Shown in pieces: positions 1 through 64,000 of a stretch of 64,000 nt of DNA. Positions within the stretch are counted from its first letter, which is position 1; each line of letters begins with the position of its first letter. The stretch lies in NCBI RefSeq assembly GCF_017876315.1, contig NZ_JAGINU010000001.1, forward strand, positions 4,650,001-4,714,000, read 5' to 3'. The position numbers were made by a program, and so were the translations under genes. The notes under the pieces were generated by a model that ran no database searches, was not told the origin of the DNA, and saw only the letters and a list, made by a program, of their open reading frames with translations. The DNA is from Pseudonocardia parietis. GTDB lineage: Bacteria; Actinomycetota; Actinomycetes; Mycobacteriales; Pseudonocardiaceae.

Positions 1-757
1 TGCCGAGCACGACGGTCTCCGGCCGCTCCTCGCGCGGTCGCCGCAACGCCACCGTGCGCAACCCGCCGGGCAACGACTGCTGCCCGGCCACGGTGCGCAG
101 TGCTGCCTTGCGGGCCCGCATCCGCCCGGTGATCGTCGGGTACCGCGGCAGGTTGATGCCCTCCTTCACCGCGACCGCGGCGGGCAGCGGCACCCGGTAG
201 ATCTCGACGCCGCCGGGTGTCTCGCGGCGCAGCGCGAGGCCCGGATCGTCGCCGGTGGCGTCGTCCTCGATGCCCTTGATCCCGGTGACCATCGGCAGCC
301 CGAGCGCGCAGGCGACCCGGATCCCGACCTGGGCGTTCCCGGCGACGGCGGAGTCGGTGCCGAACAGCAGCAGGTCGTAGCGAGTCCCCTCGGCGGCCCG
401 GATCCCGGCCAGGATCGACGCCGCCGTCGACTCCGGGTCGAGCTCCTCGGTCGGGACCTCGACCAGCACACCGTCGTCGGCGCCCATGGAGATCGCGTAC
501 CGGAGCTGCTCGGCGGCCTCCGGTGGCCCGACGGTCAGGACGGTGACGCGTGCGGTGCCGCCGGCGTCGCGGCGTCGTCCGGCGATCCGGACGGCCTCCT
601 CGACCGCACACTCCTCGTGCGGGCCCATCGTGAACCCGAGATGGTGGGTGTCGATGGCCAGCCGGTCGTCGGTGAGCGTGATCTGCGCCCCGACCGCCGG
701 GGTGCGCTTCACACATACCAGGACGTCGCGGCGGTCCGGCTCCTCGTCGGTGCTCAT
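1..757 (-). CDS. etfB: Electron transfer flavoprotein beta subunit (FixA/EtfB), 3' part cut by the window edge
   Basis: The visible 252 residues are the beta subunit of an ETF, the soluble FAD/AMP heterodimer that takes electrons from flavin dehydrogenases and passes them to the quinone pool. The N terminus reads DVLVCVKRTP, followed by RYAISMGADDGVLV and, near residue 210, the family signature PRYPTITGRMRARK. The ATG at 757 overlaps the TGA of the dehydrogenase upstream in a 4-bp ATGA, so the two are translationally coupled. This implies the ETF serves that dehydrogenase. The alpha subunit would be expected just beyond position 1. The frame stays open to the window edge, so the gene is incomplete only because of the window. 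Confidence 0.9.
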   Translation of the reverse strand, partial: MSTDEEPDRRDVLVCVKRTPAVGAQITLTDDRLAIDTHHLGFTMGPHEECAVEEAVRIAGRRRDAGGTARVTVLTVGPPEAAEQLRYAISMGADDGVLVEVPTEELDPESTAASILAGIRAAEGTRYDLLLFGTDSAVAGNAQVGIRVACALGLPMVTGIKGIEDDATGDDPGLALRRETPGGVEIYRVPLPAAVAVKEGINLPRYPTITGRMRARKAALRTVAGQQSLPGGLRTVALRRPREERPETVVLG

Positions 758-3270
758 CGCCGCATCCGGGTGTCGTCCGGGTCGAACAGCGGGGTGCGGC
801 CGGCGCGCGCGACCGTGACCGGGTGGTCGTGACCCATGTAGCGGACGGCCAGCCGGGTCCCCTCCTCGGCGCGTTCCGGCGGCAGGTAGGCCATCAGCAG
901 GTGGCGGCCCAGCGACGGGGCCGCGCCGGCCGTCGTCACCACCGAGGGGCGCCCCTTGCGGTCGACGATCCGGGCGCCATCCAGGGTGATCACCGGCTCG
1001 CCACCCTGCGGGACACGGCGCGTCCCGTCGGCGCCGGCGTGGTCGTCGACGACCAGGGTGCACAGCGTCGCGGCGGGTGCCTGCTCCCGGGCGCGCAGAT
1101 AGGCCGCCTTCCCGACGAAGTCGTGCGGCTTCACCCGCGGCAGCGCGAGCCCGGCCTCGACCGGGTCGTGCTCGGAGTCCAGCTCGGCGCCCATCAGCCG
1201 GTAGCCCTTCTCCAGCCGGCCGGTCGTGCCGTACACGCCGATCCCGGCCGGGACGACGCCGAGCGGGCGCCCCGCCGCCCACAGCGCGTCCCACAGCCTG
1301 CGCCCCTGCTCGAACGGCGCGTGCAGCTCCCAGCCCAGGTCACCGACGTAGGACACGCGCAGCGCGAGCACCGGCACCCCGTCGATCGTGATCGGGCGGG
1401 CGTGGCCGAAGGGGAAGCCGTCGGCCGACACGTCGTCGGTGGTGACGGCGGCGAGCAGGTCGCGCGCCCGCGGCCCCCAGACGCCCACGGTGCACACCGC
1501 CGAGGTCACCTCGGTCAGCACAGCCGTGCCGCCGGCGGGCAGGTGCTCGGTGAACCAGGCCAGGTCACGCGGCCCGTCGGCGGCGCCGGTGATCACCCGG
1601 AACCGGTCGTCGGCGAGCCGCACGATCGTCAGGTCGGAACGGAAGCCGCCGTTCGGCGCCAGTACCGGCGTGTAGATCATCCGCCCCACGGGCCGGTCGA
1701 CGTTCGCCACCACGAGACCCTGCAGGTACTCGCAGGCTCCCGGGCCGGTCACCTCGAACTGGGTGAACGCGGAGAGGTCGATCATCGCGACCCGCTCGCG
1801 CATCGCCAGGTGCTCGGCATCGATGATCGGCGACCACCAGCGGGCGTCCCACTCGTGCGGCCGCTGCCCCACCCGGTCGCCGAACTCGTCGAGCAGCCCC
1901 CGGTTGGACTCGTACCACTGTGGACGCTCCCAGCCCCCGACCTCGAAGAACACCGCACCCAGGTCGACCTCGGCGGCGTGGAACGGCGAGAGCCGCCGGT
2001 CCCGGTCGGAGCTCCACTGCTCGCGGGGGTGCACGATCCCGTAGATCTTGTTGAACCCCTCCGAGGTGCGGGCCCGCACGTGCGCGGGCGTGCGCTGGTG
2101 CGGGCCGAACCGGGCGATGTCGGCGCCGTGCAGATCGATCTCGGCGACCCCGTCGGTCATCCACTGGGCGAGCACCCGACCCACCCCGGGCCCCTCCTTG
2201 ATCCACACCGCGGCCGCCGACCACAGTCCGCCCACCTCGGGGACCGGCCCGAGCAGCGGGGCACCGTCCGGGGTGAGCGAGAGCAGCCCGTTGATCGCGT
2301 GCCGGATCCCGGCGCCGGGCCGGGAGAGGATCTCGCCGAACAGCTCGAGGGCCTGCTCGAGCTGCGGGTCGAAGTCCTCCTCGGTGAAGGGCAGCTGGGT
2401 GGGCGAGAGCGCCGCGGTCGCGAGCGACGGGATGTCGCCGGGCTCGTGCAGGATCGGCCGGTGGGCGTACGAGCCGATCTCCAGGTCGGGCCCGGACTGG
2501 CGCTCGTACATCAACGCGTCCATGTCGCGGACGATCGGGTAGGCGATCTCGGTGCGGGTCCGTTCCAGCTCCGGGATCGGCCCGACGTCGATCATCTGGT
2601 GCACCGCGGGGGTGAGCGGGATGTGCGCCCCGGCCATCCGCGCGATCCGCGGGCTCCACACCCCGCACGCCACGACGACGGTGCCGGTCTCGATGTCGCC
2701 GGCGTCGGTACGTACCCGGGTCACGTGCCCGGCGTCGGTGTCGATGCCCAGCACCTCGGTGTTCGCACACACCGTCAGCGCGCCGAGCTCCTGGGCCCGC
2801 TCACGCATCAGCGCCCCGGTCCGCAGCGGGTCCACCACCGCCACCGACGGCGTCCAGAACCCGCGCAGCACCAGCGAGGGATCGAGGAACGGCACCCGCC
2901 GGGCGACCTCGTCCCGCGAGATCAGCTCGGCGGCGACACCCCACGCCAGGGCCGACGACATCCGCCGGTCCAGCTCGTCGACCCGCTCGGGCGTGCGGGC
3001 GATCTCGATCCCGCCGCAGGTGGTGAGCGTGCCGAACTTCTCGTACTGGCGCATCGAGTCCAGCGTCAGCGCGGTGATCTCCTGCGAGTGGTCGACCGGG
3101 AAGATGAAGTTCGACGCGTGCCCGGTGGAGCCGCCCGGATCGGGCAACGGCCCCTTGTCCAGCAACACGATCCCGCGCAGGCCGCGCTCGGCGAGGTGGT
3201 GCGCCAGCGAGTTGCCGACGATGCCGGCGCCGATCACCACGACGTCGGCCCGGTCCGGTGGTGTGGTCAT
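754..3270 (-). CDS. FAD-dependent dimethylglycine/sarcosine dehydrogenase-like protein with C-terminal GcvT folate domain
   Basis: 838 residues. The N-terminal DAO-type FAD domain (about 1-370) starts with the dinucleotide motif VVVIGAGIVG. It has GSTGHASN around residue 50, whose His matches the position of covalent FAD attachment in dimethylglycine dehydrogenase/oxidase. An FAO_M-like linker (about 375-430) leads to a GcvT aminomethyltransferase fold (about 435-690) and the GcvT C-terminal barrel. This family oxidatively demethylates an N-methyl amine at the FAD site and captures the C1 unit as 5,10-methylene-THF at the folate site. Coupling to ETF-beta suggests a dehydrogenase rather than an O2-using oxidase. 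The substrate cannot be fixed from sequence; dimethylglycine, sarcosine or another N-methylated amine are possible. The gene sits 25 bp after fhs in the same operon. Confidence 0.85.
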   Translation of the reverse strand: MTTPPDRADVVVIGAGIVGNSLAHHLAERGLRGIVLLDKGPLPDPGGSTGHASNFIFPVDHSQEITALTLDSMRQYEKFGTLTTCGGIEIARTPERVDELDRRMSSALAWGVAAELISRDEVARRVPFLDPSLVLRGFWTPSVAVVDPLRTGALMRERAQELGALTVCANTEVLGIDTDAGHVTRVRTDAGDIETGTVVVACGVWSPRIARMAGAHIPLTPAVHQMIDVGPIPELERTRTEIAYPIVRDMDALMYERQSGPDLEIGSYAHRPILHEPGDIPSLATAALSPTQLPFTEEDFDPQLEQALELFGEILSRPGAGIRHAINGLLSLTPDGAPLLGPVPEVGGLWSAAAVWIKEGPGVGRVLAQWMTDGVAEIDLHGADIARFGPHQRTPAHVRARTSEGFNKIYGIVHPREQWSSDRDRRLSPFHAAEVDLGAVFFEVGGWERPQWYESNRGLLDEFGDRVGQRPHEWDARWWSPIIDAEHLAMRERVAMIDLSAFTQFEVTGPGACEYLQGLVVANVDRPVGRMIYTPVLAPNGGFRSDLTIVRLADDRFRVITGAADGPRDLAWFTEHLPAGGTAVLTEVTSAVCTVGVWGPRARDLLAAVTTDDVSADGFPFGHARPITIDGVPVLALRVSYVGDLGWELHAPFEQGRRLWDALWAAGRPLGVVPAGIGVYGTTGRLEKGYRLMGAELDSEHDPVEAGLALPRVKPHDFVGKAAYLRAREQAPAATLCTLVVDDHAGADGTRRVPQGGEPVITLDGARIVDRKGRPSVVTTAGAAPSLGRHLLMAYLPPERAEEGTRLAVRYMGHDHPVTVARAGRTPLFDPDDTRMRR

Positions 3271-3295
3271 GGCGATCCTCCTACGACTCCTGAGA

Positions 3296-4990
3296 TCAGG
3301 ACAGGCCGACGATCTCGCCGTCGGGTCCGATGTCGATGTGCTCGGCGGCCGGGGACGACGACAGACCCGGCATCGTGCGCATGTCGCCGCAGATCAGGTA
3401 GACGAACCCGGCGCCGGCCGAGACCCGCACCTCCCGGACCGGCAGCCGCCAGCCGGTGGGTGCCCCGGGCCGCGTCGGGTCGGCGGTCAGCGACAGGTGG
3501 GTCTTGGCGATGCACACCGGGAGGCCGCCGAAACCCTGCCGCTCGCAGGCCTCGAGCTGACGGCGCGCGAGCGGGCTGGGGTCGACCCCGTCGGCGCCGT
3601 ACATCTCCCGCGCCACCGTGTCGATCTTGTCCAGCAGCGGCAGGTCGTCGGGGTAGAGCGGGTGGAACGCCGCCGTGCCGTCCTCGCACGCCTCCTCGAC
3701 CGCCGTCGCCAGGTCGGCGGCGCCGATCCCGCCCTTGGCGACGTGCTGGGTGACCGCCGCACGCACGCCCTCCTGGGCCGCGATCTCCAGGACGGCCCGC
3801 AGCTCGCTGTCGTAGTCGCCGGGGAACGCGTTGACCGCGACCACCGGCGGCACCCCGTGGGCCCGGATGTTCGCCAGCTGCCGGCGCAGGTTCGCCGCCC
3901 CGGCGAGCACGTCGTCGGGATTCTCCCGGGCCATCGCTTCGGGCAGCGGCCGCCCGGCAACGACCCGGTACCGGCCGGAGTGCGCCTTCAGCGCGCGCAC
4001 CGTCGCGACGACGACGGCCGCGTCCGGCACCAGCCCGGACGACCGGCACTTGATGTTGAAGAACCGCTCGGCGCCCATGTCCGCGCCGAACCCGGCCTCG
4101 GTGACCAGGTAGTCGCCGCACCGGATGCCGATCAGGTCCGCGACCACCGACGAGTTCCCGTGCGCGATGTTGCCGAACGGTCCGCAGTGCACGAACGCCG
4201 GCGTGTTCTCGGTGGTCTGCATCAGGTTCGGCTTGATCGCCTCGCGCAGCAGCACGCACATCGCCCCCGCCGCCTTCAGTGCCTCGGCGGTGACCGGGGC
4301 GCCGTCGCGGTCGGTGCCGACGACGATCCGGCCGAGCCGCGCGCGCAGGTCGGGCAACGATGTGCACAGTGCGAGCACCGCCATCACCTCGCTGGCCGCG
4401 GTGATGTCGAACCCGGTCTCACGCGGGATGCCGTCGGCGTGGCCGCCGAGGCCGGTGACGATCCGGCGCAGGTCGCGGTCGCACAGGTCCAGCACCCGGC
4501 GCCAGGTGATCGAGTACGGGTCCAGACCGGACGCGTTGCCCTTGTGCATGTGGTTGTCCAGCATCGCGGACAGCAGGTTGTGCGCCGCGGTGACGGCGTG
4601 TAGATCGCCGGTGAGGTGCAGGTTCACCGTCTCCATCGGGACGATCTGCGAGTAGCCGCCCCCGGCGGCTCCGCCCTTGATGCCGAGCGTCGGCCCCATG
4701 GACGGCTGCCGGACGGCGATCACCCCGCGCCGTCCGATGTGCCGGAACGCCTGGCCGAGCCCGACCGTGGTCGTGGTCTTGCCTTCGCCGAGCGGCGTCG
4801 GGGTGATCGCGGAGACCACGACGTAGCGGCCCGGCGGCCGGTCGGCGAGATCGTCGACGGCGTCGAGCGAGACCTTGGCGGCGGTGTGCCCGTAGGGCTC
4901 CAGCCGGTGCGGCGCGAGCCCCGCCTCGGCCGCGATCTCCGGCAGCGGCCGCAACCTGGCCTGCCGGGACAGTTCGATATCGGACGACAC
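3296..4990 (-). CDS. fhs: Formate-tetrahydrofolate ligase
   Basis: 564 residues from a GTG at 4990, close to the usual length of about 556. The enzyme interconverts formate + ATP + THF and 10-formyl-THF. The ATP-binding segment PTPLGEGKTT is present near residue 45, and the C terminus ends normally (EIVGLS). The GTG start is preferred because a purine-rich Shine-Dalgarno stretch (GAGGGGG) lies just upstream; a longer reading from 5059 would run into the metF gene and lacks family similarity. Next to methyl- and methylene-THF producing enzymes it probably runs towards formate + ATP, finishing C1 oxidation, though the biosynthetic direction is also possible. A FolD-type enzyme needed between metF and fhs is not in the window. 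Confidence 0.95.
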   Translation of the reverse strand: MSSDIELSRQARLRPLPEIAAEAGLAPHRLEPYGHTAAKVSLDAVDDLADRPPGRYVVVSAITPTPLGEGKTTTTVGLGQAFRHIGRRGVIAVRQPSMGPTLGIKGGAAGGGYSQIVPMETVNLHLTGDLHAVTAAHNLLSAMLDNHMHKGNASGLDPYSITWRRVLDLCDRDLRRIVTGLGGHADGIPRETGFDITAASEVMAVLALCTSLPDLRARLGRIVVGTDRDGAPVTAEALKAAGAMCVLLREAIKPNLMQTTENTPAFVHCGPFGNIAHGNSSVVADLIGIRCGDYLVTEAGFGADMGAERFFNIKCRSSGLVPDAAVVVATVRALKAHSGRYRVVAGRPLPEAMARENPDDVLAGAANLRRQLANIRAHGVPPVVAVNAFPGDYDSELRAVLEIAAQEGVRAAVTQHVAKGGIGAADLATAVEEACEDGTAAFHPLYPDDLPLLDKIDTVAREMYGADGVDPSPLARRQLEACERQGFGGLPVCIAKTHLSLTADPTRPGAPTGWRLPVREVRVSAGAGFVYLICGDMRTMPGLSSSPAAEHIDIGPDGEIVGLS

Positions 4991-5022
4991 GACCCACCCC
5001 CTCGTGGTGTCGCCGCCGCGGG

Positions 5023-5874
5023 TCAGGCGGCCGTGCGACGTCGCGCCTGCTGCACCCATCGCAGCGTGGCGTCGATCTGGTTGAACGTGTAGACGTGCAG
5101 GCCCTCCACAGCGCAGCGGCCCGCCGCGACGTGCGCGCCGAGCCGGCGCACCAGCCCGTCCGGCCGGTAGCCGTTCGGGCGCAACAGTTTTCCGGCGATC
5201 GAGCGGTGCGAGCGCAGGAACCGCGCGGAGTCACCGACGCCGACCCGCACGCTCATCCGGAGCAGCCGCCCGATGTCCACCGCTCCCGGGACCCCGGCGA
5301 CGACCGGCAGCGTGACCCCCCGTGCCCGGGCCCGCGTGGCGAACCCGCAGACCGCGTCGGCGTCGAAGCAGAGCTGGGTGACCGTGTAGGTCGCGTGGCG
5401 TTGCTTGTCGCGCAACGCCGCCCAGAGGACGTCGTCGGCGATCAGCGGATGTCCCTCCGGATAGGACGGCACCCCCACGCTGGTCATCCGGTGCCCCAGC
5501 TCGGCCATCGCACGCAGCAGCGTGAGCCCGTCCGGGAACTCGCCCGCCGGTTCCCGGGCGTCACCCGCGACCACGAACACGTCCCGCACGCCTGCGGCGT
5601 CGAGCCGCTCCAGCGTCGCGGCGAGTGCGGCGCGGTCGGTGACCTGGCGGGCAGCCAGGTGGGGCACCGCGCGGAAACCACTGTGGGACAACGCTTCGGT
5701 CAGCGCGAGGGTGGCCTCGGGGCCGAGGCGTGGTGACGCCGTCACCGTCACCGTCGACCCCGGCGGCAGGGCGACCGCCCGGTCGAGCGTCCCGGGTAGC
5801 GGGAGCAGCTCGAACCGGGGGCCGGTGAGCAACCGCGCGGTGGCGCCGCGGCGGCCAGAAGTCGGTCCGCCCAT
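5023..5874 (-). CDS. metF: Methylenetetrahydrofolate reductase, MetF-like
   Basis: 283 residues forming one TIM-barrel FAD enzyme that interconverts 5-methyl-THF and 5,10-methylene-THF. Family landmarks are visible: FELLP near the N terminus (equivalent of the E. coli FEFFP segment with the catalytic Glu), VVAGDAREPAG (folate-binding Asp), YTVTQLCFDADAV, and VEGLHVYTFNQ near the C terminus. The ATG at 5874 lies 5 bp after the stop of the GcvT/DmdA-like gene. The overlapping open frame further upstream is only antisense or shifted reading of that neighbour. In this operon the enzyme probably oxidises methyl-THF released by the upstream demethylase. A normal methionine-biosynthetic role cannot be excluded. 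Confidence 0.88.
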   Translation of the reverse strand: MGGPTSGRRGATARLLTGPRFELLPLPGTLDRAVALPPGSTVTVTASPRLGPEATLALTEALSHSGFRAVPHLAARQVTDRAALAATLERLDAAGVRDVFVVAGDAREPAGEFPDGLTLLRAMAELGHRMTSVGVPSYPEGHPLIADDVLWAALRDKQRHATYTVTQLCFDADAVCGFATRARARGVTLPVVAGVPGAVDIGRLLRMSVRVGVGDSARFLRSHRSIAGKLLRPNGYRPDGLVRRLGAHVAAGRCAVEGLHVYTFNQIDATLRWVQQARRRTAA

Positions 5875-5879
5875 CGTGC

Positions 5880-7088
5880 TCAGCCCTTCGGGGTCTCCTT
5901 GGACGGGTCCACGAACGGCTTCGGCACGACGACGGCCCGCCGCACACCACCCGGCAGACGCACGTCCAGTTCGGTGCCGAGGCCGGCCAGATCCACCGGC
6001 AGCATCGCCAACCCGATGTTGCGCTCCAGCCGGGGCGAATAGCAGGCGCTGGTCACCCGGCCCACCGCGGCGCCGCCGTGCTCGACCGGGAACGGCTCGA
6101 TCATGGAACCGTCGTTGAAGGACCCGAGCCGGGCGCCGTCGATCTCGACACCGGCCAGCTGCCGGGTCACGCCCTCGGCCTTGATCCTGGTCAGCGCCTG
6201 CTTGCCGACGAAGTCCGCCTCCTGGTCGAGGTCGACCATCCAGCGGTAGTCGTAGCCGACCTCCAGCGGGTTCGTGTCGAGGGTGATGTCGCAGCCGTAG
6301 GCGAGCATCCCGCCCTCGATCCGGCGGATGTGGCACGGGCCGATCGTCCGCATGCCGTGCGGGCGCCCGGCCTCCCAGACGCGGTCCCACAGCGCACCGG
6401 CGTTGCGGGTGGCGTCGTGCAGGTAGATCTCGTAGCCGATCTCTCCGGTGTAGCCGGTGCGGCTCACCACCACGTCCATGCCGTCCACTGTGTACGAACG
6501 CATCCCGTAGTACGGGATATCGAGCACGCCGTCGCCGAACAGGTCGGTCAGCACCGGTTTGGCCAGCGGCCCCTGGATCTGGACCGGCGCCACGTCGACC
6601 TCGCGGATCGTGACGTCCCAGCCGCCGGCGTGGGCCAGACCCATCGCCCACAGCCGGGCGTCACTGTCCGCGAGCGAGAGCCAGAAGCGGTTGTCCTCCA
6701 GGCGGAGCAGGACCGGGTCGTTGATGATCCCGCCGTCCGGGGCCGTCATGAACACGTACTTGCACTTACCCACCGGGCAGGTGGTCAGGTCGCGCGGCAC
6801 CAGGTAGTTGGTGAAGTCGAACGCGGCCGGGCCGGAGATCTCCAGCTGCCGCTCCACGCCGACGTCCCACAGGGTCACGGCGTTCAGGAGTGCGTGGTAC
6901 TCCGCGATCGGATCACCGTAGTGACGCGGGTGGTAGGTGTGGTTGTAGACGCTGTACATCGCCACGCCGTGGGCGCGTGACTTCCAGAAGTACGGCGAGG
7001 TGCGCAACCGGCTGTAGAGCAGGATCCCCGGCGCGTCAGCGGTCCCGATCCCTGGCGACGACGATTGTGGATCAAGCACGTCCGTCAT
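5880..7088 (-). CDS. GcvT-family methyltransferase resembling DMSP demethylase DmdA
   Basis: 402 residues. The whole protein is a GcvT fold, but it resembles DmdA and O-demethylases (LigM/DesA) more than the glycine cleavage T protein: VYNHTYHP, LWDVGVERQLEI, RDLTTCPVGKC and GGIINDPVLLRL follow the DmdA pattern in order. Such enzymes move a methyl group from a sulfonium, ether or amine to THF, giving 5-methyl-THF. Being first in the operon and followed by metF and fhs fits this use. The start at 7088 (MTDVL) is chosen because GAGG sits 8 nt upstream; an ATG at 7106 has no clear ribosome site. DmdA similarity is recalled from known sequences, so the true substrate (DMSP, betaine-like compound, methoxy-aromatic) is open. 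Confidence 0.72.
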   Translation of the reverse strand: MTDVLDPQSSSPGIGTADAPGILLYSRLRTSPYFWKSRAHGVAMYSVYNHTYHPRHYGDPIAEYHALLNAVTLWDVGVERQLEISGPAAFDFTNYLVPRDLTTCPVGKCKYVFMTAPDGGIINDPVLLRLEDNRFWLSLADSDARLWAMGLAHAGGWDVTIREVDVAPVQIQGPLAKPVLTDLFGDGVLDIPYYGMRSYTVDGMDVVVSRTGYTGEIGYEIYLHDATRNAGALWDRVWEAGRPHGMRTIGPCHIRRIEGGMLAYGCDITLDTNPLEVGYDYRWMVDLDQEADFVGKQALTRIKAEGVTRQLAGVEIDGARLGSFNDGSMIEPFPVEHGGAAVGRVTSACYSPRLERNIGLAMLPVDLAGLGTELDVRLPGGVRRAVVVPKPFVDPSKETPKG

Positions 7089-7130
7089 ACGGATCGCCTC
7101 GTTCATCCAGATCGAAGGGAATCAGAGAGT

Positions 7131-7143
7131 TGCGTATTACGCA
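7131..7143. promoter_or_regulatory. Candidate operator/promoter of the one-carbon operon
   Basis: TGCGTATTACGCA is a perfect inverted repeat (TGCGTA, one base, TACGCA) lying 43 bp before the chosen start of the DmdA-like gene, inside an unusually AT-rich pocket. On the minus strand TAATAC within it could act as a -10. GntR-family regulators commonly bind such short palindromes, but no regulator gene is adjacent, so the binding protein is unknown. Confidence 0.45.
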
Positions 7144-7225
7144 CTCGTTCTGAAGAGGCGCAACAAGTGTGCGCAGGCGTCAGAGCGGGCGTCAAGAGTC
7201 GATTCGCCCGGATCGCACCCCTGTG

Positions 7226-7840
7226 TCAGGAAGTGCGCACCATGTCCACGAACAGGTCGTGCACCCGGCCGTCGCCGGTCAGCTCGGGATGGAACGAGGT
7301 GGCCAGCACCGCCCCCTGGCGGATCGCGACCGGCCGGCCCGCGGCCGCCCCCGCGACGTCCACATGGGGCACCGAGGCGAGGACCTCGACCTCGCCCCCG
7401 GTCTTCTCCACCCACGGCGCCCGGATGAACACCGCGTGCACCGGGCCGCCGGGGAGACCGTCGAACTCCAGGTCCGTCTCGAACGAGTCGGCCTGGCGGC
7501 CGAACGCGTTGCGCCGCACGACCACGTCCAGGCCGCCGAGCTGGTGCTGGTCCGGGCGGCCGTCGAGGATCTCCTCGGCCAGCAGGATCATCCCGGCGCA
7601 CGAGCCGTACGCCGGCATCCCGGCGCGCAGCCGCGCCCGCAACGGCTCCAGCAGCTCGAACACGTCGAGCAGCTTCGACATCGTGGTCGACTCCCCGCCG
7701 GGCAGCACGATCGCGTCCACGGCGTCGAGTTCGGACGTGCGGCGCACCGGGACGGCCGTCGCGCCGGCCGCGGTCAGCGCGGCGAGGTGCTCACGGACGT
7801 TGCCCTGCAGGGCCAGCACACCGACGGTCGGGGAGGTCAT
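7226..7840 (-). CDS. pdxT: Pyridoxal 5'-phosphate synthase glutaminase subunit PdxT
   Basis: 204 residues, normal for PdxT. This class I glutaminase supplies ammonia to PdxS in the deoxyxylulose-independent route to PLP. The nucleophile elbow GSCAGM (Cys near 80), the LPGGESTTM segment and the SFHPEL His-Glu pair near residues 174-178 complete the catalytic triad. It normally sits close to pdxS, but here pdxS is at 23.6-24.5 kb with some 15.7 kb between them. It is followed 137 bp later by the one-carbon operon in the same direction; the operator candidate in that gap suggests separate transcription. Confidence 0.95.
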
Positions 7841-7915
7841 GGGGTCGAGGGTAGTACGGCCCCACCTGCGGTAACCGGCGCTGCGGGCGTGAGCCGGGGC
7901 ACCCGCGACACCCGC

Positions 7916-9322
7916 TCAGCCGGCCGCGACCTCGCCCGTGCGCGCCTGCTTCCCCGCGGCCGTACGCACCGCCTCGGCGACGGCGGGCGCCACGTTGTGG
8001 TCGAACACGCTCGGCACGATGAACGACGGGTTCGGCTCGGCGACGACGTTCGCGATCGCCTCGGCCGCGGCCAGCAGCATCTCGTCGGTGATGTCGTGCG
8101 CCTGCGCGTCGAGCAGGCCGCGGAACACCCCCGGGAACGCGAGCACGTTGTTGATCTGGTTCGGGTAGTCGGAACGACCGGTCGCGACGACGGCGGCGTG
8201 CTGCATCGCGAGCGTCGGGTCGACCTCCGGATCCGGGTTGGCGAGGGCGAAGACGATCGCGTCGTCCTTCATCGTGGCGAGCTCGTCGGCGCCGAACAGG
8301 TTCGGCGCGCTGACCCCGATGAACACGTCCGCACCGACGAGTGCGTCGGCCAGGGTCCCGGTCCGGCCGCCGGGGTTGGTCTTCGCCGCGATCGCGCGCA
8401 GGTTGTCGTCCATCCCGTCGCGTCCGGGATGGACGATGCCGTCGACGTCGACCGCGACCACGTCCGCGGTCTCCTCCGAGCCGAGCAGCCGGATGATCGC
8501 CGAGCCGGCCGCGCCGACCCCGCAGACGACCACGCGCACGTCGGAGAACTTCTTGCCGACCACCCGCAGCGCGTTGCGCAGCGCCCCGAGCACGACGACG
8601 GCGGTGCCGTGCTGGTCGTCGTGGAAGACCGGGATGTCGAGCAGCTCGCGCAGCCGGCGCTCGATCTCGAAGCAGCGCGGCGCGGCGATGTCCTCCAGGT
8701 TGACGCCGCCGTAGCCGGGGGCGATCAGCTGCACGGTGCGGATGATCTCCTCGGTGTCCTGGGTGTCCAGGCACACCGGCCAGGCGTCCACGCCGGCGAA
8801 CTGCTTGAACAGTGCCGCCTTGCCCTCCATCACCGGCATCGCCGCGGCGGCGCCGATGTTGCCCAGCCCGAGCACCGCGGACCCGTCGGTCACGACGGCG
8901 ACGGTGTTGCGCTTGATGGTCAGCCGGCGCGCGTCGGACGGGTTCTCCGCGATCGCCATCGACACCCGCGCGACACCCGGGGTGTAGGCGCGGGACAGGT
9001 CGTCACGGGTGCGGAGGTTGACCTTGGAGTGCACCTCGATCTTGCCGCCTAGGTGGAGCAGGAACGTCCGGTCGGAGACCTTGCGGACCGAGAAGCCGTC
9101 GAGGGCCTCGATCGCGACCTTGATCTCCTCGACGTGCTCGGTGTTGCGGGCGTCGACCGAGATGTCGACGACGAGATGCTCGGTCCGCGCCTCGACGACG
9201 TCGAAGGCGGTCACGACGCCGCCGACGTGGCCGACGGCGGCCGTCAGGTCACCGGCGGTGCTGGGGCGGGCAGGGGCGTCGACGCGAGCGGTGATGGCAT
9301 AACCGGGACCTGGAATGGACAC
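7916..9322 (-). CDS. Malic enzyme with N-terminal ACT domain
   Basis: 468 residues. Oxidatively decarboxylates malate to pyruvate with NAD(P)+. An ACT-type regulatory domain occupies about residues 8-85, followed by the catalytic part: [37 protein letters not shown], the nucleotide-binding [10 protein letters not shown] and SRSDYPNQ-like substrate loop ([11 protein letters not shown]). The GTG start at 9322 keeps the ACT domain. The ACT module suggests control by an amino acid or related ligand. The gene is transcribed away from the EF-G-like gene; the 130-bp gap holds two symmetric sites described separately. Cofactor choice (NAD or NADP) cannot be read with confidence. Confidence 0.93.
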
Positions 9323-9370
9323 GGGGCGGAAGGCTACCGCCGGACGTGTGGTTACCGACGGGTCATCGAT

Positions 9371-9435
9371 GTGACGACCGCCGTCACGTCCGGGGTTGTG
9401 ATCTTCCCGTCACCGGGTGTGTGATCGAGGTCATA
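9371..9435. promoter_or_regulatory. Two symmetric sites between malic enzyme and EF-G2 genes
   Basis: GTGACG-N5-CGTCAC (9371-9387) is a perfect inverted repeat. TGTGA-N6-TCATA (9420-9435) matches the CRP/GlxR consensus TGTGA-N6-TCACA with one mismatch and ends 17 bp before the EF-G2 start. Either gene could be the target. Assignment to a CRP-type regulator is inference from the motif only. Confidence 0.35.
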
Positions 9436-9452
9436 CCCTGGAGGTGGTCGGC

Positions 9453-11573
9453 GTGGCGGTCAAGGCGGGTCGCGCACCGACCGGGACGCCCGTCCACACG
9501 GCGGTGACCGACCCGGCCCTGGTGCGCAACGTGGCTCTGGTGGGCCCCTCCGGGGCGGGGAAGACGACGCTCGCGGAGATGTTGCTGGCACGCGCCGGCG
9601 CGATCTCCCGGGCCGGCTCGGTCACCGAGGGCAGCACGGTCTGCGACCACGACGCGGCGGCGGTGCGCCAACACCGGTCGGTCGGGCTCACGCTCGCCCC
9701 GCTGCGCTGGCGGGACGTGACCGTGAACCTGCTCGACACCCCCGGCTACGGCGACTTCCGCGGCGAGCTGCTGGCCGGGTTCCGCGCGGCCGACGCGGCG
9801 CTGTTCGTCCTGCCCGCCTCCGAGGGCCGGGACGGCACCCTCGAACCGGGCACGGTGACACTCTGGGAGGAGTGCGCCGGGATCCCGCGCGCGGTCGTGC
9901 TCACCCGCTGCGACAGCGCCCGCGCCGACATCGAGGCGACCGTGGCGGCCTGCCGGGACGCGTTCGGCCCGGGGGTCGTGCCGATCCGGCTGCCGGTGCG
10001 CGACGGCGCGGGCGACCTGACCGGCCTGCACGACCTGCTGGCAGTACCGGACGGCACCGGGCCGCCAGGTGCCGACGACGCCCGGTCGGCACTGATCGAG
10101 CAGATCATCGAGCAGTCCGAGGACGAGGACCTGCTCGAGCGCTACCTCGGCGGCGAGGACCTGCCCGCGGCCGCGCTGGCCGCCGGGGTGCACACGGCCC
10201 TGCTCCGGGGCTCGTTCCACCCGGTCGTCCCGGTGTCCGCCGCAGGCGCCGCCGGCGCCGACGAGCTGCTGGACCTGCTCCTCTCGGCGTTCCCGGCCCC
10301 GGCCGAGCGGACCCCGCCGGATCCCGTCGAGCCGTACCCCGCCGAGCCCGGCCCGGCGGCGCTGCGCGCCGACCCGGAGGGCCCGCTGGTCGCCGAGGTC
10401 GTGCACACCGGCGCCGACCCCTACGTCGGGCGGATCTGCCTGGTGCGGGTGTTCTCCGGGACGCTGCGCCCGGACAGCGCGGTGCACGTCGGCGGCCCGG
10501 TCCCCACAGCGAGGGACGGCGCCGGCGTGGAGGACCCCCGCGACGAGGCACCGCGGGAGAGCGACGAACGGATCGGGCGCATCCACTCCCCGCTCGGTGC
10601 CGTGCTGCGCGAGACCGGCGCCTGCGTGGCCGGGGACCTGTGCGCCGTGCCCCGCCTGGAGGCGGCCGTCGGTGACGTCCTCTCCGACCCCGCCCACCCG
10701 GTGCACCTCGCCGCCCGGTCCCGCCCCGAACCGCTGCTGCCGATCGCGGTCGCCGCCCGCGACCGCGCCGACGAGGACGCCGTCGCGCGCGGGCTCGCCC
10801 GGCTGGTGGCGACCGATCCCGGGCTGCGCCTCGAACGCGACCCGGAGACCCACCAGACCGTGCTCTGGTGTGCGGGTGAGGCACACGCGGACGTCGCGCT
10901 GGGCCGGCTGCGCGACTCCGGTGTGGAGGTCGACCTGGAGGAGGTGCGGGTCCCGCTGCGGGTCACCCCGGCCGGGCCGGGGCGGGCCACCGGGCGGCAC
11001 GTCAAGCAGTCCGGCGGGCACGGGCAGTACGCCGTCTGCCACGTCGAGTTCACACCGGGCGAGCCGGGCTCCGGGTTGGAGTTCAGCTCCGCGGTGGTGG
11101 GCGGCGCCGTCCCGACCCAGTACGTGCCGAGCGTCGAGAAGGGGATCCGCGCGCAGCTCGAACGGGGCCTGCCCGCGGCCGAGGGCGAACCGCTGCACCC
11201 GGTGGTGGACGTGGTCGCGCGGCTGGTCGACGGGAAGGCGCACAGCGTCGACTCCTCGGACGCCGCGTTCCAGACGGCCGGTGCCCTCGCCGTGCGGGCC
11301 GCCGCGCAGGTGTGCGGGCTGCGCCTGCTGGAGCCGGTCGACGAGGTCCGGATCCGGGTCCGCGACGAGCACCTGGGCGCGGTCCTCGGCGACCTGTCCG
11401 CGCGGCGCGGGAAGGTGCTGGCCACCGAACCGGACGGCGCCGGGCACACCGACGTGCGGGCCGAGGTGCCGCGGGCGGAGCTGCTGCGCCACGCGGTCGA
11501 CCTGCGCTCGCTCACCGCGGGCACCGGTTTCGCCGCGCGCTCGTTCGCCCGCTGGTCGGAGCGGCCGCGCTGA
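9453..11573 (+). CDS. EF-G2-type translation-factor GTPase (FusA2-like)
   Basis: 706 residues with the EF-G layout: G domain with P-loop GPSGAGKTT, G3 motif DTPGYGDF, then domain II, and C-terminal domains with GGHGQYAV near residue 515. It belongs to the actinobacterial elongation-factor-G-like group, not the main FusA. The G4 motif, normally NKxD, reads TRCD, so guanine recognition is altered; an insertion-rich stretch between G4 and domain II is also specific to this type. The GTG at 9453 is used because GGAGG lies 8 nt upstream, whereas an earlier in-frame ATG lacks such a site. The precise role of these proteins is not established; ribosome-associated stress or recycling functions are plausible. 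Confidence 0.82.
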   Translation: MAVKAGRAPTGTPVHTAVTDPALVRNVALVGPSGAGKTTLAEMLLARAGAISRAGSVTEGSTVCDHDAAAVRQHRSVGLTLAPLRWRDVTVNLLDTPGYGDFRGELLAGFRAADAALFVLPASEGRDGTLEPGTVTLWEECAGIPRAVVLTRCDSARADIEATVAACRDAFGPGVVPIRLPVRDGAGDLTGLHDLLAVPDGTGPPGADDARSALIEQIIEQSEDEDLLERYLGGEDLPAAALAAGVHTALLRGSFHPVVPVSAAGAAGADELLDLLLSAFPAPAERTPPDPVEPYPAEPGPAALRADPEGPLVAEVVHTGADPYVGRICLVRVFSGTLRPDSAVHVGGPVPTARDGAGVEDPRDEAPRESDERIGRIHSPLGAVLRETGACVAGDLCAVPRLEAAVGDVLSDPAHPVHLAARSRPEPLLPIAVAARDRADEDAVARGLARLVATDPGLRLERDPETHQTVLWCAGEAHADVALGRLRDSGVEVDLEEVRVPLRVTPAGPGRATGRHVKQSGGHGQYAVCHVEFTPGEPGSGLEFSSAVVGGAVPTQYVPSVEKGIRAQLERGLPAAEGEPLHPVVDVVARLVDGKAHSVDSSDAAFQTAGALAVRAAAQVCGLRLLEPVDEVRIRVRDEHLGAVLGDLSARRGKVLATEPDGAGHTDVRAEVPRAELLRHAVDLRSLTAGTGFAARSFARWSERPR

Positions 11574-11625
11574 GCGCGGTCCGGCTGAGCGCGGTCCGGC
11601 TGAGCGCGGTCCGGCTGAGCGCGGT
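11571..11625 (+). repeat. 15-bp tandem repeat over the EF-G2 stop codon
   Basis: TGAGCGCGGTCCGGC is repeated 3.7 times, beginning at the stop codon itself and ending on the last base of the convergent DUF4032 gene. Each copy carries an in-frame TGA, so the stop is effectively quadruplicated. It fills the whole gap between the two convergent genes; no clear hairpin terminator is seen there. Confidence 0.9.
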
Positions 11626-12890
11626 CAGTAGGGTTCGTCGTCGTCGCGGATCCGGGGCAGCGGGCCGGTCGGGCTGTCCGCGACCGCCGTCTTCGCGGCG
11701 GAGTCGGTGGGCGCGCTCCCCCCGAGCGCCGCCAGCGCGGCCTCGTTGCCGACATCGCGCCCGGCCCGCTCGGACAGCAGCCAGCGGACCTCGAGCAGGT
11801 CGCAGTAGGCCTGCACGGGCGAGCCCGCCCCGCCGAGCACGGCGTGCGCGGTCCGCATCCCCGGCGTGAGGCAGGTGTCGGTCCAGCTGCGGGCCGCGGC
11901 CTCGTCCGGCACCTCCGCGCCGGCCCGCCGGGACATCCACGCCCGGTGCGCGCGCAGGTCGCCGAGCAGGATCCGCGCCTGCCCCTCCCCCACCTCCAGC
12001 CCGGTCAGCCTGCGGAGCTGGTCGCAGTGGAAGTTCCGGTCGCCGACGGTGACCTGCAGCCGGGCCCGGTCGCCCTCCACCGGTCGCAGCGACACCTCGT
12101 CGACGGCGAAGCCGAGCTCGTTCAGCTCGCGGATCGTGCCCTCCACCCGGTACCGGTCACCGAACGCGAAGACCGGCGCGGCGTGCAGCACGTCCCACAG
12201 GTCGCGGTAGCGGTCCGGGAGCGCGGTCACCTCGTCGATCAGCTGCGGGATGATCTCCGGAGGGCGTTCGAGCCGGGTCGCGAGATCGATCATCCCGGCG
12301 GCGACGTTCTCCACCAGGATCGTCAGGTCGTGCTCGCGCTGGCCGTCCGAGAGCTCGGGGTGGATCTCGCTGGTCTCCGCGTCGACCAGGTAGGCCTGCA
12401 GGCTCTGCCCGTCCCGCATGAACAGGGTGTTGGCCAGCGAGCAGTCGCCCCAGAACACGCCGTTGCGGTGCAGGTCGACCAGCAGCGAGATCATCCCGTC
12501 GAACAGCCGGGCGCGCTGGAGCGGCCGGTTCGGCGGCAGTCGCATGATCAGCCGCCGGTACTGCCACGAGCCCTGCAGGTAGCGGGTCACCAGCACCGCC
12601 GTGTCGTGCTCGGGCTGGCGCACCAGGCCGGCGGGCCGCACGGCGGGCAGGCACTCGTCCTCCAGGTGACGCAGCACGTCGTACTCGCGGCGGGCGATGC
12701 GCTCGGGCATGTCCTTGAGCGCCCACAGCTCGCCGTCGGCCTCCACGAACCGCACCAGGTGCCGGCTCGGCCCGACGGCGATGTCGCGCAGCGGCACCTC
12801 GGTCGCCTGCCACTCGGCCAGCGGCAGGTCCCACGGCAGGGCGAGCAGTCCGGGGCAGGGCGCGCGCAGGGTCAGTTCGGGCAGGGCCAT
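11625..12890 (-). CDS. DUF4032 protein with Kdo/WaaP-like kinase fold
   Basis: 421 residues. The N-terminal half looks like a small-molecule or lipopolysaccharide-kinase-type fold: ALKDMPERIARREYDVLRHL supplies a Lys and Glu pair, WGDCSLANTLF resembles the catalytic D-x4-N loop, and YLVDAET resembles the metal-binding DxE/DFG step. The C-terminal half is DUF4032, restricted to actinobacteria and of unknown function. Start: GTG at 12893 or ATG at 12890; the ATG is preferred because AGGAG lies 6 nt upstream. The ATG overlaps the LacI stop, so both are co-translated and the protein is probably tied to the sugar importer next door. Substrate unknown. Confidence 0.75.
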   Translation of the reverse strand: MALPELTLRAPCPGLLALPWDLPLAEWQATEVPLRDIAVGPSRHLVRFVEADGELWALKDMPERIARREYDVLRHLEDECLPAVRPAGLVRQPEHDTAVLVTRYLQGSWQYRRLIMRLPPNRPLQRARLFDGMISLLVDLHRNGVFWGDCSLANTLFMRDGQSLQAYLVDAETSEIHPELSDGQREHDLTILVENVAAGMIDLATRLERPPEIIPQLIDEVTALPDRYRDLWDVLHAAPVFAFGDRYRVEGTIRELNELGFAVDEVSLRPVEGDRARLQVTVGDRNFHCDQLRRLTGLEVGEGQARILLGDLRAHRAWMSRRAGAEVPDEAAARSWTDTCLTPGMRTAHAVLGGAGSPVQAYCDLLEVRWLLSERAGRDVGNEAALAALGGSAPTDSAAKTAVADSPTGPLPRIRDDDEPY

Positions 12891-13921
12891 CACGGTCTCC
12901 TGTTCGCGGGGCGGGGGGCCGGCGGCCGGCCGCTGCTGCCCCGGATCACCAGCCGGGTCGGGACCGTGATCACCGGGTCCACCGGCTCGCCCGCCAGACC
13001 GGCGAGCACCATCCGGCCGGCCAGGTCGCCCTGCTCACCGACCGGTTGCGCGACGGTGGACAGGTCGGTCGTCGCGGCCAGCGGGTGGTCGTCGATGCCG
13101 ATCACCGACACGTCCTCGGGCACCCGCAGCCCGGACCGGCGCAGCGTGCGCACCGCACCCAGCGCGATCTCGTCGGAGTGCGCGTAGACCGCGGTCGGCG
13201 GGTCGGGCGACCCGAGCAGCTCGCCCATCGCCCGCGCACCGTCCTCCGCGCTCCAGCTCACGGTGACGGTCAGCGCCGGGTCCGGGGTGATGCCGGCGTC
13301 GGCCAGCGCCGCCCGGTAGGCCGACGAGCGCCCGGCGGGCTGCGCCAGATCGACCTCCGGGTCCGCCGCCACGATCATCCCGATCCGGCGGTGCCCCAGG
13401 TGCACCAGGTGATCCATCGCCTGGCGGCCCGCCGCGTACTCGTCGATCGACACCGACGGGTGCGAGCCGACCCGGGTACCGGCCGCCACGATCCCGACGC
13501 CGATCCGGTCCAGCCGCTCGCGCTCCCGCTCGTCGACCCCGAACCCGAGCAGCACGACGGCGTCGGCACGGCGACGGGTCGGCAGCTCGTCGAAGAACGC
13601 CTGCCGGGACACGGCGTCGCCGAGCCGATAGAGCAGCAGGTCCCGCCCGGCCTCCCGGAGCACCTCGCTCAGCCCCTCCAGGGCCGCCCCGAACCACCAT
13701 CGCGCCAGGTGCGGGACGACGACGGCGATCCGCCCGGTCGTCCCGCGGGCCAGCCCCGACGCGTCCGGGGACACCACGTACTCGAGGGCGCGGGCGGCCT
13801 CCCACACCCGCTCCCGGGTGGTCCCGGCGACGTGCGGATGGCCGCTGAGCGCGCGCGACGCGGTGGCCTGCGACACGCCGGCGCGGCGCGCCACGTCAGC
13901 CAGGTTCACCGGTCCGGACAC
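12890..13921 (-). CDS. LacI-family transcriptional repressor of the adjacent sugar importer
   Basis: About 343 residues. The helix-turn-helix NLADVARRAGVSQATASRALSG lies at the N terminus and a periplasmic-binding-protein-like effector domain follows. It is divergent from the LpqY-SugABC-type operon and both sides of the intergenic region carry matching LacI operators (13943-13957 and 14075-14089), so it very probably represses the importer and itself. The start is uncertain: GTG at 13921 is used; GTG at 13909, four codons later, fits the usual distance to the HTH equally well. An earlier TTG at 13957 would lie inside the operator and is unlikely. The ligand is presumably the imported sugar. 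Confidence 0.88.
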   Translation of the reverse strand: MSGPVNLADVARRAGVSQATASRALSGHPHVAGTTRERVWEAARALEYVVSPDASGLARGTTGRIAVVVPHLARWWFGAALEGLSEVLREAGRDLLLYRLGDAVSRQAFFDELPTRRRADAVVLLGFGVDERERERLDRIGVGIVAAGTRVGSHPSVSIDEYAAGRQAMDHLVHLGHRRIGMIVAADPEVDLAQPAGRSSAYRAALADAGITPDPALTVTVSWSAEDGARAMGELLGSPDPPTAVYAHSDEIALGAVRTLRRSGLRVPEDVSVIGIDDHPLAATTDLSTVAQPVGEQGDLAGRMVLAGLAGEPVDPVITVPTRLVIRGSSGRPPAPRPANRRP

Positions 13922-13942
13922 GGGTCCATGTATGCCGAAGAC

Positions 13943-13957
13943 TGGAAGCGATTGCAA
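13943..13957. promoter_or_regulatory. LacI-type operator 1
   Basis: TGGAAGCGATTGCAA, 22 bp before the lacI-type start. It is the near inverse of operator 2 (its reverse complement reads TTGGAAGCGTTTGCA) and has the central CG typical of LacI/GalR sites. It would give autorepression. Confidence 0.7.
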
Positions 13958-14039
13958 GTAGCAGCGTTACCCGGTCGAGCTGGACCGGCGCCGACCGATC
14001 AGCCATGATCGTGCACCGATGGACCGCGACCTGTGACCC

Positions 14040-14089
14040 TTGACACGATCGTGTCCGGAACGCACAGTCACGTCTGCAAACGCTTCCAA
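14040..14089 (+). promoter_or_regulatory. Promoter and LacI-type operator 2 of the sugar importer
   Basis: TTGACA at 14040-14045, a 17-bp spacer and CACAGT at 14063-14068 form a -35/-10 pair. Operator TGCAAACGCTTCCAA at 14075-14089 sits at the likely transcription start, the right place to block elongation. A perfect 14-bp palindrome, GACACGATCGTGTC (14042-14055), overlaps the -35 and may bind a second regulator. Confidence 0.65.
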
Positions 14090-14173
14090 CGCCGTTCCGA
14101 CGGCCGGGGGCGATGCCGGCCCCTGCGGCCCGGTGATACCGGCACTATCGGACACGGGAGTTCGGAGTTGACC

Positions 14174-15469
14174 ATGCGTCGCGCACGGTGGAGAAGGGCG
14201 CTGGCCGTCGGGGTGGCCGCCGCGGCACTCGTCGGCCTGGCCGGTTGCGGGGGTGCACCCGCCGGCCCGCCGGTCCTGAACTGGTACATCAACCCCGACG
14301 ACGGCGGGCAGGCCGAGATCGCCCAGCGCTGCACCGCGGCGTCCGGCGGGGCGTACACGATCTCGGTGTCGACCCTGCCGCGCCAGGCCGGCGAGCAGCG
14401 CCAGCAGCTGATCCGTCGCCTCGCCGCGGGCGACTCGTCGATCGACATCATGAGCATCGACCCGCCCTACATCCCGGAGTTCGCCGAGGCCGGCTTCCTC
14501 GCCCCGGTGCCCGAGGGTGTGGCACAGCGGACCACCGAGGGCATCGTGAACTCGGCGAAGGAGGGCGCGAGCTGGGACGGCAAGCTGGTGACGGTCCCGT
14601 TCTGGGCCAACACCCAGCTGCTCTGGTACCGCAAGTCGCAGGTCGCGGGCACCGGGCTGGACCTGTCGAAGCCGGTGACCTGGGACCAGGTGATCGCCGC
14701 CGCGCAGGGCGCCGACTCGACGATCGCCGCACAGGGCATCCGGGCCGAGTCGCTGACCGTGTGGCTGAACGCCCTGGTGGAGTCGGCCGGCGGGGAGATC
14801 GTCACCAACCCCTCTCCCGGTGACCCCGAGGGCGTCGAGCTGGGGCTGGACTCACCGGCCGCGACGCGCGCCGCCGAGGTCATGAAGGCCGTCTCCGCGG
14901 TCGGCGGGCCCGGCTTCTCGACCGCGTCGGAGGACGAGAACTCCAACGCCTTCCAGGACGGCAGCGCGATGTTCCAGGTGAACTGGCCGTTCATCTGGGG
15001 CAAGGTCAACAGCGCGGTCGAGGAGGGCTCCGCGGAGCAGGCCACGGCCGACGACTTCGGCTGGGCGCTCTACCCGCAGGTCACCGCGGGCACCCCGTCG
15101 GCGCCGCCGTACGGCGGCATCAACCTCGGCGTCGGCGCCTTCAGCCCGAACGTGGACCTGGCCTACCAGGCCACCGAGTGCATCGTGTCCGAGGAGAACC
15201 AGAAGCAGTACTTCCTCACCAACGGCAACGCGGCGGCCAAGCTGTCGGTCTTCACCGACCCCGAGGTGGTGGAGAAGTTCCCGATGGCCCCGGTGATCGC
15301 GCAGTCGCTGCAGCAGGCGAAGCCGCGCCCGCAGACCGCGTACTACAGCGAGGTCTCCGAGTCGATCCAGCGCAACTACCACCCCTCGGCCGGCATCGAC
15401 CCGGCCACCGTCGGTCCCGCGACCGCCGCGCTGATCAAGGCGGTCCTGGCGAAGGAGGAGCTGCTGTGA
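14174..15469 (+). CDS. Sugar-binding lipoprotein, LpqY-like
   Basis: 431 residues, family 1 extracellular solute-binding protein. A twin-Arg-rich n-region is followed by a hydrophobic stretch and lipobox LAGC (Cys about residue 27), so it is anchored outside the membrane. The ATG at 14174 has GGAG 6 nt upstream. Downstream permeases resemble mycobacterial SugA/SugB, which makes this the LpqY counterpart, taking up trehalose in mycobacteria. That substrate is inferred by analogy; another disaccharide is possible. The stop codon overlaps the GTG of the first permease (GTGA, 15466-15469). Confidence 0.82.
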   Translation: MRRARWRRALAVGVAAAALVGLAGCGGAPAGPPVLNWYINPDDGGQAEIAQRCTAASGGAYTISVSTLPRQAGEQRQQLIRRLAAGDSSIDIMSIDPPYIPEFAEAGFLAPVPEGVAQRTTEGIVNSAKEGASWDGKLVTVPFWANTQLLWYRKSQVAGTGLDLSKPVTWDQVIAAAQGADSTIAAQGIRAESLTVWLNALVESAGGEIVTNPSPGDPEGVELGLDSPAATRAAEVMKAVSAVGGPGFSTASEDENSNAFQDGSAMFQVNWPFIWGKVNSAVEEGSAEQATADDFGWALYPQVTAGTPSAPPYGGINLGVGAFSPNVDLAYQATECIVSEENQKQYFLTNGNAAAKLSVFTDPEVVEKFPMAPVIAQSLQQAKPRPQTAYYSEVSESIQRNYHPSAGIDPATVGPATAALIKAVLAKEELL

Positions 15470-16430
15470 GCACGACGGCGGTGGAGCCCGGGACCGGGAG
15501 CGGCACGACGCCGACCCGGGCCGGCAACGGCGCCAGCGACCGGGCGCGGGCCGAGCAGCGGCTGGGCTGGATGCTCGCCGGCCCGGCCTTCGTGGTCATG
15601 CTGCTGGTCACGGCGTACCCGATCGCCCAGGCGGTCTACTACTCGCTGTTCGACTACCGGCTGACCGACCAGGACAACATCTCGTTCATCGGGCTGAACA
15701 ACTACGCGGTGGTGCTCACCGACCAGATCTGGTGGATCTCGTTCGCCGTCACCGTGTTCATCACCGTGGTCACGGTGGCGGTCGAGCTGGTGCTCGGCTT
15801 CGCCCTCGCCCTGGTGATGATGAACGCGCTCCAGGCGATCCGGCCGGTCCTGCGGGCGGCGATCCTCATCCCGTACGCGGTGATCACGGTCGTCTCCGCG
15901 TTCGCCTGGCAGTACGCCTTCTCGCTGGACTCCGGGTTCGTCAACGCGTGGTTCGACTGGGTGCCCGGCGTCGCGGCGGACACGGACTGGTTCGGCGGGA
16001 CGTACTCGTCGCTGTTCGTGATCTGCCTGGCCGAGATCTGGAAGACCACGCCCTTCATCTCGCTGCTGCTGCTCGCCGGGCTCGCCCAGGTACCGGACGT
16101 GCTGCAGGAGGCCGCCAAGGTCGACGGCGCCACCTGGTGGCAGCGGATGCGGAAGGTCACGATCCCGAACATGAAGGCCGCGATCATGGTGGCCCTGCTG
16201 TTCCGGACCCTGGACGCCTTCCGGGTCTTCGACACGGTGTTCGTGATGACCAACGGCGCGAACAACACCGAGACGGTGTCGTTCCTGGCCTACCGGCAGA
16301 CGATCGCCCGGGTCGAGATCGGGCTCGGCTCGGCCGTGTCGGTGCTGCTGTTCCTGTCGGTCGTGATCATCTGCGTCGGCTTCATCAAGGGGTTCAAGGT
16401 CGACCTGTCCCAGACCCGAGGGGAGAAGTG

Positions 16431-16431
<1 letters not shown>
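15466..16431 (+). CDS. ABC sugar permease, SugA-like
   Basis: 321 residues with six predicted membrane segments after a hydrophilic N terminus of about 35 residues. The cytoplasmic EAA loop reads EAAKVDGATWWQRMRKVTIP. Segments such as LIPYAVITVVSAFAW, AEIWKTTPFISLLLLAGLA and ALLFRTLDAFRVFD follow the pattern of mycobacterial SugA. It pairs with the second permease to form the membrane channel. The GTG start overlaps the binding-protein stop by 4 bp, and its own TGA overlaps the next ATG. Confidence 0.85.
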
Positions 16432-17264
<833 letters not shown>

Positions 17265-17301
17265 CTTCGTACTTCGCCAGAGAGAAAGGACCCGACCGGC
17301 C

Positions 17302-18543
17302 ATGGCGTCGATCGAGATGCGCAACATCGTCAAGAAGTACGGGGACGGCTTCCCGGCCGTGAACGACGTGAGCATGGACATCGCCGACGGCGAGTTCATG
17401 ATCCTCGTCGGGCCGTCCGGCTGCGGGAAGTCGACCCTGCTGCGGATGATCGTCGGACTGGAGGACATCACCTCCGGCGACATGGTCATCGGTGGCGACC
17501 GGGTCAACGACAAGGCGCCGCGCGAGCGCAACCTGTCGATGGTCTTCCAGAACTACGCGCTCTACCCGCACCTGTCGGTCTTCGAGAACATCGCGTTCCC
17601 GCTGCGCCTGGCGAAGGCACCCGAGGACGAGGTGAAGCGCAAGGTCACCGAGGCCTCCAACGTGCTCGAGCTCGGCGAGCACCTCGACCGCAGGCCCGCC
17701 AACCTCTCCGGCGGCCAGCGCCAGCGGGTCGCGATGGGCCGCGCGATCGTCCGGGACGCCGACGCGTTCCTCTTCGACGAGCCGTTGTCCAACCTGGACG
17801 CCAAGCTGCGCGGCCAGATGCGCACCGAGATCTCCCGGCTGCAGCGCAGGCTCGGCATCACCACGGTCTACGTCACCCACGACCAGACCGAGGCGATGAC
17901 CCTCGGCGACCGGGTCTGCGTGCTGCGCAAGGGCGTCATCCAGCAGGTCGCCTCACCGCGCGAGCTCTACGAACAGCCGGTCAACCTGTTCGTCGCGGGC
18001 TTCATCGGGTCGCCCCCGATGAACTTCCTGCCCGCGACCGTCTCCGGAACCACGCTGGCGACCCCGTTCGGTCCGATCGAGCTCGACGCCTCCCGCGCCG
18101 ACAAGGTCACCGGCAAGGACCTGGTGCTGGTCGGGGTCCGGCCGGAGTACTTCGAGGACGCGTCCCTGGTGGACGAGACGAAGAAGCACGTCGGCACCAC
18201 GTTCACCGCGCAGGTCGACGTCACCGAGTGGCTGGGGGACTCCCAGTTCGCCTACATCCCCTACGAGGCTCCCGCCGCGGTCGACGCCCAGCTCAAGGAG
18301 CTCTCCCGCGAGCTCGACTCCGACCAGCTGCGGACCCAGGCCATCGTGTCGATCGACTCGACCAGCCGGATCAGGGAGGGGCGCGAGGCCGAGTTCTGGC
18401 TGGACGCCCGCAAGATCCACGTGTTCGACCCGGAGTCCGGCGACAACCTCACCCGGGACGCCGAGGCCGGCGCGGAGCTGACCCGGATGGCGGCCGAGGA
18501 CCGCACCGACCAGGTCGCCCAGGCCCGCGGCGAGGCCTCCTGA
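17302..18543 (+). CDS. ABC importer ATPase, SugC/MsmK/UgpC type
   Basis: 413 residues. Walker [11 protein letters not shown]-loop VFQNYALYP, signature [14 protein letters not shown], Walker [15 protein letters not shown] and H-loop YVTHDQTEA are all intact. The C-terminal TOBE/MalK-like regulatory domain (about 240-370) and a charged tail of some 40 residues follow. It energises the SugAB-like permease pair. A 37-bp gap with GAAAGGA separates it from sugB. It converges on the DUF2867 gene with only 4 bp between the stops. Confidence 0.93.
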
Positions 18544-18547
18544 CACC

Positions 18548-20008
18548 TCACCGGCGGACGAGTTGCCGGTAGCGGGTCTCGGCGACACCGCTGAGGGTCC
18601 GGGCCATCACGGCGAACACGAACCGCTGGGCCGGGTACGCGGCCAGCCACGCCAGCCGGCCCGCCAGCCCGTGCGGTGCGAACCGCAGGGTCTGGGTGTA
18701 GCGGCTGGTCAGGCGTCCGGTGGGGTGGATCCGCAGCTCCAGGTGTACGACGCCGGGCAGCCGGGCCTCGGCGCGCAGCAGCAGCCGGGTCCCGGGCTCG
18801 ACGGCCTCGACCACCCAGCGGTCCAGCGGCTCCCCCGCGACGAGGCGGGGCGGTCCGGTGGAATGCCTGCGCGGCAGGTGTCCCGGCCCGCCGGCGAGGA
18901 CGTCGAGGAACCCGGTCAGCGTCGCCGTCCCGGGGACGGTGTACCAGCCGTGCTCGCCGCCGAGGGTCTCGATCACCGACCAGACGGCGCGGGGCGGGGC
19001 GTCGACGTCGTGGGCGTCGGTCGTCTCCCACTCGACCGGACCGCTGCCGGGGGCGTCCGAACTGCCGGGCCCGGCGTCGCCGGCACCGTCCAGCGCGCGG
19101 CGGACGGCCGCCCGGTAGGGCGTGTGCCCGCCGGGCGGTGGGCCGATCAGGGCGTCGAGCGCCGCTACGTCGGCGGGGTCGGCGACCAGCTCGTGCCGCA
19201 TCGACTCGACGAGCGGCCCGGCGAGCCCGCGCCCGACCGGCGTGAGCGCCGCGACCGCGCGGGCGGTCAGCCGTGGCGCGGACAGCGGAACCGGCAGCGG
19301 GAACGGCCGGAGCAGACCGGCTTCGGCGCCGTACTCGCTCATCAGGGACCGGTAGGTGTGGACGTCGGGTCCTCCGATGTCGAACGCCCGGTTCGTCCCG
19401 TCCGGCAGGTCGAGGCAGCCGGTGAGCGCGTGCAGGACGTCGTCGACGGCGACCGGCTGGATCCGGTTCCACGCCCGGTCCGGCAGCGGCAGCACCGGCG
19501 GGCCGCCCATGGTGAGCTCGGTGAGGTGGCGGATCATCTCGAAGCTCGCCGAACCGGTGCCGACGACGATCCCGGCCCGCAGCACGACGGCCGGGACCGG
19601 CCCCGCGAGCAGGACGTCGCCGACCTCGCGGCGCGAGCGCAGGTGCCCGGAGACCGGCCGGCCGTCGTCGCCGGGTTGCAGTCCGCCCAGGTAGACGATC
19701 CGCTGGACCCCGGTCGCCGCGGCGCCACCGGCCAGGGCATGCGCGGCGGCGCGGTCCCGGTCCGCGTAGCCGGGCCCGTCCATGGCGTGCACGAGGTGGA
19801 CGACGGCCTCGGCACCGTCGCACGCGCGGGTCACGGCCGCCCGGTCCTGCGCGTCGCCGGGTACGACCTCGACCCGGTCTGCCCAGGGGTGGTCCGCCAC
19901 CCCGGCCGGGGTGCGGGCCAGGACGCGGACCTCGTGGCCGGCGTCGAGCAGGCGGGGCACCAGCCGCGATCCGATGTAGCCGGTCGCGCCGACGACGAGG
20001 ACGTGCAT
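18548..20008 (-). CDS. NAD(P)-binding Rossmann protein with C-terminal DUF2867/SRPBCC domain
   Basis: 486 residues. The N-terminal atypical SDR/NmrA-like domain begins MHVLVVGATGYIGSRLVPRL and contains a GxxGxxG motif; residues to about 290 form the Rossmann fold. The C-terminal part from about 325 (WETTDAHDVDAPPRAVWSV) is a DUF2867-type START-like domain. This two-domain layout occurs widely in actinobacteria as a predicted NAD(P)H-binding protein, function unknown. ATG at 20008 is used; the much longer open frame upstream overlaps azlD in another frame. Confidence 0.8.
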   Translation of the reverse strand: MHVLVVGATGYIGSRLVPRLLDAGHEVRVLARTPAGVADHPWADRVEVVPGDAQDRAAVTRACDGAEAVVHLVHAMDGPGYADRDRAAAHALAGGAAATGVQRIVYLGGLQPGDDGRPVSGHLRSRREVGDVLLAGPVPAVVLRAGIVVGTGSASFEMIRHLTELTMGGPPVLPLPDRAWNRIQPVAVDDVLHALTGCLDLPDGTNRAFDIGGPDVHTYRSLMSEYGAEAGLLRPFPLPVPLSAPRLTARAVAALTPVGRGLAGPLVESMRHELVADPADVAALDALIGPPPGGHTPYRAAVRRALDGAGDAGPGSSDAPGSGPVEWETTDAHDVDAPPRAVWSVIETLGGEHGWYTVPGTATLTGFLDVLAGGPGHLPRRHSTGPPRLVAGEPLDRWVVEAVEPGTRLLLRAEARLPGVVHLELRIHPTGRLTSRYTQTLRFAPHGLAGRLAWLAAYPAQRFVFAVMARTLSGVAETRYRQLVRR

Positions 20009-20073
20009 GGTCCCGATCCTCGCCGCAGCGGCCCCGTGGCGCTCGGTGGGATCGCCCCGCGCCGGTGAACCGG

Positions 20074-20382
20074 TCAGGGCACGCCGGCCAGCCGGAGCCC
20101 GGCCGTGGTCCCGGCGGCCAGGAGCACGACGAGCAGGAACGGCAGCCGTCGCCAGATCGCGGCGGCGGCGACGGCCACGCCCGCGGGACGGGCCCAGCCC
20201 GCGAACTCCGAGCCCTCGAACCAGGTCCCGGTCGCGACCAGCGCCACCAGCAGGGCGACCGCACCGAGCTCGACGAGGCGGAGCGTGCGGTCGGAGAACT
20301 CGACCCGGCCGTGCAGGAGCAACGGCAGCAGCCGCATCAGGTAGGTGCCGACGGCGAGGACGGCCAGCGCGGTGATCGTCAC
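20074..20382 (-). CDS. azlD: AzlD-family membrane subunit
   Basis: 102 residues with three or four predicted membrane helices. AzlD is the small partner of AzlC in branched-chain amino acid (and analogue) export. Its GTG overlaps the azlC stop in a 4-bp GTGA, so the subunits are co-translated. Confidence 0.88.
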   Translation of the reverse strand: MTITALAVLAVGTYLMRLLPLLLHGRVEFSDRTLRLVELGAVALLVALVATGTWFEGSEFAGWARPAGVAVAAAAIWRRLPFLLVVLLAAGTTAGLRLAGVP

Positions 20383-21068
20383 GACCCACCACCCCGGATT
20401 CGCCCGGCGGCGCCGAGGCCGAGCAGGCCGGCGAGCACCGGGAGTCCCGCGGGCAGGAACGGGGCGCAGGCCAGCGAGACCGCGGCCGCTCCCCCGCCGA
20501 CCCGCAGGGCGTCGGCCCGGCGCAGCATCGGGACCAGCAGCGCGAGCAACGCGGCGGGGAATGCGGCGTCCAGTCCGAACGCCGACGGGTCCGGCACGGC
20601 GGCCCCCAGCAGCAGCCCACCGGCGGTCCCGAGCTGCCAGCAGCCGTACTTGATCACGCCCAGGAGCCAGAAGGCTCGGCGGGCGCGACCGCCGGTCCCG
20701 GTGCGGGCCAGCACGAACGCCGTCGACTCGTCGGTGATGACGTGCGCGCCGGGGATCCGCCACCAGCCGCCGCCGATGTGACGGGCCAGCGCCAGGCCGA
20801 ACGGCAGGTGCCGCAGGTTCAGCACGAGCCCGGCCACCACGGCCGCCCAGATCCCGCCACCGGCCGCGAGCACGCCGGTGACCAGCAGCTGCGCGCCACC
20901 GGCGAACACCAGCGTGGACATCGCCATCGTCATCGCCGGGGACAGGCCGGCCGACGGGGCGAGCGCGCCGAACGACACACCGACCAGGCCGACCGCCACC
21001 GAGATCGTCACCGCGTCGCGGAGGTCGGCCCGATCCTCCGCGCGCCCTGTTCGCTGCATCGAACGCAT
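20379..21068 (-). CDS. azlC: AzlC-family branched-chain amino acid exporter subunit
   Basis: 229 residues with multiple membrane helices. The stretch SFGALAPSAGLSPAMTMAMS, FAGGAQLL and NLRHLPFGLALARH follow the AzlC pattern. It forms the export channel with AzlD. The start could be the ATG at 21068 or at 21059; neither has a strong ribosome site. The gene is divergent from an XRE-cupin regulator that probably controls it. Confidence 0.88.
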   Translation of the reverse strand: MRSMQRTGRAEDRADLRDAVTISVAVGLVGVSFGALAPSAGLSPAMTMAMSTLVFAGGAQLLVTGVLAAGGGIWAAVVAGLVLNLRHLPFGLALARHIGGGWWRIPGAHVITDESTAFVLARTGTGGRARRAFWLLGVIKYGCWQLGTAGGLLLGAAVPDPSAFGLDAAFPAALLALLVPMLRRADALRVGGGAAAVSLACAPFLPAGLPVLAGLLGLGAAGRIRGGGS

Positions 21069-21095
21069 GGCCGATACAGTGAACCCAGGACCGTC

Positions 21096-21113
21096 CGTTC
21101 GTCAAGCCGAACG
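21096..21113. promoter_or_regulatory. Candidate operator between azlC and its regulator
   Basis: CGTTCGTCAAGCCGAACG is a perfect 6-bp inverted repeat around a 6-bp spacer. It lies 9 bp before the regulator start and 27 bp before azlC, suiting autoregulation and azlCD control. Confidence 0.45.
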
Positions 21114-21122
21114 AGGAGACCG

Positions 21123-21677
21123 ATGGAACGAACGCCACCGCTCGCGACGATCGCCACGGCCATCCGGCGCGAACGCGAGCGTCTGGGAATCTCCTCGGCG
21201 GAGCTCGCCCGCCGGGCGGGGATCGCCAAGTCGACCCTGTCCCAGCTCGAGGCGGGCACCGGCAACCCGAGCGTCGAGACGTTGTGGGCGATCGCGGTGG
21301 TGGCCGAGGTCCCGTTCAGCACGCTGGTGGAGCCACTGTCGGCGCCGGTGCGGGTGGTGCGGGCGGGCGAGCGACCGGCGCTCCGATCGGAGTCGTCGCC
21401 GTTCACGTCGGCACTGCTGTCGGCCTGCCCGCCCGGGGCCCGGCGGGACGTGCACATGGTCACGTCGGAACCCGGCGAGGCCCGCGCGTCGCAGGCGCAC
21501 TCCCCCGGCACGGTCGAGCACATGATCGTCGGGAGTGGCCGGTGGAACGCCGGACCGGCCGGCGAGGAGGTCGATCTCGACCCCGGTGACTACGTCACCT
21601 TTCCCGCCGACCGGCCGCACGCCTACCGGGCGCTGACCGCGGGAGCTTCCGCGGTACTGATCATGGAATACCGCTGA
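21123..21677 (+). CDS. XRE-family regulator with C-terminal cupin domain
   Basis: 184 residues. The N-terminal HTH (IRRERERLGISSAELARRAG to about residue 60) is followed by a cupin barrel (about 105-184) with HSPGTVEHMIVGSG and DYVTFPADRPHAY, which should bind a small ligand. The ATG has GAGGAG 5 nt upstream. Divergent placement next to azlCD is a common arrangement and suggests ligand-responsive control of amino acid export. Confidence 0.9.
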   Translation: MERTPPLATIATAIRRERERLGISSAELARRAGIAKSTLSQLEAGTGNPSVETLWAIAVVAEVPFSTLVEPLSAPVRVVRAGERPALRSESSPFTSALLSACPPGARRDVHMVTSEPGEARASQAHSPGTVEHMIVGSGRWNAGPAGEEVDLDPGDYVTFPADRPHAYRALTAGASAVLIMEYR

Positions 21678-21695
21678 TCCGGAATACCGCTGATC
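21665..21695 (+). repeat. Duplicated gene end of the XRE-cupin regulator
   Basis: GGAATACCGCTGATC occurs twice (21665-21679 and 21681-21695) with a 16-bp period, spanning the stop codon TGA and reaching the stop of the convergent GH16 gene. Confidence 0.9.
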
Positions 21696-23280
21696 AGGTC
21701 CCGCTGGGGCCGCGGGTCGCCGCTCCGGCGACCTCGTCCGGCGCGCCCTCGGTGATCCGCTCGCGCAGTCCGTCGAGGAGCCCCTCCTCGCCGGCACCGC
21801 CCTGTTCGGACTCGGGCAGCGGGTACTGGCGGACCCAGTCGACCTCCATCGTGGACGGCTTCACCTCACCTCCGCCCTCCGGGAACCAGTCGAGCTGGAT
21901 GCACAGGTGCATCGGCCCGGGCGGCAGGATCGAGGTGTCGTCGGTGCGCCACCACTCCTTGCCGTCCACATAGGCCACAACGCCGTCCGGCGTCCACTCG
22001 ACCGCCCAGTTGTGCCACTGGGTCCCGTCGATCCCGACCTCGCCCTGCACCTGGCTGTTGTCCTCTCCATAGTGGAGGAACAGCTCGGTCGTCTGCCGGG
22101 TGTGGTCGGTCATCTCCATGAAGTCGATCTCGCCGCCGACCGGGAAGTCCTCCGCGGTCGGCCAGAGCAGCAGCAACGCGTTGTACGTCGGGTCGGACGC
22201 CGGTGCCCGCACCCGCCCCTCCCAGCGGCCGTACTTCTGGCTGGCGCCGGTCCACGCCATCCCGCCGGTCGTGCCGTCGGCGTCACCGTCGATGGTGAGG
22301 ATGCCGTCCTTCACCGACGCGGCCTCGGGCGAACGGGTGCCCTCGCCGGCGTGGCCCTCCCCGTCGTAGAGATTCCAGCCGGAGAGGTCGCCGTCGAACT
22401 CGTCGACCTTGCTCGGCTCGCCCCAGTTGTGCGCGGTCGCGGCACTGGTCTCGGCACCCGGGTACGCCGGGGCGGCCGGGTCGGCTCGCGCAGCCGGGTC
22501 GGCAGGGGCAGTCGGGCCAGCCGGATCAGCCGGGGCAGCCGGCCTCTTCGGCGCGCCGGGGGCAGCAGGAGCCTCCGGGCTCTCCGGTGCCTCCGGTGCC
22601 TCCGGTGCCTCCGGTGCCTCCGGTGCCTCCGGTGCCTCCGGACGGTCCGGGCCGTCCGGGGTCTCCGGGCTGTCCGGGGTCTCCGGGGTCTCCGGAGCTT
22701 CCCGGGCCTCCGGAGCGTCCGGCCTCTCCGGGGCCTCCGGAGCGTCCGGCCTCTCCGGGGCCTCCGGAGCGTCCGGCCTCTCCCGGGCATCCGGCCTCTC
22801 CCGGCTCTCCGGGGCGTCCTGAGCGCCCGGGGCCTCGGGGCTGCCCGGGGTCTCCGGGTCAGCCGGTGCGGGCGGATCGATCGGGGTGGCCGGGTTCACC
22901 GGAGTGTTCAGGTCGGCCGACGTACCCGGGCCGGCGGGCGCGTCCGGGTTGCCCGGAGTACCCGGGGTGGACGGAGCGCCCGCGTCGCCCGAGGTGTTCA
23001 GGTCGCCCGACGCGTTCCGGTCGGCCGGAGCGTCCGGGGCAGCCGATGCGGGCAGTCCGGCCGGAGGCGCCGGCTCCGCGGCCGCGGCGGGCGCATCGCC
23101 GGGCTCGCAGCCGGCCCGGCTCTCCCCACCCGCGCCACCCGCACCGGAGCCCGGCGCAGGACAGTCCACCGCCGTCGTCGCGCTCGACCGATCCGCCGTC
23201 CCGGTGTCGGCGAACGCCGCAGCCGGAAAGCTGATCAGCATCGCGGCCGCGATCGCCGCGGCTCGCACAGAGCGTCCCAT
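21694..23280 (-). CDS. Secreted glycoside hydrolase family 16-like protein with long low-complexity linker
   Basis: 528 residues from the ATG at 23280, which has GGAGG 6 nt upstream. A signal peptide (AAAMLISFPAAAFA, cleavage near residue 24) is followed by about 270 residues almost wholly of Pro, Glu, Ala, Asp, Gly, Arg and Thr, including (EAP) runs and PDAPEAPER repeats. The GH16/concanavalin-like fold starts near residue 300. The GH16 catalytic motif ExDxxE is intact as GGEIDFME near residue 383, with WHNWAVEWTPDGVVAYVDGK downstream. It should cleave a beta-glucan-type polysaccharide outside the cell; the linker may span the wall. A start 12 codons upstream is possible. Confidence 0.85.
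   Translation of the reverse strand: MGRSVRAAAIAAAMLISFPAAAFADTGTADRSSATTAVDCPAPGSGAGGAGGESRAGCEPGDAPAAAAEPAPPAGLPASAAPDAPADRNASGDLNTSGDAGAPSTPGTPGNPDAPAGPGTSADLNTPVNPATPIDPPAPADPETPGSPEAPGAQDAPESRERPDARERPDAPEAPERPDAPEAPERPDAPEAREAPETPETPDSPETPDGPDRPEAPEAPEAPEAPEAPEAPESPEAPAAPGAPKRPAAPADPAGPTAPADPAARADPAAPAYPGAETSAATAHNWGEPSKVDEFDGDLSGWNLYDGEGHAGEGTRSPEAASVKDGILTIDGDADGTTGGMAWTGASQKYGRWEGRVRAPASDPTYNALLLLWPTAEDFPVGGEIDFMEMTDHTRQTTELFLHYGEDNSQVQGEVGIDGTQWHNWAVEWTPDGVVAYVDGKEWWRTDDTSILPPGPMHLCIQLDWFPEGGGEVKPSTMEVDWVRQYPLPESEQGGAGEEGLLDGLRERITEGAPDEVAGAATRGPSGT
22582..22790. repeat. In-frame 9-bp and 27-bp repeats in the GH16 linker
   Basis: On the plus strand CTCCGGTGC is repeated six times (22582-22635), encoding Glu-Ala-Pro units. 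From about 22707 to 22790 a 27-bp unit is repeated three times, encoding PDAPEAPER. Both preserve the reading frame and could expand or contract by slippage. Confidence 0.9.
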
Positions 23281-23504
23281 CAGGCTCCTCCGCCTCACTG
23301 GTCTCGTGATTCGCACAAGAACGTAAGCGCCACAGAGTCACCGCGTGCCCCTCTGTCATCATATCGAGTAGGCAACCCCGCCCACGGGTGACCACGGAAC
23401 CCGTCGAAATCAGACATACCCCCGCGACCGGGTGACCGGAACACTCACCGGATCGTGCCCGAGCGCAGCGCGACCATGATCGCCGCGAACCGGTCCGGGA
23501 ACGA

Positions 23505-23542
23505 CGAGAGCCCCGCCCGGCGACGGCCGGACGGGGCTCTCG
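23505..23542 (-). terminator. Hairpin terminator after pdxS
   Basis: Perfect 11-bp stem CGAGAGCCCCG / CGGGGCTCTCG with a 16-nt, itself partly paired loop. It lies 12 bp beyond the pdxS stop and ends the thrS-pdxS operon. No T-run is present, as is usual in this GC range. Confidence 0.8.
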
Positions 23543-23554
23543 GGACGACGTGGA

Positions 23555-24472
23555 CTACCAGCCGCGCGAGGCGTAGCGCTGGTCCTCCGGGATGTCGCCG
23601 ATGTTGATCCCGACCATGGCCTCGCCGAGCCCGCGAGAGACCTTCGCGACCATGTCCGGGTCGTCGTGGAAGGTCGTCGCCTTCACGATCGCCGACGCGC
23701 GCAGCGCCGGGTCGCCGGACTTGAAGATGCCGGAGCCGACGAACACGCCCTCGGCACCGAGCTGCATCATCATCGCGGCGTCGGCCGGGGTGGCGATGCC
23801 GCCCGCGGTGAACAGCACGACCGGCAGCTTGCCGGTGCGGGCGATCTCGGCGACCAGCTCGACCGGCGCCCGGAGCTCCTTGGCGGCGATGTAGAGCTCG
23901 GCGGCGTCCAGCGACGCCAGCCGGCCGATCTCGGCGCGGATCGAGCGCATGTGCCGGGTGGCTTCGACGACGTTGCCGGTGCCCGCCTCGCCCTTGGAGC
24001 GGATCATCGCCGCGCCCTCGGAGATCCGGCGCAGCGCCTCGCCGAGGTTGGTCGCGCCGCACACGTACGGCACGGTGTAGGCCCACTTGTCGATGTGGTG
24101 CGCCTCGTCGGCCGGGGTCAGCACCTCGGACTCGTCGATGTAGTCGACGCCGAGCGACTGCAGGACCTGGGCCTCGACGAAGTGCCCGATGCGGGCCTTG
24201 GCCATCACCGGGATGGACACGGCGTCGATGATCCCGGTGATCATGTCCGGGTCCGACATGCGGGCGACGCCGCCGTTCGCGCGGATGTCGGCCGGGACCC
24301 GCTCGAGGGCCATCACGGCCACGGCACCGGCGTCCTCGGCGATCTTCGCCTGCTCCGGGGTGACCACGTCCATGATCACACCACCCTTGAGCATCTCGGC
24401 CATGCCGCGCTTGACCCGCGCGGTGCCGTGCTGCGGACCGGCGTTGTCAGGGGTGTTGTCGGCTGCGGACAC
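23555..24472 (-). CDS. pdxS: Pyridoxal 5'-phosphate synthase lyase subunit PdxS
   Basis: 305 residues, a TIM-barrel enzyme that makes PLP from ribose 5-phosphate, glyceraldehyde 3-phosphate and ammonia. [33 protein letters not shown] and [20 protein letters not shown] are family hallmarks with active-site lysines. GTG at 24472. It is last in the thrS-HIT-pgsA-patA-pimA-LemA-like-pdxS run, 16 bp after the previous gene. Its glutaminase partner pdxT is not adjacent. Confidence 0.97.
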
Positions 24473-24488
24473 GGGTGATCGGAGCTCC

Positions 24489-25076
24489 TCACATGGCGGA
24501 CGGGTAACGGCCCGATTCTACGTCAGCGGCGTCCGGTCCGGTCGCGGGTTCCGGATCGGCGATCTCGAAGTACACCGGCTCGGGAGCGGTGCCGTACAGG
24601 TGGAACCAGCGGACCAGTCGACGCGACCGGAGCACCCGGGTGTCGCGTACGGCGTCGTTGTGCACCCGGCGGGCCAGGACGACCAGCTGCTGGGCGTCCC
24701 GCAGCTCGGCCGCAGGCGCCGGCGCAGTCAGGGCCGGGGCGACAGCGGCGAGTTCCCTGGTCAGGGCGTTCTCGGCGACCTCGCGGGCCTCGCGGGCCCC
24801 GGCCGGGTCGCGGCCGTCGGGGGCGGGTGCGGACCCGGCCCGGGCGGTGGTCGCGGCGGCGCGCAGGCCCCCGGCCATGGCCGGGCCGACGGCGTCGGCG
24901 ACCCGCAGCGCCACGGTCGCCCGGTGTTCCAGCGCGGCGGCCAGTCCGCCCCGGGCGGCGCCGACCCGCACGTGCAGCCGGTGCAGCCGTCGCACCCGTG
25001 CCACACACCACACCGTGAGCGCGGCCACGACCAGCAGGACCGTCGCGACGAGCAGGACCGCTGCGGGCGTGCTCAT
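24489..25076 (-). CDS. Membrane-anchored LemA-like protein
   Basis: 195 residues. One N-terminal membrane helix (about 5-25) is followed by an Ala/Arg-rich helical region. The segment [17 protein letters not shown] and the ending [17 protein letters not shown] recall the LemA fold, although similarity is weak. The ATG overlaps the pimA stop by 4 bp, so it is part of the phosphatidylinositol-mannoside operon, and it ends 16 bp before pdxS. Function unknown; a wall or envelope role fits the operon. Confidence 0.6.
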
Positions 25077-26215
25077 CGGGCACTCACGGGCGGCGCGGCC
25101 GCGACCGCCGTCCGGTACACCCGCAGCACGTCCTCGGCGACGACCTGCCAGTCGTAGCGGGCCACCCGGTCCCGGCCCGCGGCGGACAGCGCGGCACGGC
25201 GGGCGCCGTCGTCGAGCAGCGTGGTCAGCGCGGTGCCGAGTGCACCGGCGTCACCGGGCGGGACGAGCACGCCGGCGCCGGAGAGCACCGCGCGGAACGA
25301 CTCGATGTCGGCGGCCAGCACGGGCGCGCCGGCGGCCATCGCCTCGGTGAGCACCATGCCGAAGCTCTCCGCGCCGCGGTGCGGGGCGCAGTAGACGTCC
25401 ATCGCGCGCAGCGCCGCGGCCTTCGTCGGCTCGTCGACGGCGCCGAGCAGGTCGATCCGTTCGGCGAGCCGTGGCCCGGCCGCCCGGTACAGCGCGTCCG
25501 CGTCGCCCCGTCCGACGACGAGCAACCGCAGGTCCGGGCGCTGGGCGACGAGCGGGCGCAGCGCGTCGAGGAGCACCGGCATCCCCTTGCGCGGTTCGTC
25601 GAACCGGCCGACGAAGCCGACCCGCCGGACGGACGGGGACGCCGCGGCGAGGCCGGGGACCAGGTCCTCCAGTGCCGGGCCGCGGGCGAAGCGGGCGACG
25701 TCGACGCCGTTGGGGATCTCCGTCGCGTCCCCGCCGAGGTGCTCCACCTGGACCCGCCGGGCCGTGGCGGAGACCGCGATCCGCGCCGTCACCTTCTCCA
25801 TCAGCGGTCGCAGCGTTCCGCCGAACGCGGCCAGCGCCCGGGAGCGCTCGGTCGAGGTGTGGAAGGTCGCGACGATCGGGCCACGGGCGGCCAGCAGCGC
25901 GAGCACCGAGACCGAGACCGTCGTGGGCTCGTGCAGGTGCAGCACGTCGAACTCGTGCTCGGCGAGCCACCGGCGGGTGCGGTGGTAGGACACCGGGCCG
26001 AACGCCACCCGCGCGACCGAGCCGTTGTACGGCACACCCAGGGGCCGCCCCACCGGCGTCACGAAGGGGGGCGCCTCGTGGACGGTCGGGGCGAGGACGT
26101 CGACCCGGTGCCCCCGCGCCCGCAGCGCCGCGGCGAGGTCGAGCACGTGGTTCTGCACTCCCCCGGGCACGTCCAGGGAGTACGGGCAGACGACGCCGAT
26201 CCGCAGCACCGTCAT
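25073..26215 (-). CDS. pimA: Phosphatidylinositol alpha-mannosyltransferase PimA
   Basis: 380 residues, GT-B fold, GT4 family. It transfers the first mannose from GDP-mannose to phosphatidylinositol at the inner face of the membrane. The Gly-rich PYSLDVPGGVQNHV, the HLHEPTT segment, and the donor-site motif ESFGMVLTEAMAAGAPV with its EX7E glutamates are present. It overlaps the upstream acyltransferase gene and the downstream LemA-like gene by 4 bp each. Confidence 0.95.
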   Translation of the reverse strand: MTVLRIGVVCPYSLDVPGGVQNHVLDLAAALRARGHRVDVLAPTVHEAPPFVTPVGRPLGVPYNGSVARVAFGPVSYHRTRRWLAEHEFDVLHLHEPTTVSVSVLALLAARGPIVATFHTSTERSRALAAFGGTLRPLMEKVTARIAVSATARRVQVEHLGGDATEIPNGVDVARFARGPALEDLVPGLAAASPSVRRVGFVGRFDEPRKGMPVLLDALRPLVAQRPDLRLLVVGRGDADALYRAAGPRLAERIDLLGAVDEPTKAAALRAMDVYCAPHRGAESFGMVLTEAMAAGAPVLAADIESFRAVLSGAGVLVPPGDAGALGTALTTLLDDGARRAALSAAGRDRVARYDWQVVAEDVLRVYRTAVAAAPPVSAR

Positions 26216-27114
26216 CCCGGCCCGCCATGGATCGACGCCAGCATGTGCCAGTCCTCGGGCCGGCGGGCGATGAGCTCGCCGAACGCGTCGGCGAGGGCCT
26301 GGGTGGCCTTGGCCTCGGCCGCCCGGTCCGGTACCGGGATCTCCGGCCCGACGTGCACGCCCCAGGCGTCGCCCGCGAACACCGCGTACGCCGGGTGCAG
26401 CGCCGCACCGGTCAGCCGGGCCAGCCGGGCGGGCCCTGCGGGGAGCCGGGCCGGGGCGCCGAGGAACGAGACGCCGACCCCGGTGCCGGACAGGTCCCGG
26501 TCGGCGATCAGGCAGGCCACACCGCCGCCGCGCAGGCGAGCGGTCACGGCGCGGTGCGCGGCCCGTGGGTCGTCGGCGGGCACGACCTCGAACCCGAGCG
26601 AGCGCCGGTAGTCGAGGAAGCGGCGGAACAGCGACTCCGGGCGCAACCGCTGCACGACGGTCGTGATGGCCGGCTCCAGCCCCAGCCGGGCGAGCTCGCG
26701 CACCATGTAGACCCCGGCCACGTCCCAGTTCCCGGCGTGCGGCAGCGCGTAGAGCACGCCGCGCCCGGCCCGCACCGTGTCCAGCGACCCGCCGATGCCG
26801 TGCACGTGCGGGTGCATGGCGGCGTGCACCGCGCCGGGATCGAGCGACGGCAGCGCGAACGCCTCCCGCCAGTAGCGCGCGTAGCTGCGCATCCCGCGCC
26901 GCACCAGGTCGTCGAGCTCGGCGGGGCCGGCGTCCGGGCGGACCCGCGCCAGGTTGGCCCGCAGCCGTCGCACCCCGGGGCCGTCGCGGTGCGTGGCGAG
27001 ATCGGCGCCGGCGTCGAACACCCGCGCGACGACGCCCGCGGGCAGCTTCCCGGTGACCGCCCAGCCGGCGGTGTACCCGGCCGCGGCGAGTGCCTCCCGG
27101 ACCCGGTCAGGCAC
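26212..27114 (-). CDS. Phosphatidylinositol mannoside acyltransferase PatA-like
   Basis: 300 residues of the lipid A acyltransferase (HtrB/LpxL) family. The catalytic HxxxxD motif is PHAGNWDVAG near residue 126-131. Between pgsA and pimA this is the place of the mycobacterial PatA-type enzyme that acylates PIM mannose. The start overlaps the pgsA end by 8 bp. Confidence 0.9.
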   Translation of the reverse strand: MPDRVREALAAAGYTAGWAVTGKLPAGVVARVFDAGADLATHRDGPGVRRLRANLARVRPDAGPAELDDLVRRGMRSYARYWREAFALPSLDPGAVHAAMHPHVHGIGGSLDTVRAGRGVLYALPHAGNWDVAGVYMVRELARLGLEPAITTVVQRLRPESLFRRFLDYRRSLGFEVVPADDPRAAHRAVTARLRGGGVACLIADRDLSGTGVGVSFLGAPARLPAGPARLARLTGAALHPAYAVFAGDAWGVHVGPEIPVPDRAAEAKATQALADAFGELIARRPEDWHMLASIHGGPG

Positions 27115-27721
27115 GGGGGACCTCGCGGGCGCTCCGGCGCACCGCCAGGATCCGCTGGCCCAGGGTCACCACCGTTCCGACCGCCAGCACGACCAGCGCG
27201 ACGGACAGGGCGTACGGCACGCCGACCCCGGCCAGGAACGCGCCGAGCAACCCGAGCAGCAGGCGCTCGGCCCGCTCGACCAGGCCGCCCTCGGCGGTCA
27301 GCCCGACCGACTCGGCGCGGGCCTTGACGTAGGACACGATCTGCCCGCCGACCAGCGCGACCAGCGCGGCTGCCGCGGCGACGGGCTCGTTCCCGCCGGT
27401 CAGCGCCCACCAGGCGAGCGCGCCGAACACGGCCCCGTCGACCATCCGGTCGCAGGTCGAGTCGAGCACCGCGCCGAACGGGGTGCCGTGGCCGCGGGCC
27501 CGCGCCATCGCCCCGTCGATCAGGTCGGTGAGGACGAACAGCGTGACCAGGACCGACCCGATGACCAGCCCGCCGCCCGGCAGGAACACCAGCGAGCAGA
27601 CGACGGCACCCACCGTGCCGAGCACCGTCATCGTGTCCGGGCTGACGCCGAGCGCGACCAGCCGCCGGCCCACCGGATCGGTGAGGCGGTTGACGTGGCC
27701 GCGGGCGAACAGATTGAGCAT
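27107..27721 (-). CDS. pgsA: Phosphatidylinositol phosphate synthase (CDP-alcohol phosphatidyltransferase)
   Basis: 204 residues, about six membrane helices. The CDP-alcohol signature D-x2-DG-x2-AR-x8-G-x3-D-x3-D is complete around residues 66-90 (DLIDGAMARARG, then FGAVLDSTCDRMVD). It joins inositol 1-phosphate to CDP-diacylglycerol, supplying phosphatidylinositol to PimA and PatA. Position in the thrS-HIT-pgsA-patA-pimA order supports the inositol-phosphate rather than glycerol-phosphate assignment. Confidence 0.92.
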   Translation of the reverse strand: MLNLFARGHVNRLTDPVGRRLVALGVSPDTMTVLGTVGAVVCSLVFLPGGGLVIGSVLVTLFVLTDLIDGAMARARGHGTPFGAVLDSTCDRMVDGAVFGALAWWALTGGNEPVAAAAALVALVGGQIVSYVKARAESVGLTAEGGLVERAERLLLGLLGAFLAGVGVPYALSVALVVLAVGTVVTLGQRILAVRRSAREVPRA

Positions 27722-27763
27722 CGTGGGCGACGAACTCCCTACGGACAGGCGGTGGCGACCAGC

Positions 27764-28348
27764 CTAGTCCGGTTGCGGGGCCGCCCGCCGGGGCGGCTCC
27801 CACGCCTGCGCCAGCTGCGCGCGGGTCTCGGCCAGCAACTGCGGGATGACCTTCGTCTGCCCGACGACGGCGATGAAGTTCGCGTCGCCGCCCCACCGCG
27901 GGACGACGTGCTGGTGCAGGTGCTCGGCCAGCGAACCGCCCGCGACGTGGCCCAGGTTGAGGCCCACGTTGAACGCGTGCGGTGCCGCCACCCGCTTCAT
28001 GGTCACCACCGCCTGCCGGGTGAAGGCCATCAGCTCGGCCGTCTCGGAGTCGGTGAGCTCCTCCAGCTCCGCGACGTGCCGGTAGGGCAGCACCATCAGG
28101 TGACCCGGGTTGTAGGGGTGCAGGTTGAGCAGCGCGAACACCTCGTCACCGCGGGCGATGACGAGGTTGTCGGCGTCCGGCTCCACATCCTCGCCGGGGT
28201 CCCCGACGATCTCACCGCGCGCGATCCGGCAGAACGGGCAGCCGAGATCCGAGGCACCCTTGATGTAGGCCAGCCGGTGCGGGGTCCAGAGCCGGGCGAA
28301 CCCGTCGGGCGTCCCGACTCCCTCCTGCGGGACCCACTGCTGCTCCAT
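27764..28348 (-). CDS. HIT-domain protein, AP4A phosphorylase-like
   Basis: 194 residues. The histidine triad HLHQHVVPRW is near residue 143, preceded by NLHPYNPGHLMVLPYRH and a CPFC pair that probably binds zinc. Family members cleave dinucleoside polyphosphates such as AP4A. It starts 16 bp after thrS and is a fixed member of this actinobacterial operon. Confidence 0.92.
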   Translation of the reverse strand: MEQQWVPQEGVGTPDGFARLWTPHRLAYIKGASDLGCPFCRIARGEIVGDPGEDVEPDADNLVIARGDEVFALLNLHPYNPGHLMVLPYRHVAELEELTDSETAELMAFTRQAVVTMKRVAAPHAFNVGLNLGHVAGGSLAEHLHQHVVPRWGGDANFIAVVGQTKVIPQLLAETRAQLAQAWEPPRRAAPQPD

Positions 28349-28364
28349 CAGGCGATCCTAAGCT

Positions 28365-30416
28365 TCAGCCTGCGAGGAACGACTCCGCGTCCGGTGAGGT
28401 GTTCGTCCGCGATCCCACCCACTCCACGATCGCCGCCACCGCCTCGTCGACCGGCACACCGTTGCGCTGCGAACCGTCACGGAACCGGAAGCTCACGGCG
28501 CCCGCCTCGACGTCCCGGCCACCGGCGAGCAGCAGGAACGGCACCTTCTGGAGGGTGTGGGTGCGGATCTTCTTCTGCATCCGGTCGTCGCCTGCGTCGA
28601 CCTCGATCCGGATGCCGTGGGTGCGCAGCTTCGCCGCGATCTCGCGGGCGTAGGTCTCCTGGGCGTCGGTCACCGGGATGGCGACCACCTGGACGGGGGC
28701 CAGCCAGGCCGGGAAGGCACCGGCGTAGTGCTCGGTGAGCACACCGAAGAAACGCTCGATCGACCCGAACAGCGCACGGTGGATCATCACCGGCCGCTGC
28801 CGGGACCCGTCGGGCGCGGTGTACTCCAGCTCGAAGCGGTCCGGCAGCATCATGTCGACCTGGATCGTCGACATCTGCCAGTACCGGCCGATGGCGTCCT
28901 TGGCCTGCACGGAGATCTTCGGGGCGTAGAAGGCGGCGCCGCCCGGGTCGTCGCGCAGCTCCAGGCCGAAGCTCGACGCGGCCTCGCGCAGCGCCCCGGT
29001 GGCCTCGGCCCACGCCTCGTCGGACCCGATCGACTTCTCCGGGTTGCGGGTGGAGAGCTCCAGGTAGAAGTCGTCGAGGCCGTAGTCGCGCAGCAGGTCC
29101 AGCACGAACTGCAGCAGCGAGCGGATCTCGTCCGCCATCTGGTCGCGGCTGCAGTAGATGTGCGCGTCGTCCTGGGTGAAACCGCGGGCCCGGGTGAGGC
29201 CGTGCACGACGCCGGACTTCTCGTACCGGTAGACGGTGCCGAACTCGAACAGCCGCAGCGGCAGCTCCCGGTACGACCGCCCGCGCGACCGGAAGATCAG
29301 GTTGTGCATCGGGCAGTTCATCGGCTTGAGGTAGTAGTCGACGGCCTGCTTCTTCAGCTCACCGTCGGGCCCGTACTCGGCGTCGAGCTGCATGGGCGGG
29401 TACATGCCCTCGGCGTACCAGTCGAGGTGCCCGGAGAGCTCGAAGAGCTGCCCCTTGGTGGCGTGCGGCGAGTAGACGAACTCGTAGCCCGCCTCGGCGT
29501 GCCGGATCCGCGAGTAGTCCTCCAGCTCCTTGCGGACGACGCCGCCCTTGGGATGGAAGACGGGCAGGCCGGAGCCGATCTCGTCCGGGAAGCTGAACAG
29601 GTCCAGCTCGGAACCCAGCCTGCGGTGGTCGCGGCGCTCGGCCTCGGCGATCCGCTCGAGGTAGGCGTCCTGCGCGTCCTGGGACTCCCAGGCGGTGCCG
29701 TAGATCCGCTGCAGCTGGGTGTTGCGCTGGTCGCCGCGCCAGTACGCGGCGGCCGACCGGGTCAGGGTGAACGCCGGGATGAACTTGGTGGTCGGCAGGT
29801 GCGGGCCGCGGCACAGGTCGGACCAGAGGGTCTGCCCACTGTGTGCGTGGACGTTGTCGTAGACGGTCAGCTCGCCGGAGGCGTCGACCTCCATGACCTC
29901 GCTGTCCTCGTCGCCGCCCTTGAGGTCGATCAGCTCGAGCTTGTACGGCTCCCCGGCCAGCTCGGTGCGTGCCTCGTCCTTGGACCCGAAGCGCCGCCGG
30001 GCGAACCGCTGCCCCGACTTGACGATCTTCTTCATCGCCGACTCGATCTTCTTCAGATCCTCGGGGGTGAAGGGGGTGTCGACGTCGAAGTCGTAGTAGA
30101 AACCGTCGGTGACCGGCGGGCCGATGCCCAGCTTCGCCTTCGGGAAGAGCTGCTGGACGGCCTGGGCCAGCACGTGCGCGCAGGAGTGCCGGATGACGCT
30201 GCGGCCCTCGTCGGTGTTCGCCGCAACGGGCACGACGTCCGTGTCGGCCTCGGGCGCCCACGCGAGGTCGCGGAGGTTCCCCTCGGCGTCGCGCACGACG
30301 AGGATCGCCTCGGGCCCACTCGTCGTCAGGCCGCCCTCCCGGACGCGCGCACCGGCGGTCGTCCCGGCCGGCACCCGGATCGGGGCGGACGCGGGCGGAG
30401 CGGGCGGTGCGGACAC
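28365..30416 (-). CDS. thrS: Threonyl-tRNA synthetase
   Basis: 683 residues. TGS-like N terminus, editing domain with [13 protein letters not shown], class II catalytic core with [21 protein letters not shown] and [15 protein letters not shown] (the Cys and two His that bind zinc), and the anticodon-binding C terminus. GTG at 30416 is chosen because GGAGG lies 7 nt upstream; a longer reading from 30743 has no family similarity. Head gene of the operon running through to pdxS. Confidence 0.95.
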
Positions 30417-30605
30417 GGTGCGGCCTCCAGGGCGGTCACGGATGGTGGCGCTCCTGTTCGGGAGCCCCGACGATGCTAGTAGGGGCCCGCGAGGCGGTGA
30501 CGGGCGCCGCCGCAACACGCCGGCGAGGATGATCGTCGCGGGAGCGGGGCCGGGATCGCGGGGGCCCGGGGAAGATCCGGCGATCGCCCGGCGTTGGGTC
30601 GGGTC

Positions 30606-31613
30606 GTGGTCCCCCTCTCCGTGCTCGACCTGGTCCCCGTCGCCGACGGTTCGTCCGCGACCGACGCGCTGGCGCACAGCACCCGGCTCGTGCAGCGGAC
30701 CGAGGAGCTCGGTTTCACCCGCTACTGGGTGGCCGAGCACCACGCGATGCCCGGCATCGCGAGCTCGTCACCGCCGGTGCTGATCGCGCACCTGGCCGGG
30801 GCGACCGAGCGCATCCGGGTCGGCTCCGGTGGCGTCATGCTGCCCAACCACCGCCCGCTCGTCGTCGCCGAGCAGTTCGGGACGCTCGAGGCACTGCACC
30901 CGGACCGCATCGACCTGGGGATCGGTCGTGCGCCGGGCACCGACCCGAAGACCGCCGCCGCGCTGCGCGGGACCACCGCGGCACAGCTGCACGCACCGGA
31001 GGACTTCCCGGACCAGCTCGTCGAGCTGGCCTCGTACTTCCGGGGCGACGCCGACGTGCTCGCCGTGCCCGCCACGGGGAACGCGCCCTCGCTGTGGCTG
31101 CTCGGGTCGTCGGGCTACTCGGCGAAGCTGGCCGGGATGCTGGGGCTGCCGTTCTCGTTCGCGCACCACTTCTCGAGCCGGAACACGACGGCGGCCCTCG
31201 AGCTGTACCGGGAGCACTTCCGGCCGTCGGCGATGCTGTCCGAGCCGTACTCGATGATCGCGGCGAGCGTGTTCTGCGCGGACACCGACGAGGCCGCCCG
31301 CGATCTCTCGCTGCCCGCCGCCCTGCAGTTCCTGCACCTGCGGCTGGGCAACCCGCGCGAGCTCCCGGGGCCCGAGGAGGTCGCGGCGTTCGAGTGGACC
31401 GACCAGGCGCGGGCGTTCGTCGAGCAGCGCCGGGCCGACCAGATCATCGGGTCGCCGGCGACGGTGGCGGCGGGCGTCGAGGAGCTGGCGGCCCGCACCG
31501 GCGTCGACGAGCTGATGGTGACGACGTCGACCTACCGCGGCGAGGACCGGCTGCGGTCCTTCGAACTGCTCGCCGACGCCGTCGGCATGCCGGGGGACGC
31601 CGCCGCGGCGTGA
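30606..31613 (+). CDS. LLM-class (luciferase-like) flavin-dependent monooxygenase
   Basis: About 335 residues; the start is uncertain between TTG at 30594 and GTG at 30606, with no good ribosome site at either. The TIM-barrel luciferase-like fold is shown by [45 protein letters not shown] and [13 protein letters not shown]. It matches the MsnO8-type group of single-component family members of unknown substrate. Divergent from thrS, with about 190 bp between them and no clear operator. Confidence 0.85.
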
Positions 31614-31663
31614 TCGCCGTGTCGCTCGGCGCCCGACACCGTCCGGTCGGCCCTGCCGCGGTG

Positions 31664-31687
31664 GCCCGGGTACCACCCGGCCCGGGC
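31664..31687 (+). terminator. Hairpin after the LLM gene
   Basis: Inverted repeat GCCCGGG / CCCGGGC around a 10-nt loop, 50 bp beyond the stop codon. Confidence 0.5.
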
Positions 31688-31973
31688 GGTCACGCGCGTC
31701 GTCGCACGCAGACGCCCGCTGCTCGACGGAGCGGGTGGCCGCATGCCGCAGAGCCGTACGGCGCAGGCACGATGGTGCGTGCGGTGGTGCTCCCAGGGCC
31801 GAATGGTGACGTATCGCCGTACCACCCGTGATGACGTGCCGACATTCGAGTGACGTCGATCAGGTGGGCACATCGCAACCCGCCGGTAACTCGTTGACCG
31901 GCCGAGCACGTGTGTGCCCGACCCGAGGCAGACGCCGGCCACCCCGCCGGCCGGACCGTGAGAGGAGAGGCGG
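31688..31973. other. Intergenic leader upstream of the class A PBP gene
   Basis: Nothing coding was recognised. A hairpin GCCGGC-caccc-GCCGGC type element sits near 31935-31952, and AGAGGAGAGG just before the TTG start forms a strong ribosome site. TTGACC near 31894 could be a -35, but no convincing -10 is paired with it. Confidence 0.4.
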
Positions 31974-34900
31974 TTGACCGCAGGCCCGCCCCCGTCCCCG
32001 CGGTCTCGGCGCTCCCCCGACGACGAGCCGTACGGCTACGGCCGGTCCGTCCGGACCGAGGAGCGCCCGACCGGCCGGCACGGCAGTGACCAGGTCGCCC
32101 GTCCGGACTCGGGCCGGCCGCCGCGACACGGCGCTCCCGCCCAGGACACCGGCGATACGCACGGCGGCACGACGCACAGCAGGAACGGCGGCGCCTCCGC
32201 TCCGAACGACCGCGCTCCCGACGGCCCCGTCCCGAACGGCCGGGCACCGAACAGTCGGACTCCGAACGGCCGGGCTCCGAACGGCCGAACTTCGAACGAC
32301 CGCCCAGGCGGCCACGCTCCAGGCGGCCCCGTTCCGAACAGCCGCGTTCCCGACGGCCGCGTTCCCGTCAGCCGCGCTCCTGACGGCCACCCTCCGAACG
32401 GCCACCCTCCGGGCGGCCACGTCCCGGGCGGCCACGCTCCGAACGGCCGAGTCCCTGACGGCCGCGCTCCGAACGGCAGTGTTCCGGACGGTCGTGTTCC
32501 AAACGGCCGCGCTCCGGCCGGCCGCGTTCCGGACGCCCAGGGCCCGAACGGCCGCACTCCGGCCGAGCCCGCTCCGAACGGTCTCGCTCCGGACACCAAG
32601 ATCGGTCTCCGGGTGCGGGGCGGAACCGTCCCCCGCGACCCGGGAACGCCCGTGCCGCCGTTGCCCCCGCCGCCGCCACCCGGCCCGGGCGGACCCGCCG
32701 CACGCCCTCCCCGCGCAACCCCCCCGGTCCCCGACCCGGCCGGCACGGTCCCGACCGGCGCGGCCGCCGCGCGCGCCGGCGTCGTCACCGGCGCCGGGCG
32801 ACGACCGGACGAGCCCCCGGCCGGCCGCCGCCGCCGCGATCCCGCCGCGGCCCCGGCCCCCGCCGTCGACACCGGCGGCACCGGCGACGACGCCACCCGG
32901 GTGGCTCCCGTCGACGACGCGACCCGGGTGTCCCCCCTCCGCGAGGCCGCCTCGACCGCGGTCGCCGCCGCGGACGCCGATGCCGACCGGCCGCGCCGCC
33001 GTCGCCGCGCGGAGCCGGAACGCCCGCTGGACCGGGTCGTCGCGCTCGTCGGGCCGGGCATCGGGACCGTGCGCCGCCGGCTCGGCATCCTCGACGCCGG
33101 GCAGAAGGCCGCGCTCACCCCGCAGGAGCGGAAGACCCGCCGGCGCAAGCAGATCCGGTACTCGCTGATCGGCGGCGCCGTCTCGGTCGTGCTGCTGCCG
33201 CTGCTGCTGATCGGCATCGGCTGGCTGATCTTCCCGATCCCCAGCACGGACGAGACGGTGCAGAAGCAGGTCGCCACCGTCTCCTATGCCGACGGCGGGC
33301 AGCTGGCCCGGCTCGTGCCCGAGCACGGCAACCGGATCAGGGTCGGGATGGAGTCGATCCCGCCGCACGTGCGCGAGGCGGTGCTGGCCGCCGAGGACCG
33401 GACGTTCTACTCGAACCCCGGCTTCGACATCACCGGCATCATGCGGGCCGTGCTCAACCAGCTCACCGGCGGTGCGGGCGGCGGCTCGACGATCACCCAG
33501 CAGTACGTCAAGAACACCCTGGTCGGCAACGACGCGACGTACTGGCGCAAGTACAAGGAACTGGTCGTCTCGCTGAAGGTCTCCGGGCAGAAGTCGAAGG
33601 ACGAGATCCTCAACGGCTACCTGAACGCGATCTACTTCGGGCGCGGCGCCTACGGCATCGAGTCGGCCAGCCTGGCGTACTACGGCAAGCCCGCCGCGCA
33701 GCTGACGCCGAGCGAGGGCGCGCTGCTCGCCGGGATCATCCAGTCGCCGTCGAACTGGGACCCGGCGAACTCGCCGGAGAGCGCGCGGGAGCGCTGGAAC
33801 TTCGTGCTCGGTGGCATGGCCCAGCAGGGCTGGATCTCCGAGGCCGACCGGAAGGCCGCGGTCTTCCCCGAGACGATCCCGCCGGAGAACACCTCGCGCT
33901 CGTCGTCGCTGACCGACGAGCGCGGGCACATCCTCAACGCCGTCCGGTCCGAGCTGGGGTCGCTGGGCATCTCCGAGCAGGCCTTCGCGCAGGGCGGCCT
34001 GCAGGTCACGACGACCATCGCCCCGCAGCGCCAGCAGGAGCTGACCGAGGCCGTCCGCGGCGAGATGGAGGGCCAGCCCGAGATCCTGCGATCCGGCGCC
34101 GTCGCCATCGATCCGCAGACCGGCGGCATCGTCGGCTACTACGGCGGGGAGAACGGTACGGGCCTGGACTACGCCACGGTGATGAAGCAGCCCGGGTCGA
34201 CGTTCAAGCCGTTCGCCGTGCTCGCCGGGCTGCTGGAGGACGACCCGGTCGGTCTGGGCACCGTCTTCGACGGCTCCGAGCGGCCCGGCCTGCGCAACGC
34301 CGAGGGGGCGAACTGCCCGAGCTGCGATCTCAAGCAGGCCATGACGATCTCCAACAACGTCGTGTTCACCAAGCTCGCCGCGCAGATCGGGCCGCAGAAG
34401 GTCGCCGAGGCCGCCCGGCTCGCCGGGATCACCGCCCCGATGGAGAACCCGGACGCCCGGCTCCCGCTGGGCAACAAGGAGGTCACCCCGGTGCAGCTGG
34501 CGTCGTCGTACGCGACGATCGCGGCCGGCGGGGTCTGGCACGCACCGCACCTGGTGTCCAAGGTCGTCGACTCCGAGGGCAACGTGCTCTACGAGTACGC
34601 ACCCGGCCAGGGCGAGCAGCGGTTCCCGGAGCAGGTGGCCCGCAACGTCTCCGAGTCGATGATGAACGTCGTCGAGCAGGACGACGTGGAGCTGCCCGGT
34701 GGGCAGCCCGCGGCGGGCAAGACCGGCACCGTCCAGTCCCGGTTCGAGGGCGAGAACAACGACGCCTGGTTCGCCGGTTTCACCCCCGAGATCGCGACCG
34801 CCGTGTGGATCGGCACCGACCGCAACGACCCGATCCGGACGGCGTCGGGAGAGCCGGTCAGCGGCAAGGGCCTGCCCGCCGACGTGTGGCAGGAGTTCAT

Positions 34901-35213
34901 GTCCAGCGCGGTCCGCAGCACCGGGATCGTCGAGTTCCCGGCCTTCCGCCCGATCGGGGAGTCGCCGTCGGAGCTGGCGCCCAACGAGCCGACCGAGACA
35001 CCGGAACCACCCTCGACCAGCAGCGAACCACCGTCGCCGACCCCGGAGCCGGAGGAACAGCCCCCGCCGCCGCCCGAGCCGGAGGTCCTGGTCGAGCCGA
35101 CCCCCACTCCCGAGCCCAGCACCGAGCAGCCGGTCGAGACGCAGCAGGAGCTCCGGCAGGAGCCGCAGCCGGGTGAGGACGCGGGCCTCGACGGCGAACC
35201 GACGTTCGGCTGA
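31974..35213 (+). CDS. Class A penicillin-binding protein (GT51 transglycosylase/transpeptidase), PonA type
   Basis: 1079 residues, far longer than the usual 700-820. TTG at 31974 is preceded by AGAGGAGAGG. Residues 1-390 are a cytoplasmic low-complexity tail with pentapeptide repeats (about 78-205). One membrane helix (about 396-418) leads to the glycosyltransferase domain (SIPPHVREAVLAAEDRTFY, GGSTITQQYVKN, YLNAIYFGRGAYGIE). The penicillin-binding domain follows, with SxxK at Ser742-Lys745 (PGSTFKPF), SNN at 793 and KTG at 916. A Pro/Glu-rich tail covers about 1010-1079. It polymerises and crosslinks peptidoglycan outside the membrane. The unusual cytoplasmic tail may dock partners. Confidence 0.95.
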   Translation: MTAGPPPSPRSRRSPDDEPYGYGRSVRTEERPTGRHGSDQVARPDSGRPPRHGAPAQDTGDTHGGTTHSRNGGASAPNDRAPDGPVPNGRAPNSRTPNGRAPNGRTSNDRPGGHAPGGPVPNSRVPDGRVPVSRAPDGHPPNGHPPGGHVPGGHAPNGRVPDGRAPNGSVPDGRVPNGRAPAGRVPDAQGPNGRTPAEPAPNGLAPDTKIGLRVRGGTVPRDPGTPVPPLPPPPPPGPGGPAARPPRATPPVPDPAGTVPTGAAAARAGVVTGAGRRPDEPPAGRRRRDPAAAPAPAVDTGGTGDDATRVAPVDDATRVSPLREAASTAVAAADADADRPRRRRRAEPERPLDRVVALVGPGIGTVRRRLGILDAGQKAALTPQERKTRRRKQIRYSLIGGAVSVVLLPLLLIGIGWLIFPIPSTDETVQKQVATVSYADGGQLARLVPEHGNRIRVGMESIPPHVREAVLAAEDRTFYSNPGFDITGIMRAVLNQLTGGAGGGSTITQQYVKNTLVGNDATYWRKYKELVVSLKVSGQKSKDEILNGYLNAIYFGRGAYGIESASLAYYGKPAAQLTPSEGALLAGIIQSPSNWDPANSPESARERWNFVLGGMAQQGWISEADRKAAVFPETIPPENTSRSSSLTDERGHILNAVRSELGSLGISEQAFAQGGLQVTTTIAPQRQQELTEAVRGEMEGQPEILRSGAVAIDPQTGGIVGYYGGENGTGLDYATVMKQPGSTFKPFAVLAGLLEDDPVGLGTVFDGSERPGLRNAEGANCPSCDLKQAMTISNNVVFTKLAAQIGPQKVAEAARLAGITAPMENPDARLPLGNKEVTPVQLASSYATIAAGGVWHAPHLVSKVVDSEGNVLYEYAPGQGEQRFPEQVARNVSESMMNVVEQDDVELPGGQPAAGKTGTVQSRFEGENNDAWFAGFTPEIATAVWIGTDRNDPIRTASGEPVSGKGLPADVWQEFMSSAVRSTGIVEFPAFRPIGESPSELAPNEPTETPEPPSTSSEPPSPTPEPEEQPPPPPEPEVLVEPTPTPEPSTEQPVETQQELRQEPQPGEDAGLDGEPTFG
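32205..32589 (+). repeat. 15-bp coding repeat array in the PBP tail
   Basis: About 25 imperfect in-frame 15-bp units of the form CCGAACGGCCGNGYT, encoding pentapeptides such as PNGRA, PDGRV and PNGHP. Third positions and single residues vary, pointing to old slippage or recombination rather than recent copying. Confidence 0.9.
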
Positions 35214-35254
35214 CGAGCCTGCCCGCACCGTCGTCGCCGGGCTACGGTGGATCC

Positions 35255-35467
35255 GTGACCGGACACCATCACTTCGAGGTGGTGGCCTGGCGGGCGGACC
35301 GCAGGCTCACCCTCTACGTGCCCGGCATCGAGGCGTCGACCACCGTCGACGACCCCCGGGTGGCCGAGGACGCCGTGCGGGACCTGATCTCCGACCTGAC
35401 CGGCGTCGACCGCGGCGAGATCACCTGCGACATCCGGCTCGGCCGCCCCTGGCGGTCCGGCATCTGA
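35255..35467 (+). CDS. Small protein with a HicB-like half fold
   Basis: 70 residues from GTG. TACGGT at 35243-35248 six nt upstream would make it leaderless. The sequence VPGIEASTTVDDPRVAEDAVRDLISDLTG resembles the single beta-alpha unit of HicB-type antitoxins, but no HicA partner is next to it. It lies between the PBP gene and lysG. Function unknown. Confidence 0.55.
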   Translation: MTGHHHFEVVAWRADRRLTLYVPGIEASTTVDDPRVAEDAVRDLISDLTGVDRGEITCDIRLGRPWRSGI

Positions 35468-35480
35468 GGGCACACCGGCC

Positions 35481-36389
35481 CTACCGGTGCTCCCTGAGCG
35501 GCGGGACCAGGATCCGGGACGCGACCTCCTGCACCGCGTCGGTCAGCGCGTCCAGCACCGGGGTGGAGAGCTTCCAGTGCTGCCAGTACAGCGGCACGTC
35601 CAGGTACCGCACGGCGTCGAGCAGCACGATCCGGCCCGAGTCCGCGGCCGCCCTCGCCGGCGCGTCGGTGAACATCCCCCAGCCCAGACCCGCCCGGACG
35701 GCGTCGTGGTAGCCGTCGGCGGCCGGGACCCGGTGCGCGGGCCCGGTACACGGCCGGTGGGTGATCCGCCGGACGAAACGGGTCTGCAACCGGTCCTTGG
35801 GGCCGAAGTCGACCCGCGGCGCGACCGGGAACGCCTCCGCGGGGTCCCGCCCGGCGAACCACCGGTCGTGGATCGCACGGGCCGCCACCGGCCGGTAGCG
35901 GGTGGCGCCGATCGGACGGACCGCGCAGCCCTGCACGGCAGCGGCCGACGTCGTCACCGCGCCGAGGACCGCACCTTCACGGAGCAGGGCCGCGGTGTGC
36001 TCCTCGTCGTCGACGTGCAGGTCGAGCCGGACGCCGTGGCGAGCCGCGAGGGGGACGACGGCCCGCAGGAACCAGTGGGTGACCGAGTCGGCGTTGACCG
36101 CGATCGGGAGGTGGACACCCGTCGCGTCGCCGCCGCCGTCGCCGAGGTTGCGCGACACCGAGTCCTCCAGCACCGCGATCTGCCGCGCCAGGCGTAGCAG
36201 CACCTGCCCCGCCTCGGTGGCGGCACACGGCCGGGACCGGCGCACCAGGACGTGACGGGACTGGCGTTCGAGAGCCTTGATCCGCTGGGACACCGCCGAC
36301 GGGGTGATCCCCAGGGCGTCGGCGGCGCCCTCGAAGCTCCCCTGCTCGACGACGGCGCTCAACGTGGCCAGCCGGTCCCGGTCGTACAT
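35481..36389 (-). CDS. lysG: LysR-family regulator, ArgP/LysG type
   Basis: 302 residues. The HTH (LATLSAVVEQGSFEGAADALGITPSAVSQRIKALE) and the effector domain follow the ArgP/LysG pattern. It is divergent from a LysE exporter, the classical arrangement in which lysine or arginine accumulation makes LysG activate lysE. The 83-bp gap contains a candidate site. Confidence 0.9.
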   Translation of the reverse strand: MYDRDRLATLSAVVEQGSFEGAADALGITPSAVSQRIKALERQSRHVLVRRSRPCAATEAGQVLLRLARQIAVLEDSVSRNLGDGGGDATGVHLPIAVNADSVTHWFLRAVVPLAARHGVRLDLHVDDEEHTAALLREGAVLGAVTTSAAAVQGCAVRPIGATRYRPVAARAIHDRWFAGRDPAEAFPVAPRVDFGPKDRLQTRFVRRITHRPCTGPAHRVPAADGYHDAVRAGLGWGMFTDAPARAAADSGRIVLLDAVRYLDVPLYWQHWKLSTPVLDALTDAVQEVASRILVPPLREHR

Positions 36390-36405
36390 GAAGCGAGCCT
36401 AATGT

Positions 36406-36414
36406 TGCTGAGCA
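36406..36414. promoter_or_regulatory. Candidate LysG site
   Basis: TGCTGAGCA, a perfect palindrome with a one-base centre, flanked by ATG/CAT-type symmetry in an AT-richer stretch 59 bp before lysE. The T-N11-A rule for LysR sites is loosely met. Confidence 0.35.
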
Positions 36415-36472
36415 TCCCTGAACGAGAGCGATGCAGGTGATCGGACCGCCCTACGGTCACGGAGTGAGCGTG

Positions 36473-37060
36473 ATGGTCGGGTTCGGAACCGGGTTGTCCC
36501 TGATCGCGGCGATCGGCGCCCAGAACGCGTTCGTGCTGCGGCAGGGGCTGCGGCGCGAGCACGTGTCGTCGGTCGTGGTGTTCTGCGTGCTCGCCGACCT
36601 GCTCCTGGTGACCGCGGCGGTGGCCGGCGTCGGGCTCGTGCTGGCGAACGTGCCCGGGCTGGTCGAGGTGGTGCGCTGGGGCGGGGTTGCCTACCTCGCC
36701 GGCTACGGCCTGCTGGCGGCCCGCCGGGCGCTGCGACCGGGCGCGCTGACCGCGGACGCGCGCGGTGCCGCCCGTCCGCTGGCCCCGGTGCTCGGGAGCG
36801 CGGCGGCGCTGACCTTCCTCAACCCGCACATGCTGCTGGACCTGCTCGTCCTCGGGTCGCTGGCCGCCGCGCACGGCGACGGCGGGCGGTGGGCGTTCGC
36901 CGCCGGCGTGGGCGCGGCCAGCCTGGTCTGGTTCGCCGGGCTCGGCTTCGGCGCCGCGCGGCTCGCGGGGGTGTTCGCCCGCCCGGCGGCCTGGCGGGTG
37001 CTGGACGCCGTCGTCGCCGCCGTGATGCTGGGCCTCGCGACCACACTGGCACTGGTGTAG
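36473..37060 (+). CDS. lysE: LysE/ArgO-type basic amino acid exporter
   Basis: 195 residues, about six membrane helices. GFGTGLSLIAAIGAQNAFVLRQGLRREHV and ALTFLNPHMLLD are characteristic of LysE/ArgO. ATG at 36473 is favoured because GGAG lies 8 nt upstream and it gives the normal family length; ATG at 36431 would add 14 residues. Exports lysine and/or arginine under LysG. Confidence 0.92.
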   Translation: MVGFGTGLSLIAAIGAQNAFVLRQGLRREHVSSVVVFCVLADLLLVTAAVAGVGLVLANVPGLVEVVRWGGVAYLAGYGLLAARRALRPGALTADARGAARPLAPVLGSAAALTFLNPHMLLDLLVLGSLAAAHGDGGRWAFAAGVGAASLVWFAGLGFGAARLAGVFARPAAWRVLDAVVAAVMLGLATTLALV

Positions 37061-37082
37061 GGGTCGGAGTAGAACCCGGGGG

Positions 37083-37919
37083 ATGGACGCCGAGTACGTG
37101 CCGGCGCGCCCGCCCGCGGCGCTGCGCCGCTACGTCCTGCGCTACCTCGGGTACCGGGAGCACTCCCCGGTGCCGGTGCGGCGCCGGCAGGCCCCGGCCG
37201 CCGGTGTCGCCCTGATCCTCGGGTTCCATCCGATGACGCTGTCGGGACCCGCGCTCGGGCCGGCCCGGGCCGCCGCGTTCGCGGGCGCGATGAGCGACAC
37301 CTGGGTGCTCACCGAGTTCACCGGCCCGCAGGCCGGGGTCCAGGTGGATCTCACCCCGCTCGGGATGTTCATGCTGCTCGGCGGGCAGGTGCTGCCCACC
37401 GGCGGGGTGCCAGCCCTCGACCAGCTCTCCGATCCGGTGCTCGCGGCACTGCCGGACCGGCTCGCCGCGGCACCGGGATGGGCGGAGCGGTTCGCACTGG
37501 TCAGCGGCGTGCTCGCGGACCGGCTGCTGGACGTCCGGGCCCGCCGGCCCGCCCCGGAGGTCGTCCATGCCTGGGACCGGCTCGCCGCCACCGGCGGACG
37601 GGTCACGGTCGGCCGGCTGGCCGCCGAGACCGGCTGGAGCCGCAGGCACCTGCAGGCCCGGTTCTCCGCGCAGGTGGGGCTGGCGCCGCGCACCGCGGGC
37701 CGGGTACTGCGGTTCGCGGCCGCGTCCCGGCTCGTCGGTGGCGGCCGGATCCCGCTCGCCGAGGTGGCCGTCACCTGCGGGTACGCCGACCAGGCCCACC
37801 TCAGCCGGGAGTTCCGGGCGCTGGCCGGGACGACGCCGTCGTCGTACCGGGTGGAGGGTGAAGGGTTCCCATCCGTACAAGACGTCACGCCCGGCCCCGG
37901 CCAGGATCTGCGGGCATGA
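37083..37919 (+). CDS. AraC-family transcriptional regulator
   Basis: 278 residues with a C-terminal double HTH (VTVGRLAAETGWSRRHLQARFSAQVGL and LAEVAVTCGYADQAHLSREFRALAGTTPSSYR). The N-terminal domain is of the DUF6597 type found in small-molecule sensing regulators. TAGAAC at 37070-37075 seven nt upstream suggests leaderless transcription. First of four genes joined by 4-bp overlaps. Confidence 0.9.
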   Translation: MDAEYVPARPPAALRRYVLRYLGYREHSPVPVRRRQAPAAGVALILGFHPMTLSGPALGPARAAAFAGAMSDTWVLTEFTGPQAGVQVDLTPLGMFMLLGGQVLPTGGVPALDQLSDPVLAALPDRLAAAPGWAERFALVSGVLADRLLDVRARRPAPEVVHAWDRLAATGGRVTVGRLAAETGWSRRHLQARFSAQVGLAPRTAGRVLRFAAASRLVGGGRIPLAEVAVTCGYADQAHLSREFRALAGTTPSSYRVEGEGFPSVQDVTPGPGQDLRA

Positions 37920-38299
37920 GCATCCACCCGACACTGCGTTACGACGACCCGCGCGCCGCCATCGACTTCCTGGTCGCCGCGCTCGGCTTCCGCGAGCTGG
38001 CCGCGCACAAGGACGGCGACGGCACGATCGTGCACGCCGAGCTCGCCTGGGAGGACCGGGGCGAGCGCGGCGCCCTCGCCCTCGGGGCCCGCACCGCCGG
38101 CGACCCGTTCGACACCGGCCGCGCCGTGACCTACCTGACCTGCGACGATCCGGACGCGCTGCACTCCAGGGCTGTCGCGGCCGGCGCGGTCGTCGTCATG
38201 GGGCTCACCGACCAGGACTACGGTTCCCGCGAGTTCGCCGTCGCCGACCCGGAGGGGAACGTGTGGTCGCTCGGCACATACCGGATGGGCGCCGGGTGA
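37916..38299 (+). CDS. VOC/glyoxalase-fold protein
   Basis: 127 residues, betaalphabetabetabeta modules with YDDPRAAIDFLVAALGF at the start and FAVADPEGNVWSLGTY at the end. Related to bleomycin-resistance and dioxygenase-like proteins; substrate unknown. ATGA overlap with the AraC gene. Confidence 0.88.
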   Translation: MSIHPTLRYDDPRAAIDFLVAALGFRELAAHKDGDGTIVHAELAWEDRGERGALALGARTAGDPFDTGRAVTYLTCDDPDALHSRAVAAGAVVVMGLTDQDYGSREFAVADPEGNVWSLGTYRMGAG

Positions 38300-38694
38300 T
38301 CGCACCGCGTCCCGATCCGGCCGACCCGCTGCCCTGGCTGCGCGAGATCTGCCTGTCGCTGCCCGAGGTGACCGAGAAGATCAGCCACGGGTCCCCGTCC
38401 TGGTTCGTGCGCGCGATGTTCGTGTCCTACGCCGAGCACCACCACGGGCACCCGCACATCGCGTTCTGGTGCGCGGCACCGCCCGGGGTGCAGGAGGAGC
38501 TGGTCGCCGAGGACCCGGCCCGGTTCTTCCGGCCGGCCTACGTCGGGCACCGCGGGTGGCTCGGGGTCGTGCTGGACGGCACCGGCGCACCCGGCGGTCC
38601 CGCGCCGGCCGACCGCGACGAGATCACCGAGATCGTGACCGACGCCTACCGCTGTGTCGCGGCGAAGCGGCTGGCGGCTTTACTGGACGGGTGA
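38296..38694 (+). CDS. MmcQ/YjbR-family protein
   Basis: 132 residues. CLSLPEVTEKISHGSPSWFVR and YVGHRGWLGVVLDG are typical of the MmcQ/YjbR (CyaY-like fold) family, sometimes called DNA-binding, function unclear. GTGA overlap with the VOC gene and with the following hydrolase gene. Confidence 0.87.
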   Translation: MIAPRPDPADPLPWLREICLSLPEVTEKISHGSPSWFVRAMFVSYAEHHHGHPHIAFWCAAPPGVQEELVAEDPARFFRPAYVGHRGWLGVVLDGTGAPGGPAPADRDEITEIVTDAYRCVAAKRLAALLDG

Positions 38695-39437
38695 TCGAAC
38701 TCGACGGCCTGCGGTACGAGTACGACGACGTCCCCGGCTCCGACGACCGCGCTCCCCTGCTGTTCCTGCACGAGGGCCTCGGGTCGGTCGGGCTGTGGCG
38801 GGGGTTCCACCGCCGGATCGCGTCGGAGACCGGACGCCGGACCGTCGCCTACTCGCGGCTCGGGCACGGCCGCTCGGACCGGCCGCGTGACCCGCGCACC
38901 GTGTCGTTCATGTCCGCGGAGGCCGGGTCCGTGGTGCCCGCCCTGTGCACCGCGCTCGGCCTGGACCGGCCGGTGCTCGTCGGGCACTCCGACGGTGCCA
39001 CGATCGCGCTGCTGGCCGCCGCGTCGATGCCGGTGAGCGGCGTCGTCGTCCTCGCCCCGCACGTGCTGGTCGAGGAGTTCGCGCTGGCCGCGATCCGCTC
39101 CGCCCGCGACGCGTTCGAGACCGGTGACCTGCGCACCCGGCTGGCGCGCCACCACGACGACCCGGACGCCGCCTTCCGCGGCTGGAACGACATGTGGCTC
39201 GCGCCGGGGTTCCGGGACTGGGACGTCCGTGACCGGCTCTCCCCCATCACCGCGCCGGTACTGGGGATCCAGGGCGACGACGACCCGTACGGCAGCTTCG
39301 TGCACGTCCGCAGCGTCGCGGAGCGGGCCGCGGGGCCGGTGACGATCACCGAGCTCGGCTGCGGGCACTCCCCCCACCTGGAGCTCCCGGACGAGACCGC
39401 CACCGCGATCACCGGGTTCCTCGCCGACCTCCCCTGA
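38691..39437 (+). CDS. Alpha/beta hydrolase
   Basis: 248 residues. HEGLGSVGLWRGF forms the oxyanion region, the nucleophile elbow is VGHSDGAT (Ser), and the ending GCGHSPHLELPDE supplies the catalytic His. Substrate unknown. GTG start overlaps the previous stop by 4 bp; it is the last gene of the coupled quartet and converges on the PPOX gene with 2 bp between. Confidence 0.9.
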   Translation: MIELDGLRYEYDDVPGSDDRAPLLFLHEGLGSVGLWRGFHRRIASETGRRTVAYSRLGHGRSDRPRDPRTVSFMSAEAGSVVPALCTALGLDRPVLVGHSDGATIALLAAASMPVSGVVVLAPHVLVEEFALAAIRSARDAFETGDLRTRLARHHDDPDAAFRGWNDMWLAPGFRDWDVRDRLSPITAPVLGIQGDDDPYGSFVHVRSVAERAAGPVTITELGCGHSPHLELPDETATAITGFLADLP

Positions 39438-39439
39438 GC

Positions 39440-39865
39440 TCAGCGGGCGGACCAACCGGACCAGCGGGTGGGACGCAGCGCCAGGACCGGGCCCTCCGGT
39501 GGCTGCCGGGCATAGGGCGGGTACTTCCGCGCCAGTGCCGCGATCGCGCGGTCCCGCAGGTCGCCGGCGTCGTGGATCTCCGCGGTCGCGTCGAGGCGCG
39601 CCCACCACAGCTGCGACCAGTCGTCGTCGTAGTGGTCGGCGAGCAGCCCGACGCGCGGATCGGACTCGATGTCGCGCAGCCGGGCCAGCCGGCGGTGCCG
39701 CTTGGGCTTCACGTCGTCCACGGCGGACACGACGAGGTCGTCGAGCATCGTGAACGTCATCGGCACCAGCCGCGGGGTGCCGTCGGTGCGCCGGATCGTG
39801 GCCAGCCGGGCGACCGGGGCGGAGGCGAGCAGCGCGCGGGCTGCGGTCTCGTCGAGCGTGGGCAT
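39440..39865 (-). CDS. PPOX-class F420-dependent oxidoreductase (TIGR03668 type)
   Basis: 141 residues, split-barrel flavin/F420-binding fold. VDDVKPKRHRRLARLRDIESDPRV followed by LLADHYDDDWSQLWWARLDA is the recognisable pattern of this F420-linked actinobacterial family. Substrate unknown. Confidence 0.85.
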   Translation of the reverse strand: MPTLDETAARALLASAPVARLATIRRTDGTPRLVPMTFTMLDDLVVSAVDDVKPKRHRRLARLRDIESDPRVGLLADHYDDDWSQLWWARLDATAEIHDAGDLRDRAIAALARKYPPYARQPPEGPVLALRPTRWSGWSAR

Positions 39866-39903
39866 CGGCGGCGATCCTACGGCCGGGCACGAATTTCGCC
39901 TCC

Positions 39904-39966
39904 TTCAACCTGTGGGTTGAATACGGGCTCGACGTCCGCTATCGTCTTAATCAACCGCAAGGTTGA
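39904..39966 (+). promoter_or_regulatory. Promoter of the arsR-SRPBCC pair with two perfect operators
   Basis: TTGAAT (39917-39922), 17-bp spacer, TATCGT (39940-39945). Two identical-plan 16-bp palindromes TCAACC-N4-GGTTGA occur at 39905-39920 (over the -35) and 39951-39966 (at the transcription start). Their centres are 46 bp apart. Placement fits dual-site repression by the ArsR-type product. Confidence 0.85.
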
Positions 39967-39982
39967 ACGAAGAGGAGACATC

Positions 39983-40330
39983 GTGGAGGACCGGCTCTCG
40001 AAGGTGTTCGCCGCTCTGGCGGACCCGACCCGGCGCGACATGGTGGCCCGGCTGGCCGCCGACGACGCGACGGTCAACGAGCTCGCCGAGCCCTACGACG
40101 TCTCCGTCCAGGCGGTGTCCAAGCACATCAAGGTGCTCGAGGACGCCGGGCTGGTCCGGCGCAGCCGGCAGGCCCAGCGACGGCCGGTGCACCTCGAAGC
40201 GGAGGTGTTCGACCTGATGACGGCCTGGATCGAGCGATACCGGCGACAGATCGAGGAACGCTACCGGCGCCTCGACGACCTGCTCGCCGCCGAAGTGCCC
40301 ACCGAGACGAACGAGGGAGCAGCATCATGA
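39983..40330 (+). CDS. ArsR-family repressor (SRPBCC-partner type)
   Basis: 115 residues. Winged HTH VFAALADPTRRDMVARL, NELAEPYDVSVQAVSKHIKVLEDAGLV. No clustered Cys or His for metal, so it is of the metal-independent type usually coupled to an AHSA1/SRPBCC protein. GTG has GAGGAG upstream. The two operators in front of it indicate autorepression. Confidence 0.92.
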   Translation: MEDRLSKVFAALADPTRRDMVARLAADDATVNELAEPYDVSVQAVSKHIKVLEDAGLVRRSRQAQRRPVHLEAEVFDLMTAWIERYRRQIEERYRRLDDLLAAEVPTETNEGAAS

Positions 40331-40809
40331 CCACCCCGACCCGCGAGACCACCATCGAGGCCGTTGCGGACCTGCCGATCATCCGGATCATCCGGGAGTT
40401 CGACGCCCCGCCCGAGCGGGTCTTCGAGGCGCACGTCGACGTCGAGAAGGTGAAGCGCTGGCTCGGCCCGCGCCGGCTCACCATGACCGTGCAGCGCTGG
40501 GACGCCGAGACCGGCGGCGGCTACCGCTACACGCACACCGACGACGACGGCGAGTACCGCTTCTACGGCTCGTTCCACGAGGTCCGCGCGCCCGAGCGGA
40601 TCGTGCAGACCTTCACCTTCGAGGGCTACCCGGACGGCGTGTCCCTGGAGACCATGACGCTGACCGAGCTGCCGGGCGGCCGCACCCGTCTCGTCGGGAT
40701 CTCGGTCGTCGACTCGGTGGAGGCCCGCGACGCCATGCTCGCCTCCGGCATGGAGGTCGGCGTGAACGAAGGCTACGAACAGCTCGACGAGCTGCTCGCG
40801 GAGTCGTAG
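40327..40809 (+). CDS. SRPBCC/AHSA1-domain protein
   Basis: 160 residues, START-like ligand-binding fold: IIREFDAPPERVFEAHVDVEKVKRWLGP and GSFHEVRAPERIVQTFTFEG. ATGA overlap with the ArsR gene ensures equal expression. In such pairs the protein probably binds the hydrophobic signal or damaged substrate; the actual ligand is not known. Confidence 0.9.
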   Translation: MTTPTRETTIEAVADLPIIRIIREFDAPPERVFEAHVDVEKVKRWLGPRRLTMTVQRWDAETGGGYRYTHTDDDGEYRFYGSFHEVRAPERIVQTFTFEGYPDGVSLETMTLTELPGGRTRLVGISVVDSVEARDAMLASGMEVGVNEGYEQLDELLAES

Positions 40810-40823
40810 GCGAGACCCGCCGG

Positions 40824-40863
40824 GTGTCACGTCAGGGTTCGGTGGCCCGCACCTGCGTGACAC
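40824..40863 (+). terminator. Hairpin after the SRPBCC gene
   Basis: GTGTCACGTCAGG pairs with CCTGCGTGACAC apart from one bulged base, with a 15-nt loop, 15 bp after the stop. Confidence 0.65.
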
Positions 40864-40923
40864 TCGGCGAGTTCGGCGGGACGCGGGGGCGTCGCTGTCG
40901 GGGGTCGGCTCTAGCGTGGTGGC

Positions 40924-43900
40924 GTGCTCGTCGTTCATGCGCTCCACTCCCCCGGGCGGGGTGTCCTGCTCTGGGCCGAGGACGGTGAGCGGCCCGCGCG
41001 GACCGACCGGCGTTCGCTGCGGACCGCGCGGCCGCACCCGTTCGCCGTGCCCTCCGACGAGCTGGCCGCGATCCATCCGGGGAAGGCGGCGTCGGTGACG
41101 GTGCTGCTTCCGTCGCACCCCAGCGGCCCGCGGGACTCGCCCGGCCTGGTGCGGACCACGGCGCGCGCCCGGACCCGCAGCGAACCCACGCTGGCCCCGT
41201 GGACCGTGCCTGCCGTGCAGGTCGACCCGTCGGAGCTCACCGACCCGTCGCCGGACGTCCGGTACGGCGAGTCGTTCCGGCACCTGGCCGAGCTGGTCCG
41301 CTTCGCCGACGAGCTGGCCGCCCGCGGGCGCGTGCTGCCGGTGCTGGCCACCGAGGCGGGCCGGCCGGTGGCCCGCTGGCGACCGGTCGTGCAGGGGCTG
41401 GACGCCGTCGCCCGGGCCGATCTGGCGCGCCGGCTCCCGCCGGTGGCCCGCTGCGAGCAGCGGCGCCCCGGTGACGTCGCCGGGCAGGACCCCGACGAGC
41501 TGGTCGGCACCGCGCTCGACCGCTTCACCGACACCGCGGTCCGGGACCGGCTGGGGCGCAGCGCCGCGATGCCACTGCCGCTGCCCGACCGGCCGAGCAC
41601 CCCGGCCGCGCTGCTGCACGCGCTGACCGGGCCCGCGCCGGAGGTGCCGGCGACCGAGGAGGGACTCGGCGCGCTGCGCGAGGCCCTCACCGCGTGGGAC
41701 GACGTGGGCCGCGAGCAGCCGGGGGCGGGCACCGCCCTGTTCCGGCTGACCGAGGTCTCCACGATGCACGATCCGGCCGACCCGGATCCGGACCCGCTCG
41801 ACCAGACCGGCGACGGCACCCGCTGGGAGGTGCGGTTCGCGCTGCAGTCCACCGAGGACCCGAGCCTGCAGCTCGAGGCCCCGGACGTCTGGGCGGGGGC
41901 AGCCGACGGCCTGATCGCCGGCGCGCAGGACGTGCTGCTGGCCGAGCTGGGCCGCGCCGCGCAGGTGCTGCCGGAGCTGGTCCGGTCGCTGCGCGACGCC
42001 CGGCCGGTGGGACTGACGCTCGACGTCGCCGGCGCGCACCGCTTCCTCACCCGCGACGCTCCCGCACTGCTCGCAGCCGGGTTCGGTGTCACGCTGCCGC
42101 GCGGCTGGGACGGGACGCGCGCACTCGGGCTGAAGCTGTCGGCGTCGTCGGCTCCGGCTCCCGGGGTCGTCACGCGCGGCGGGCTGGGCCGCGACGAGCT
42201 GGCGGAGTTCCGCTGGTCGCTCGCGGTGGGCGACGACGAGCTGGGTGAGGACGAGATCAGCGCCCTGGTCGCGGCGAAGGCGCCACTGGTCCGGCTGCGG
42301 GGGCGCTGGGTCGCCGTCGACGCGGACGCGCTGGCCCGCGGTCTGGACTTCCTGCGCCGCTCCCGGGACCGCACCCCGACCGTGCACGACGTGCTGGCCG
42401 CGGCCCGCGGGGACGTCGACGCACCGCTGCCGGTCACCGACGTCGACGCCCGCGGCCGGCTCGGCGCCCTGCTCGACGGCACCGCCGAGCGCGACCTCGA
42501 ACCGTTGCCCGCGCCGCCCGGGTTCACCGCGACCCTGCGCCCCTACCAGGAGCGGGGTGTGGCCTGGCTGGCGTTCCTGTCCTCGCTCGGGCTGGGCGCC
42601 TGCCTGGCAGACGACATGGGGCTGGGCAAGACGGTGCAGCTACTGGCCCTGGAGACCCACGACCGGGCCGAGGACAGCACCGCACCCACCCTCATCGTCT
42701 GCCCCATGTCGATGGTCGGCACCTGGCAGAAGGAGGCGGCCCGGTTCGCCCCGGACCTGCGGGTGCACGCCCACCACGGTGCGGCGCGCCCCCGCGGCGC
42801 GGCCCTGCACACCCGGCTCGGCGAGGTCGACCTGGTGGTGACGACCTACGCCACCGCCACCCGGGACGCGGAGGACCTGCGGCTGTGGCGGTTCCACCGG
42901 CTCGTCCTCGACGAGGCCCAAATGATCAAGAACTCGCACGCGGCGGCCTCGCGGACCATGCGCTCGCTCGATGCCGCGCACCGGATCGCACTCACCGGCA
43001 CCCCGATGGAGAACCGGCTGGCCGAGCTGTGGTCGGTGATGGACTTCCTCAACCCCGGCATCCTCGGCTCGCCCGAGGTGTTCCGGCAGCGCTTCGCGGT
43101 CCCGGTCGAGCGGCACCGTGACGCCGGCGCCGCCCGGACACTGCGCCGGATCACCCGGCCGTACCTGTTGCGCCGGGTCAAGACCGACCCGCAGGTGATC
43201 GACGACCTGCCGGAGAAGATCGAGATCGTGCAGGACCACCGGCTCACCCGGGAGCAGGCGTCGCTGTACCGCACGGTCGTCGACGACATGATGGAGCGGA
43301 TCGAGGGCAGCGACGGCATCGAGCGCCGCGGCAACGTGCTCGCCGCGATGAGCAAGCTCAAACAGATCTGCAACCACCCCGCGCAGCTGCTGCACGACGG
43401 GTCCCCGATCCACCGGGCCGGGGGGCGGCACCGCTCCGGGAAGGTCGCCCGGCTGGAGGAGATCCTCGAGTCGGTGCTCGCGGCCGGGGACAAGGTGCTG
43501 CTGTTCAGCCAGTACACGGAGTTCGCCGCGATGCTGCGGCCGCACCTGTCGGCGCGGTTCGACACCGAGGTGCTCTACCTGCACGGCGGCACGCCGAAGA
43601 AGCGGCGCGACGAGATGGTGGCCCGGTTCCAGAGCGACGACGGGCCGTCGGTGTTCCTGCTCTCGCTCAAGGCCGGCGGGACCGGCCTGACGCTGACCGC
43701 GGCCAACCACGTCATCCACCTGGACCGGTGGTGGAACCCGGCGGTGGAGGACCAGGCCACCGACCGGGCGTTCCGGATCGGGCAGAAGCGTTCGGTGCAG
43801 GTGCGCAAGTTCGTCTGCCCGGGCACGGTCGAGGAACGGATCGACACCCTGGTGGCCTCGAAGCGGTCGCTGTCGGACATGGTCGTGACCGACGGCGAGG

Positions 43901-43995
43901 ACTGGCTGACGTCGCTGTCCACGGCCGAGCTGCGCGAGGTGTTCGCGCTCGGGTCCGACGCGGTCACCGACGACCCGGGAGAGACCGATGAGTGA
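40924..43995 (+). CDS. SNF2-family DEAD/DEAH-like ATPase, HelZ type
   Basis: 1023 residues. The N-terminal 530 residues include the bacterial SNF2-associated domain. The Swi2/Snf2 ATPase has Walker A DDMGLGKT (about 564-571), LDEAQMIKN (about 662), ITGTPMEN-type motif III (ALTGTPMENRL), and the C-terminal helicase lobe with LFSQYTEF, LLSLKAGGTGLTLTAANHVIHLDRWWNPA and QATDRAFRIGQ. It remodels nucleic acid-protein complexes; the actual substrate in bacteria is unknown. TAGCGT at 40912-40917 six nt before the GTG suggests leaderless expression. It overlaps the SWIM gene by 8 bp. Confidence 0.93.
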   Translation: MLVVHALHSPGRGVLLWAEDGERPARTDRRSLRTARPHPFAVPSDELAAIHPGKAASVTVLLPSHPSGPRDSPGLVRTTARARTRSEPTLAPWTVPAVQVDPSELTDPSPDVRYGESFRHLAELVRFADELAARGRVLPVLATEAGRPVARWRPVVQGLDAVARADLARRLPPVARCEQRRPGDVAGQDPDELVGTALDRFTDTAVRDRLGRSAAMPLPLPDRPSTPAALLHALTGPAPEVPATEEGLGALREALTAWDDVGREQPGAGTALFRLTEVSTMHDPADPDPDPLDQTGDGTRWEVRFALQSTEDPSLQLEAPDVWAGAADGLIAGAQDVLLAELGRAAQVLPELVRSLRDARPVGLTLDVAGAHRFLTRDAPALLAAGFGVTLPRGWDGTRALGLKLSASSAPAPGVVTRGGLGRDELAEFRWSLAVGDDELGEDEISALVAAKAPLVRLRGRWVAVDADALARGLDFLRRSRDRTPTVHDVLAAARGDVDAPLPVTDVDARGRLGALLDGTAERDLEPLPAPPGFTATLRPYQERGVAWLAFLSSLGLGACLADDMGLGKTVQLLALETHDRAEDSTAPTLIVCPMSMVGTWQKEAARFAPDLRVHAHHGAARPRGAALHTRLGEVDLVVTTYATATRDAEDLRLWRFHRLVLDEAQMIKNSHAAASRTMRSLDAAHRIALTGTPMENRLAELWSVMDFLNPGILGSPEVFRQRFAVPVERHRDAGAARTLRRITRPYLLRRVKTDPQVIDDLPEKIEIVQDHRLTREQASLYRTVVDDMMERIEGSDGIERRGNVLAAMSKLKQICNHPAQLLHDGSPIHRAGGRHRSGKVARLEEILESVLAAGDKVLLFSQYTEFAAMLRPHLSARFDTEVLYLHGGTPKKRRDEMVARFQSDDGPSVFLLSLKAGGTGLTLTAANHVIHLDRWWNPAVEDQATDRAFRIGQKRSVQVRKFVCPGTVEERIDTLVASKRSLSDMVVTDGEDWLTSLSTAELREVFALGSDAVTDDPGETDE

Positions 43996-44818
43996 CCAGC
44001 CGTTCTGGGCGTCCGACGAGTACACCGGCGGCCGGCCGATCCGGGTCGAGGGCGGCATCCGGATCCACGCCGCGAAGGGAGCGGTGGCCCGCACCTGGTG
44101 GTCGGCGCGGTTCCTGTCCGTGCTGGAGCGGCTCGGCGTCGGCGGGCGGCTCTCGCGCGGCAAGACCTACGCCCGCTCCGGGCAGATCGTGTCGCTCGAC
44201 GTCGACGCCGGCGCGGCCGTGGCGCTCGTGCAGGGCACCCGGCCGCAGCCCTACCGGGTCCGGATCGGGCTGCGGGTCTGGGACAAGCCGCAGTGGCGGC
44301 GGGTGGAGGAGGCGCTGGCCGCCGACGCCTGGTACGCGGCCGCGCTGCTCTCCGGGACGGTCCCGCCGGAGATCGAGGAGCTGCTCGACGGCCTGGGACT
44401 GTCGCTGTTCCCGGCGGCCGGTGGTGACCTGGCGCAGGACTGCTCCTGCCCGGACGCCACGGTGCCCTGCAAGCACCTCGCCGCCGTGTTCTACGTGCTG
44501 GCCGAGCGCTGCGACACCGACCCGTTCACCCTGCTCACGTTGCGCGGGCGGGACCGCACGACGTTGCTGGAGCGGCTGCGCGAGGAGCGGGACCGCGCGG
44601 CGGGGGCCGGCGCCCCCTCCGGCCCCGCGGCGCTCGCCGACCTGCTCGACGGCTTCTGGACCGCCCCGGCCGGTGGCGCCGCTCCCCCGAGCCCGCCCGA
44701 GACGGAGCCGGACGCCGTGCTCGACCAGGTGCCGGAGCCGGCGCTGCGCGCGGGCCCGGACACGCTGACCGACCTGCTCCGGCCGGTCTACCGGGCGCTC
44801 GCACACCCCGATCGCTGA
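43988..44818 (+). CDS. SWIM zinc-finger protein, partner of the SNF2 ATPase
   Basis: 276 residues. The SWIM motif CxC-xn-CxH reads CSCPDATVPCKH near residues 151-162. Bacterial SNF2 ATPase genes are frequently followed by such a protein, suggesting a complex with a DNA- or protein-binding zinc module. The ATG lies within the end of the SNF2 gene. The C-terminal quarter is Pro/Glu-rich. Confidence 0.9.
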   Translation: MSDQPFWASDEYTGGRPIRVEGGIRIHAAKGAVARTWWSARFLSVLERLGVGGRLSRGKTYARSGQIVSLDVDAGAAVALVQGTRPQPYRVRIGLRVWDKPQWRRVEEALAADAWYAAALLSGTVPPEIEELLDGLGLSLFPAAGGDLAQDCSCPDATVPCKHLAAVFYVLAERCDTDPFTLLTLRGRDRTTLLERLREERDRAAGAGAPSGPAALADLLDGFWTAPAGGAAPPSPPETEPDAVLDQVPEPALRAGPDTLTDLLRPVYRALAHPDR

Positions 44819-44833
44819 ACCCCGCTAACGCGT

Positions 44834-44907
44834 GAGGGCCCGGCCACCGTGTTGGCGACCGGGCCCTCGTTCCCGAACTGACGCGCCGCTCCCACCACGA
44901 AGCGACA
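44834..44907 (-). ncRNA. Candidate iron-box-controlled small RNA, copy A
   Basis: Predicted 74-nt transcript. Its 3' end is a perfect 10-bp hairpin, GAGGGCCCGG / CCGGGCCCTC, with a 15-nt loop (44834-44868). It is preceded by a single-stranded segment nearly identical to copy B (44871-44930 against 45031-45090, 52 of 60 bases equal, offset exactly 160 bp). The conserved core includes GTCAGTTCGGGAA on the minus strand. There is no open frame of note. The hairpin also lies 16 bp after the convergent SWIM gene and may terminate both. RNA status is inferred from promoter, core and hairpin order. Confidence 0.55.
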
Positions 44908-44913
44908 TCACTG

Positions 44914-44942
44914 AAGTTAGCCTACCCTTAGCTGATCGTCAA
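44914..44942 (-). promoter_or_regulatory. Promoter with degenerate iron box, copy A
   Basis: On the minus strand TTGACG (44942-44937), 17-bp spacer, TAACTT (44919-44914). The spacer and -10 hold a DtxR/IdeR-like sequence that agrees with TTAGGTTAGSCTAACCTAA at 12 of 19 positions. Confidence 0.55.
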
Positions 44943-44991
44943 GACCCTCGATCCCTCCGGACGAGAACCGCAGAGGAGAGCGAAAAGAGGG

Positions 44992-45067
44992 ACGGCCCGG
45001 CCGCTGTGGTCGAGGCGGCCGGGCCGTGATTCCCGAACTGACGCGCCGCCCCCACCACGAGGCGACG
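44992..45067 (-). ncRNA. Candidate iron-box-controlled small RNA, copy B
   Basis: Predicted 76-nt transcript. It ends in a perfect 13-bp hairpin, ACGGCCCGGCCGC / GCGGCCGGGCCGT (44992-45027), with a 10-nt loop, followed on the minus strand by CCCTCTTTTCG, a real T-run that marks a Rho-independent terminator in this direction. The 5' segment is the paralogue of copy A; the hairpin sequences differ while the fold is kept. It has its own promoter and starts 70 bp downstream of the DUF3817 gene on the same strand. Confidence 0.6.
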
Positions 45068-45073
45068 GCGTTG

Positions 45074-45103
45074 AAGTTAGCCTAGGCTTACCTCAGACGT
45101 CAA
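45074..45103 (-). promoter_or_regulatory. Promoter with strong iron box, copy B
   Basis: TTGACG (45103-45098), 18-bp spacer, TAACTT (45079-45074) on the minus strand. TGAGGTAAGCCTAGGCTAA overlaps the spacer and -10 and matches the DtxR/IdeR iron-box consensus at 15 of 19 positions, around a perfect AGCCTAGGCT centre. Confidence 0.65.
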
Positions 45104-45136
45104 GGGTGGGTGCCGCACCGCAGTTCGGAGCGCGTG

Positions 45137-45469
45137 TCAGCCGGTGACGGGCTGACTGCGCGCGGGGTCGAGCCGGCCGGATCGCGCCACATGCCGCTCG
45201 AACCAGATCGTCGTCAGCGGCGGGATGCTGGCGAGCACGCCGACGACCGTCGTCCACAGGTCCCACCGGAACAGCCGTGCCGTCCACAGCGTCACCAGCA
45301 CGTACACGACGAACAGCGCGCCGTGGATCGGGCCGAAGACCTGCACCCCGAGCTCGCTGGTGCCCAGCACCCACTTGACGAACATCCCGATCAGCAACCC
45401 GGTCCAGGAGCAGGCCTCGGCGATCGCGACGACCCGGAAGACCCGGGCGACGATGGTGGGGTCGTTCAT
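45137..45469 (-). CDS. DUF3817 small membrane protein
   Basis: 110 residues with three predicted membrane helices (VFRVVAIAEACSWTGLLIGM, PIHGALFVVYVLVTLWTARL, TTVVGVLASIPPLTTIWF). DUF3817 proteins are widespread integral membrane proteins of unknown role. ATG at 45469, with a somewhat distant GGAGG. Directly upstream of the two small RNA genes on the same strand. Confidence 0.85.
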   Translation of the reverse strand: MNDPTIVARVFRVVAIAEACSWTGLLIGMFVKWVLGTSELGVQVFGPIHGALFVVYVLVTLWTARLFRWDLWTTVVGVLASIPPLTTIWFERHVARSGRLDPARSQPVTG

Positions 45470-45556
45470 GGCAGCGGGTTCCTCCGGGACGGGGTCGGAA
45501 CGATGTCGCCCTCCACTCTGCCGTACTCGTCCCACGAACTTCTACCGGGTGTCGAA

Positions 45557-45566
45557 TTAGGCTCAC
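45557..45566. promoter_or_regulatory. Possible third iron-box core
   Basis: TTAGGCTCAC equals the central ten bases of the Streptomyces-type DmdR/IdeR box; the flanks are poor. It lies between the DUF3817 and HicA-like genes. Confidence 0.25.
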
Positions 45567-45620
45567 ACACCCGTACAGCCCACTGAACGCTTGCCCGTTC
45601 AGCTCGCTAGACTTACCCTT

Positions 45621-45878
45621 GTGGTGAACCGCCGGACCAAGTACGCGACGACGATGCAGATCGTCCGCCGCACGGCCCGCCGGCACTCGATGAGAGTGAT
45701 CGAGATCCCGGGGAGGGGCGAGGGCTCACACCGCTGGCACGCACTGGTCGACTCGTCCGGAATCGAGATCGTGCGCTTCTCGCTGACAGATCATCCGCGC
45801 GAGCTGTCCTGGACGGTCCTGCGGAACCTGGAGGAGCGGCTCGCACCGTGCTTCGGAGAGAAGTGGATGGAACGATGA
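45621..45878 (+). CDS. HicA-like mRNA interferase-fold protein
   Basis: 85 residues. RRTARRHSMRVIEIPGRGEGSHRWHALV contains the GSH motif whose His is catalytic in HicA toxins, and the ending HPRELSWTVLRNLEERLAPCFGEKW fits the dsRBD-like fold. TAGACT at 45608-45613 seven nt upstream of GTG (45621) indicates leaderless expression; a second GTG follows at 45624. ATGA overlap with the HicB-like gene. Toxicity is inferred from the family. Confidence 0.78.
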   Translation: MVNRRTKYATTMQIVRRTARRHSMRVIEIPGRGEGSHRWHALVDSSGIEIVRFSLTDHPRELSWTVLRNLEERLAPCFGEKWMER

Positions 45879-46297
45879 GCACCTACACGGTTGACGTGAA
45901 CCGCGAGGACGGGCTGTGGTCGGCCATCGTCAACGATCTGCCCGGCGGCGCCTTCGTCGGGCTGGACTTCGAGCGCTTCTCCGATATCCGTGACGGCGTC
46001 CAGGAAGCTCTGATCGACTTCTTCGGGACCGAGGAGTTCGCGCTGGAGTGGACCTTCGCGACCGACCACCGCGACTTCACCCGGCCACTTCAGGAGGCCT
46101 TGGACCAGGCCGCCGTCGCTGAACGTGCCCGCGCCCGTCTCGATCACAGCCGGCGCGAGGCCATCGCCACCATGCGCGGCGCAGGACTCTCCTACCAGGA
46201 GATCGGCGATGCCCTGAGCCTGTCCAAAGCACGCGTGTCGCAGATCCACCACGCGGCGACCGAGGCCGGCGACCGGTCCGTCAGCGCCGCATCCTGA
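45875..46297 (+). CDS. HicB-like antitoxin with C-terminal HTH
   Basis: 140 residues. The N-terminal part (YTVDVNREDGLWSAIVNDLPGG) is a HicB partial RNase H-like fold; the C-terminal REAIATMRGAGLSYQEIGDALSLSKARVSQI is a sigma-region-4-like HTH that should bind the operon promoter. Overlap of 4 bp with the HicA-like gene. Order toxin first, antitoxin second, as in classical hicAB. Confidence 0.8.
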   Translation: MSTYTVDVNREDGLWSAIVNDLPGGAFVGLDFERFSDIRDGVQEALIDFFGTEEFALEWTFATDHRDFTRPLQEALDQAAVAERARARLDHSRREAIATMRGAGLSYQEIGDALSLSKARVSQIHHAATEAGDRSVSAAS

Positions 46298-46387
46298 CCC
46301 GATCGGCAGCCGAGTCGGGGGCGCTCGCGTACGTGATCCACGCCGGGAGTCGTGACCGGGCAGTGACCGCCGCGTAACGTGCCGTGA

Positions 46388-47305
46388 GTGGTCGACTCTC
46401 CGCACGGCAAGGTACGGATCGGCGTCGGATTGCTGGGGGCACGCAGCCTCGCCGAGCTGGGATCCGAGTTCGACGAAGTCGTCGACGCCCTCGACAAGTC
46501 CTCCGTGGACTCTCTCTGGCTCGCTGACCTGGCGTCCAAGCCCGTGATCGATCCGATGGTCGGGAGCACCTGGGCCGCCGCGCGGACCCGGCGGCTCAAG
46601 GTCGGTACCGGTGTCACGGTGCTGCCGGGGCGCAACCCGATGCTCCTGGCCGCCGAGCTCGCGTCACTCGCGGTGCTCGCGCCGAAGCGGATCCTGCCGG
46701 TGTTCGGGATCCGCGCGGCGTCCCCGGAGGACCGGCAGCTCCATCCCGCCCCGGGCCGGCTGGTCGCGGTGTTCGAGGAGTCGCTCGTCGTGCTGCGCCG
46801 GCTGCTGACCGAGGAGTCGGTGACCCACCACGGGGAGTTCTTCACCCTCGACGACGCCACGATCCTCCCCCGGCCGGACCGGCCGCTGGATCTCTGGCTC
46901 GGTGGCCGGGCCGAGGCGGGCCTGCGCCGGGTGGGCCGGCTCGCCGACGGCTGGCTGGCCAGCTACCTGACCCCGGCCGAGACCGCCCGGGCCCGCACCG
47001 TCATCGAGAACGCGGCACGGGACGCCGGCCGGACGATCGAGGACGACCACTACGGCACCAACATCTGGATCGCGCTCCCCGGCACCGACCTGGACGCAGC
47101 GCTGGAGCGAGCCACCGTCCAGCGCCCGGACGCCGACCCCCGCGACCTCGTCGGGCTCGGCTGGAACGGGGCCGCGGAGCTGATCCGCCGGCATGTCGAC
47201 AGCGGGCTCACCAAGTTCGTCGTCCGTCCCTCGGCGCCGGTGGACGACTGGTTCACCTACCTCGACCGGTTCACCGAGGAGCTGGGAGCGCTCGAGTCCG
47301 GCTGA
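46388..47305 (+). CDS. F420-dependent LLM-class oxidoreductase (TIGR03854 type)
   Basis: 305 residues, luciferase-like TIM barrel: VRIGVGLLGARSL, DSLWLADLASKPVIDPMV, VGTGVTVLPGRNPMLLAAELASL and DLWLGGRAEAGLRRVGRLADGW. The pattern fits the F420-linked TIGR03854 family. TAACGT at 46375-46380 seven nt before GTG suggests leaderless mRNA. Substrate unknown. Confidence 0.85.
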   Translation: MVDSPHGKVRIGVGLLGARSLAELGSEFDEVVDALDKSSVDSLWLADLASKPVIDPMVGSTWAAARTRRLKVGTGVTVLPGRNPMLLAAELASLAVLAPKRILPVFGIRAASPEDRQLHPAPGRLVAVFEESLVVLRRLLTEESVTHHGEFFTLDDATILPRPDRPLDLWLGGRAEAGLRRVGRLADGWLASYLTPAETARARTVIENAARDAGRTIEDDHYGTNIWIALPGTDLDAALERATVQRPDADPRDLVGLGWNGAAELIRRHVDSGLTKFVVRPSAPVDDWFTYLDRFTEELGALESG

Positions 47306-47363
47306 TCACCGGATCGCGGACGGGTCACCGGGTCCGCCGCTCACCGGTTCGCGGCTCATCGGG

Positions 47364-49088
47364 TCACCGGGTCACCGTGAGCGCGTCCGTCGATCCCGGA
47401 CGCAGCGTCCCGCAGCCGGAGCGGGGCGCCGCGCTCGCGCCCTCCCGCCGCGGCTGCGTCACCTGCTGCGCGAAGGCGGTCGCCTCCGCCAGCAGCGCCG
47501 GATCGGTGACCAGGTCGCGCCGGACCAGGTATCCGGAGTCGGGACTCACCATGAGCACCGGCACGTAGCGCTGCGCGGTCCGCGGATCGGCCAGCAGCCC
47601 GGTGCTGCGCGTCCAGTTGCCGTGCACCTCGATGAACTCGGGACGCACGTCGTCGAGGACATGGTCGCGCAGCGCGTCCATGTCGTCGTCGGCGTGGAAC
47701 CGGGCGATCGGCGCCGACACCAGACCCACCAGGTCGACGACCTCGTACCGGCTGCTCAGCGCAGTGCCGCCGACGTCCGGCGTGGCGATCCGGCCGCTCG
47801 GGATCCCGAGGATGTCGCCGAACGCGTTCGGCGCGGCGCCCATCCCGACCGCGATCGCGCACAGCGGCACGGTCGGCCCGTTGCGGAACGTGCGCGCGGT
47901 CTCCAGCCACGACGACGCCGACACGACCAGCGCCACCACGACGAGGACCCCGGCCACGGTCCGGCCCCGCACGGTCGCCGCGCCGATCGCACGGTCCACG
48001 GCGAGCACCGCGACCAGCGCCCCGAGCGCCCAGATCGGCGTCGCGAACCGGTGCAGACCCATCCAGTCCGGTTCGAGCACGGCGTAGGCCGCGAGCGCGC
48101 ACCCGAGCGGCACCAGCAGCACCGCGAACAGCGGCCGGTGCCGGCCCGGACGTAGCAGCGCCGCCCCGAGCGCGCCGACCGCCAGCGACACCAGCAGCCA
48201 TCCGGCCACCGGCACCAGCTCGGCAGGCCGGTTCAGCGCCGTGACCTCCGGCAGACCCTGTGCCTTGGCGACGGCGGTGTTCGGTACCCACAGCCCGAAG
48301 GTCGCGACCCGCCAGAGGAGGTAGCCGCCGTAGGGCACCGCGAACACGGCGAGTGAGAGCCCCGCCGCGGCCGTCGCCCGCAGGATCGTGTCGCGGCGCA
48401 GCAGCACCAGCAGCGCGAGCGGGTACGCGAGGGCGTACACCAGACCGTCCGGCCGGGTCAGTGCGGCGAGCGCGGCGAGCAGCCCGCAGGTCACCGCCGG
48501 CCCGGGCGCGGTGAGCCGATCCCGGGACACGGCGCGGACCAGCGTCGCGGCGAGCGCCGCCGCGGCGAGCGCGAGCAGCGGGTTCTCCAGCCCGGACGTC
48601 AGCCAGACCGCGTACGACGGCACGGCGGCGGCCAGCGTCCCCGCCACCGCGGTGACCACGGCGGCCCGCCATCGCCCGGGCACGATCTCCCGGGCCGCCA
48701 GGTGGAACGCCGCCACGACGCCCGCCCCGCAGGCCAGCGCGGCGCCCTTCGGGAACAGCACCAGGTCCGACACCCCGAACCAGGTGCCGTGGTCGAACAG
48801 TCCGGCTGCGCTCGCGAGCACCAGCAGCGCCAGCCAGGCCGGGTTCGACCAGCCCTCCACCGGGTCGGCGCCCGGTTGCAGCACCGGGCCCGCGCCGGCC
48901 GCGATCGAGCGGGCGTAGGCGAACGTGATGCCCGCGTCGTCGATCAGCCAGCGGCCGTAGAGCGCCATGTGCAGCGCCAGCACCACGGTCGGGACGCCCA
49001 CGGCGACCAGCCAGGCCGCTGGGGCACCGGGCCCACGCCTCCGCGCCGCGGTGACGGGCCGGACCGGTCTGTCGGGTGCCTGGACCAC
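47364..49088 (-). CDS. GT-C fold membrane glycosyltransferase (arabinosyl/mannosyltransferase-like)
   Basis: About 574 residues with ten or more membrane helices. WLIDDAGITFAYARSIAAGAGPV near the N terminus carries the acidic pair of polyprenyl-phosphate sugar-dependent GT-C enzymes such as AftB, followed by EGWSNPAWLALL. The C-terminal 150 residues are extracytoplasmic. It probably adds a sugar to wall polysaccharide or lipid outside the membrane. GTG at 49088 is used; AATGAT six nt upstream may be a leaderless -10. Reading further upstream runs into the repeat array and is not coding. Confidence 0.75.
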   Translation of the reverse strand: MVQAPDRPVRPVTAARRRGPGAPAAWLVAVGVPTVVLALHMALYGRWLIDDAGITFAYARSIAAGAGPVLQPGADPVEGWSNPAWLALLVLASAAGLFDHGTWFGVSDLVLFPKGAALACGAGVVAAFHLAAREIVPGRWRAAVVTAVAGTLAAAVPSYAVWLTSGLENPLLALAAAALAATLVRAVSRDRLTAPGPAVTCGLLAALAALTRPDGLVYALAYPLALLVLLRRDTILRATAAAGLSLAVFAVPYGGYLLWRVATFGLWVPNTAVAKAQGLPEVTALNRPAELVPVAGWLLVSLAVGALGAALLRPGRHRPLFAVLLVPLGCALAAYAVLEPDWMGLHRFATPIWALGALVAVLAVDRAIGAATVRGRTVAGVLVVVALVVSASSWLETARTFRNGPTVPLCAIAVGMGAAPNAFGDILGIPSGRIATPDVGGTALSSRYEVVDLVGLVSAPIARFHADDDMDALRDHVLDDVRPEFIEVHGNWTRSTGLLADPRTAQRYVPVLMVSPDSGYLVRRDLVTDPALLAEATAFAQQVTQPRREGASAAPRSGCGTLRPGSTDALTVTR

Positions 49089-49199
49089 GCGGGCATCATT
49101 GCGCACCGCGCCCGGCCCCGCGTGCGCCCTCCCCGGCACGGGGCGAACGGCACACCGGCGCTCCGGCCGCAAGATCTGACAGCCCGCATGCGCCCATGA

Positions 49200-49590
49200 T
49201 GGAGCCGCCGGGCCGTGCCCGGGCGGGGCCTGACGCTCGAGAGGCGCGTGCGGGTAGTTCGGATCCTGTGGCGAGCACACTCGCGTGCCCCCTCGCGGAG
49301 CAGCCGGGCCGTGCCCTGGGTCGCACCTGACGTTCGAGGGGCACGTGCGGGTAGTTCGATCCCGGGGCCAGCGCGCTCCTCTGCCCCTGGTGGAGCAGCC
49401 GGGCCGTGCCTGGCCGCACCTCACGCTCGAGAGGCGCGTGCGGGTAGTTCGATCTCGTGCGAGCGCGCTCGCGTGCCCCTGGTGGCGCCGCCGCCCGTGC
49501 CCTGGGCCGCACCTGACGTTCGAGGGGCACATGCGGGTAGTTCGATCTCGCGGCGAGCGCGCTCCTGTACCCCTGGTGGTCCCGCAGCCG
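49200..49590. repeat. Four-copy array of about 93-bp structured repeats
   Basis: The core GTGCGGGTAGTTCG recurs with cores at 49251, 49348, 49441 and 49534 (periods 97, 93, 93). Each unit also shares ACGYTCGAGRGGCRC before the core and GCGCTC...GCCCCTGGTGG after it. In each copy CGGG can pair with CCTG, CCCG or CTCG across the loop, with G-U wobble preserving the stem. It fills the gap between the GT-C gene and the DUF222/HNH gene. Not coding. Confidence 0.85.
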
Positions 49591-49693
49591 ATGCGGAGCC
49601 CGATCGCCCGAATGTTTCCGCTCGAAAACCATTCGGCGACCAACAATGCACCACCGGATACCGGTATTCGCGATCACCAAAGAAAGAGTGACA

Positions 49694-49716
49694 TCGAACA
49701 CCTGTTCGGCTAAAAT
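49694..49716 (+). promoter_or_regulatory. SOS (LexA) box and -10 of the DUF222/HNH gene
   Basis: TCGAACACCTGTTCGG (49694-49709) matches the mycobacterial LexA box TCGAAC-N4-GTTCGA in all but the last base. TAAAAT (49711-49716) directly follows as -10, seven nt before the GTG start. LexA bound here would block RNA polymerase. Confidence 0.8.
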
Positions 49717-49723
49717 GAGACGC

Positions 49724-51028
49724 GTGACCGCAGTCCACGACCCCCCGATCCCCGACACCTTCCCGGGTGCCGGAGAGCCCGGGTTCCCGCAGGTCGACCT
49801 CACGCTGATGCAGCTGGTCATCGAGCAGGCTGCCGCAGCGGATGCGGAGTCGCGCACCGAATCCGAGTCCGAGTCCGAGTTGATCGATCAGATTCAGCAG
49901 ATCGAATCGTTGCAGAACTCACTGGCCGCATTGCAGGCGAACCGCATCCGCGCATTCGCCCGCGCCCACGTGAGCGCACGGATATCCGCCGGTGTCGTCG
50001 AACCCGAGAAACTCGAACGCGCCGCGGTCGCCCAGATCGGGCTCGCCTGCCGGGTGTCACCGACCGAAGGGCGCTCCCGGCTCCGGGTCGCGCGTGATCT
50101 GCGCGAAGGCCTCGACCACGTCCGCGCCCTGTTCGTCGCCGGCGAACTGAGCCGGGACAAGGTCTCCGCGATCGTCACCGCGACCACGGACCTCGACCAC
50201 GACGAACGGGCCACGATCGACACCCGGCTCGCCGCCCACGACCTGCCCCGGCTCGGGACCGGACGACTGCGCGACCTGACCCGCAGGCTGGTCGCCGAGA
50301 TCGCCCCGGACAAGTTCACGGCCCGCGTCGACACCGCCCGCACCCAGCGGCGGGTCACCCTGCGCCCGGCCCCGGACGCGATGACCTACCTGACCGCCTA
50401 CCTACCGGTCGAGCAAGGCGTCGCCTGCCTGGCCGCACTGCGCAAGGCGTTCGTCGACGTCTCGGTGGACCCGGCACCACTGACCCGCACCCGCGGCCAG
50501 GTCATGGCCGACACCCTGGTCGAGCGCGTCACCGGGAAGACCACCGCCACCGACATCGACCTCGAAGTCCAGGTGATGGTCCCGGTCGAGGCCCTCATCG
50601 ACCCGGACAGCCCACTACCCGCCGAGGTCCCCGGCCACGGCCCCGTCCCGGTCGACCTGCTGGCCACCAGCACCGGTCAGAAGGCGCTACGGCGGCTGTT
50701 CACCCGGAACGGGATCGTGATCGGCGGCGAATCCCGGCAACGGTTCTTCACCGGGCTGCTGGCCGAACTCCTCAAGGCCCGGGCGCGACATCGGTGCACC
50801 GAGCCCTACTGCGATGCACCGGCCCGGCACCTCGACCACATCGACCGCGCGACCGACCACGGACCCACCGAACTCGACAACGGCCGGGCCACCTGCGAGT
50901 TCCACAACCATGTCCGCGAGCAGCCCGGGTGGTCAGTGAAGCGCACCCCCGAGGGCGTGCGCACCACCACACCCACCGGCCACTCCTACCTGACACCCGA
51001 GGAGCGCCATGACAGTCGACAGGAGTGA
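49724..51028 (+). CDS. DUF222 and HNH endonuclease-domain protein (13E12 repeat type)
   Basis: 434 residues. The DUF222 domain covers about 30-300; a C-terminal HNH nuclease motif follows: RCTEPYCDAPARHLDHID, then N and CEFHNHVREQPGW. This is the actinobacterial multicopy family called 13E12 in mycobacteria. GTG at 49724 is chosen as a leaderless start; ATG at 49715 is in frame but lies within the -10. The SOS box indicates induction on DNA damage. Biological role unsettled. Neighbouring repeats suggest a mobile or recombinogenic origin. Confidence 0.9.
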   Translation: MTAVHDPPIPDTFPGAGEPGFPQVDLTLMQLVIEQAAAADAESRTESESESELIDQIQQIESLQNSLAALQANRIRAFARAHVSARISAGVVEPEKLERAAVAQIGLACRVSPTEGRSRLRVARDLREGLDHVRALFVAGELSRDKVSAIVTATTDLDHDERATIDTRLAAHDLPRLGTGRLRDLTRRLVAEIAPDKFTARVDTARTQRRVTLRPAPDAMTYLTAYLPVEQGVACLAALRKAFVDVSVDPAPLTRTRGQVMADTLVERVTGKTTATDIDLEVQVMVPVEALIDPDSPLPAEVPGHGPVPVDLLATSTGQKALRRLFTRNGIVIGGESRQRFFTGLLAELLKARARHRCTEPYCDAPARHLDHIDRATDHGPTELDNGRATCEFHNHVREQPGWSVKRTPEGVRTTTPTGHSYLTPEERHDSRQE

Positions 51029-51041
51029 CGAGCGGGCGCTG

Positions 51042-51803
51042 TCAGCGTGTCGTCCAGATGCCCCCGTCGACCGGGATGATCGCGCCGGTGACGTACGAGC
51101 CCGCCGCCGCGGCCAGGAACAGCGTGGCCCCGACGACGTCCGACGGCTGCCCGAGCCGGCCCAGCGGCGCGGACTCGGCGATCTCCTCCCCCGCCTCCTC
51201 CAGGGTCGCCCGCATCATCCGCGACGGGAACGGGCCCGGCGCGATCGCGTTGACGGTGATCCGCCTCGGCCCGAGGTCGCGAGCGAGCACGCGCGTCAGC
51301 TGGTGCACCGCGGCCTTGCTGGCCGAGTAGCTGTAGTTCGGCGCCTCGGGCACCCGCAATCCGTCGATGCTGCCGATGTTGATCACGCGGCCGGGGTCGT
51401 CGACCGAGGCGGCGGCCTCGAGCAGCGGCAGGAACGCCCGGGTCAGGAAGAACGGCGCCTTGAGGTTCAGGTCGAGCACCTTGTCCCAGGCGTGCGCCGG
51501 GAACTCCTCCAGCGGTGCACCCCAGGTGGCGCCCGCGTTGTTGACGAGCAGGTGCAGCCGGTCCTCCCGGGCCCCGATCTCGGACGCCAGCCGGACGCAC
51601 TCGTCCTCCGACGACAGGTCGGCCGGGATCCCGACGGCGCCGGTCTCCGCCTCGGCGGCGGCGCACGCGTCGGCCTTGCGGCTGGACACGTAGACCCGCG
51701 CACCGGCCTCCACGAGCCCGCGGGCGATCATCTGCCCGATTCCGCTGGTCCCGCCCGTCACCAGGGCGACCTTGCCGTCGACGTCGAACAGCCCATGGGT
51801 CAT
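51042..51803 (-). CDS. SDR-family oxidoreductase
   Basis: 253 residues, classical SDR. Cofactor motif TGGTSGIG, NNAG, and catalytic YSASK, ending IPVDGGIW. Related to FabG/gluconate dehydrogenase-like enzymes; substrate unknown. The ATG at 51803 is used. It ends 13 bp from the HNH gene. Confidence 0.92.
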   Translation of the reverse strand: MTHGLFDVDGKVALVTGGTSGIGQMIARGLVEAGARVYVSSRKADACAAAEAETGAVGIPADLSSEDECVRLASEIGAREDRLHLLVNNAGATWGAPLEEFPAHAWDKVLDLNLKAPFFLTRAFLPLLEAAASVDDPGRVINIGSIDGLRVPEAPNYSYSASKAAVHQLTRVLARDLGPRRITVNAIAPGPFPSRMMRATLEEAGEEIAESAPLGRLGQPSDVVGATLFLAAAAGSYVTGAIIPVDGGIWTTR

Positions 51804-51842
51804 GGCACGCACGCTAACGGATCACCTGGCAGGGTCGTCCCC

Positions 51843-52337
51843 ATGACCCGATCCCGCGATCGTGACGAGGCCGGCCGCGCCCGCAACGCCCGCCCCCGCG
51901 ACGCCGCCGGGCGCCCGCTGCCGCACGGGGCCGCCGGCGTCGAGCGGGTGCCCGAGGACCTGGTGCTGAGCCCCGCCGAGGCCGTCACCGAGGCACAACG
52001 ACTGCTCGACGACGGCCTGCCGTTCCAGGCCCACGAGGTCCTCGAGGGCGCCTGGAAGGACAGCGGCGACGACACCCGGGGGCTCTGGCGGTCGCTGGCC
52101 CAGCTCGCCGTCGGCCTGACCCACGCCCAGCGCGGCAACGCCCGCGGCGCCGTCGCGCTGCTGCGCCGCGGCACCGAGGGGCTCCGGTCGTGGCGGGTGC
52201 TGGGCGCCGACGCCCCGGCCGGGCTGGACCTGGACGGCCTCACCGCGCACGCCGACGCACTCGCCGAGGACATCGAGGCCGGCGGCGCCGGAGCGGTCGC
52301 GGCCGAGTGGCTCCGCCCACGCCTGCGCGGTGCCTGA
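51843..52337 (+). CDS. DUF309 protein
   Basis: 164 residues. The family motif HEVLEGAWK follows AQRLLDDGLPFQA, with LAQLAVGLTHAQRGNARGA after it. DUF309 proteins are small helical proteins of unknown function. Divergent from the SDR gene with 39 bp between. Confidence 0.88.
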   Translation: MTRSRDRDEAGRARNARPRDAAGRPLPHGAAGVERVPEDLVLSPAEAVTEAQRLLDDGLPFQAHEVLEGAWKDSGDDTRGLWRSLAQLAVGLTHAQRGNARGAVALLRRGTEGLRSWRVLGADAPAGLDLDGLTAHADALAEDIEAGGAGAVAAEWLRPRLRGA

Positions 52338-52439
52338 CGGGGTCGAGGATCACGGTTCCGCGACCCCGTTCGCCGTGACGCGGCCGGGGCCCGGCGGGCA
52401 CGATGGCCGCATGCCGTCTCCCGACCTCCCCCGCTGACG

Positions 52440-53948
52440 GTGCCGGCGCGCCGTTCCCGCCCGAGCCGGCTCCGCGCGCTGGTGCGCGAGGCCCGGTCGT
52501 TGCCCACCATGGCGCTCCTGGCCCTGATCGCGGTCGTCGGCGTCCCGCTGGTGATCATGCTGACGCCGGAGAAGCACGTCGAGGTGTTCGGTCAGGACAT
52601 CGGGGTCGGCGCCCGCGTCCCGCCGCTCTCGCTGTCCGGGCCGGCGCAGATCGTGCAGCTCGGCAACGCCGAGTTCGACCTGACCGAGGTCGAGGTCTAC
52701 GGCCCGATCCGGCCACGGCTCTCGATCGGGCCGCTCGAGCGCCCGCCCGACAACGGGCCGCTGCTGACCGCGCAGACCGCGGACCGGCCGGGCGGGGTGG
52801 CGGGTGCCGTCGAGGACCTCATCGAGGGCTTCGCCACCTGGTACCTGTGGGGCGCGGCCGGCATGGTGCTGGCCGCGCTGCTGGGCAGCGCGCTGATGGC
52901 CTGCGCCCGGCTGCTGGTGGCGTTGCGCCGGGCCCACACCCGCCACCGCGCCGTGCACTGGGACGACCACGCCGGTCCGATCGGCCGGATGACGACGATC
53001 GCGGTCACCGCGTCCGTGCTGCTCTGGGGCGGGGCCGGGGCCGCCGCGCTGCACGGCACGACCACCGGGCTGGGGAAGGTCACCTCGCTGACCGACCTGG
53101 TGGGTGCGACGACGGTCAGCCCGTCCCCGGTGGGGCCGCCGGTCACCGGGGTGAGCGGCGCCGTCATCGGCGACTCGCGGGCCGCGCGGATCGGCGGCCC
53201 GCCGGTCGTGGGGCCCGACGGCACCGTCGACCCGGACGACGCCGCGTGCGCCCGCAGCGCCGACTCGGCCGCCGCTCAGCTGTCGCTGCTGCGCGGCGAG
53301 CAGGTGCTGAACCTGGCGTGCGCCGGCGCGAGCGTCGCGGCCGGGCTCCGCGGCCCGCAGCTGCGCGAGGGCGTCACGCTGCCCCCGCAGGTCGGCAGGC
53401 TCAAGCAGGTGCAGGGCCTGGACTGGGTGTCCGTCGCGGTCGGCCCGAACGACCTGGCCTGGTCGGACTTCCTGCTGTACTGCTACGGGCTCGCCACCTG
53501 CGACGACCGGCTCTCCGACGGCGAGTTCGAGGCCCGGCTCGCCGAGTTCGCCCGTGACATCGGGGCGCTGTTCGCCGATCTGGACGCGCTGCCCGCGCGG
53601 CCATGGGTCGTCGTCACGCTGTCCTACGACCCGTTCCCCGCGGAGTTCGACCCGACCTGCCCGGACATGCGGGGCCCGATCGGCACACCGGGGCTGGACC
53701 AGGAGAAGATCGACCTGCTGGCGGAGCGGAACCGGCGGCTCAACGACGTCCTCGCCGACGGCGCGGCCCGGTACGGGTTCACCACCGCCGCCCCGAACCT
53801 GACGCCGCTGTGCGCGGTGTCGGGCGACCGGATGGGCCCGGACCTGCAGGGCCTGAACCGGCCCGATCCCTTCCACCCGACGGCGATCGGCTCGCTCCGG
53901 ATGGCCGCCTCGACCGCCGCCGCCCTGGCCGTGGCCCGGGAGGACTGA
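52440..53948 (+). CDS. Membrane-anchored SGNH/GDSL hydrolase
   Basis: 502 residues from GTG. Two membrane segments (about 25-42 and 140-160) and another near 183-205 precede an extracellular SGNH domain. Block I is IGDSRAAR (GDSR in place of GDSL), block III GPNDLAWSD and block V DPFHPT, with the catalytic Asp and His. It probably cleaves an ester in the envelope. The substrate is unknown. Confidence 0.85.
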   Translation: MPARRSRPSRLRALVREARSLPTMALLALIAVVGVPLVIMLTPEKHVEVFGQDIGVGARVPPLSLSGPAQIVQLGNAEFDLTEVEVYGPIRPRLSIGPLERPPDNGPLLTAQTADRPGGVAGAVEDLIEGFATWYLWGAAGMVLAALLGSALMACARLLVALRRAHTRHRAVHWDDHAGPIGRMTTIAVTASVLLWGGAGAAALHGTTTGLGKVTSLTDLVGATTVSPSPVGPPVTGVSGAVIGDSRAARIGGPPVVGPDGTVDPDDAACARSADSAAAQLSLLRGEQVLNLACAGASVAAGLRGPQLREGVTLPPQVGRLKQVQGLDWVSVAVGPNDLAWSDFLLYCYGLATCDDRLSDGEFEARLAEFARDIGALFADLDALPARPWVVVTLSYDPFPAEFDPTCPDMRGPIGTPGLDQEKIDLLAERNRRLNDVLADGAARYGFTTAAPNLTPLCAVSGDRMGPDLQGLNRPDPFHPTAIGSLRMAASTAAALAVARED

Positions 53949-53976
53949 ATCCGGCGGTAGGCGGCGCCGGACGTGC

Positions 53977-54009
53977 GACGGGCCCCGGGACGTCGTCCCG
54001 GGGCCCGTC
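53977..54009. terminator. Strong bidirectional terminator
   Basis: Perfect 14-bp stem GACGGGCCCCGGGA / TCCCGGGGCCCGTC with a 5-nt loop, between the convergent SGNH and alcohol dehydrogenase genes. Confidence 0.9.
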
Positions 54010-54025
54010 GTGACCGTGCTGTGGA

Positions 54026-55150
54026 TCAGTAGCGGATGACGCCGCGGATGTTCTTGCCGGCGTGCATGTCCTCGTACGCCGTCGCGACCTGGTCGAGGGT
54101 GTAGGTGCTCGTGACCAGCTCGTCGAGCTTCAGCGCGCCCGAGCGGTAGAGCTCGAGCTGGCGCAGGATGTCCCAGTTCGGGTTGGACATACCGAACATC
54201 GCGCCCTGGATGCGCTTCTGGAACAGCGTCACGTCGGCCAGCGACACCGGCAGCGCCTCGGTGCTGTTGATGTCGCCGAGCGCGGTGACGACGACGGTGC
54301 CGGCCTTGCGGATCGACGCCATCGCCTGGCCGACGTGCTCCGGCTTGACCACACCGACGGTGATGATGGCCTGGTCGGCACCCTGGCCGTTGGTGAACTG
54401 CTGGGCGAGCTCGGTGGCCTCCTCCATCGACTCCACCGCGTGGGTGGCGCCCATCTGCTGCGCCTTCTCCCGCTTCAGCGCGACCGGGTCGACGGCGATG
54501 ACCTGCGACGCGCCCGCGTGCGCGGCACCCTGCACGGCGTTGATGCCGATGCCGCCGACACCCATGATGATCGTGGTGTGGCCGGGCTGGACACCGCCGG
54601 CGTTCACCGCGGAGCCCCAGCCGGTGCCCACACCGCAGCCGACCAGGCAGGCGACCTCGAGCGGGATGTCGTCGGGAATCTTCACGCACGAGTCCTCGGA
54701 GACCAGCGTGGTCTCGCAGAACGTCGAGATGCCGCACATCTGGCCGACCGGGGTGCCGTCGTCGGCCAGCCTCAGCCGGGTGGAGTTCTCCTCCCACCGG
54801 GTCCCGGCGAGCAGGCCGGCACCCAGGTCGCACAGGTTCTGCATGCCGCTGGCACACCAGCGGCAGTGGCCACAGGACGGCAGGAAGGAGAAGACGACGT
54901 GGTCGCCCTCCTTGAGGCCCTTCTTGTTCGTCCCGGCCTTCGTCACGATGCCGGAGCCCTCGTGGCCGCCGGCGAAGGGGTAGGTGCCGACCGGGATGTC
55001 ACCGGTCGCGATGTGGTCGTCGGAGTGGCACAGGCCCGACGCCACCATCTTGACCTCGATCTCGCCCGGTCGCGGGTCGTCGATCTCCAGGTCCACGACC
55101 TCGAACTTGCCCGGTGCGCTCCGGATCACGGCTCCGCGCGTGTGTCCCAC
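54026..55150 (-). CDS. NDMA-dependent alcohol dehydrogenase, zinc MDR family
   Basis: 374 residues. Catalytic zinc ligands in GLCHSDDH, GGHEGSGIV and CGVG; structural zinc in PSCGHCRWCASGMQNLC. The Rossmann motif GVGGIGINAVQGA binds a tightly held NAD. The sequence fits the actinobacterial NDMA-dependent class (TIGR03989). It oxidises alcohols, usually with an electron mediator (mycofactocin in several species). GTG at 55150 has AGGAGG 6 nt upstream; a longer reading to 55234 lacks it. No mycofactocin genes are in the window. Confidence 0.87.
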   Translation of the reverse strand: MGHTRGAVIRSAPGKFEVVDLEIDDPRPGEIEVKMVASGLCHSDDHIATGDIPVGTYPFAGGHEGSGIVTKAGTNKKGLKEGDHVVFSFLPSCGHCRWCASGMQNLCDLGAGLLAGTRWEENSTRLRLADDGTPVGQMCGISTFCETTLVSEDSCVKIPDDIPLEVACLVGCGVGTGWGSAVNAGGVQPGHTTIIMGVGGIGINAVQGAAHAGASQVIAVDPVALKREKAQQMGATHAVESMEEATELAQQFTNGQGADQAIITVGVVKPEHVGQAMASIRKAGTVVVTALGDINSTEALPVSLADVTLFQKRIQGAMFGMSNPNWDILRQLELYRSGALKLDELVTSTYTLDQVATAYEDMHAGKNIRGVIRY

Positions 55151-55279
55151 TGCTGTCCTCCTGGACGTCGTCGTCACCACTGGGGATGCGCACGCGACCA
55201 TATGACCACCGTCACCACAGCGGAAGTGCCACACACCGAATGCGGGACGTGGCGTGGCAGTCGAAGGTCCAGGTACCCC

Positions 55280-56026
55280 CTAACGGGGCATCCGGCGCCA
55301 GAGCGGCCGGGGCAGCAGCCGCAGCGCCGTGAACAGCAGCCGGAGCGCACCCGGGACCCAGACGTCGGCGTTGCCCCGGCCCCTGCGGACCGCCCGCACC
55401 GTGGCGTCGGCCACCTGATCCGAAGTCGAGGACAGCGGGGCCGGGCTCATCCCCGTCGTCATCCGGCCGATCACGAACCCGGGCCGGATCAGCACCAGAC
55501 GCACGCCGGATCCGTGCAGGGCGTCCGCGAGACCGGAGGCGAACCCGTCGAGGCCGGCCTTCGCGCTGCCGTAGACGTAGTTCGCCCGGCGCACCCGCAC
55601 GCCGGCCACCGAGGAGTAGACGACCAGCGTCCCGCTCCCCTGTGCCCGCAGTACCTGCGCCAGCTCGGTGAGCAGGTGCACCTGGGCGAGGTAGTCCGTG
55701 TGCACGATCGCCGCCGCGTGCGCGGCGTCGGTCTCCGCACGCGCCTGGTCACCGAGGATCCCGAACGCGACGACGGCGACGTCGATCCGCCCGTGCCGGG
55801 CGAGCACCTCGTCGAGCAGCGGGCGGTGGCCGGCCAGGTCGTCGGCGTCGAACTCCGCGGTCTCGGCCACCGCACCGGCCGCGCGCACCCGCGCGGTCTC
55901 GGCGTCGAGGTCGTGCGCCCGGCGCGCGGCCAGCACCACGGTGTCCGCATCCCGCCCGGCCAGCCGCTCGGCCACCGCCACCCCGATCTCGCTCCGTCCA
56001 CCCAGGACCAGCACCGTTCGCTCCAC
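55280..56026 (-). CDS. SDR reductase, DprE2-like (decaprenylphosphoryl-keto-ribose reductase)
   Basis: 248 residues. VLVLGGRSEIGVAVAERL, VAVVAFGILGDQ, MSS-like YSSVAGVRVRRANYVYGSAKAGLDGF and the ending LLPRPLWRRMPR follow DprE2 along its length. DprE2 with DprE1 epimerises decaprenyl-phosphoryl ribose to arabinose for arabinan synthesis. No DprE1 is adjacent here, so it could instead be a related reductase. GTG at 56026. Confidence 0.75.
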   Translation of the reverse strand: MERTVLVLGGRSEIGVAVAERLAGRDADTVVLAARRAHDLDAETARVRAAGAVAETAEFDADDLAGHRPLLDEVLARHGRIDVAVVAFGILGDQARAETDAAHAAAIVHTDYLAQVHLLTELAQVLRAQGSGTLVVYSSVAGVRVRRANYVYGSAKAGLDGFASGLADALHGSGVRLVLIRPGFVIGRMTTGMSPAPLSSTSDQVADATVRAVRRGRGNADVWVPGALRLLFTALRLLPRPLWRRMPR

Positions 56027-56103
56027 CCGACCAGGGTGGCAGCCGCCCCGTGCGGCCCGTCCGCTCGGCCGTGCAGGAGCCGTCCCGACCCGCCCGGACG
56101 CAG

Positions 56104-56120
56104 CCCCGCATACTGCGGGG
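56104..56120 (+). promoter_or_regulatory. Hairpin fused to the aroE start codon
   Basis: CCCCGCA-TAC-TGCGGGG, a perfect 7-bp stem whose last base is directly followed by the GTG of aroE. CATACT inside it (56109-56114) can serve as -10 six nt before GTG, so this may be an operator in DNA rather than an RNA hairpin. Confidence 0.5.
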
Positions 56121-56969
56121 GTGACAACCCGGACCACCCCCGCCCGCCGTGCCGCCGTGCTCGGCTCGCCGATCGCGCACTCGCTGTCCCCCGCCCTGCA
56201 CAACGCCGCCTACGCCGCGCTGGGCCTCGACGGCTGGCACTACGACCGGTACGAGGTGGACGCGGCGGGCCTGGCCGGGTTCGTCGCCGGGCTCGGCCCC
56301 GAGTGGGCCGGGTTGTCGCTGACCATGCCGCTCAAGCGGGTGCTGCTCGACGTCGCCGACCACGTCGCCCCGGGTGCCGCGGCGATCGGTGCCGGGAACA
56401 CCCTGGTGTTCGGCCCGGACGGCAGCAGCGCGCACAACACCGACGTCACCGGGATCGCCGAGTCCCTGCGCGCGGCCGGGGCGGGCAGCGGACGCGCGGT
56501 GATCCTCGGGGCGGGCGGGACCGCGCAGGCCGCCGTCGCCGCGCTGCACGACCTGGAGGCCGACGAGATCGACATCCTGGTCCGTGACGCCGGCCGGGCC
56601 GACGACCTGCTCGCGACCACGGCGCGCCTGGGCGCCGAGGCACGGGTGCACGCCGTGCTCACCGACCCGGCCGCCACCGCGGGCCTGCTCGACGGCGCCG
56701 ACGTCGTGGTCTCCACGCTGCCCGCCGGGGTCGCCGACCCGCTCGCCGGTGCCCGCTGGCGTCCCGGCACCGTGCTGCTCGACGCCGTGTACGCGCCGTG
56801 GCCGACGGTCGTCGCCGGCGGTGCCGCCGCGGCCGGGGCGACGATCGTGTCCGGGCTGGAGATGCTGCTGCGCCAGGCCGTCGCCCAGGTGGAGCTGATG
56901 ACCGGGCGCACGGGTCCGGAGGCGGCGATGCGCGAGGCCCTGGACGCCGCGGTGCTCGCCCGGAACTGA
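56121..56969 (+). CDS. aroE: Shikimate dehydrogenase
   Basis: 282 residues. SPIAHSLSPALHNAAYAALGL binds shikimate, LSLTMPLKR holds the catalytic Lys, GAGNTLVF and AHNTDVTGI follow, and the NADP-binding LGAGGTAQAA is present. It reduces 3-dehydroshikimate in the aromatic amino acid pathway. GTG start, apparently leaderless. Confidence 0.95.
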   Translation: MTTRTTPARRAAVLGSPIAHSLSPALHNAAYAALGLDGWHYDRYEVDAAGLAGFVAGLGPEWAGLSLTMPLKRVLLDVADHVAPGAAAIGAGNTLVFGPDGSSAHNTDVTGIAESLRAAGAGSGRAVILGAGGTAQAAVAALHDLEADEIDILVRDAGRADDLLATTARLGAEARVHAVLTDPAATAGLLDGADVVVSTLPAGVADPLAGARWRPGTVLLDAVYAPWPTVVAGGAAAAGATIVSGLEMLLRQAVAQVELMTGRTGPEAAMREALDAAVLARN

Positions 56970-56987
56970 GTACGGCACGCTGTCACC

Positions 56988-57788
56988 GTGCCCCGCGACA
57001 CCTACACCCACGGTCATCCCGACGTCGTCGTCCGCTCGCACGCCGCCCGCACCGCGGTGAACTCGTGCGGCTACCTGCTGCCACACCTGCGCCCCGGTAC
57101 CAGCCTGCTCGACGTCGGCTGCGGCCCCGGCAGCATCACCGCCGACCTGGCCGAGCGGGTGGCGCCCGGACGGGTCCGCGGCGTCGAGGTCGTCCCCGAG
57201 CCCCTCGACAAGGCCCGCGCGGGAGCCGAGCAGCGCGGTGTGCCGGTGGAGTTCGCCCTCGACGACGCCTACGCACTGTCCGATCCGGACGACACCTGGG
57301 ACGTCGTGCACGCCCACCAGGTGCTGCAGCACGTCTCCGACCCGGTCGCCGTGCTGCGCGAGCTGCGCCGGGTCGCCCGGCCGGGCGGGATCGTCGCGGT
57401 CCGGGACGCCGACTACGCCGGCTTCCACTGGTGGCCGCACGACCCGCGACTGGACCGCTGGCTCGAGCTCTACCGGGCGGTGGCCCGCGGCAACGACGCC
57501 GAGCCCGACGCCGGACGACGGCTGCTGGGCTGGGCGCACGCCGCGGGCTTCACCGAGGTGACCCCGTCGGCGTCGGTGTGGTGCTACGCGACCCCCGGCG
57601 AGCGCGCGGCCTGGGGCGGGATGTGGGCGGACCGGGTCCACACCGCTGTCGGGCGCTCGGCCCTCGAGCGCGGGCTGACGGATCCGTCCGAACTGGACGG
57701 GATCTCGCAGGCGTGGCGGGAGTGGGCCGCGCACCCGGACGGCTGGTTCGTCGTCCCGCACGGCGAGCTGCTCTGCCGGGTTCCCTAG
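56988..57788 (+). CDS. Class I SAM-dependent methyltransferase
   Basis: 266 residues. SAM motif I LLDVGCGPGSITADLA, post-I VEVVPEPL, and VVHAHQVLQHVSDPVAVLRELRRVARPGG. Substrate unknown; UbiE/MenG-like group. GTG start 18 bp after aroE, possibly co-transcribed. Confidence 0.87.
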   Translation: MPRDTYTHGHPDVVVRSHAARTAVNSCGYLLPHLRPGTSLLDVGCGPGSITADLAERVAPGRVRGVEVVPEPLDKARAGAEQRGVPVEFALDDAYALSDPDDTWDVVHAHQVLQHVSDPVAVLRELRRVARPGGIVAVRDADYAGFHWWPHDPRLDRWLELYRAVARGNDAEPDAGRRLLGWAHAAGFTEVTPSASVWCYATPGERAAWGGMWADRVHTAVGRSALERGLTDPSELDGISQAWREWAAHPDGWFVVPHGELLCRVP

Positions 57789-57807
57789 GCCCGGGAGCCG
57801 GCGCCGG

Positions 57808-58410
57808 TCAGCGGCGGCGGTGCAGGGCGACGAGGTAGTCACCGCCGTCGTACGGGTCGCGGTGCCAGGTGGCCCAGCGCTGCTGCGGCTCCAGGCCCGC
57901 GGCGGCGCACCAGCCGTCGTACTCCTCGGGGGTGGGCCAGCCGGGCCGCAGTGAGAACCCGGCCAGCAGCAGCCCGCCCGGGCGCAGGTGCCGGGCACAT
58001 CCGGCGACCACACCGGACCGGTCGGACGCGTACGGGATCACGTTGCCCGCCAGCACGACCAGCCCGAACCGGTCGGGCAGGTCGAGGTGTTCGAGGCCGA
58101 CCGCCTCCCAGCGCAGCCCGGGCGCCTTGGCCCGCGCCGCGGCGATCATGTCGGGGTCCGGGTCCACACCGGTCACGGCGATCCCGCGGCGGTCGAGCTC
58201 GATCGCGACCCGGCCGGTGCCGCAGCCGCCGTCGAGCACCGGGCCGTCCTCGAGCAGCGCCTGCACGAGTCCCGCCTCCCCGTGCGGGTCGTGGCCCGCC
58301 TCGGCCATCGCCGCCCACCGGGCGTCGTAGGCGTCGAGGTCGACCCGGTCCTTCCAGGCCGCCCAGTCGGAGGGCAGGTTTCCCGCTTCGGCTCGCTGTT
58401 CGTCGGGCAC
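57808..58410 (-). CDS. Class I SAM-dependent methyltransferase
   Basis: 200 residues. Motif I VLDGGCGTGRVAIELDRRG (a DGGCGTG variant of the usual DxGCGTG), VTGVDPDPDMI, and HLRPGGLLLAGF. Substrate unknown. Converges on the previous methyltransferase gene. Confidence 0.87.
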   Translation of the reverse strand: MPDEQRAEAGNLPSDWAAWKDRVDLDAYDARWAAMAEAGHDPHGEAGLVQALLEDGPVLDGGCGTGRVAIELDRRGIAVTGVDPDPDMIAAARAKAPGLRWEAVGLEHLDLPDRFGLVVLAGNVIPYASDRSGVVAGCARHLRPGGLLLAGFSLRPGWPTPEEYDGWCAAAGLEPQQRWATWHRDPYDGGDYLVALHRRR

Positions 58411-58435
58411 GCACCGCAGCGTAGGCGCCCCGGAC

Positions 58436-59329
58436 TCAGCGCCCCAGTGCGGTCACGCGGTCCATGCGGGCGAGCTTCTCGGGGTTGCGCACGGCGTAGA
58501 GCCCGGTGACACGGCCGTCGTCGATGCGGACCGTCAGCACGCTGTCGAGCTCGCCGTCGAGCCGCAGGACCAGCGCCGGATGGCCGTTGACCTGCACCGG
58601 GTGCAGCGACACCGACGCGCCGGCCAGCTTGCCGAGCCCGCCGGTCAGCACGCGTGCCACCCGGTCGGCGCCGGTGACCGGCCGCGGGATCGCCTTCTTG
58701 ATCCCACCGCCGTCGCCCACCAGGACGACGTCCGGGGCGAGCACGTCGAGCAGGCCCTGCAGGTCGCCGGTCTCGACCGCGCGCCGGAACGCCTCGATCG
58801 CGGACCGGGCCTCGTCCCGCGACGACGCGCCACCGCGCGGTCTGCGCGCGGCGACGTGTGCCCGCGCCCGGTGGGCGATCTGCCGGACGCCGGCGGGATT
58901 CCTGCCGACCGCCTCGGCGATCTCGTCGTACCCGAGGGCGAACACGTCGCGCAGCACGAACACCGCCCGCTCGGTCGGCGCGAGGGTCTCCAGCACCAGC
59001 AGCATCGCCATCGAGACGCTCTCGGCGAGCTCGACGTCATCAGCCACGTCGGACGCGGTCAGCAGCGGCTCGGGCAGCCAGGAGCCGACATAGGACTCCT
59101 TGCGCCTGCCGAGGGTCCGCAGCCGGGTCAGCGCCTGACGGGTGGTGATGCGGACCAGGTAGGCGCGGGAGTCCCGCACCACGGCGAGATCGACGTCCGC
59201 CCAGCGCAGCCACGTCTCCTGGAGGACGTCCTCGGCGTCGGCGGCCGAGCCCAGCATCTCGTAGGCGACGGTGAACAGCAGGTTGCGATGGGTGAGGAAC
59301 TCCGCGGTCGCGGCCGGCTCGACGGGCAC
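58436..59329 (-). CDS. ECF41-type sigma factor with SnoaL-like C-terminal domain (SigJ-like)
   Basis: 297 residues. Sigma region 2 (RNLLFTVAYEMLGSAADAEDVLQETWLRW), region 4 (LAPTERAVFVLRDVFALGYDEIAEAVGRN), the linker WLPEPLL and the C-terminal NTF2/SnoaL-like domain ending in NPEKL, the motif through which ECF41 controls its own activity. No separate anti-sigma factor is needed. Divergent from a carboxymuconolactone decarboxylase-family gene, the usual ECF41 target, and both have matching promoters. Confidence 0.93.
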   Translation of the reverse strand: MPVEPAATAEFLTHRNLLFTVAYEMLGSAADAEDVLQETWLRWADVDLAVVRDSRAYLVRITTRQALTRLRTLGRRKESYVGSWLPEPLLTASDVADDVELAESVSMAMLLVLETLAPTERAVFVLRDVFALGYDEIAEAVGRNPAGVRQIAHRARAHVAARRPRGGASSRDEARSAIEAFRRAVETGDLQGLLDVLAPDVVLVGDGGGIKKAIPRPVTGADRVARVLTGGLGKLAGASVSLHPVQVNGHPALVLRLDGELDSVLTVRIDDGRVTGLYAVRNPEKLARMDRVTALGR

Positions 59330-59359
59330 GGTCGACTCCTCTCGTTCGCGTCACCATCC

Positions 59360-59386
59360 GACGCCGGGCGCGGCCGATCCGTGACA
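59360..59386 (-). promoter_or_regulatory. ECF41 autoregulatory promoter
   Basis: On the minus strand TGTCACG (59386-59380), 16-bp spacer, CGTC (59363-59360). This equals the known ECF41 promoter pattern (TGTCACA with CGTC) and lies 31 bp before the sigma gene. Confidence 0.8.
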
Positions 59387-59421
59387 GCCGCCCGGCGTGT
59401 CCTGCGTCACACCCCGACCCT

Positions 59422-59448
59422 GTCACGCGTTCCGGGTCACCGGGGTCT
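59422..59448 (+). promoter_or_regulatory. ECF41-type promoter of the CMD-family gene
   Basis: TGTCACG (59422-59428), 16-bp spacer, GGTC (59445-59448); one mismatch in the -10. It lies 44 bp before the start codon. Confidence 0.6.
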
Positions 59449-59491
59449 CGTGGTCGTCCGACATACCCGAGACACGAGTGAGGACGAGACC

Positions 59492-59977
59492 ATGGACACC
59501 CGATTCGATCTGTTCGGCAACCAGCTCGCCGGCACGTTCGCCAAGCGGTTCGCCGGCGCCGCCCTGGTGCTCGAGCAGTCACCGCTGCCCCGGACCACCC
59601 GGGAGCTGGTGTCGCTGCGCGCCAGCCAGATCAACGGCTGCGGCTTCTGCGTCGACATGCACACGAAGGAGGCGACGGCGGCGGGCGAGAGTCCGGCCCG
59701 GCTGAACCTGGTCGCGGCCTGGCGCGAGGCCGTCGGGTTCAGCGAGGCCGAACGCGCCGCGCTCGCGCTGACCGAGGAGGGGACCCGGCTCGCCGACGCC
59801 CACCAGGGCGTCTCCGACGAGACCTGGGCCCGGGTCCGTGAGCACTACGACGACGACGGGGTCGCCGCGCTGCTCTGCCTGATCGCCATGGTCAACGCGG
59901 CGAACCGGCTCAACGTGATCGCACGGACCCCGGCGGGTTCCTACGAGCCCGGCATGTTCGCCGCCGTGCTGCGCTGA
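59492..59977 (+). CDS. Carboxymuconolactone decarboxylase/AhpD-family protein
   Basis: 161 residues. The redox motif CxxC-x3-H is CGFCVDMH near residues 51-58, within LVSLRASQINGC. Family members act as alkylhydroperoxidase-type reductases. As the divergent neighbour of an ECF41 sigma factor with a matching promoter it is the probable regulon member and may respond to oxidative or electrophile stress. Confidence 0.92.
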   Translation: MDTRFDLFGNQLAGTFAKRFAGAALVLEQSPLPRTTRELVSLRASQINGCGFCVDMHTKEATAAGESPARLNLVAAWREAVGFSEAERAALALTEEGTRLADAHQGVSDETWARVREHYDDDGVAALLCLIAMVNAANRLNVIARTPAGSYEPGMFAAVLR

Positions 59978-59996
59978 CCCGCCCGGCCGGCTCCGG

Positions 59997-61709
59997 TCAG
60001 GCCGCGATGGCGGTGGTGAGCTTGCGCCGCAGCCATTCGGCCAGCCGGTGCCCCCGGTACTGCGGGTGGACCATGACGACCGGTTCCGGCACTGCCGCCG
60101 GGTCCGACTCCTCGGTCTGCGGGCGCGAGCCGGCCGCGACCAGGGTGCCGTCCGCGGTGCGTACCACCATGCAGGCACCGCCGGGCGGGAGCAGCACGGC
60201 ACGCAGATCGGCCGTGGTCCACTCCACATCGGACGGTGCACCGTCCGGACGCGCGTCCAGGCAGGCCCGCACCAGCGTGTCCAGCTCGGCGAACTCGGCA
60301 CCGGTGGCCGGGCTCGCGACGAGCTCCGTACCGTCGGGCAGCAGCACCTCGTAGGCCGTGCGGCCCGCGTCCGCGGTCGCGGCCCGCACGAACGCCTCGG
60401 CCCGGGCCCGCTCGGTGACCGTGAACGGAGCCCACTGCCGCCGGGCGACCATCCGGGGCTCGAGCGGCGTCGGCAGCACGAGCGCGTGCTCGTCGTCCGG
60501 CGCCGTCCCGGCCGGTGCGACGTCGATCTCGTCGGCGCGCAGCAGCGCGGCCAGCCCCTCGAGCAGACCCGCGGCGTCCCGTCCGCGGCAGCCGGCGACC
60601 AGGTCCAGCGCCCGGGTGGGGCCGTCGACCAGCTCGTGCGGGTCGGCCGGCACCACCCGGACCGCGTCCGGACCGGCGGTGTTCAGCGCGCCGCGGATCA
60701 CGGCGACGAGCCGGGCCGCGCTCAGCGTGCCGCCCACCAGCATCTCGTCGACGACCGAGCGGGAGTCCTGCCCGTGCACCGACAGCGACAGGATGTTGCC
60801 GCCCGCGTCGGCGACGGCGGCGGTCAGCCGGGCCAGCGCGCCGGACTCGTCGGGCATCCGGACCCGGACCTTGTGCAGCGACGGGAGCCCGGCGCCGTCC
60901 ATCTCGTCGGGATCCGCAGGCAGGTCGGTCGTGTCTCCCGGCGCCACGACCCGCAGGACCGGGCGGTCGCCGGGCGCCCGGCGCTCGATCAGCGCCTGGC
61001 CCGGGCCGACCGCGGACAGGCCCGCCGCGGACAGCGCGGCCCACATGGTGACCTGGTTCGCGGTGAGGACCGGCTTGCCGAGCTCGCGCTCGAGCCGGGC
61101 GATCACGTCGTAGGTGGGCAGGTTGGTGCAGGAGACGAAGACCGCCTCCGCATCCGGGTGGTCGGCCGCCCGCACCGCGCGGACCACCTCGGCCGGCGAC
61201 ACGTGCCAGATGTGGCCGAGCAGGCCGAGCCCGTGCCTGCTCACCGTGCCGACGCCGTGCGCGGCGAGGAACCCCTCGAGCTTGTCGGTCAGGTCGTCGA
61301 CGTAGGGCGTCGCGAGGGCGAGCCGGTCCACGCCGAGCGCGGTGCAGGCCTCGACCAACGATCCCGCGGTCGTGACCGCCTGCGGCGCACCGGCATCGCG
61401 GATGACCGCGCGCAGCGCCCGCTCACCCTCCGCGCCGCCGACGAAGCTGCCCGACGTGCACGAGTAGGCCACCACACCCGGTTCGGGCAGCAGCACGTCC
61501 TGCACGGCCCGGCGCACCATCTCCGGGTCCGAGACCAGGCGGGCCTGGCCCGCGTCGGCCGGGATCGCGACGAACGGCGTCCGGGTGACGTGCAACGACG
61601 TCGGTTCCGGCACCCATCGCCACATCTCACGGTCCTGGGCGAAGTCGTACGGGACGACGACGCCGACACCGGGCCCGCCACGGGTTTCGGGGAACAGCTG
61701 CTCATCCAT
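59997..61709 (-). CDS. Three-part protein: arylmalonate decarboxylase/maleate isomerase-like, ACT, and GNAT-like domains
   Basis: 570 residues from ATG at 61709 (GGAGG 5 nt upstream). Residues 1-235 resemble the Asp/Glu racemase superfamily branch of maleate isomerase and AMDase, with two Cys motifs, YSCTSGSFVGG (about 82) and VSCTNLPTYD (about 190). Residues about 280-360 form an ACT domain (KVRVRMPDESGALARLTAAVADAGGN). The C terminus ends in VVMVHPQYRGHRLAEWLRRKL, the acetyl-CoA-binding motif of GNAT enzymes, at the end of a plausible but diverged acetyltransferase domain (about 410-570). I know of no standard family with this order. Function: unknown C4-diacid or amino acid conversion with ligand control. 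Confidence 0.7.
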   Translation of the reverse strand: MDEQLFPETRGGPGVGVVVPYDFAQDREMWRWVPEPTSLHVTRTPFVAIPADAGQARLVSDPEMVRRAVQDVLLPEPGVVAYSCTSGSFVGGAEGERALRAVIRDAGAPQAVTTAGSLVEACTALGVDRLALATPYVDDLTDKLEGFLAAHGVGTVSRHGLGLLGHIWHVSPAEVVRAVRAADHPDAEAVFVSCTNLPTYDVIARLERELGKPVLTANQVTMWAALSAAGLSAVGPGQALIERRAPGDRPVLRVVAPGDTTDLPADPDEMDGAGLPSLHKVRVRMPDESGALARLTAAVADAGGNILSLSVHGQDSRSVVDEMLVGGTLSAARLVAVIRGALNTAGPDAVRVVPADPHELVDGPTRALDLVAGCRGRDAAGLLEGLAALLRADEIDVAPAGTAPDDEHALVLPTPLEPRMVARRQWAPFTVTERARAEAFVRAATADAGRTAYEVLLPDGTELVASPATGAEFAELDTLVRACLDARPDGAPSDVEWTTADLRAVLLPPGGACMVVRTADGTLVAAGSRPQTEESDPAAVPEPVVMVHPQYRGHRLAEWLRRKLTTAIAA

Positions 61710-61930
61710 GCCGGCCTCCACAGCACACACGCTCACCGCCCGCCGATTTCGCAGGGGATCACGCCAGTCTCAAAAGGGTGGTGGACGTCCGCCGGAGGCT
61801 GTGGGTTCCGTCTCCCCGTCAGTACACGTAGGCCTGTTCGGAGGAGAGGTGTGCTTGCCCATTCTCGATCGTCCCGCCCCGCAATATGCCATACGAGCGC
61901 GGCACCACGCATCCACCCTCCGCGGTGGGG

Positions 61931-63622
61931 TCAGAGGCAGACCGCGCCGTCGGCGGCGGACGAGACGAGCTTGGCGTACTTCCCCAGTACCCCGCGCCGG
62001 TTGGTCGGCTCCGGGCGCACCCAGTCCGCGCGCCGGCGCTCCAGCTCCTCACCGGACACCCCGAGGTCGAGGGTGCGGGCCTTCATGTCCAGGGTGATCG
62101 TGTCGCCGTCGCGGACCAGCGCGATCGGGCCGCCGTCGGCAGCCTCCGGAGCGACGTGCCCGACGCACAGCCCGGTCGTCGCACCGGAGAACCGGCCGTC
62201 GGTCACCAGCAGCACGTCCTTGCCCAGCCCGGCCCCCTTGATCCGGCCGGTGACCGCCAGCATCTCGCGCATCCCGGGCCCGCCGCGCGGCCCCTCGTAG
62301 CGGATCAGCACGATCGTGCCGGGCCCGATCTCCCCCTCGTCGACGGCGTCGAGCGCGCCCTGCTCGCCGTCGAAGACCCGGGCGGTGCCGGTGAAGGTGG
62401 TCGCGTCGAACCCGGCCGACTTGACGACGGCCCCCTCCGGTGCGAGCGAACCGCGCAGGATCGTGATGCCGCCGGTCGGGTGGATCGGGTTCGCCAGGTC
62501 GTGGACGACGGTGCCGTCGAGCGCCGGCGGGTCGAGCTCGGCGAGGTTCTCGGCGACGGTCCGCCCGGTGACGGTGAGCGCATCGCCGTGGATGAGCCCG
62601 GCGTCGAGCAACGCCTTCATCACGACCGGGATCCCGCCGACCTGGTCGACGGCGTACATGAGGTGCTGCCCGAACGGTTTGACGTCGGCCAGGTGCGGCA
62701 CCCGGTCACCGACCCGGTTGAAGTCGTCGAGGTTCAGGGCGACACCGGCCTCACGTGCGATCGCCAGCAGGTGCAGCACCGCGTTGGTGGACCCGCCGAA
62801 CGCCATGACGACGGCGATCGCGTTCTCGAACGCCTCCTTGGTCAGCACCGAGCGGGCGGTCAGCCCCCGCGCGATCATCCCGACCGACGCCTCGCCCGAT
62901 GCCCGGGCGACGCCGTCGCGACGCCGGTCGACGGCGGGCGGGCTGGCCGAGCCGGGCAGCGCCATCCCGAGCGCCTCGGCCGCGGCCGCCATCGTGTTCG
63001 CGGTGTAGAAGCCGCCGCACGCACCCTCGCCCGGGCACATCGCCCGCTCCAGGGTGTCCACCTCGTCCGCGGTGATCAGGCCGCGGGCACACGCGCCGAT
63101 CGCCTCGAAGGCGTCGCCGATGTTGACCTCCCGGTCCCCCACCCGGCCCGGCATGATCGATCCCGCGTAGACGAACACGCCGGCGAGATCGAGTCGCGCC
63201 GCGGCCATCAGCATCCCGGGCAGCGACTTGTCGCAGCCGGCGAGCAGGACGGTGCCGTCGAGCCGCTCCGCCTCGACGACCGTCTCCACCGAGTCGGCGA
63301 TGATCTCCCGGCTGACCAGCGAGTAGTGCATGCCCCGATGGCCCATGGAGATCGCGTCGGAGACCGAGATCGTGCCGAACTCCATCGGGTACCCGCCGGC
63401 GGCGTGCACGCCCTCCTTGGCCGCCGTCGCGAGCCGCTGCAGCGACAGGTTGCACGGGGTGATCTCGTTCCAGGAGGACGCGATCCCGATCTGTGGCTTG
63501 GCGAAGTCGTCGTCGCGCATGCCGACGGCCCGCAGCATCGACCGGGCGGCGGTCGCCCCGAGTCCGTCGGTGACCTGGTGGCTGCGCGGCTTCTGTGTGG
63601 CGTTCGGTCGCGTGGTGGTCAT
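61931..63622 (-). CDS. ilvD: Dihydroxy-acid dehydratase
   Basis: 563 residues. Iron-sulfur Cys in [18 protein letters not shown] and [17 protein letters not shown]. The [17 protein letters not shown] and [15 protein letters not shown] segments complete the family signature. It dehydrates dihydroxy acids in branched-chain amino acid synthesis. ATG at 63622 has GAGGAG 6 nt upstream. The 221 bp between it and the fusion gene hold TATGCCATA (about 61879-61890 region), a short palindrome of unknown use. Confidence 0.96.
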
Positions 63623-63720
63623 GACGCACTCCTCGTCTCTCGGTCGTCCGGGGTCGCCCGATCCTCTCGCAGAACGACCACCGGGGCCGGTTGCCCGCCG
63701 AAACTGATCCCCCGATCGGC

Positions 63721-63745
63721 CGTAACCGTCGCGGCGCGTAACCGT
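63721..63745. promoter_or_regulatory. Direct repeat CGTAACCGT
   Basis: Two copies of CGTAACCGT with a 16-bp period (63721-63729 and 63737-63745), in the 175-bp gap between ilvD and the secreted protein gene. Direct repeats suit a response regulator such as MtrA, but the spacing does not settle it. Confidence 0.35.
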
Positions 63746-63797
63746 TGATCACTTCGACCCGCCTGCCGTTCACCCGTGAGAGGACCGCCTCGCAGCC

Positions 63798-64000
63798 ATG
63801 GCGCACACGAACCGTTCGATCCCCCGCACCACGCGTCGTACCCGCAGGCGGCGCGCCCTGGCCGGCGCCTCGGCCGTGCTCCTGATCGGGCTGGGGACCG
63901 CGGGGACGGCGCTGGCGACGTCGTCCGACGAGGCGGACGGGACGGACGGGACGCCGTGCTCGGCCGCCGCGCGGGCGTGCGTGGACCTGGAGAACCACCA
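63798..64000 (+). CDS. Secreted protein N terminus, probable L,D-transpeptidase, cut by window edge
   Basis: 67 residues visible. A very Arg-rich n-region (RTTRRTRRRRALAGAS), a hydrophobic core (AVLLIGLGTAGTALA) and a short acidic linker make a signal peptide. The mature part starts PCSAAARACVDLEN, which resembles the start of ErfK/YbiS-type L,D-transpeptidases of actinobacteria. The catalytic Cys region is beyond the window, so the family call is tentative. Confidence 0.5.
   Translation, partial: MAHTNRSIPRTTRRTRRRRALAGASAVLLIGLGTAGTALATSSDEADGTDGTPCSAAARACVDLENH

Follow-up and report, generated by a model that had tools for sequence, protein, structure and literature searches.

Two paralogous units arranged in tandem on the minus strand of the 64,000-nucleotide stretch of Pseudonocardia parietis DNA analyzed here (the window) are almost certainly members of a family of small RNAs (sRNAs) under iron boxes. 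We further consider it very probable that both units encode an IdeR-repressed, trans-acting, iron-sparing sRNA that occurs throughout the Pseudonocardiaceae and that would act by the full mechanism that sequence comparisons predict.

Unit B occupies positions 45103-44983 (-) and unit A positions 44942-44834 (-), with cores that are 160 bp apart, and both units share TTGACG, an iron box over TAACTT, a 5' hairpin, a linker and a terminator-like hairpin (Table 1). An initial annotation of this DNA had proposed a tandem pair on the minus strand with the same separation, promoter spacers of 17 and 18 bp, and perfect hairpins of 13 and 10 bp of which that of copy B ends in a T-run. All of these features were recovered. 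The spacer between TTGACG and TAACTT is 18 nt in copy B and 17 nt in copy A, the terminator stem of copy B has 13 perfect base pairs followed by CCCTCTTTT, and the terminator-like stem of copy A has 10 perfect pairs and is extendable. The close likeness of the copies, which had been put at 52 of 60 bases, also stands, with an exact count that depends on the stretch compared (54 of 66 aligned columns identical, with one gap, from TTGACG through CGTCAG). The proposed TTGACG/TAACTT promoters stand in part, as both elements are present but TAACTT is a weak -10 element and a strict sigma-70 scan found no promoter at copy A or copy B. Copies in relatives mostly have TTGCG or TTGAC at roughly the position of the copy B -35 element. 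A scan for T-run terminators did not find the copy A hairpin. From promoter and terminator we infer a transcript of approximately 75-90 nt. Rfam covariance models run over the whole 64-kb window gave no family at the gathering score, RyhB included. The neighbors in the window are a DUF3817 gene, located upstream and in the same orientation as the units, and a SWIM-domain gene that converges on them and is itself preceded by an SNF2-type helicase gene.

Table 1. Sequence features of the two tandem sRNA units in the window
Feature	Position	Strand	Basis
-35 element TTGACG, copy B	45098..45103	-	sequence read
IdeR/DtxR-type iron box, copy B, TGAGGTAAGCCTAGGCTAA, 15/19	45077..45095	-	consensus match
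Putative -10 element TAACTT, copy B, overlaps iron box	45074..45079	-	weak against consensus
5' hairpin, copy B, GUCGCCUC-GUGGUG-GGGGCGGC	45045..45066	-	fold, covariation
Loop GUGGUG, copy B, putative seed 1	45053-45058	-	
Single-stranded linker, copy B, GCGUCAGUUCGGGAA, putative seed 2	45030..45044	-	near-invariant in sRNA family; complement in acnA leaders
Terminator hairpin, copy B, 13-bp stem and T-rich tail	44983..45027	-	stem covariation across copies
-35 element TTGACG, copy A	44937..44942	-	sequence read
IdeR/DtxR-type iron box, copy A, TAAGGGTAGGCTAACTTCA, 15/19	44912..44930	-	consensus match
Putative -10 element TAACTT, copy A	44914..44919	-	sequence read
5' hairpin, copy A, GUCGCUUC-GUGGUG-GGAGCGGC	44885..44906	-	fold, covariation
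Loop GUGGUG, copy A	44893-44898	-	
Linker, copy A, GCGUCAGUUCGGGAA	44870..44884	-	sequence read
Terminator-like hairpin, copy A, without clear T-run	44834..44868	-	fold, covariation

A third copy lies elsewhere in the same genome. A 30-base core pattern, with at most three mismatches allowed, matches 33 of 36 genomes of the genus, counting P. parietis itself, and is absent from all 24 genomes searched outside the host family, and a reversed control pattern has no match in any of the 60 genomes searched. The matching genomes of the genus carry one to three copies each, in tandem in some and dispersed in some; tandem duplication is optional and many genomes have a single copy. The covariance-model search across the Pseudonocardiaceae that had been suggested for this core was run with an alignment and model built from 54 copies. 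Applied to 397 genomes of the order, this model matches 78 of the 79 host-family genomes at E 2e-14 or better, the sole exception being G301, and none of the 318 genomes from other families at E 1e-5, where 256 genomes without a match were counted as outside the host family on the basis of the kinship order of the list. The core is conserved across the host family, and the possibility that it is missing from relatives while the hairpins alone persist does not hold.

Weaker covariance matches (E 6e-5 to 0.01) occur in 43 of the 318 genomes from other families, as counted in a run with stricter filters that lost some weak matches. Twelve weak-match places were taken, 11 of them outside the host family, of which four were read in context and the other seven as aligned strings. 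These 11 resemble unrelated iron boxes or the terminators of genes, and the combination of hairpin and linker occurs in none of them. One of them (L082:2001-2083), in another family, has an iron box, GTGGTGG downstream and a weak model match without the linker, and is either a chance match or a distant relative. A scan of named genomes gave at least 80 records, and among the matches listed 76 carry Pseudonocardiaceae names, including Pseudonocardia, Amycolatopsis, Saccharopolyspora, Lentzea, Actinokineospora, Prauserella and their kin. The other four among the matches listed are two Actinopolyspora, one metagenome-assembled genome (MAG) named Pseudonocardiales and Nocardia sp. NRRL S-836. Actinopolyspora is placed in its own family by NCBI; judged by these matches, the sRNA family is one of the Pseudonocardiaceae in the wide sense, Actinopolyspora included. 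At many loci of other genera (e.g. L074, L096) the gene preceding the sRNA codes for an MFS_3 transporter, with a frame that extends into the iron box, and at many a gene for an Fe/Mn superoxide dismutase lies downstream in convergent orientation (e.g. L110).

Copies were compared as 201 distinct strings (203 less two coding look-alikes, L108 and L408), a set that includes 25 strings from 38 loci added later. The conserved stretch, which had previously been noted for its identity between copies, is itself structured. Its 5' stem of 8 bp, GUCGCUUC/GGAGCGGC in copy A, closes on the loop GUGGUG, which is unchanged in all 201 copies, an invariance of the hairpin that is partly by construction since no more than two mismatches were allowed at collection. 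Double changes affect two of the eight pairs of this stem, in three sequences, with one such pair in copy B of the window, where a compensatory C-G stands in place of the U-A of 52 of 54 copies. As had been read from the two copies, in which the hairpin sequences differ and the fold is kept, the terminator stem varies freely in sequence across the family with pairing retained, and double changes are seen at 10 of its 11 pairs. For both helices taken together 98.8% of cells are paired with 12 double-change pairs, a result that none of 500 shuffles equaled. The linker is AGUCAGUUCGGGAAC in the sRNA family and GCGUCAGUUCGGGAA in Pseudonocardia. The copies constitute a conserved structured RNA family.

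Conservation of the core could also reflect its codons if the IdeR-regulated transcripts encoded a small peptide, and short frames can indeed be read through single copies. However, the motif GTTCGGG follows the hairpin at a distance of 7, 8, 9 or 10 nt in 200 of the 201 copies (one copy, L128, has a changed linker), and since this distance changes between copies there is no reading frame that all could share. Additionally, no conserved start codon is seen in the aligned copies and the changes in the stem are compensatory. We reject the small-protein reading on these frame-breaking length differences among the 201 copies, and would give it hardly any probability.

Control of this RNA by iron is predicted from its promoter. 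The iron box recognized by DtxR/IdeR repressors has the consensus TTAGGTTAGSCTAACCTAA, against which all 19-mers of both strands of the window were scored with either centre base allowed. The best 19-mer scores 15/19 in both copies; an earlier score of 15/19 for copy B holds, while the 12/19 given for copy A is replaced by 15/19 when either centre base is allowed. Only eight 19-mers in the 64-kb window, both strands included, reach 13/19 or more, and all eight are located at the two sRNA promoters. Chance is excluded as an explanation by this placement of the eight best 19-mers together with the presence of the core in 33 of 36 genomes against none for the reversed control. An iron box of at least 11/15 is found upstream of all 201 distinct copies of the family, and in copies from other genera it nears the perfect consensus. 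The P. parietis genome encodes IdeR (L516), in which N-terminal, metal-binding and FeoA domains are all present, next to a gene read as galE. A repressor box on the promoter, which is a hallmark used to recognize iron-sparing sRNAs, is present in every copy compared, and an IdeR gene is present as well. The initial annotation had described paralogous sRNA genes under IdeR-type boxes, and the boxes in 201 of 201 copies, the IdeR gene and the conservation of the core all support that description. Judging from the box, IdeR would repress the sRNA promoters when iron is present. The genome also encodes a second DtxR-family protein (L515, G000:C1:9162-9368). At two loci (L100:2094-2214 and L123:1926-2025) the sRNA gene is accompanied by a second iron box on the other strand, which suggests an adjoining divergent gene under IdeR.

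Target prediction with the conserved segments had been recommended by the initial annotation, and it was run here with the result that complements are found in the leaders of iron-protein genes. For acnA, leuC and the ferritin-like genes, leaders (defined as -80 to +15) came from 25 genomes in 23 genera; for sdh they came from 20 of these genomes and for sodA from 12 sRNA loci. Each leader was scored by its longest exact complement to linker or loop, with expected counts derived from dinucleotide shuffles. The 20 sdh loci are L213-L232, and left out of the sdh counts are G423 (L233), the own-genus type (L234, L235), G411 (L236, below the cut-off) and G009 (no match). Complements of at least 8 nt are present in 18 of 25 acnA leaders (1.8 expected), 10 of 20 sdhA leaders (1.3 expected) and 9 of 20 sdhC leaders (1.0 expected), and at least 10 nt are complementary in 13 of 25 acnA leaders (0.15 expected), counts that are not independent because the genomes are related. 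The leaders without an 8-nt match number 7 of 25 for acnA, 10 of 20 for sdhA and 11 of 20 for sdhC. When the letters of the sRNA were shuffled 500 times, the observed count was reached by no shuffled sRNA for acnA, by two for sdhA, five for sdhC, nine for the ferritin-like genes and 13 for leuC. Sense and reversed controls gave 0 of 25 for acnA, and the sense control gave 2 of 20 for sdhC.

Three comparison genes were rejected as targets with counts at or mildly above chance. Leaders with at least 8 nt of complement number 4 of 25 for leuC (1.0 expected), whose product is also an Fe-S protein and whose sense control likewise gave 4 of 25, 3 of 25 for the ferritin-like set (0.65 expected), which consists of the best PF00210 matches, bfrA or other, and 0 of 12 for sodA (0.3 expected). 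By these letter-level comparisons the complementarity to acnA and sdh leaders is highly non-random, and complementarity to mRNAs of iron proteins, aconitase among them, which is a second hallmark of iron-sparing sRNAs, is present in this family.

The complementary sites differ between genera. One acnA leader contains a perfect 15-nt complement of the linker, while three Pseudonocardia acnA leaders have CCCACCAC directly 5' of the Shine-Dalgarno sequence instead of a linker complement. The sdhA loop sites sit in the gap between sdhD and sdhA, with flanks that vary between genera, and in the start region of the P. parietis sdhA, complements of the linker (8 nt) and of the loop (9 nt) occur in antiparallel order. 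A duplex scan of whole loci without regard to conservation gave noise, sdhC excepted. Duplex energies for six genes of the P. parietis genome are only modestly better than those of shuffled targets, with 1 to 14 of 200 shuffles as good, and those of a LutA-like gene are no better than shuffled targets (189 of 200 and 143 of 200 as good). The six include a UbiA-like gene that is not an iron gene. Approximately 100-150 nt upstream of acnA, most genera seen have a conserved block like TACAGGACAAGCGTACTGTTT (L287, L284, L276, L248), which is probably the promoter or operator of the aconitase gene.

Further candidate targets come from five Pseudonocardia genomes searched for complements of the loop that precede GGAGG and a start codon. 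This pattern has 63 matches as compared to 15 when read backwards, and a permuted seed has 15, of which four overlap true loop sites. Among the 63 places 48 were translated and two more are acnA leaders. Nine groups of sites (30 of the 63 matches) recur in two genomes or more; the grouping was made by eye, with some members assigned solely on identical or near-identical site strings. Six of the nine are iron or Fe-S genes, namely acnA, catalase, PhoX, a CCG (LutA-like) protein, SufB and a Rieske protein. PhoX binds iron, and lutABC is a target of the Bacillus sRNA FsrA. The three other recurring groups are not known iron genes: a UbiA-like gene (four genomes), an MFS gene and an unknown. Among the genes with single loop-site matches are those for a ferredoxin, a Dyp-type peroxidase and another Rieske protein, as well as many without known iron. 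A linker pattern placed before starts has 134 matches in six genomes as compared to 27 when read backwards, many of them within coding sequence. Of 15 such places picked by eye, three leaders precede Fe-S-related genes of other genera (sufS-like, cysH-like and gltB-like), and the remaining ones are coding overlaps, unrelated or uninterpretable.

The recurring loop sites at genes not known to involve iron, and a conservation of the linker that exceeds what pairing alone may need, would also accord with an IdeR-repressed sRNA whose main role is not iron sparing, such as binding of a protein or of other mRNAs, with the acnA and sdh matches reflecting a shared protein-binding motif. We regard this as quite improbable, as two unrelated motifs, the complements of loop and linker, are found on the same operons and in antiparallel order where both occur, and the sense and reversed controls for acnA are 0 of 25.

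An iron-sparing sRNA remains our preferred reading, and we propose that it would work as follows. In the presence of iron, IdeR would occupy the promoter-overlapping box and silence the sRNA gene, and when iron is short the sRNA would be transcribed. Conservation and covariation show that its 5' stem-loop presents GUGGUG(GG) and that it has a single-stranded linker and an intrinsic terminator. Loop, linker or both would then pair with mRNAs that encode iron-containing proteins or proteins of Fe-S assembly, in their leaders and start regions. Predicted targets are acnA and sdhCDAB family-wide, with catalase, PhoX, SufB, the LutA-like CCG protein and a Rieske protein as additional candidates in Pseudonocardia. 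From the complementarity, pairing in cells would be expected to lead to a translational block, mRNA decay and lower target levels. We lean slightly toward a dual-seed sRNA, in which acnA is captured through the loop in Pseudonocardia but through the linker in most of the other genera examined, both seeds lie antiparallel on some targets, and tandem copies could tune dose or repressor affinity.

A literature search found no description of this Pseudonocardiaceae sRNA, which may be included among the unnamed predictions of PMC3827479; that paper reports 647 predicted sRNA loci in Saccharopolyspora erythraea. No mention of small or non-coding RNA was found in PMC8464063. The sRNA family is apparently undescribed. 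The initial annotation had called the pair an undescribed duplicate system, which agrees with the literature search as regards description, but duplication is not universal in the family. The proposed sRNA would give an entire antibiotic-producing family, which includes Amycolatopsis, Saccharopolyspora and Pseudonocardia, an iron-sparing regulator, and the seeds and targets predicted for it are open to direct test. Additionally, it may offer a natural record of how sRNA seeds change while the target stays fixed, and may serve as a case from GC-rich actinobacteria for asking which chaperone, if any, is needed.

Among known systems, the closest comparison is with MrsI (ncRv11846) of mycobacteria, described in PMC8628891 and PMC11188477 as an RNA of about 100 nt with an IdeR-box promoter, an apical-loop seed, a terminator and iron-protein targets. 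The IdeR box, 5' hairpin loop and terminator hairpin are all present in the Pseudonocardiaceae sRNA, and this same architecture, with a 5' loop seed and iron-protein targets, would be expected of a true MrsI orthologue that has diverged past recognition. Nine mycobacterial loci by or within approximately 1 kb of blaI are taken to hold MrsI because they have sequence in common, a box of the IdeR type and the apical loop of 7 nt that a review describes. However, the family covariance model has no match at the nine MrsI places, with the best match in those loci (E 0.004) lying elsewhere, and both loop and linker differ. Unlike MrsI, the copies in the window adjoin DUF3817, SWIM and SNF2 genes and not blaI, and the neighbors identified as conserved at other copies are an MFS transporter and an Fe/Mn superoxide dismutase. 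The Pseudonocardiaceae sRNA also differs from MrsI in having a second conserved single-stranded segment and one to three strong copies per matching genome of the genus. Orthology with MrsI is quite unlikely in our judgment, and on present comparisons the Pseudonocardiaceae sRNA is an analogue and not a detectable homologue of MrsI. At some mycobacterial loci (L131:1258, L133:1261 and L139:2075) a further strong iron box lies approximately 800 nt from MrsI, between MrsI and blaI, before another gene.

RyhB and PrrF1-PrrF2 of proteobacteria are iron-sparing sRNAs with aconitase as a target, and some species carry duplicates of ryhB and prrF, according to PMC9410917. The Pseudonocardiaceae sRNA shares with them the iron-sparing logic and aconitase as a common target; they differ in that control is by Fur there and by an IdeR-type box here, and in that no Rfam family reaches its gathering score in the window, with an analogue and not a homologue of RyhB as the best reading. 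PMC9410917 also describes FsrA of Bacillus and IsrR of Staphylococcus as Gram-positive iron-sparing sRNAs under Fur control with C-rich seeds, of which IsrR has several single-stranded seeds, and aconitase is again a common target. In contrast to FsrA and IsrR, the Pseudonocardiaceae sRNA has a G-rich loop, a mixed linker and an IdeR-type box. Iron-sparing sRNAs have arisen repeatedly, with unrelated sequences and common targets, and by analogy the Pseudonocardiaceae sRNA would fit as a further independent case.
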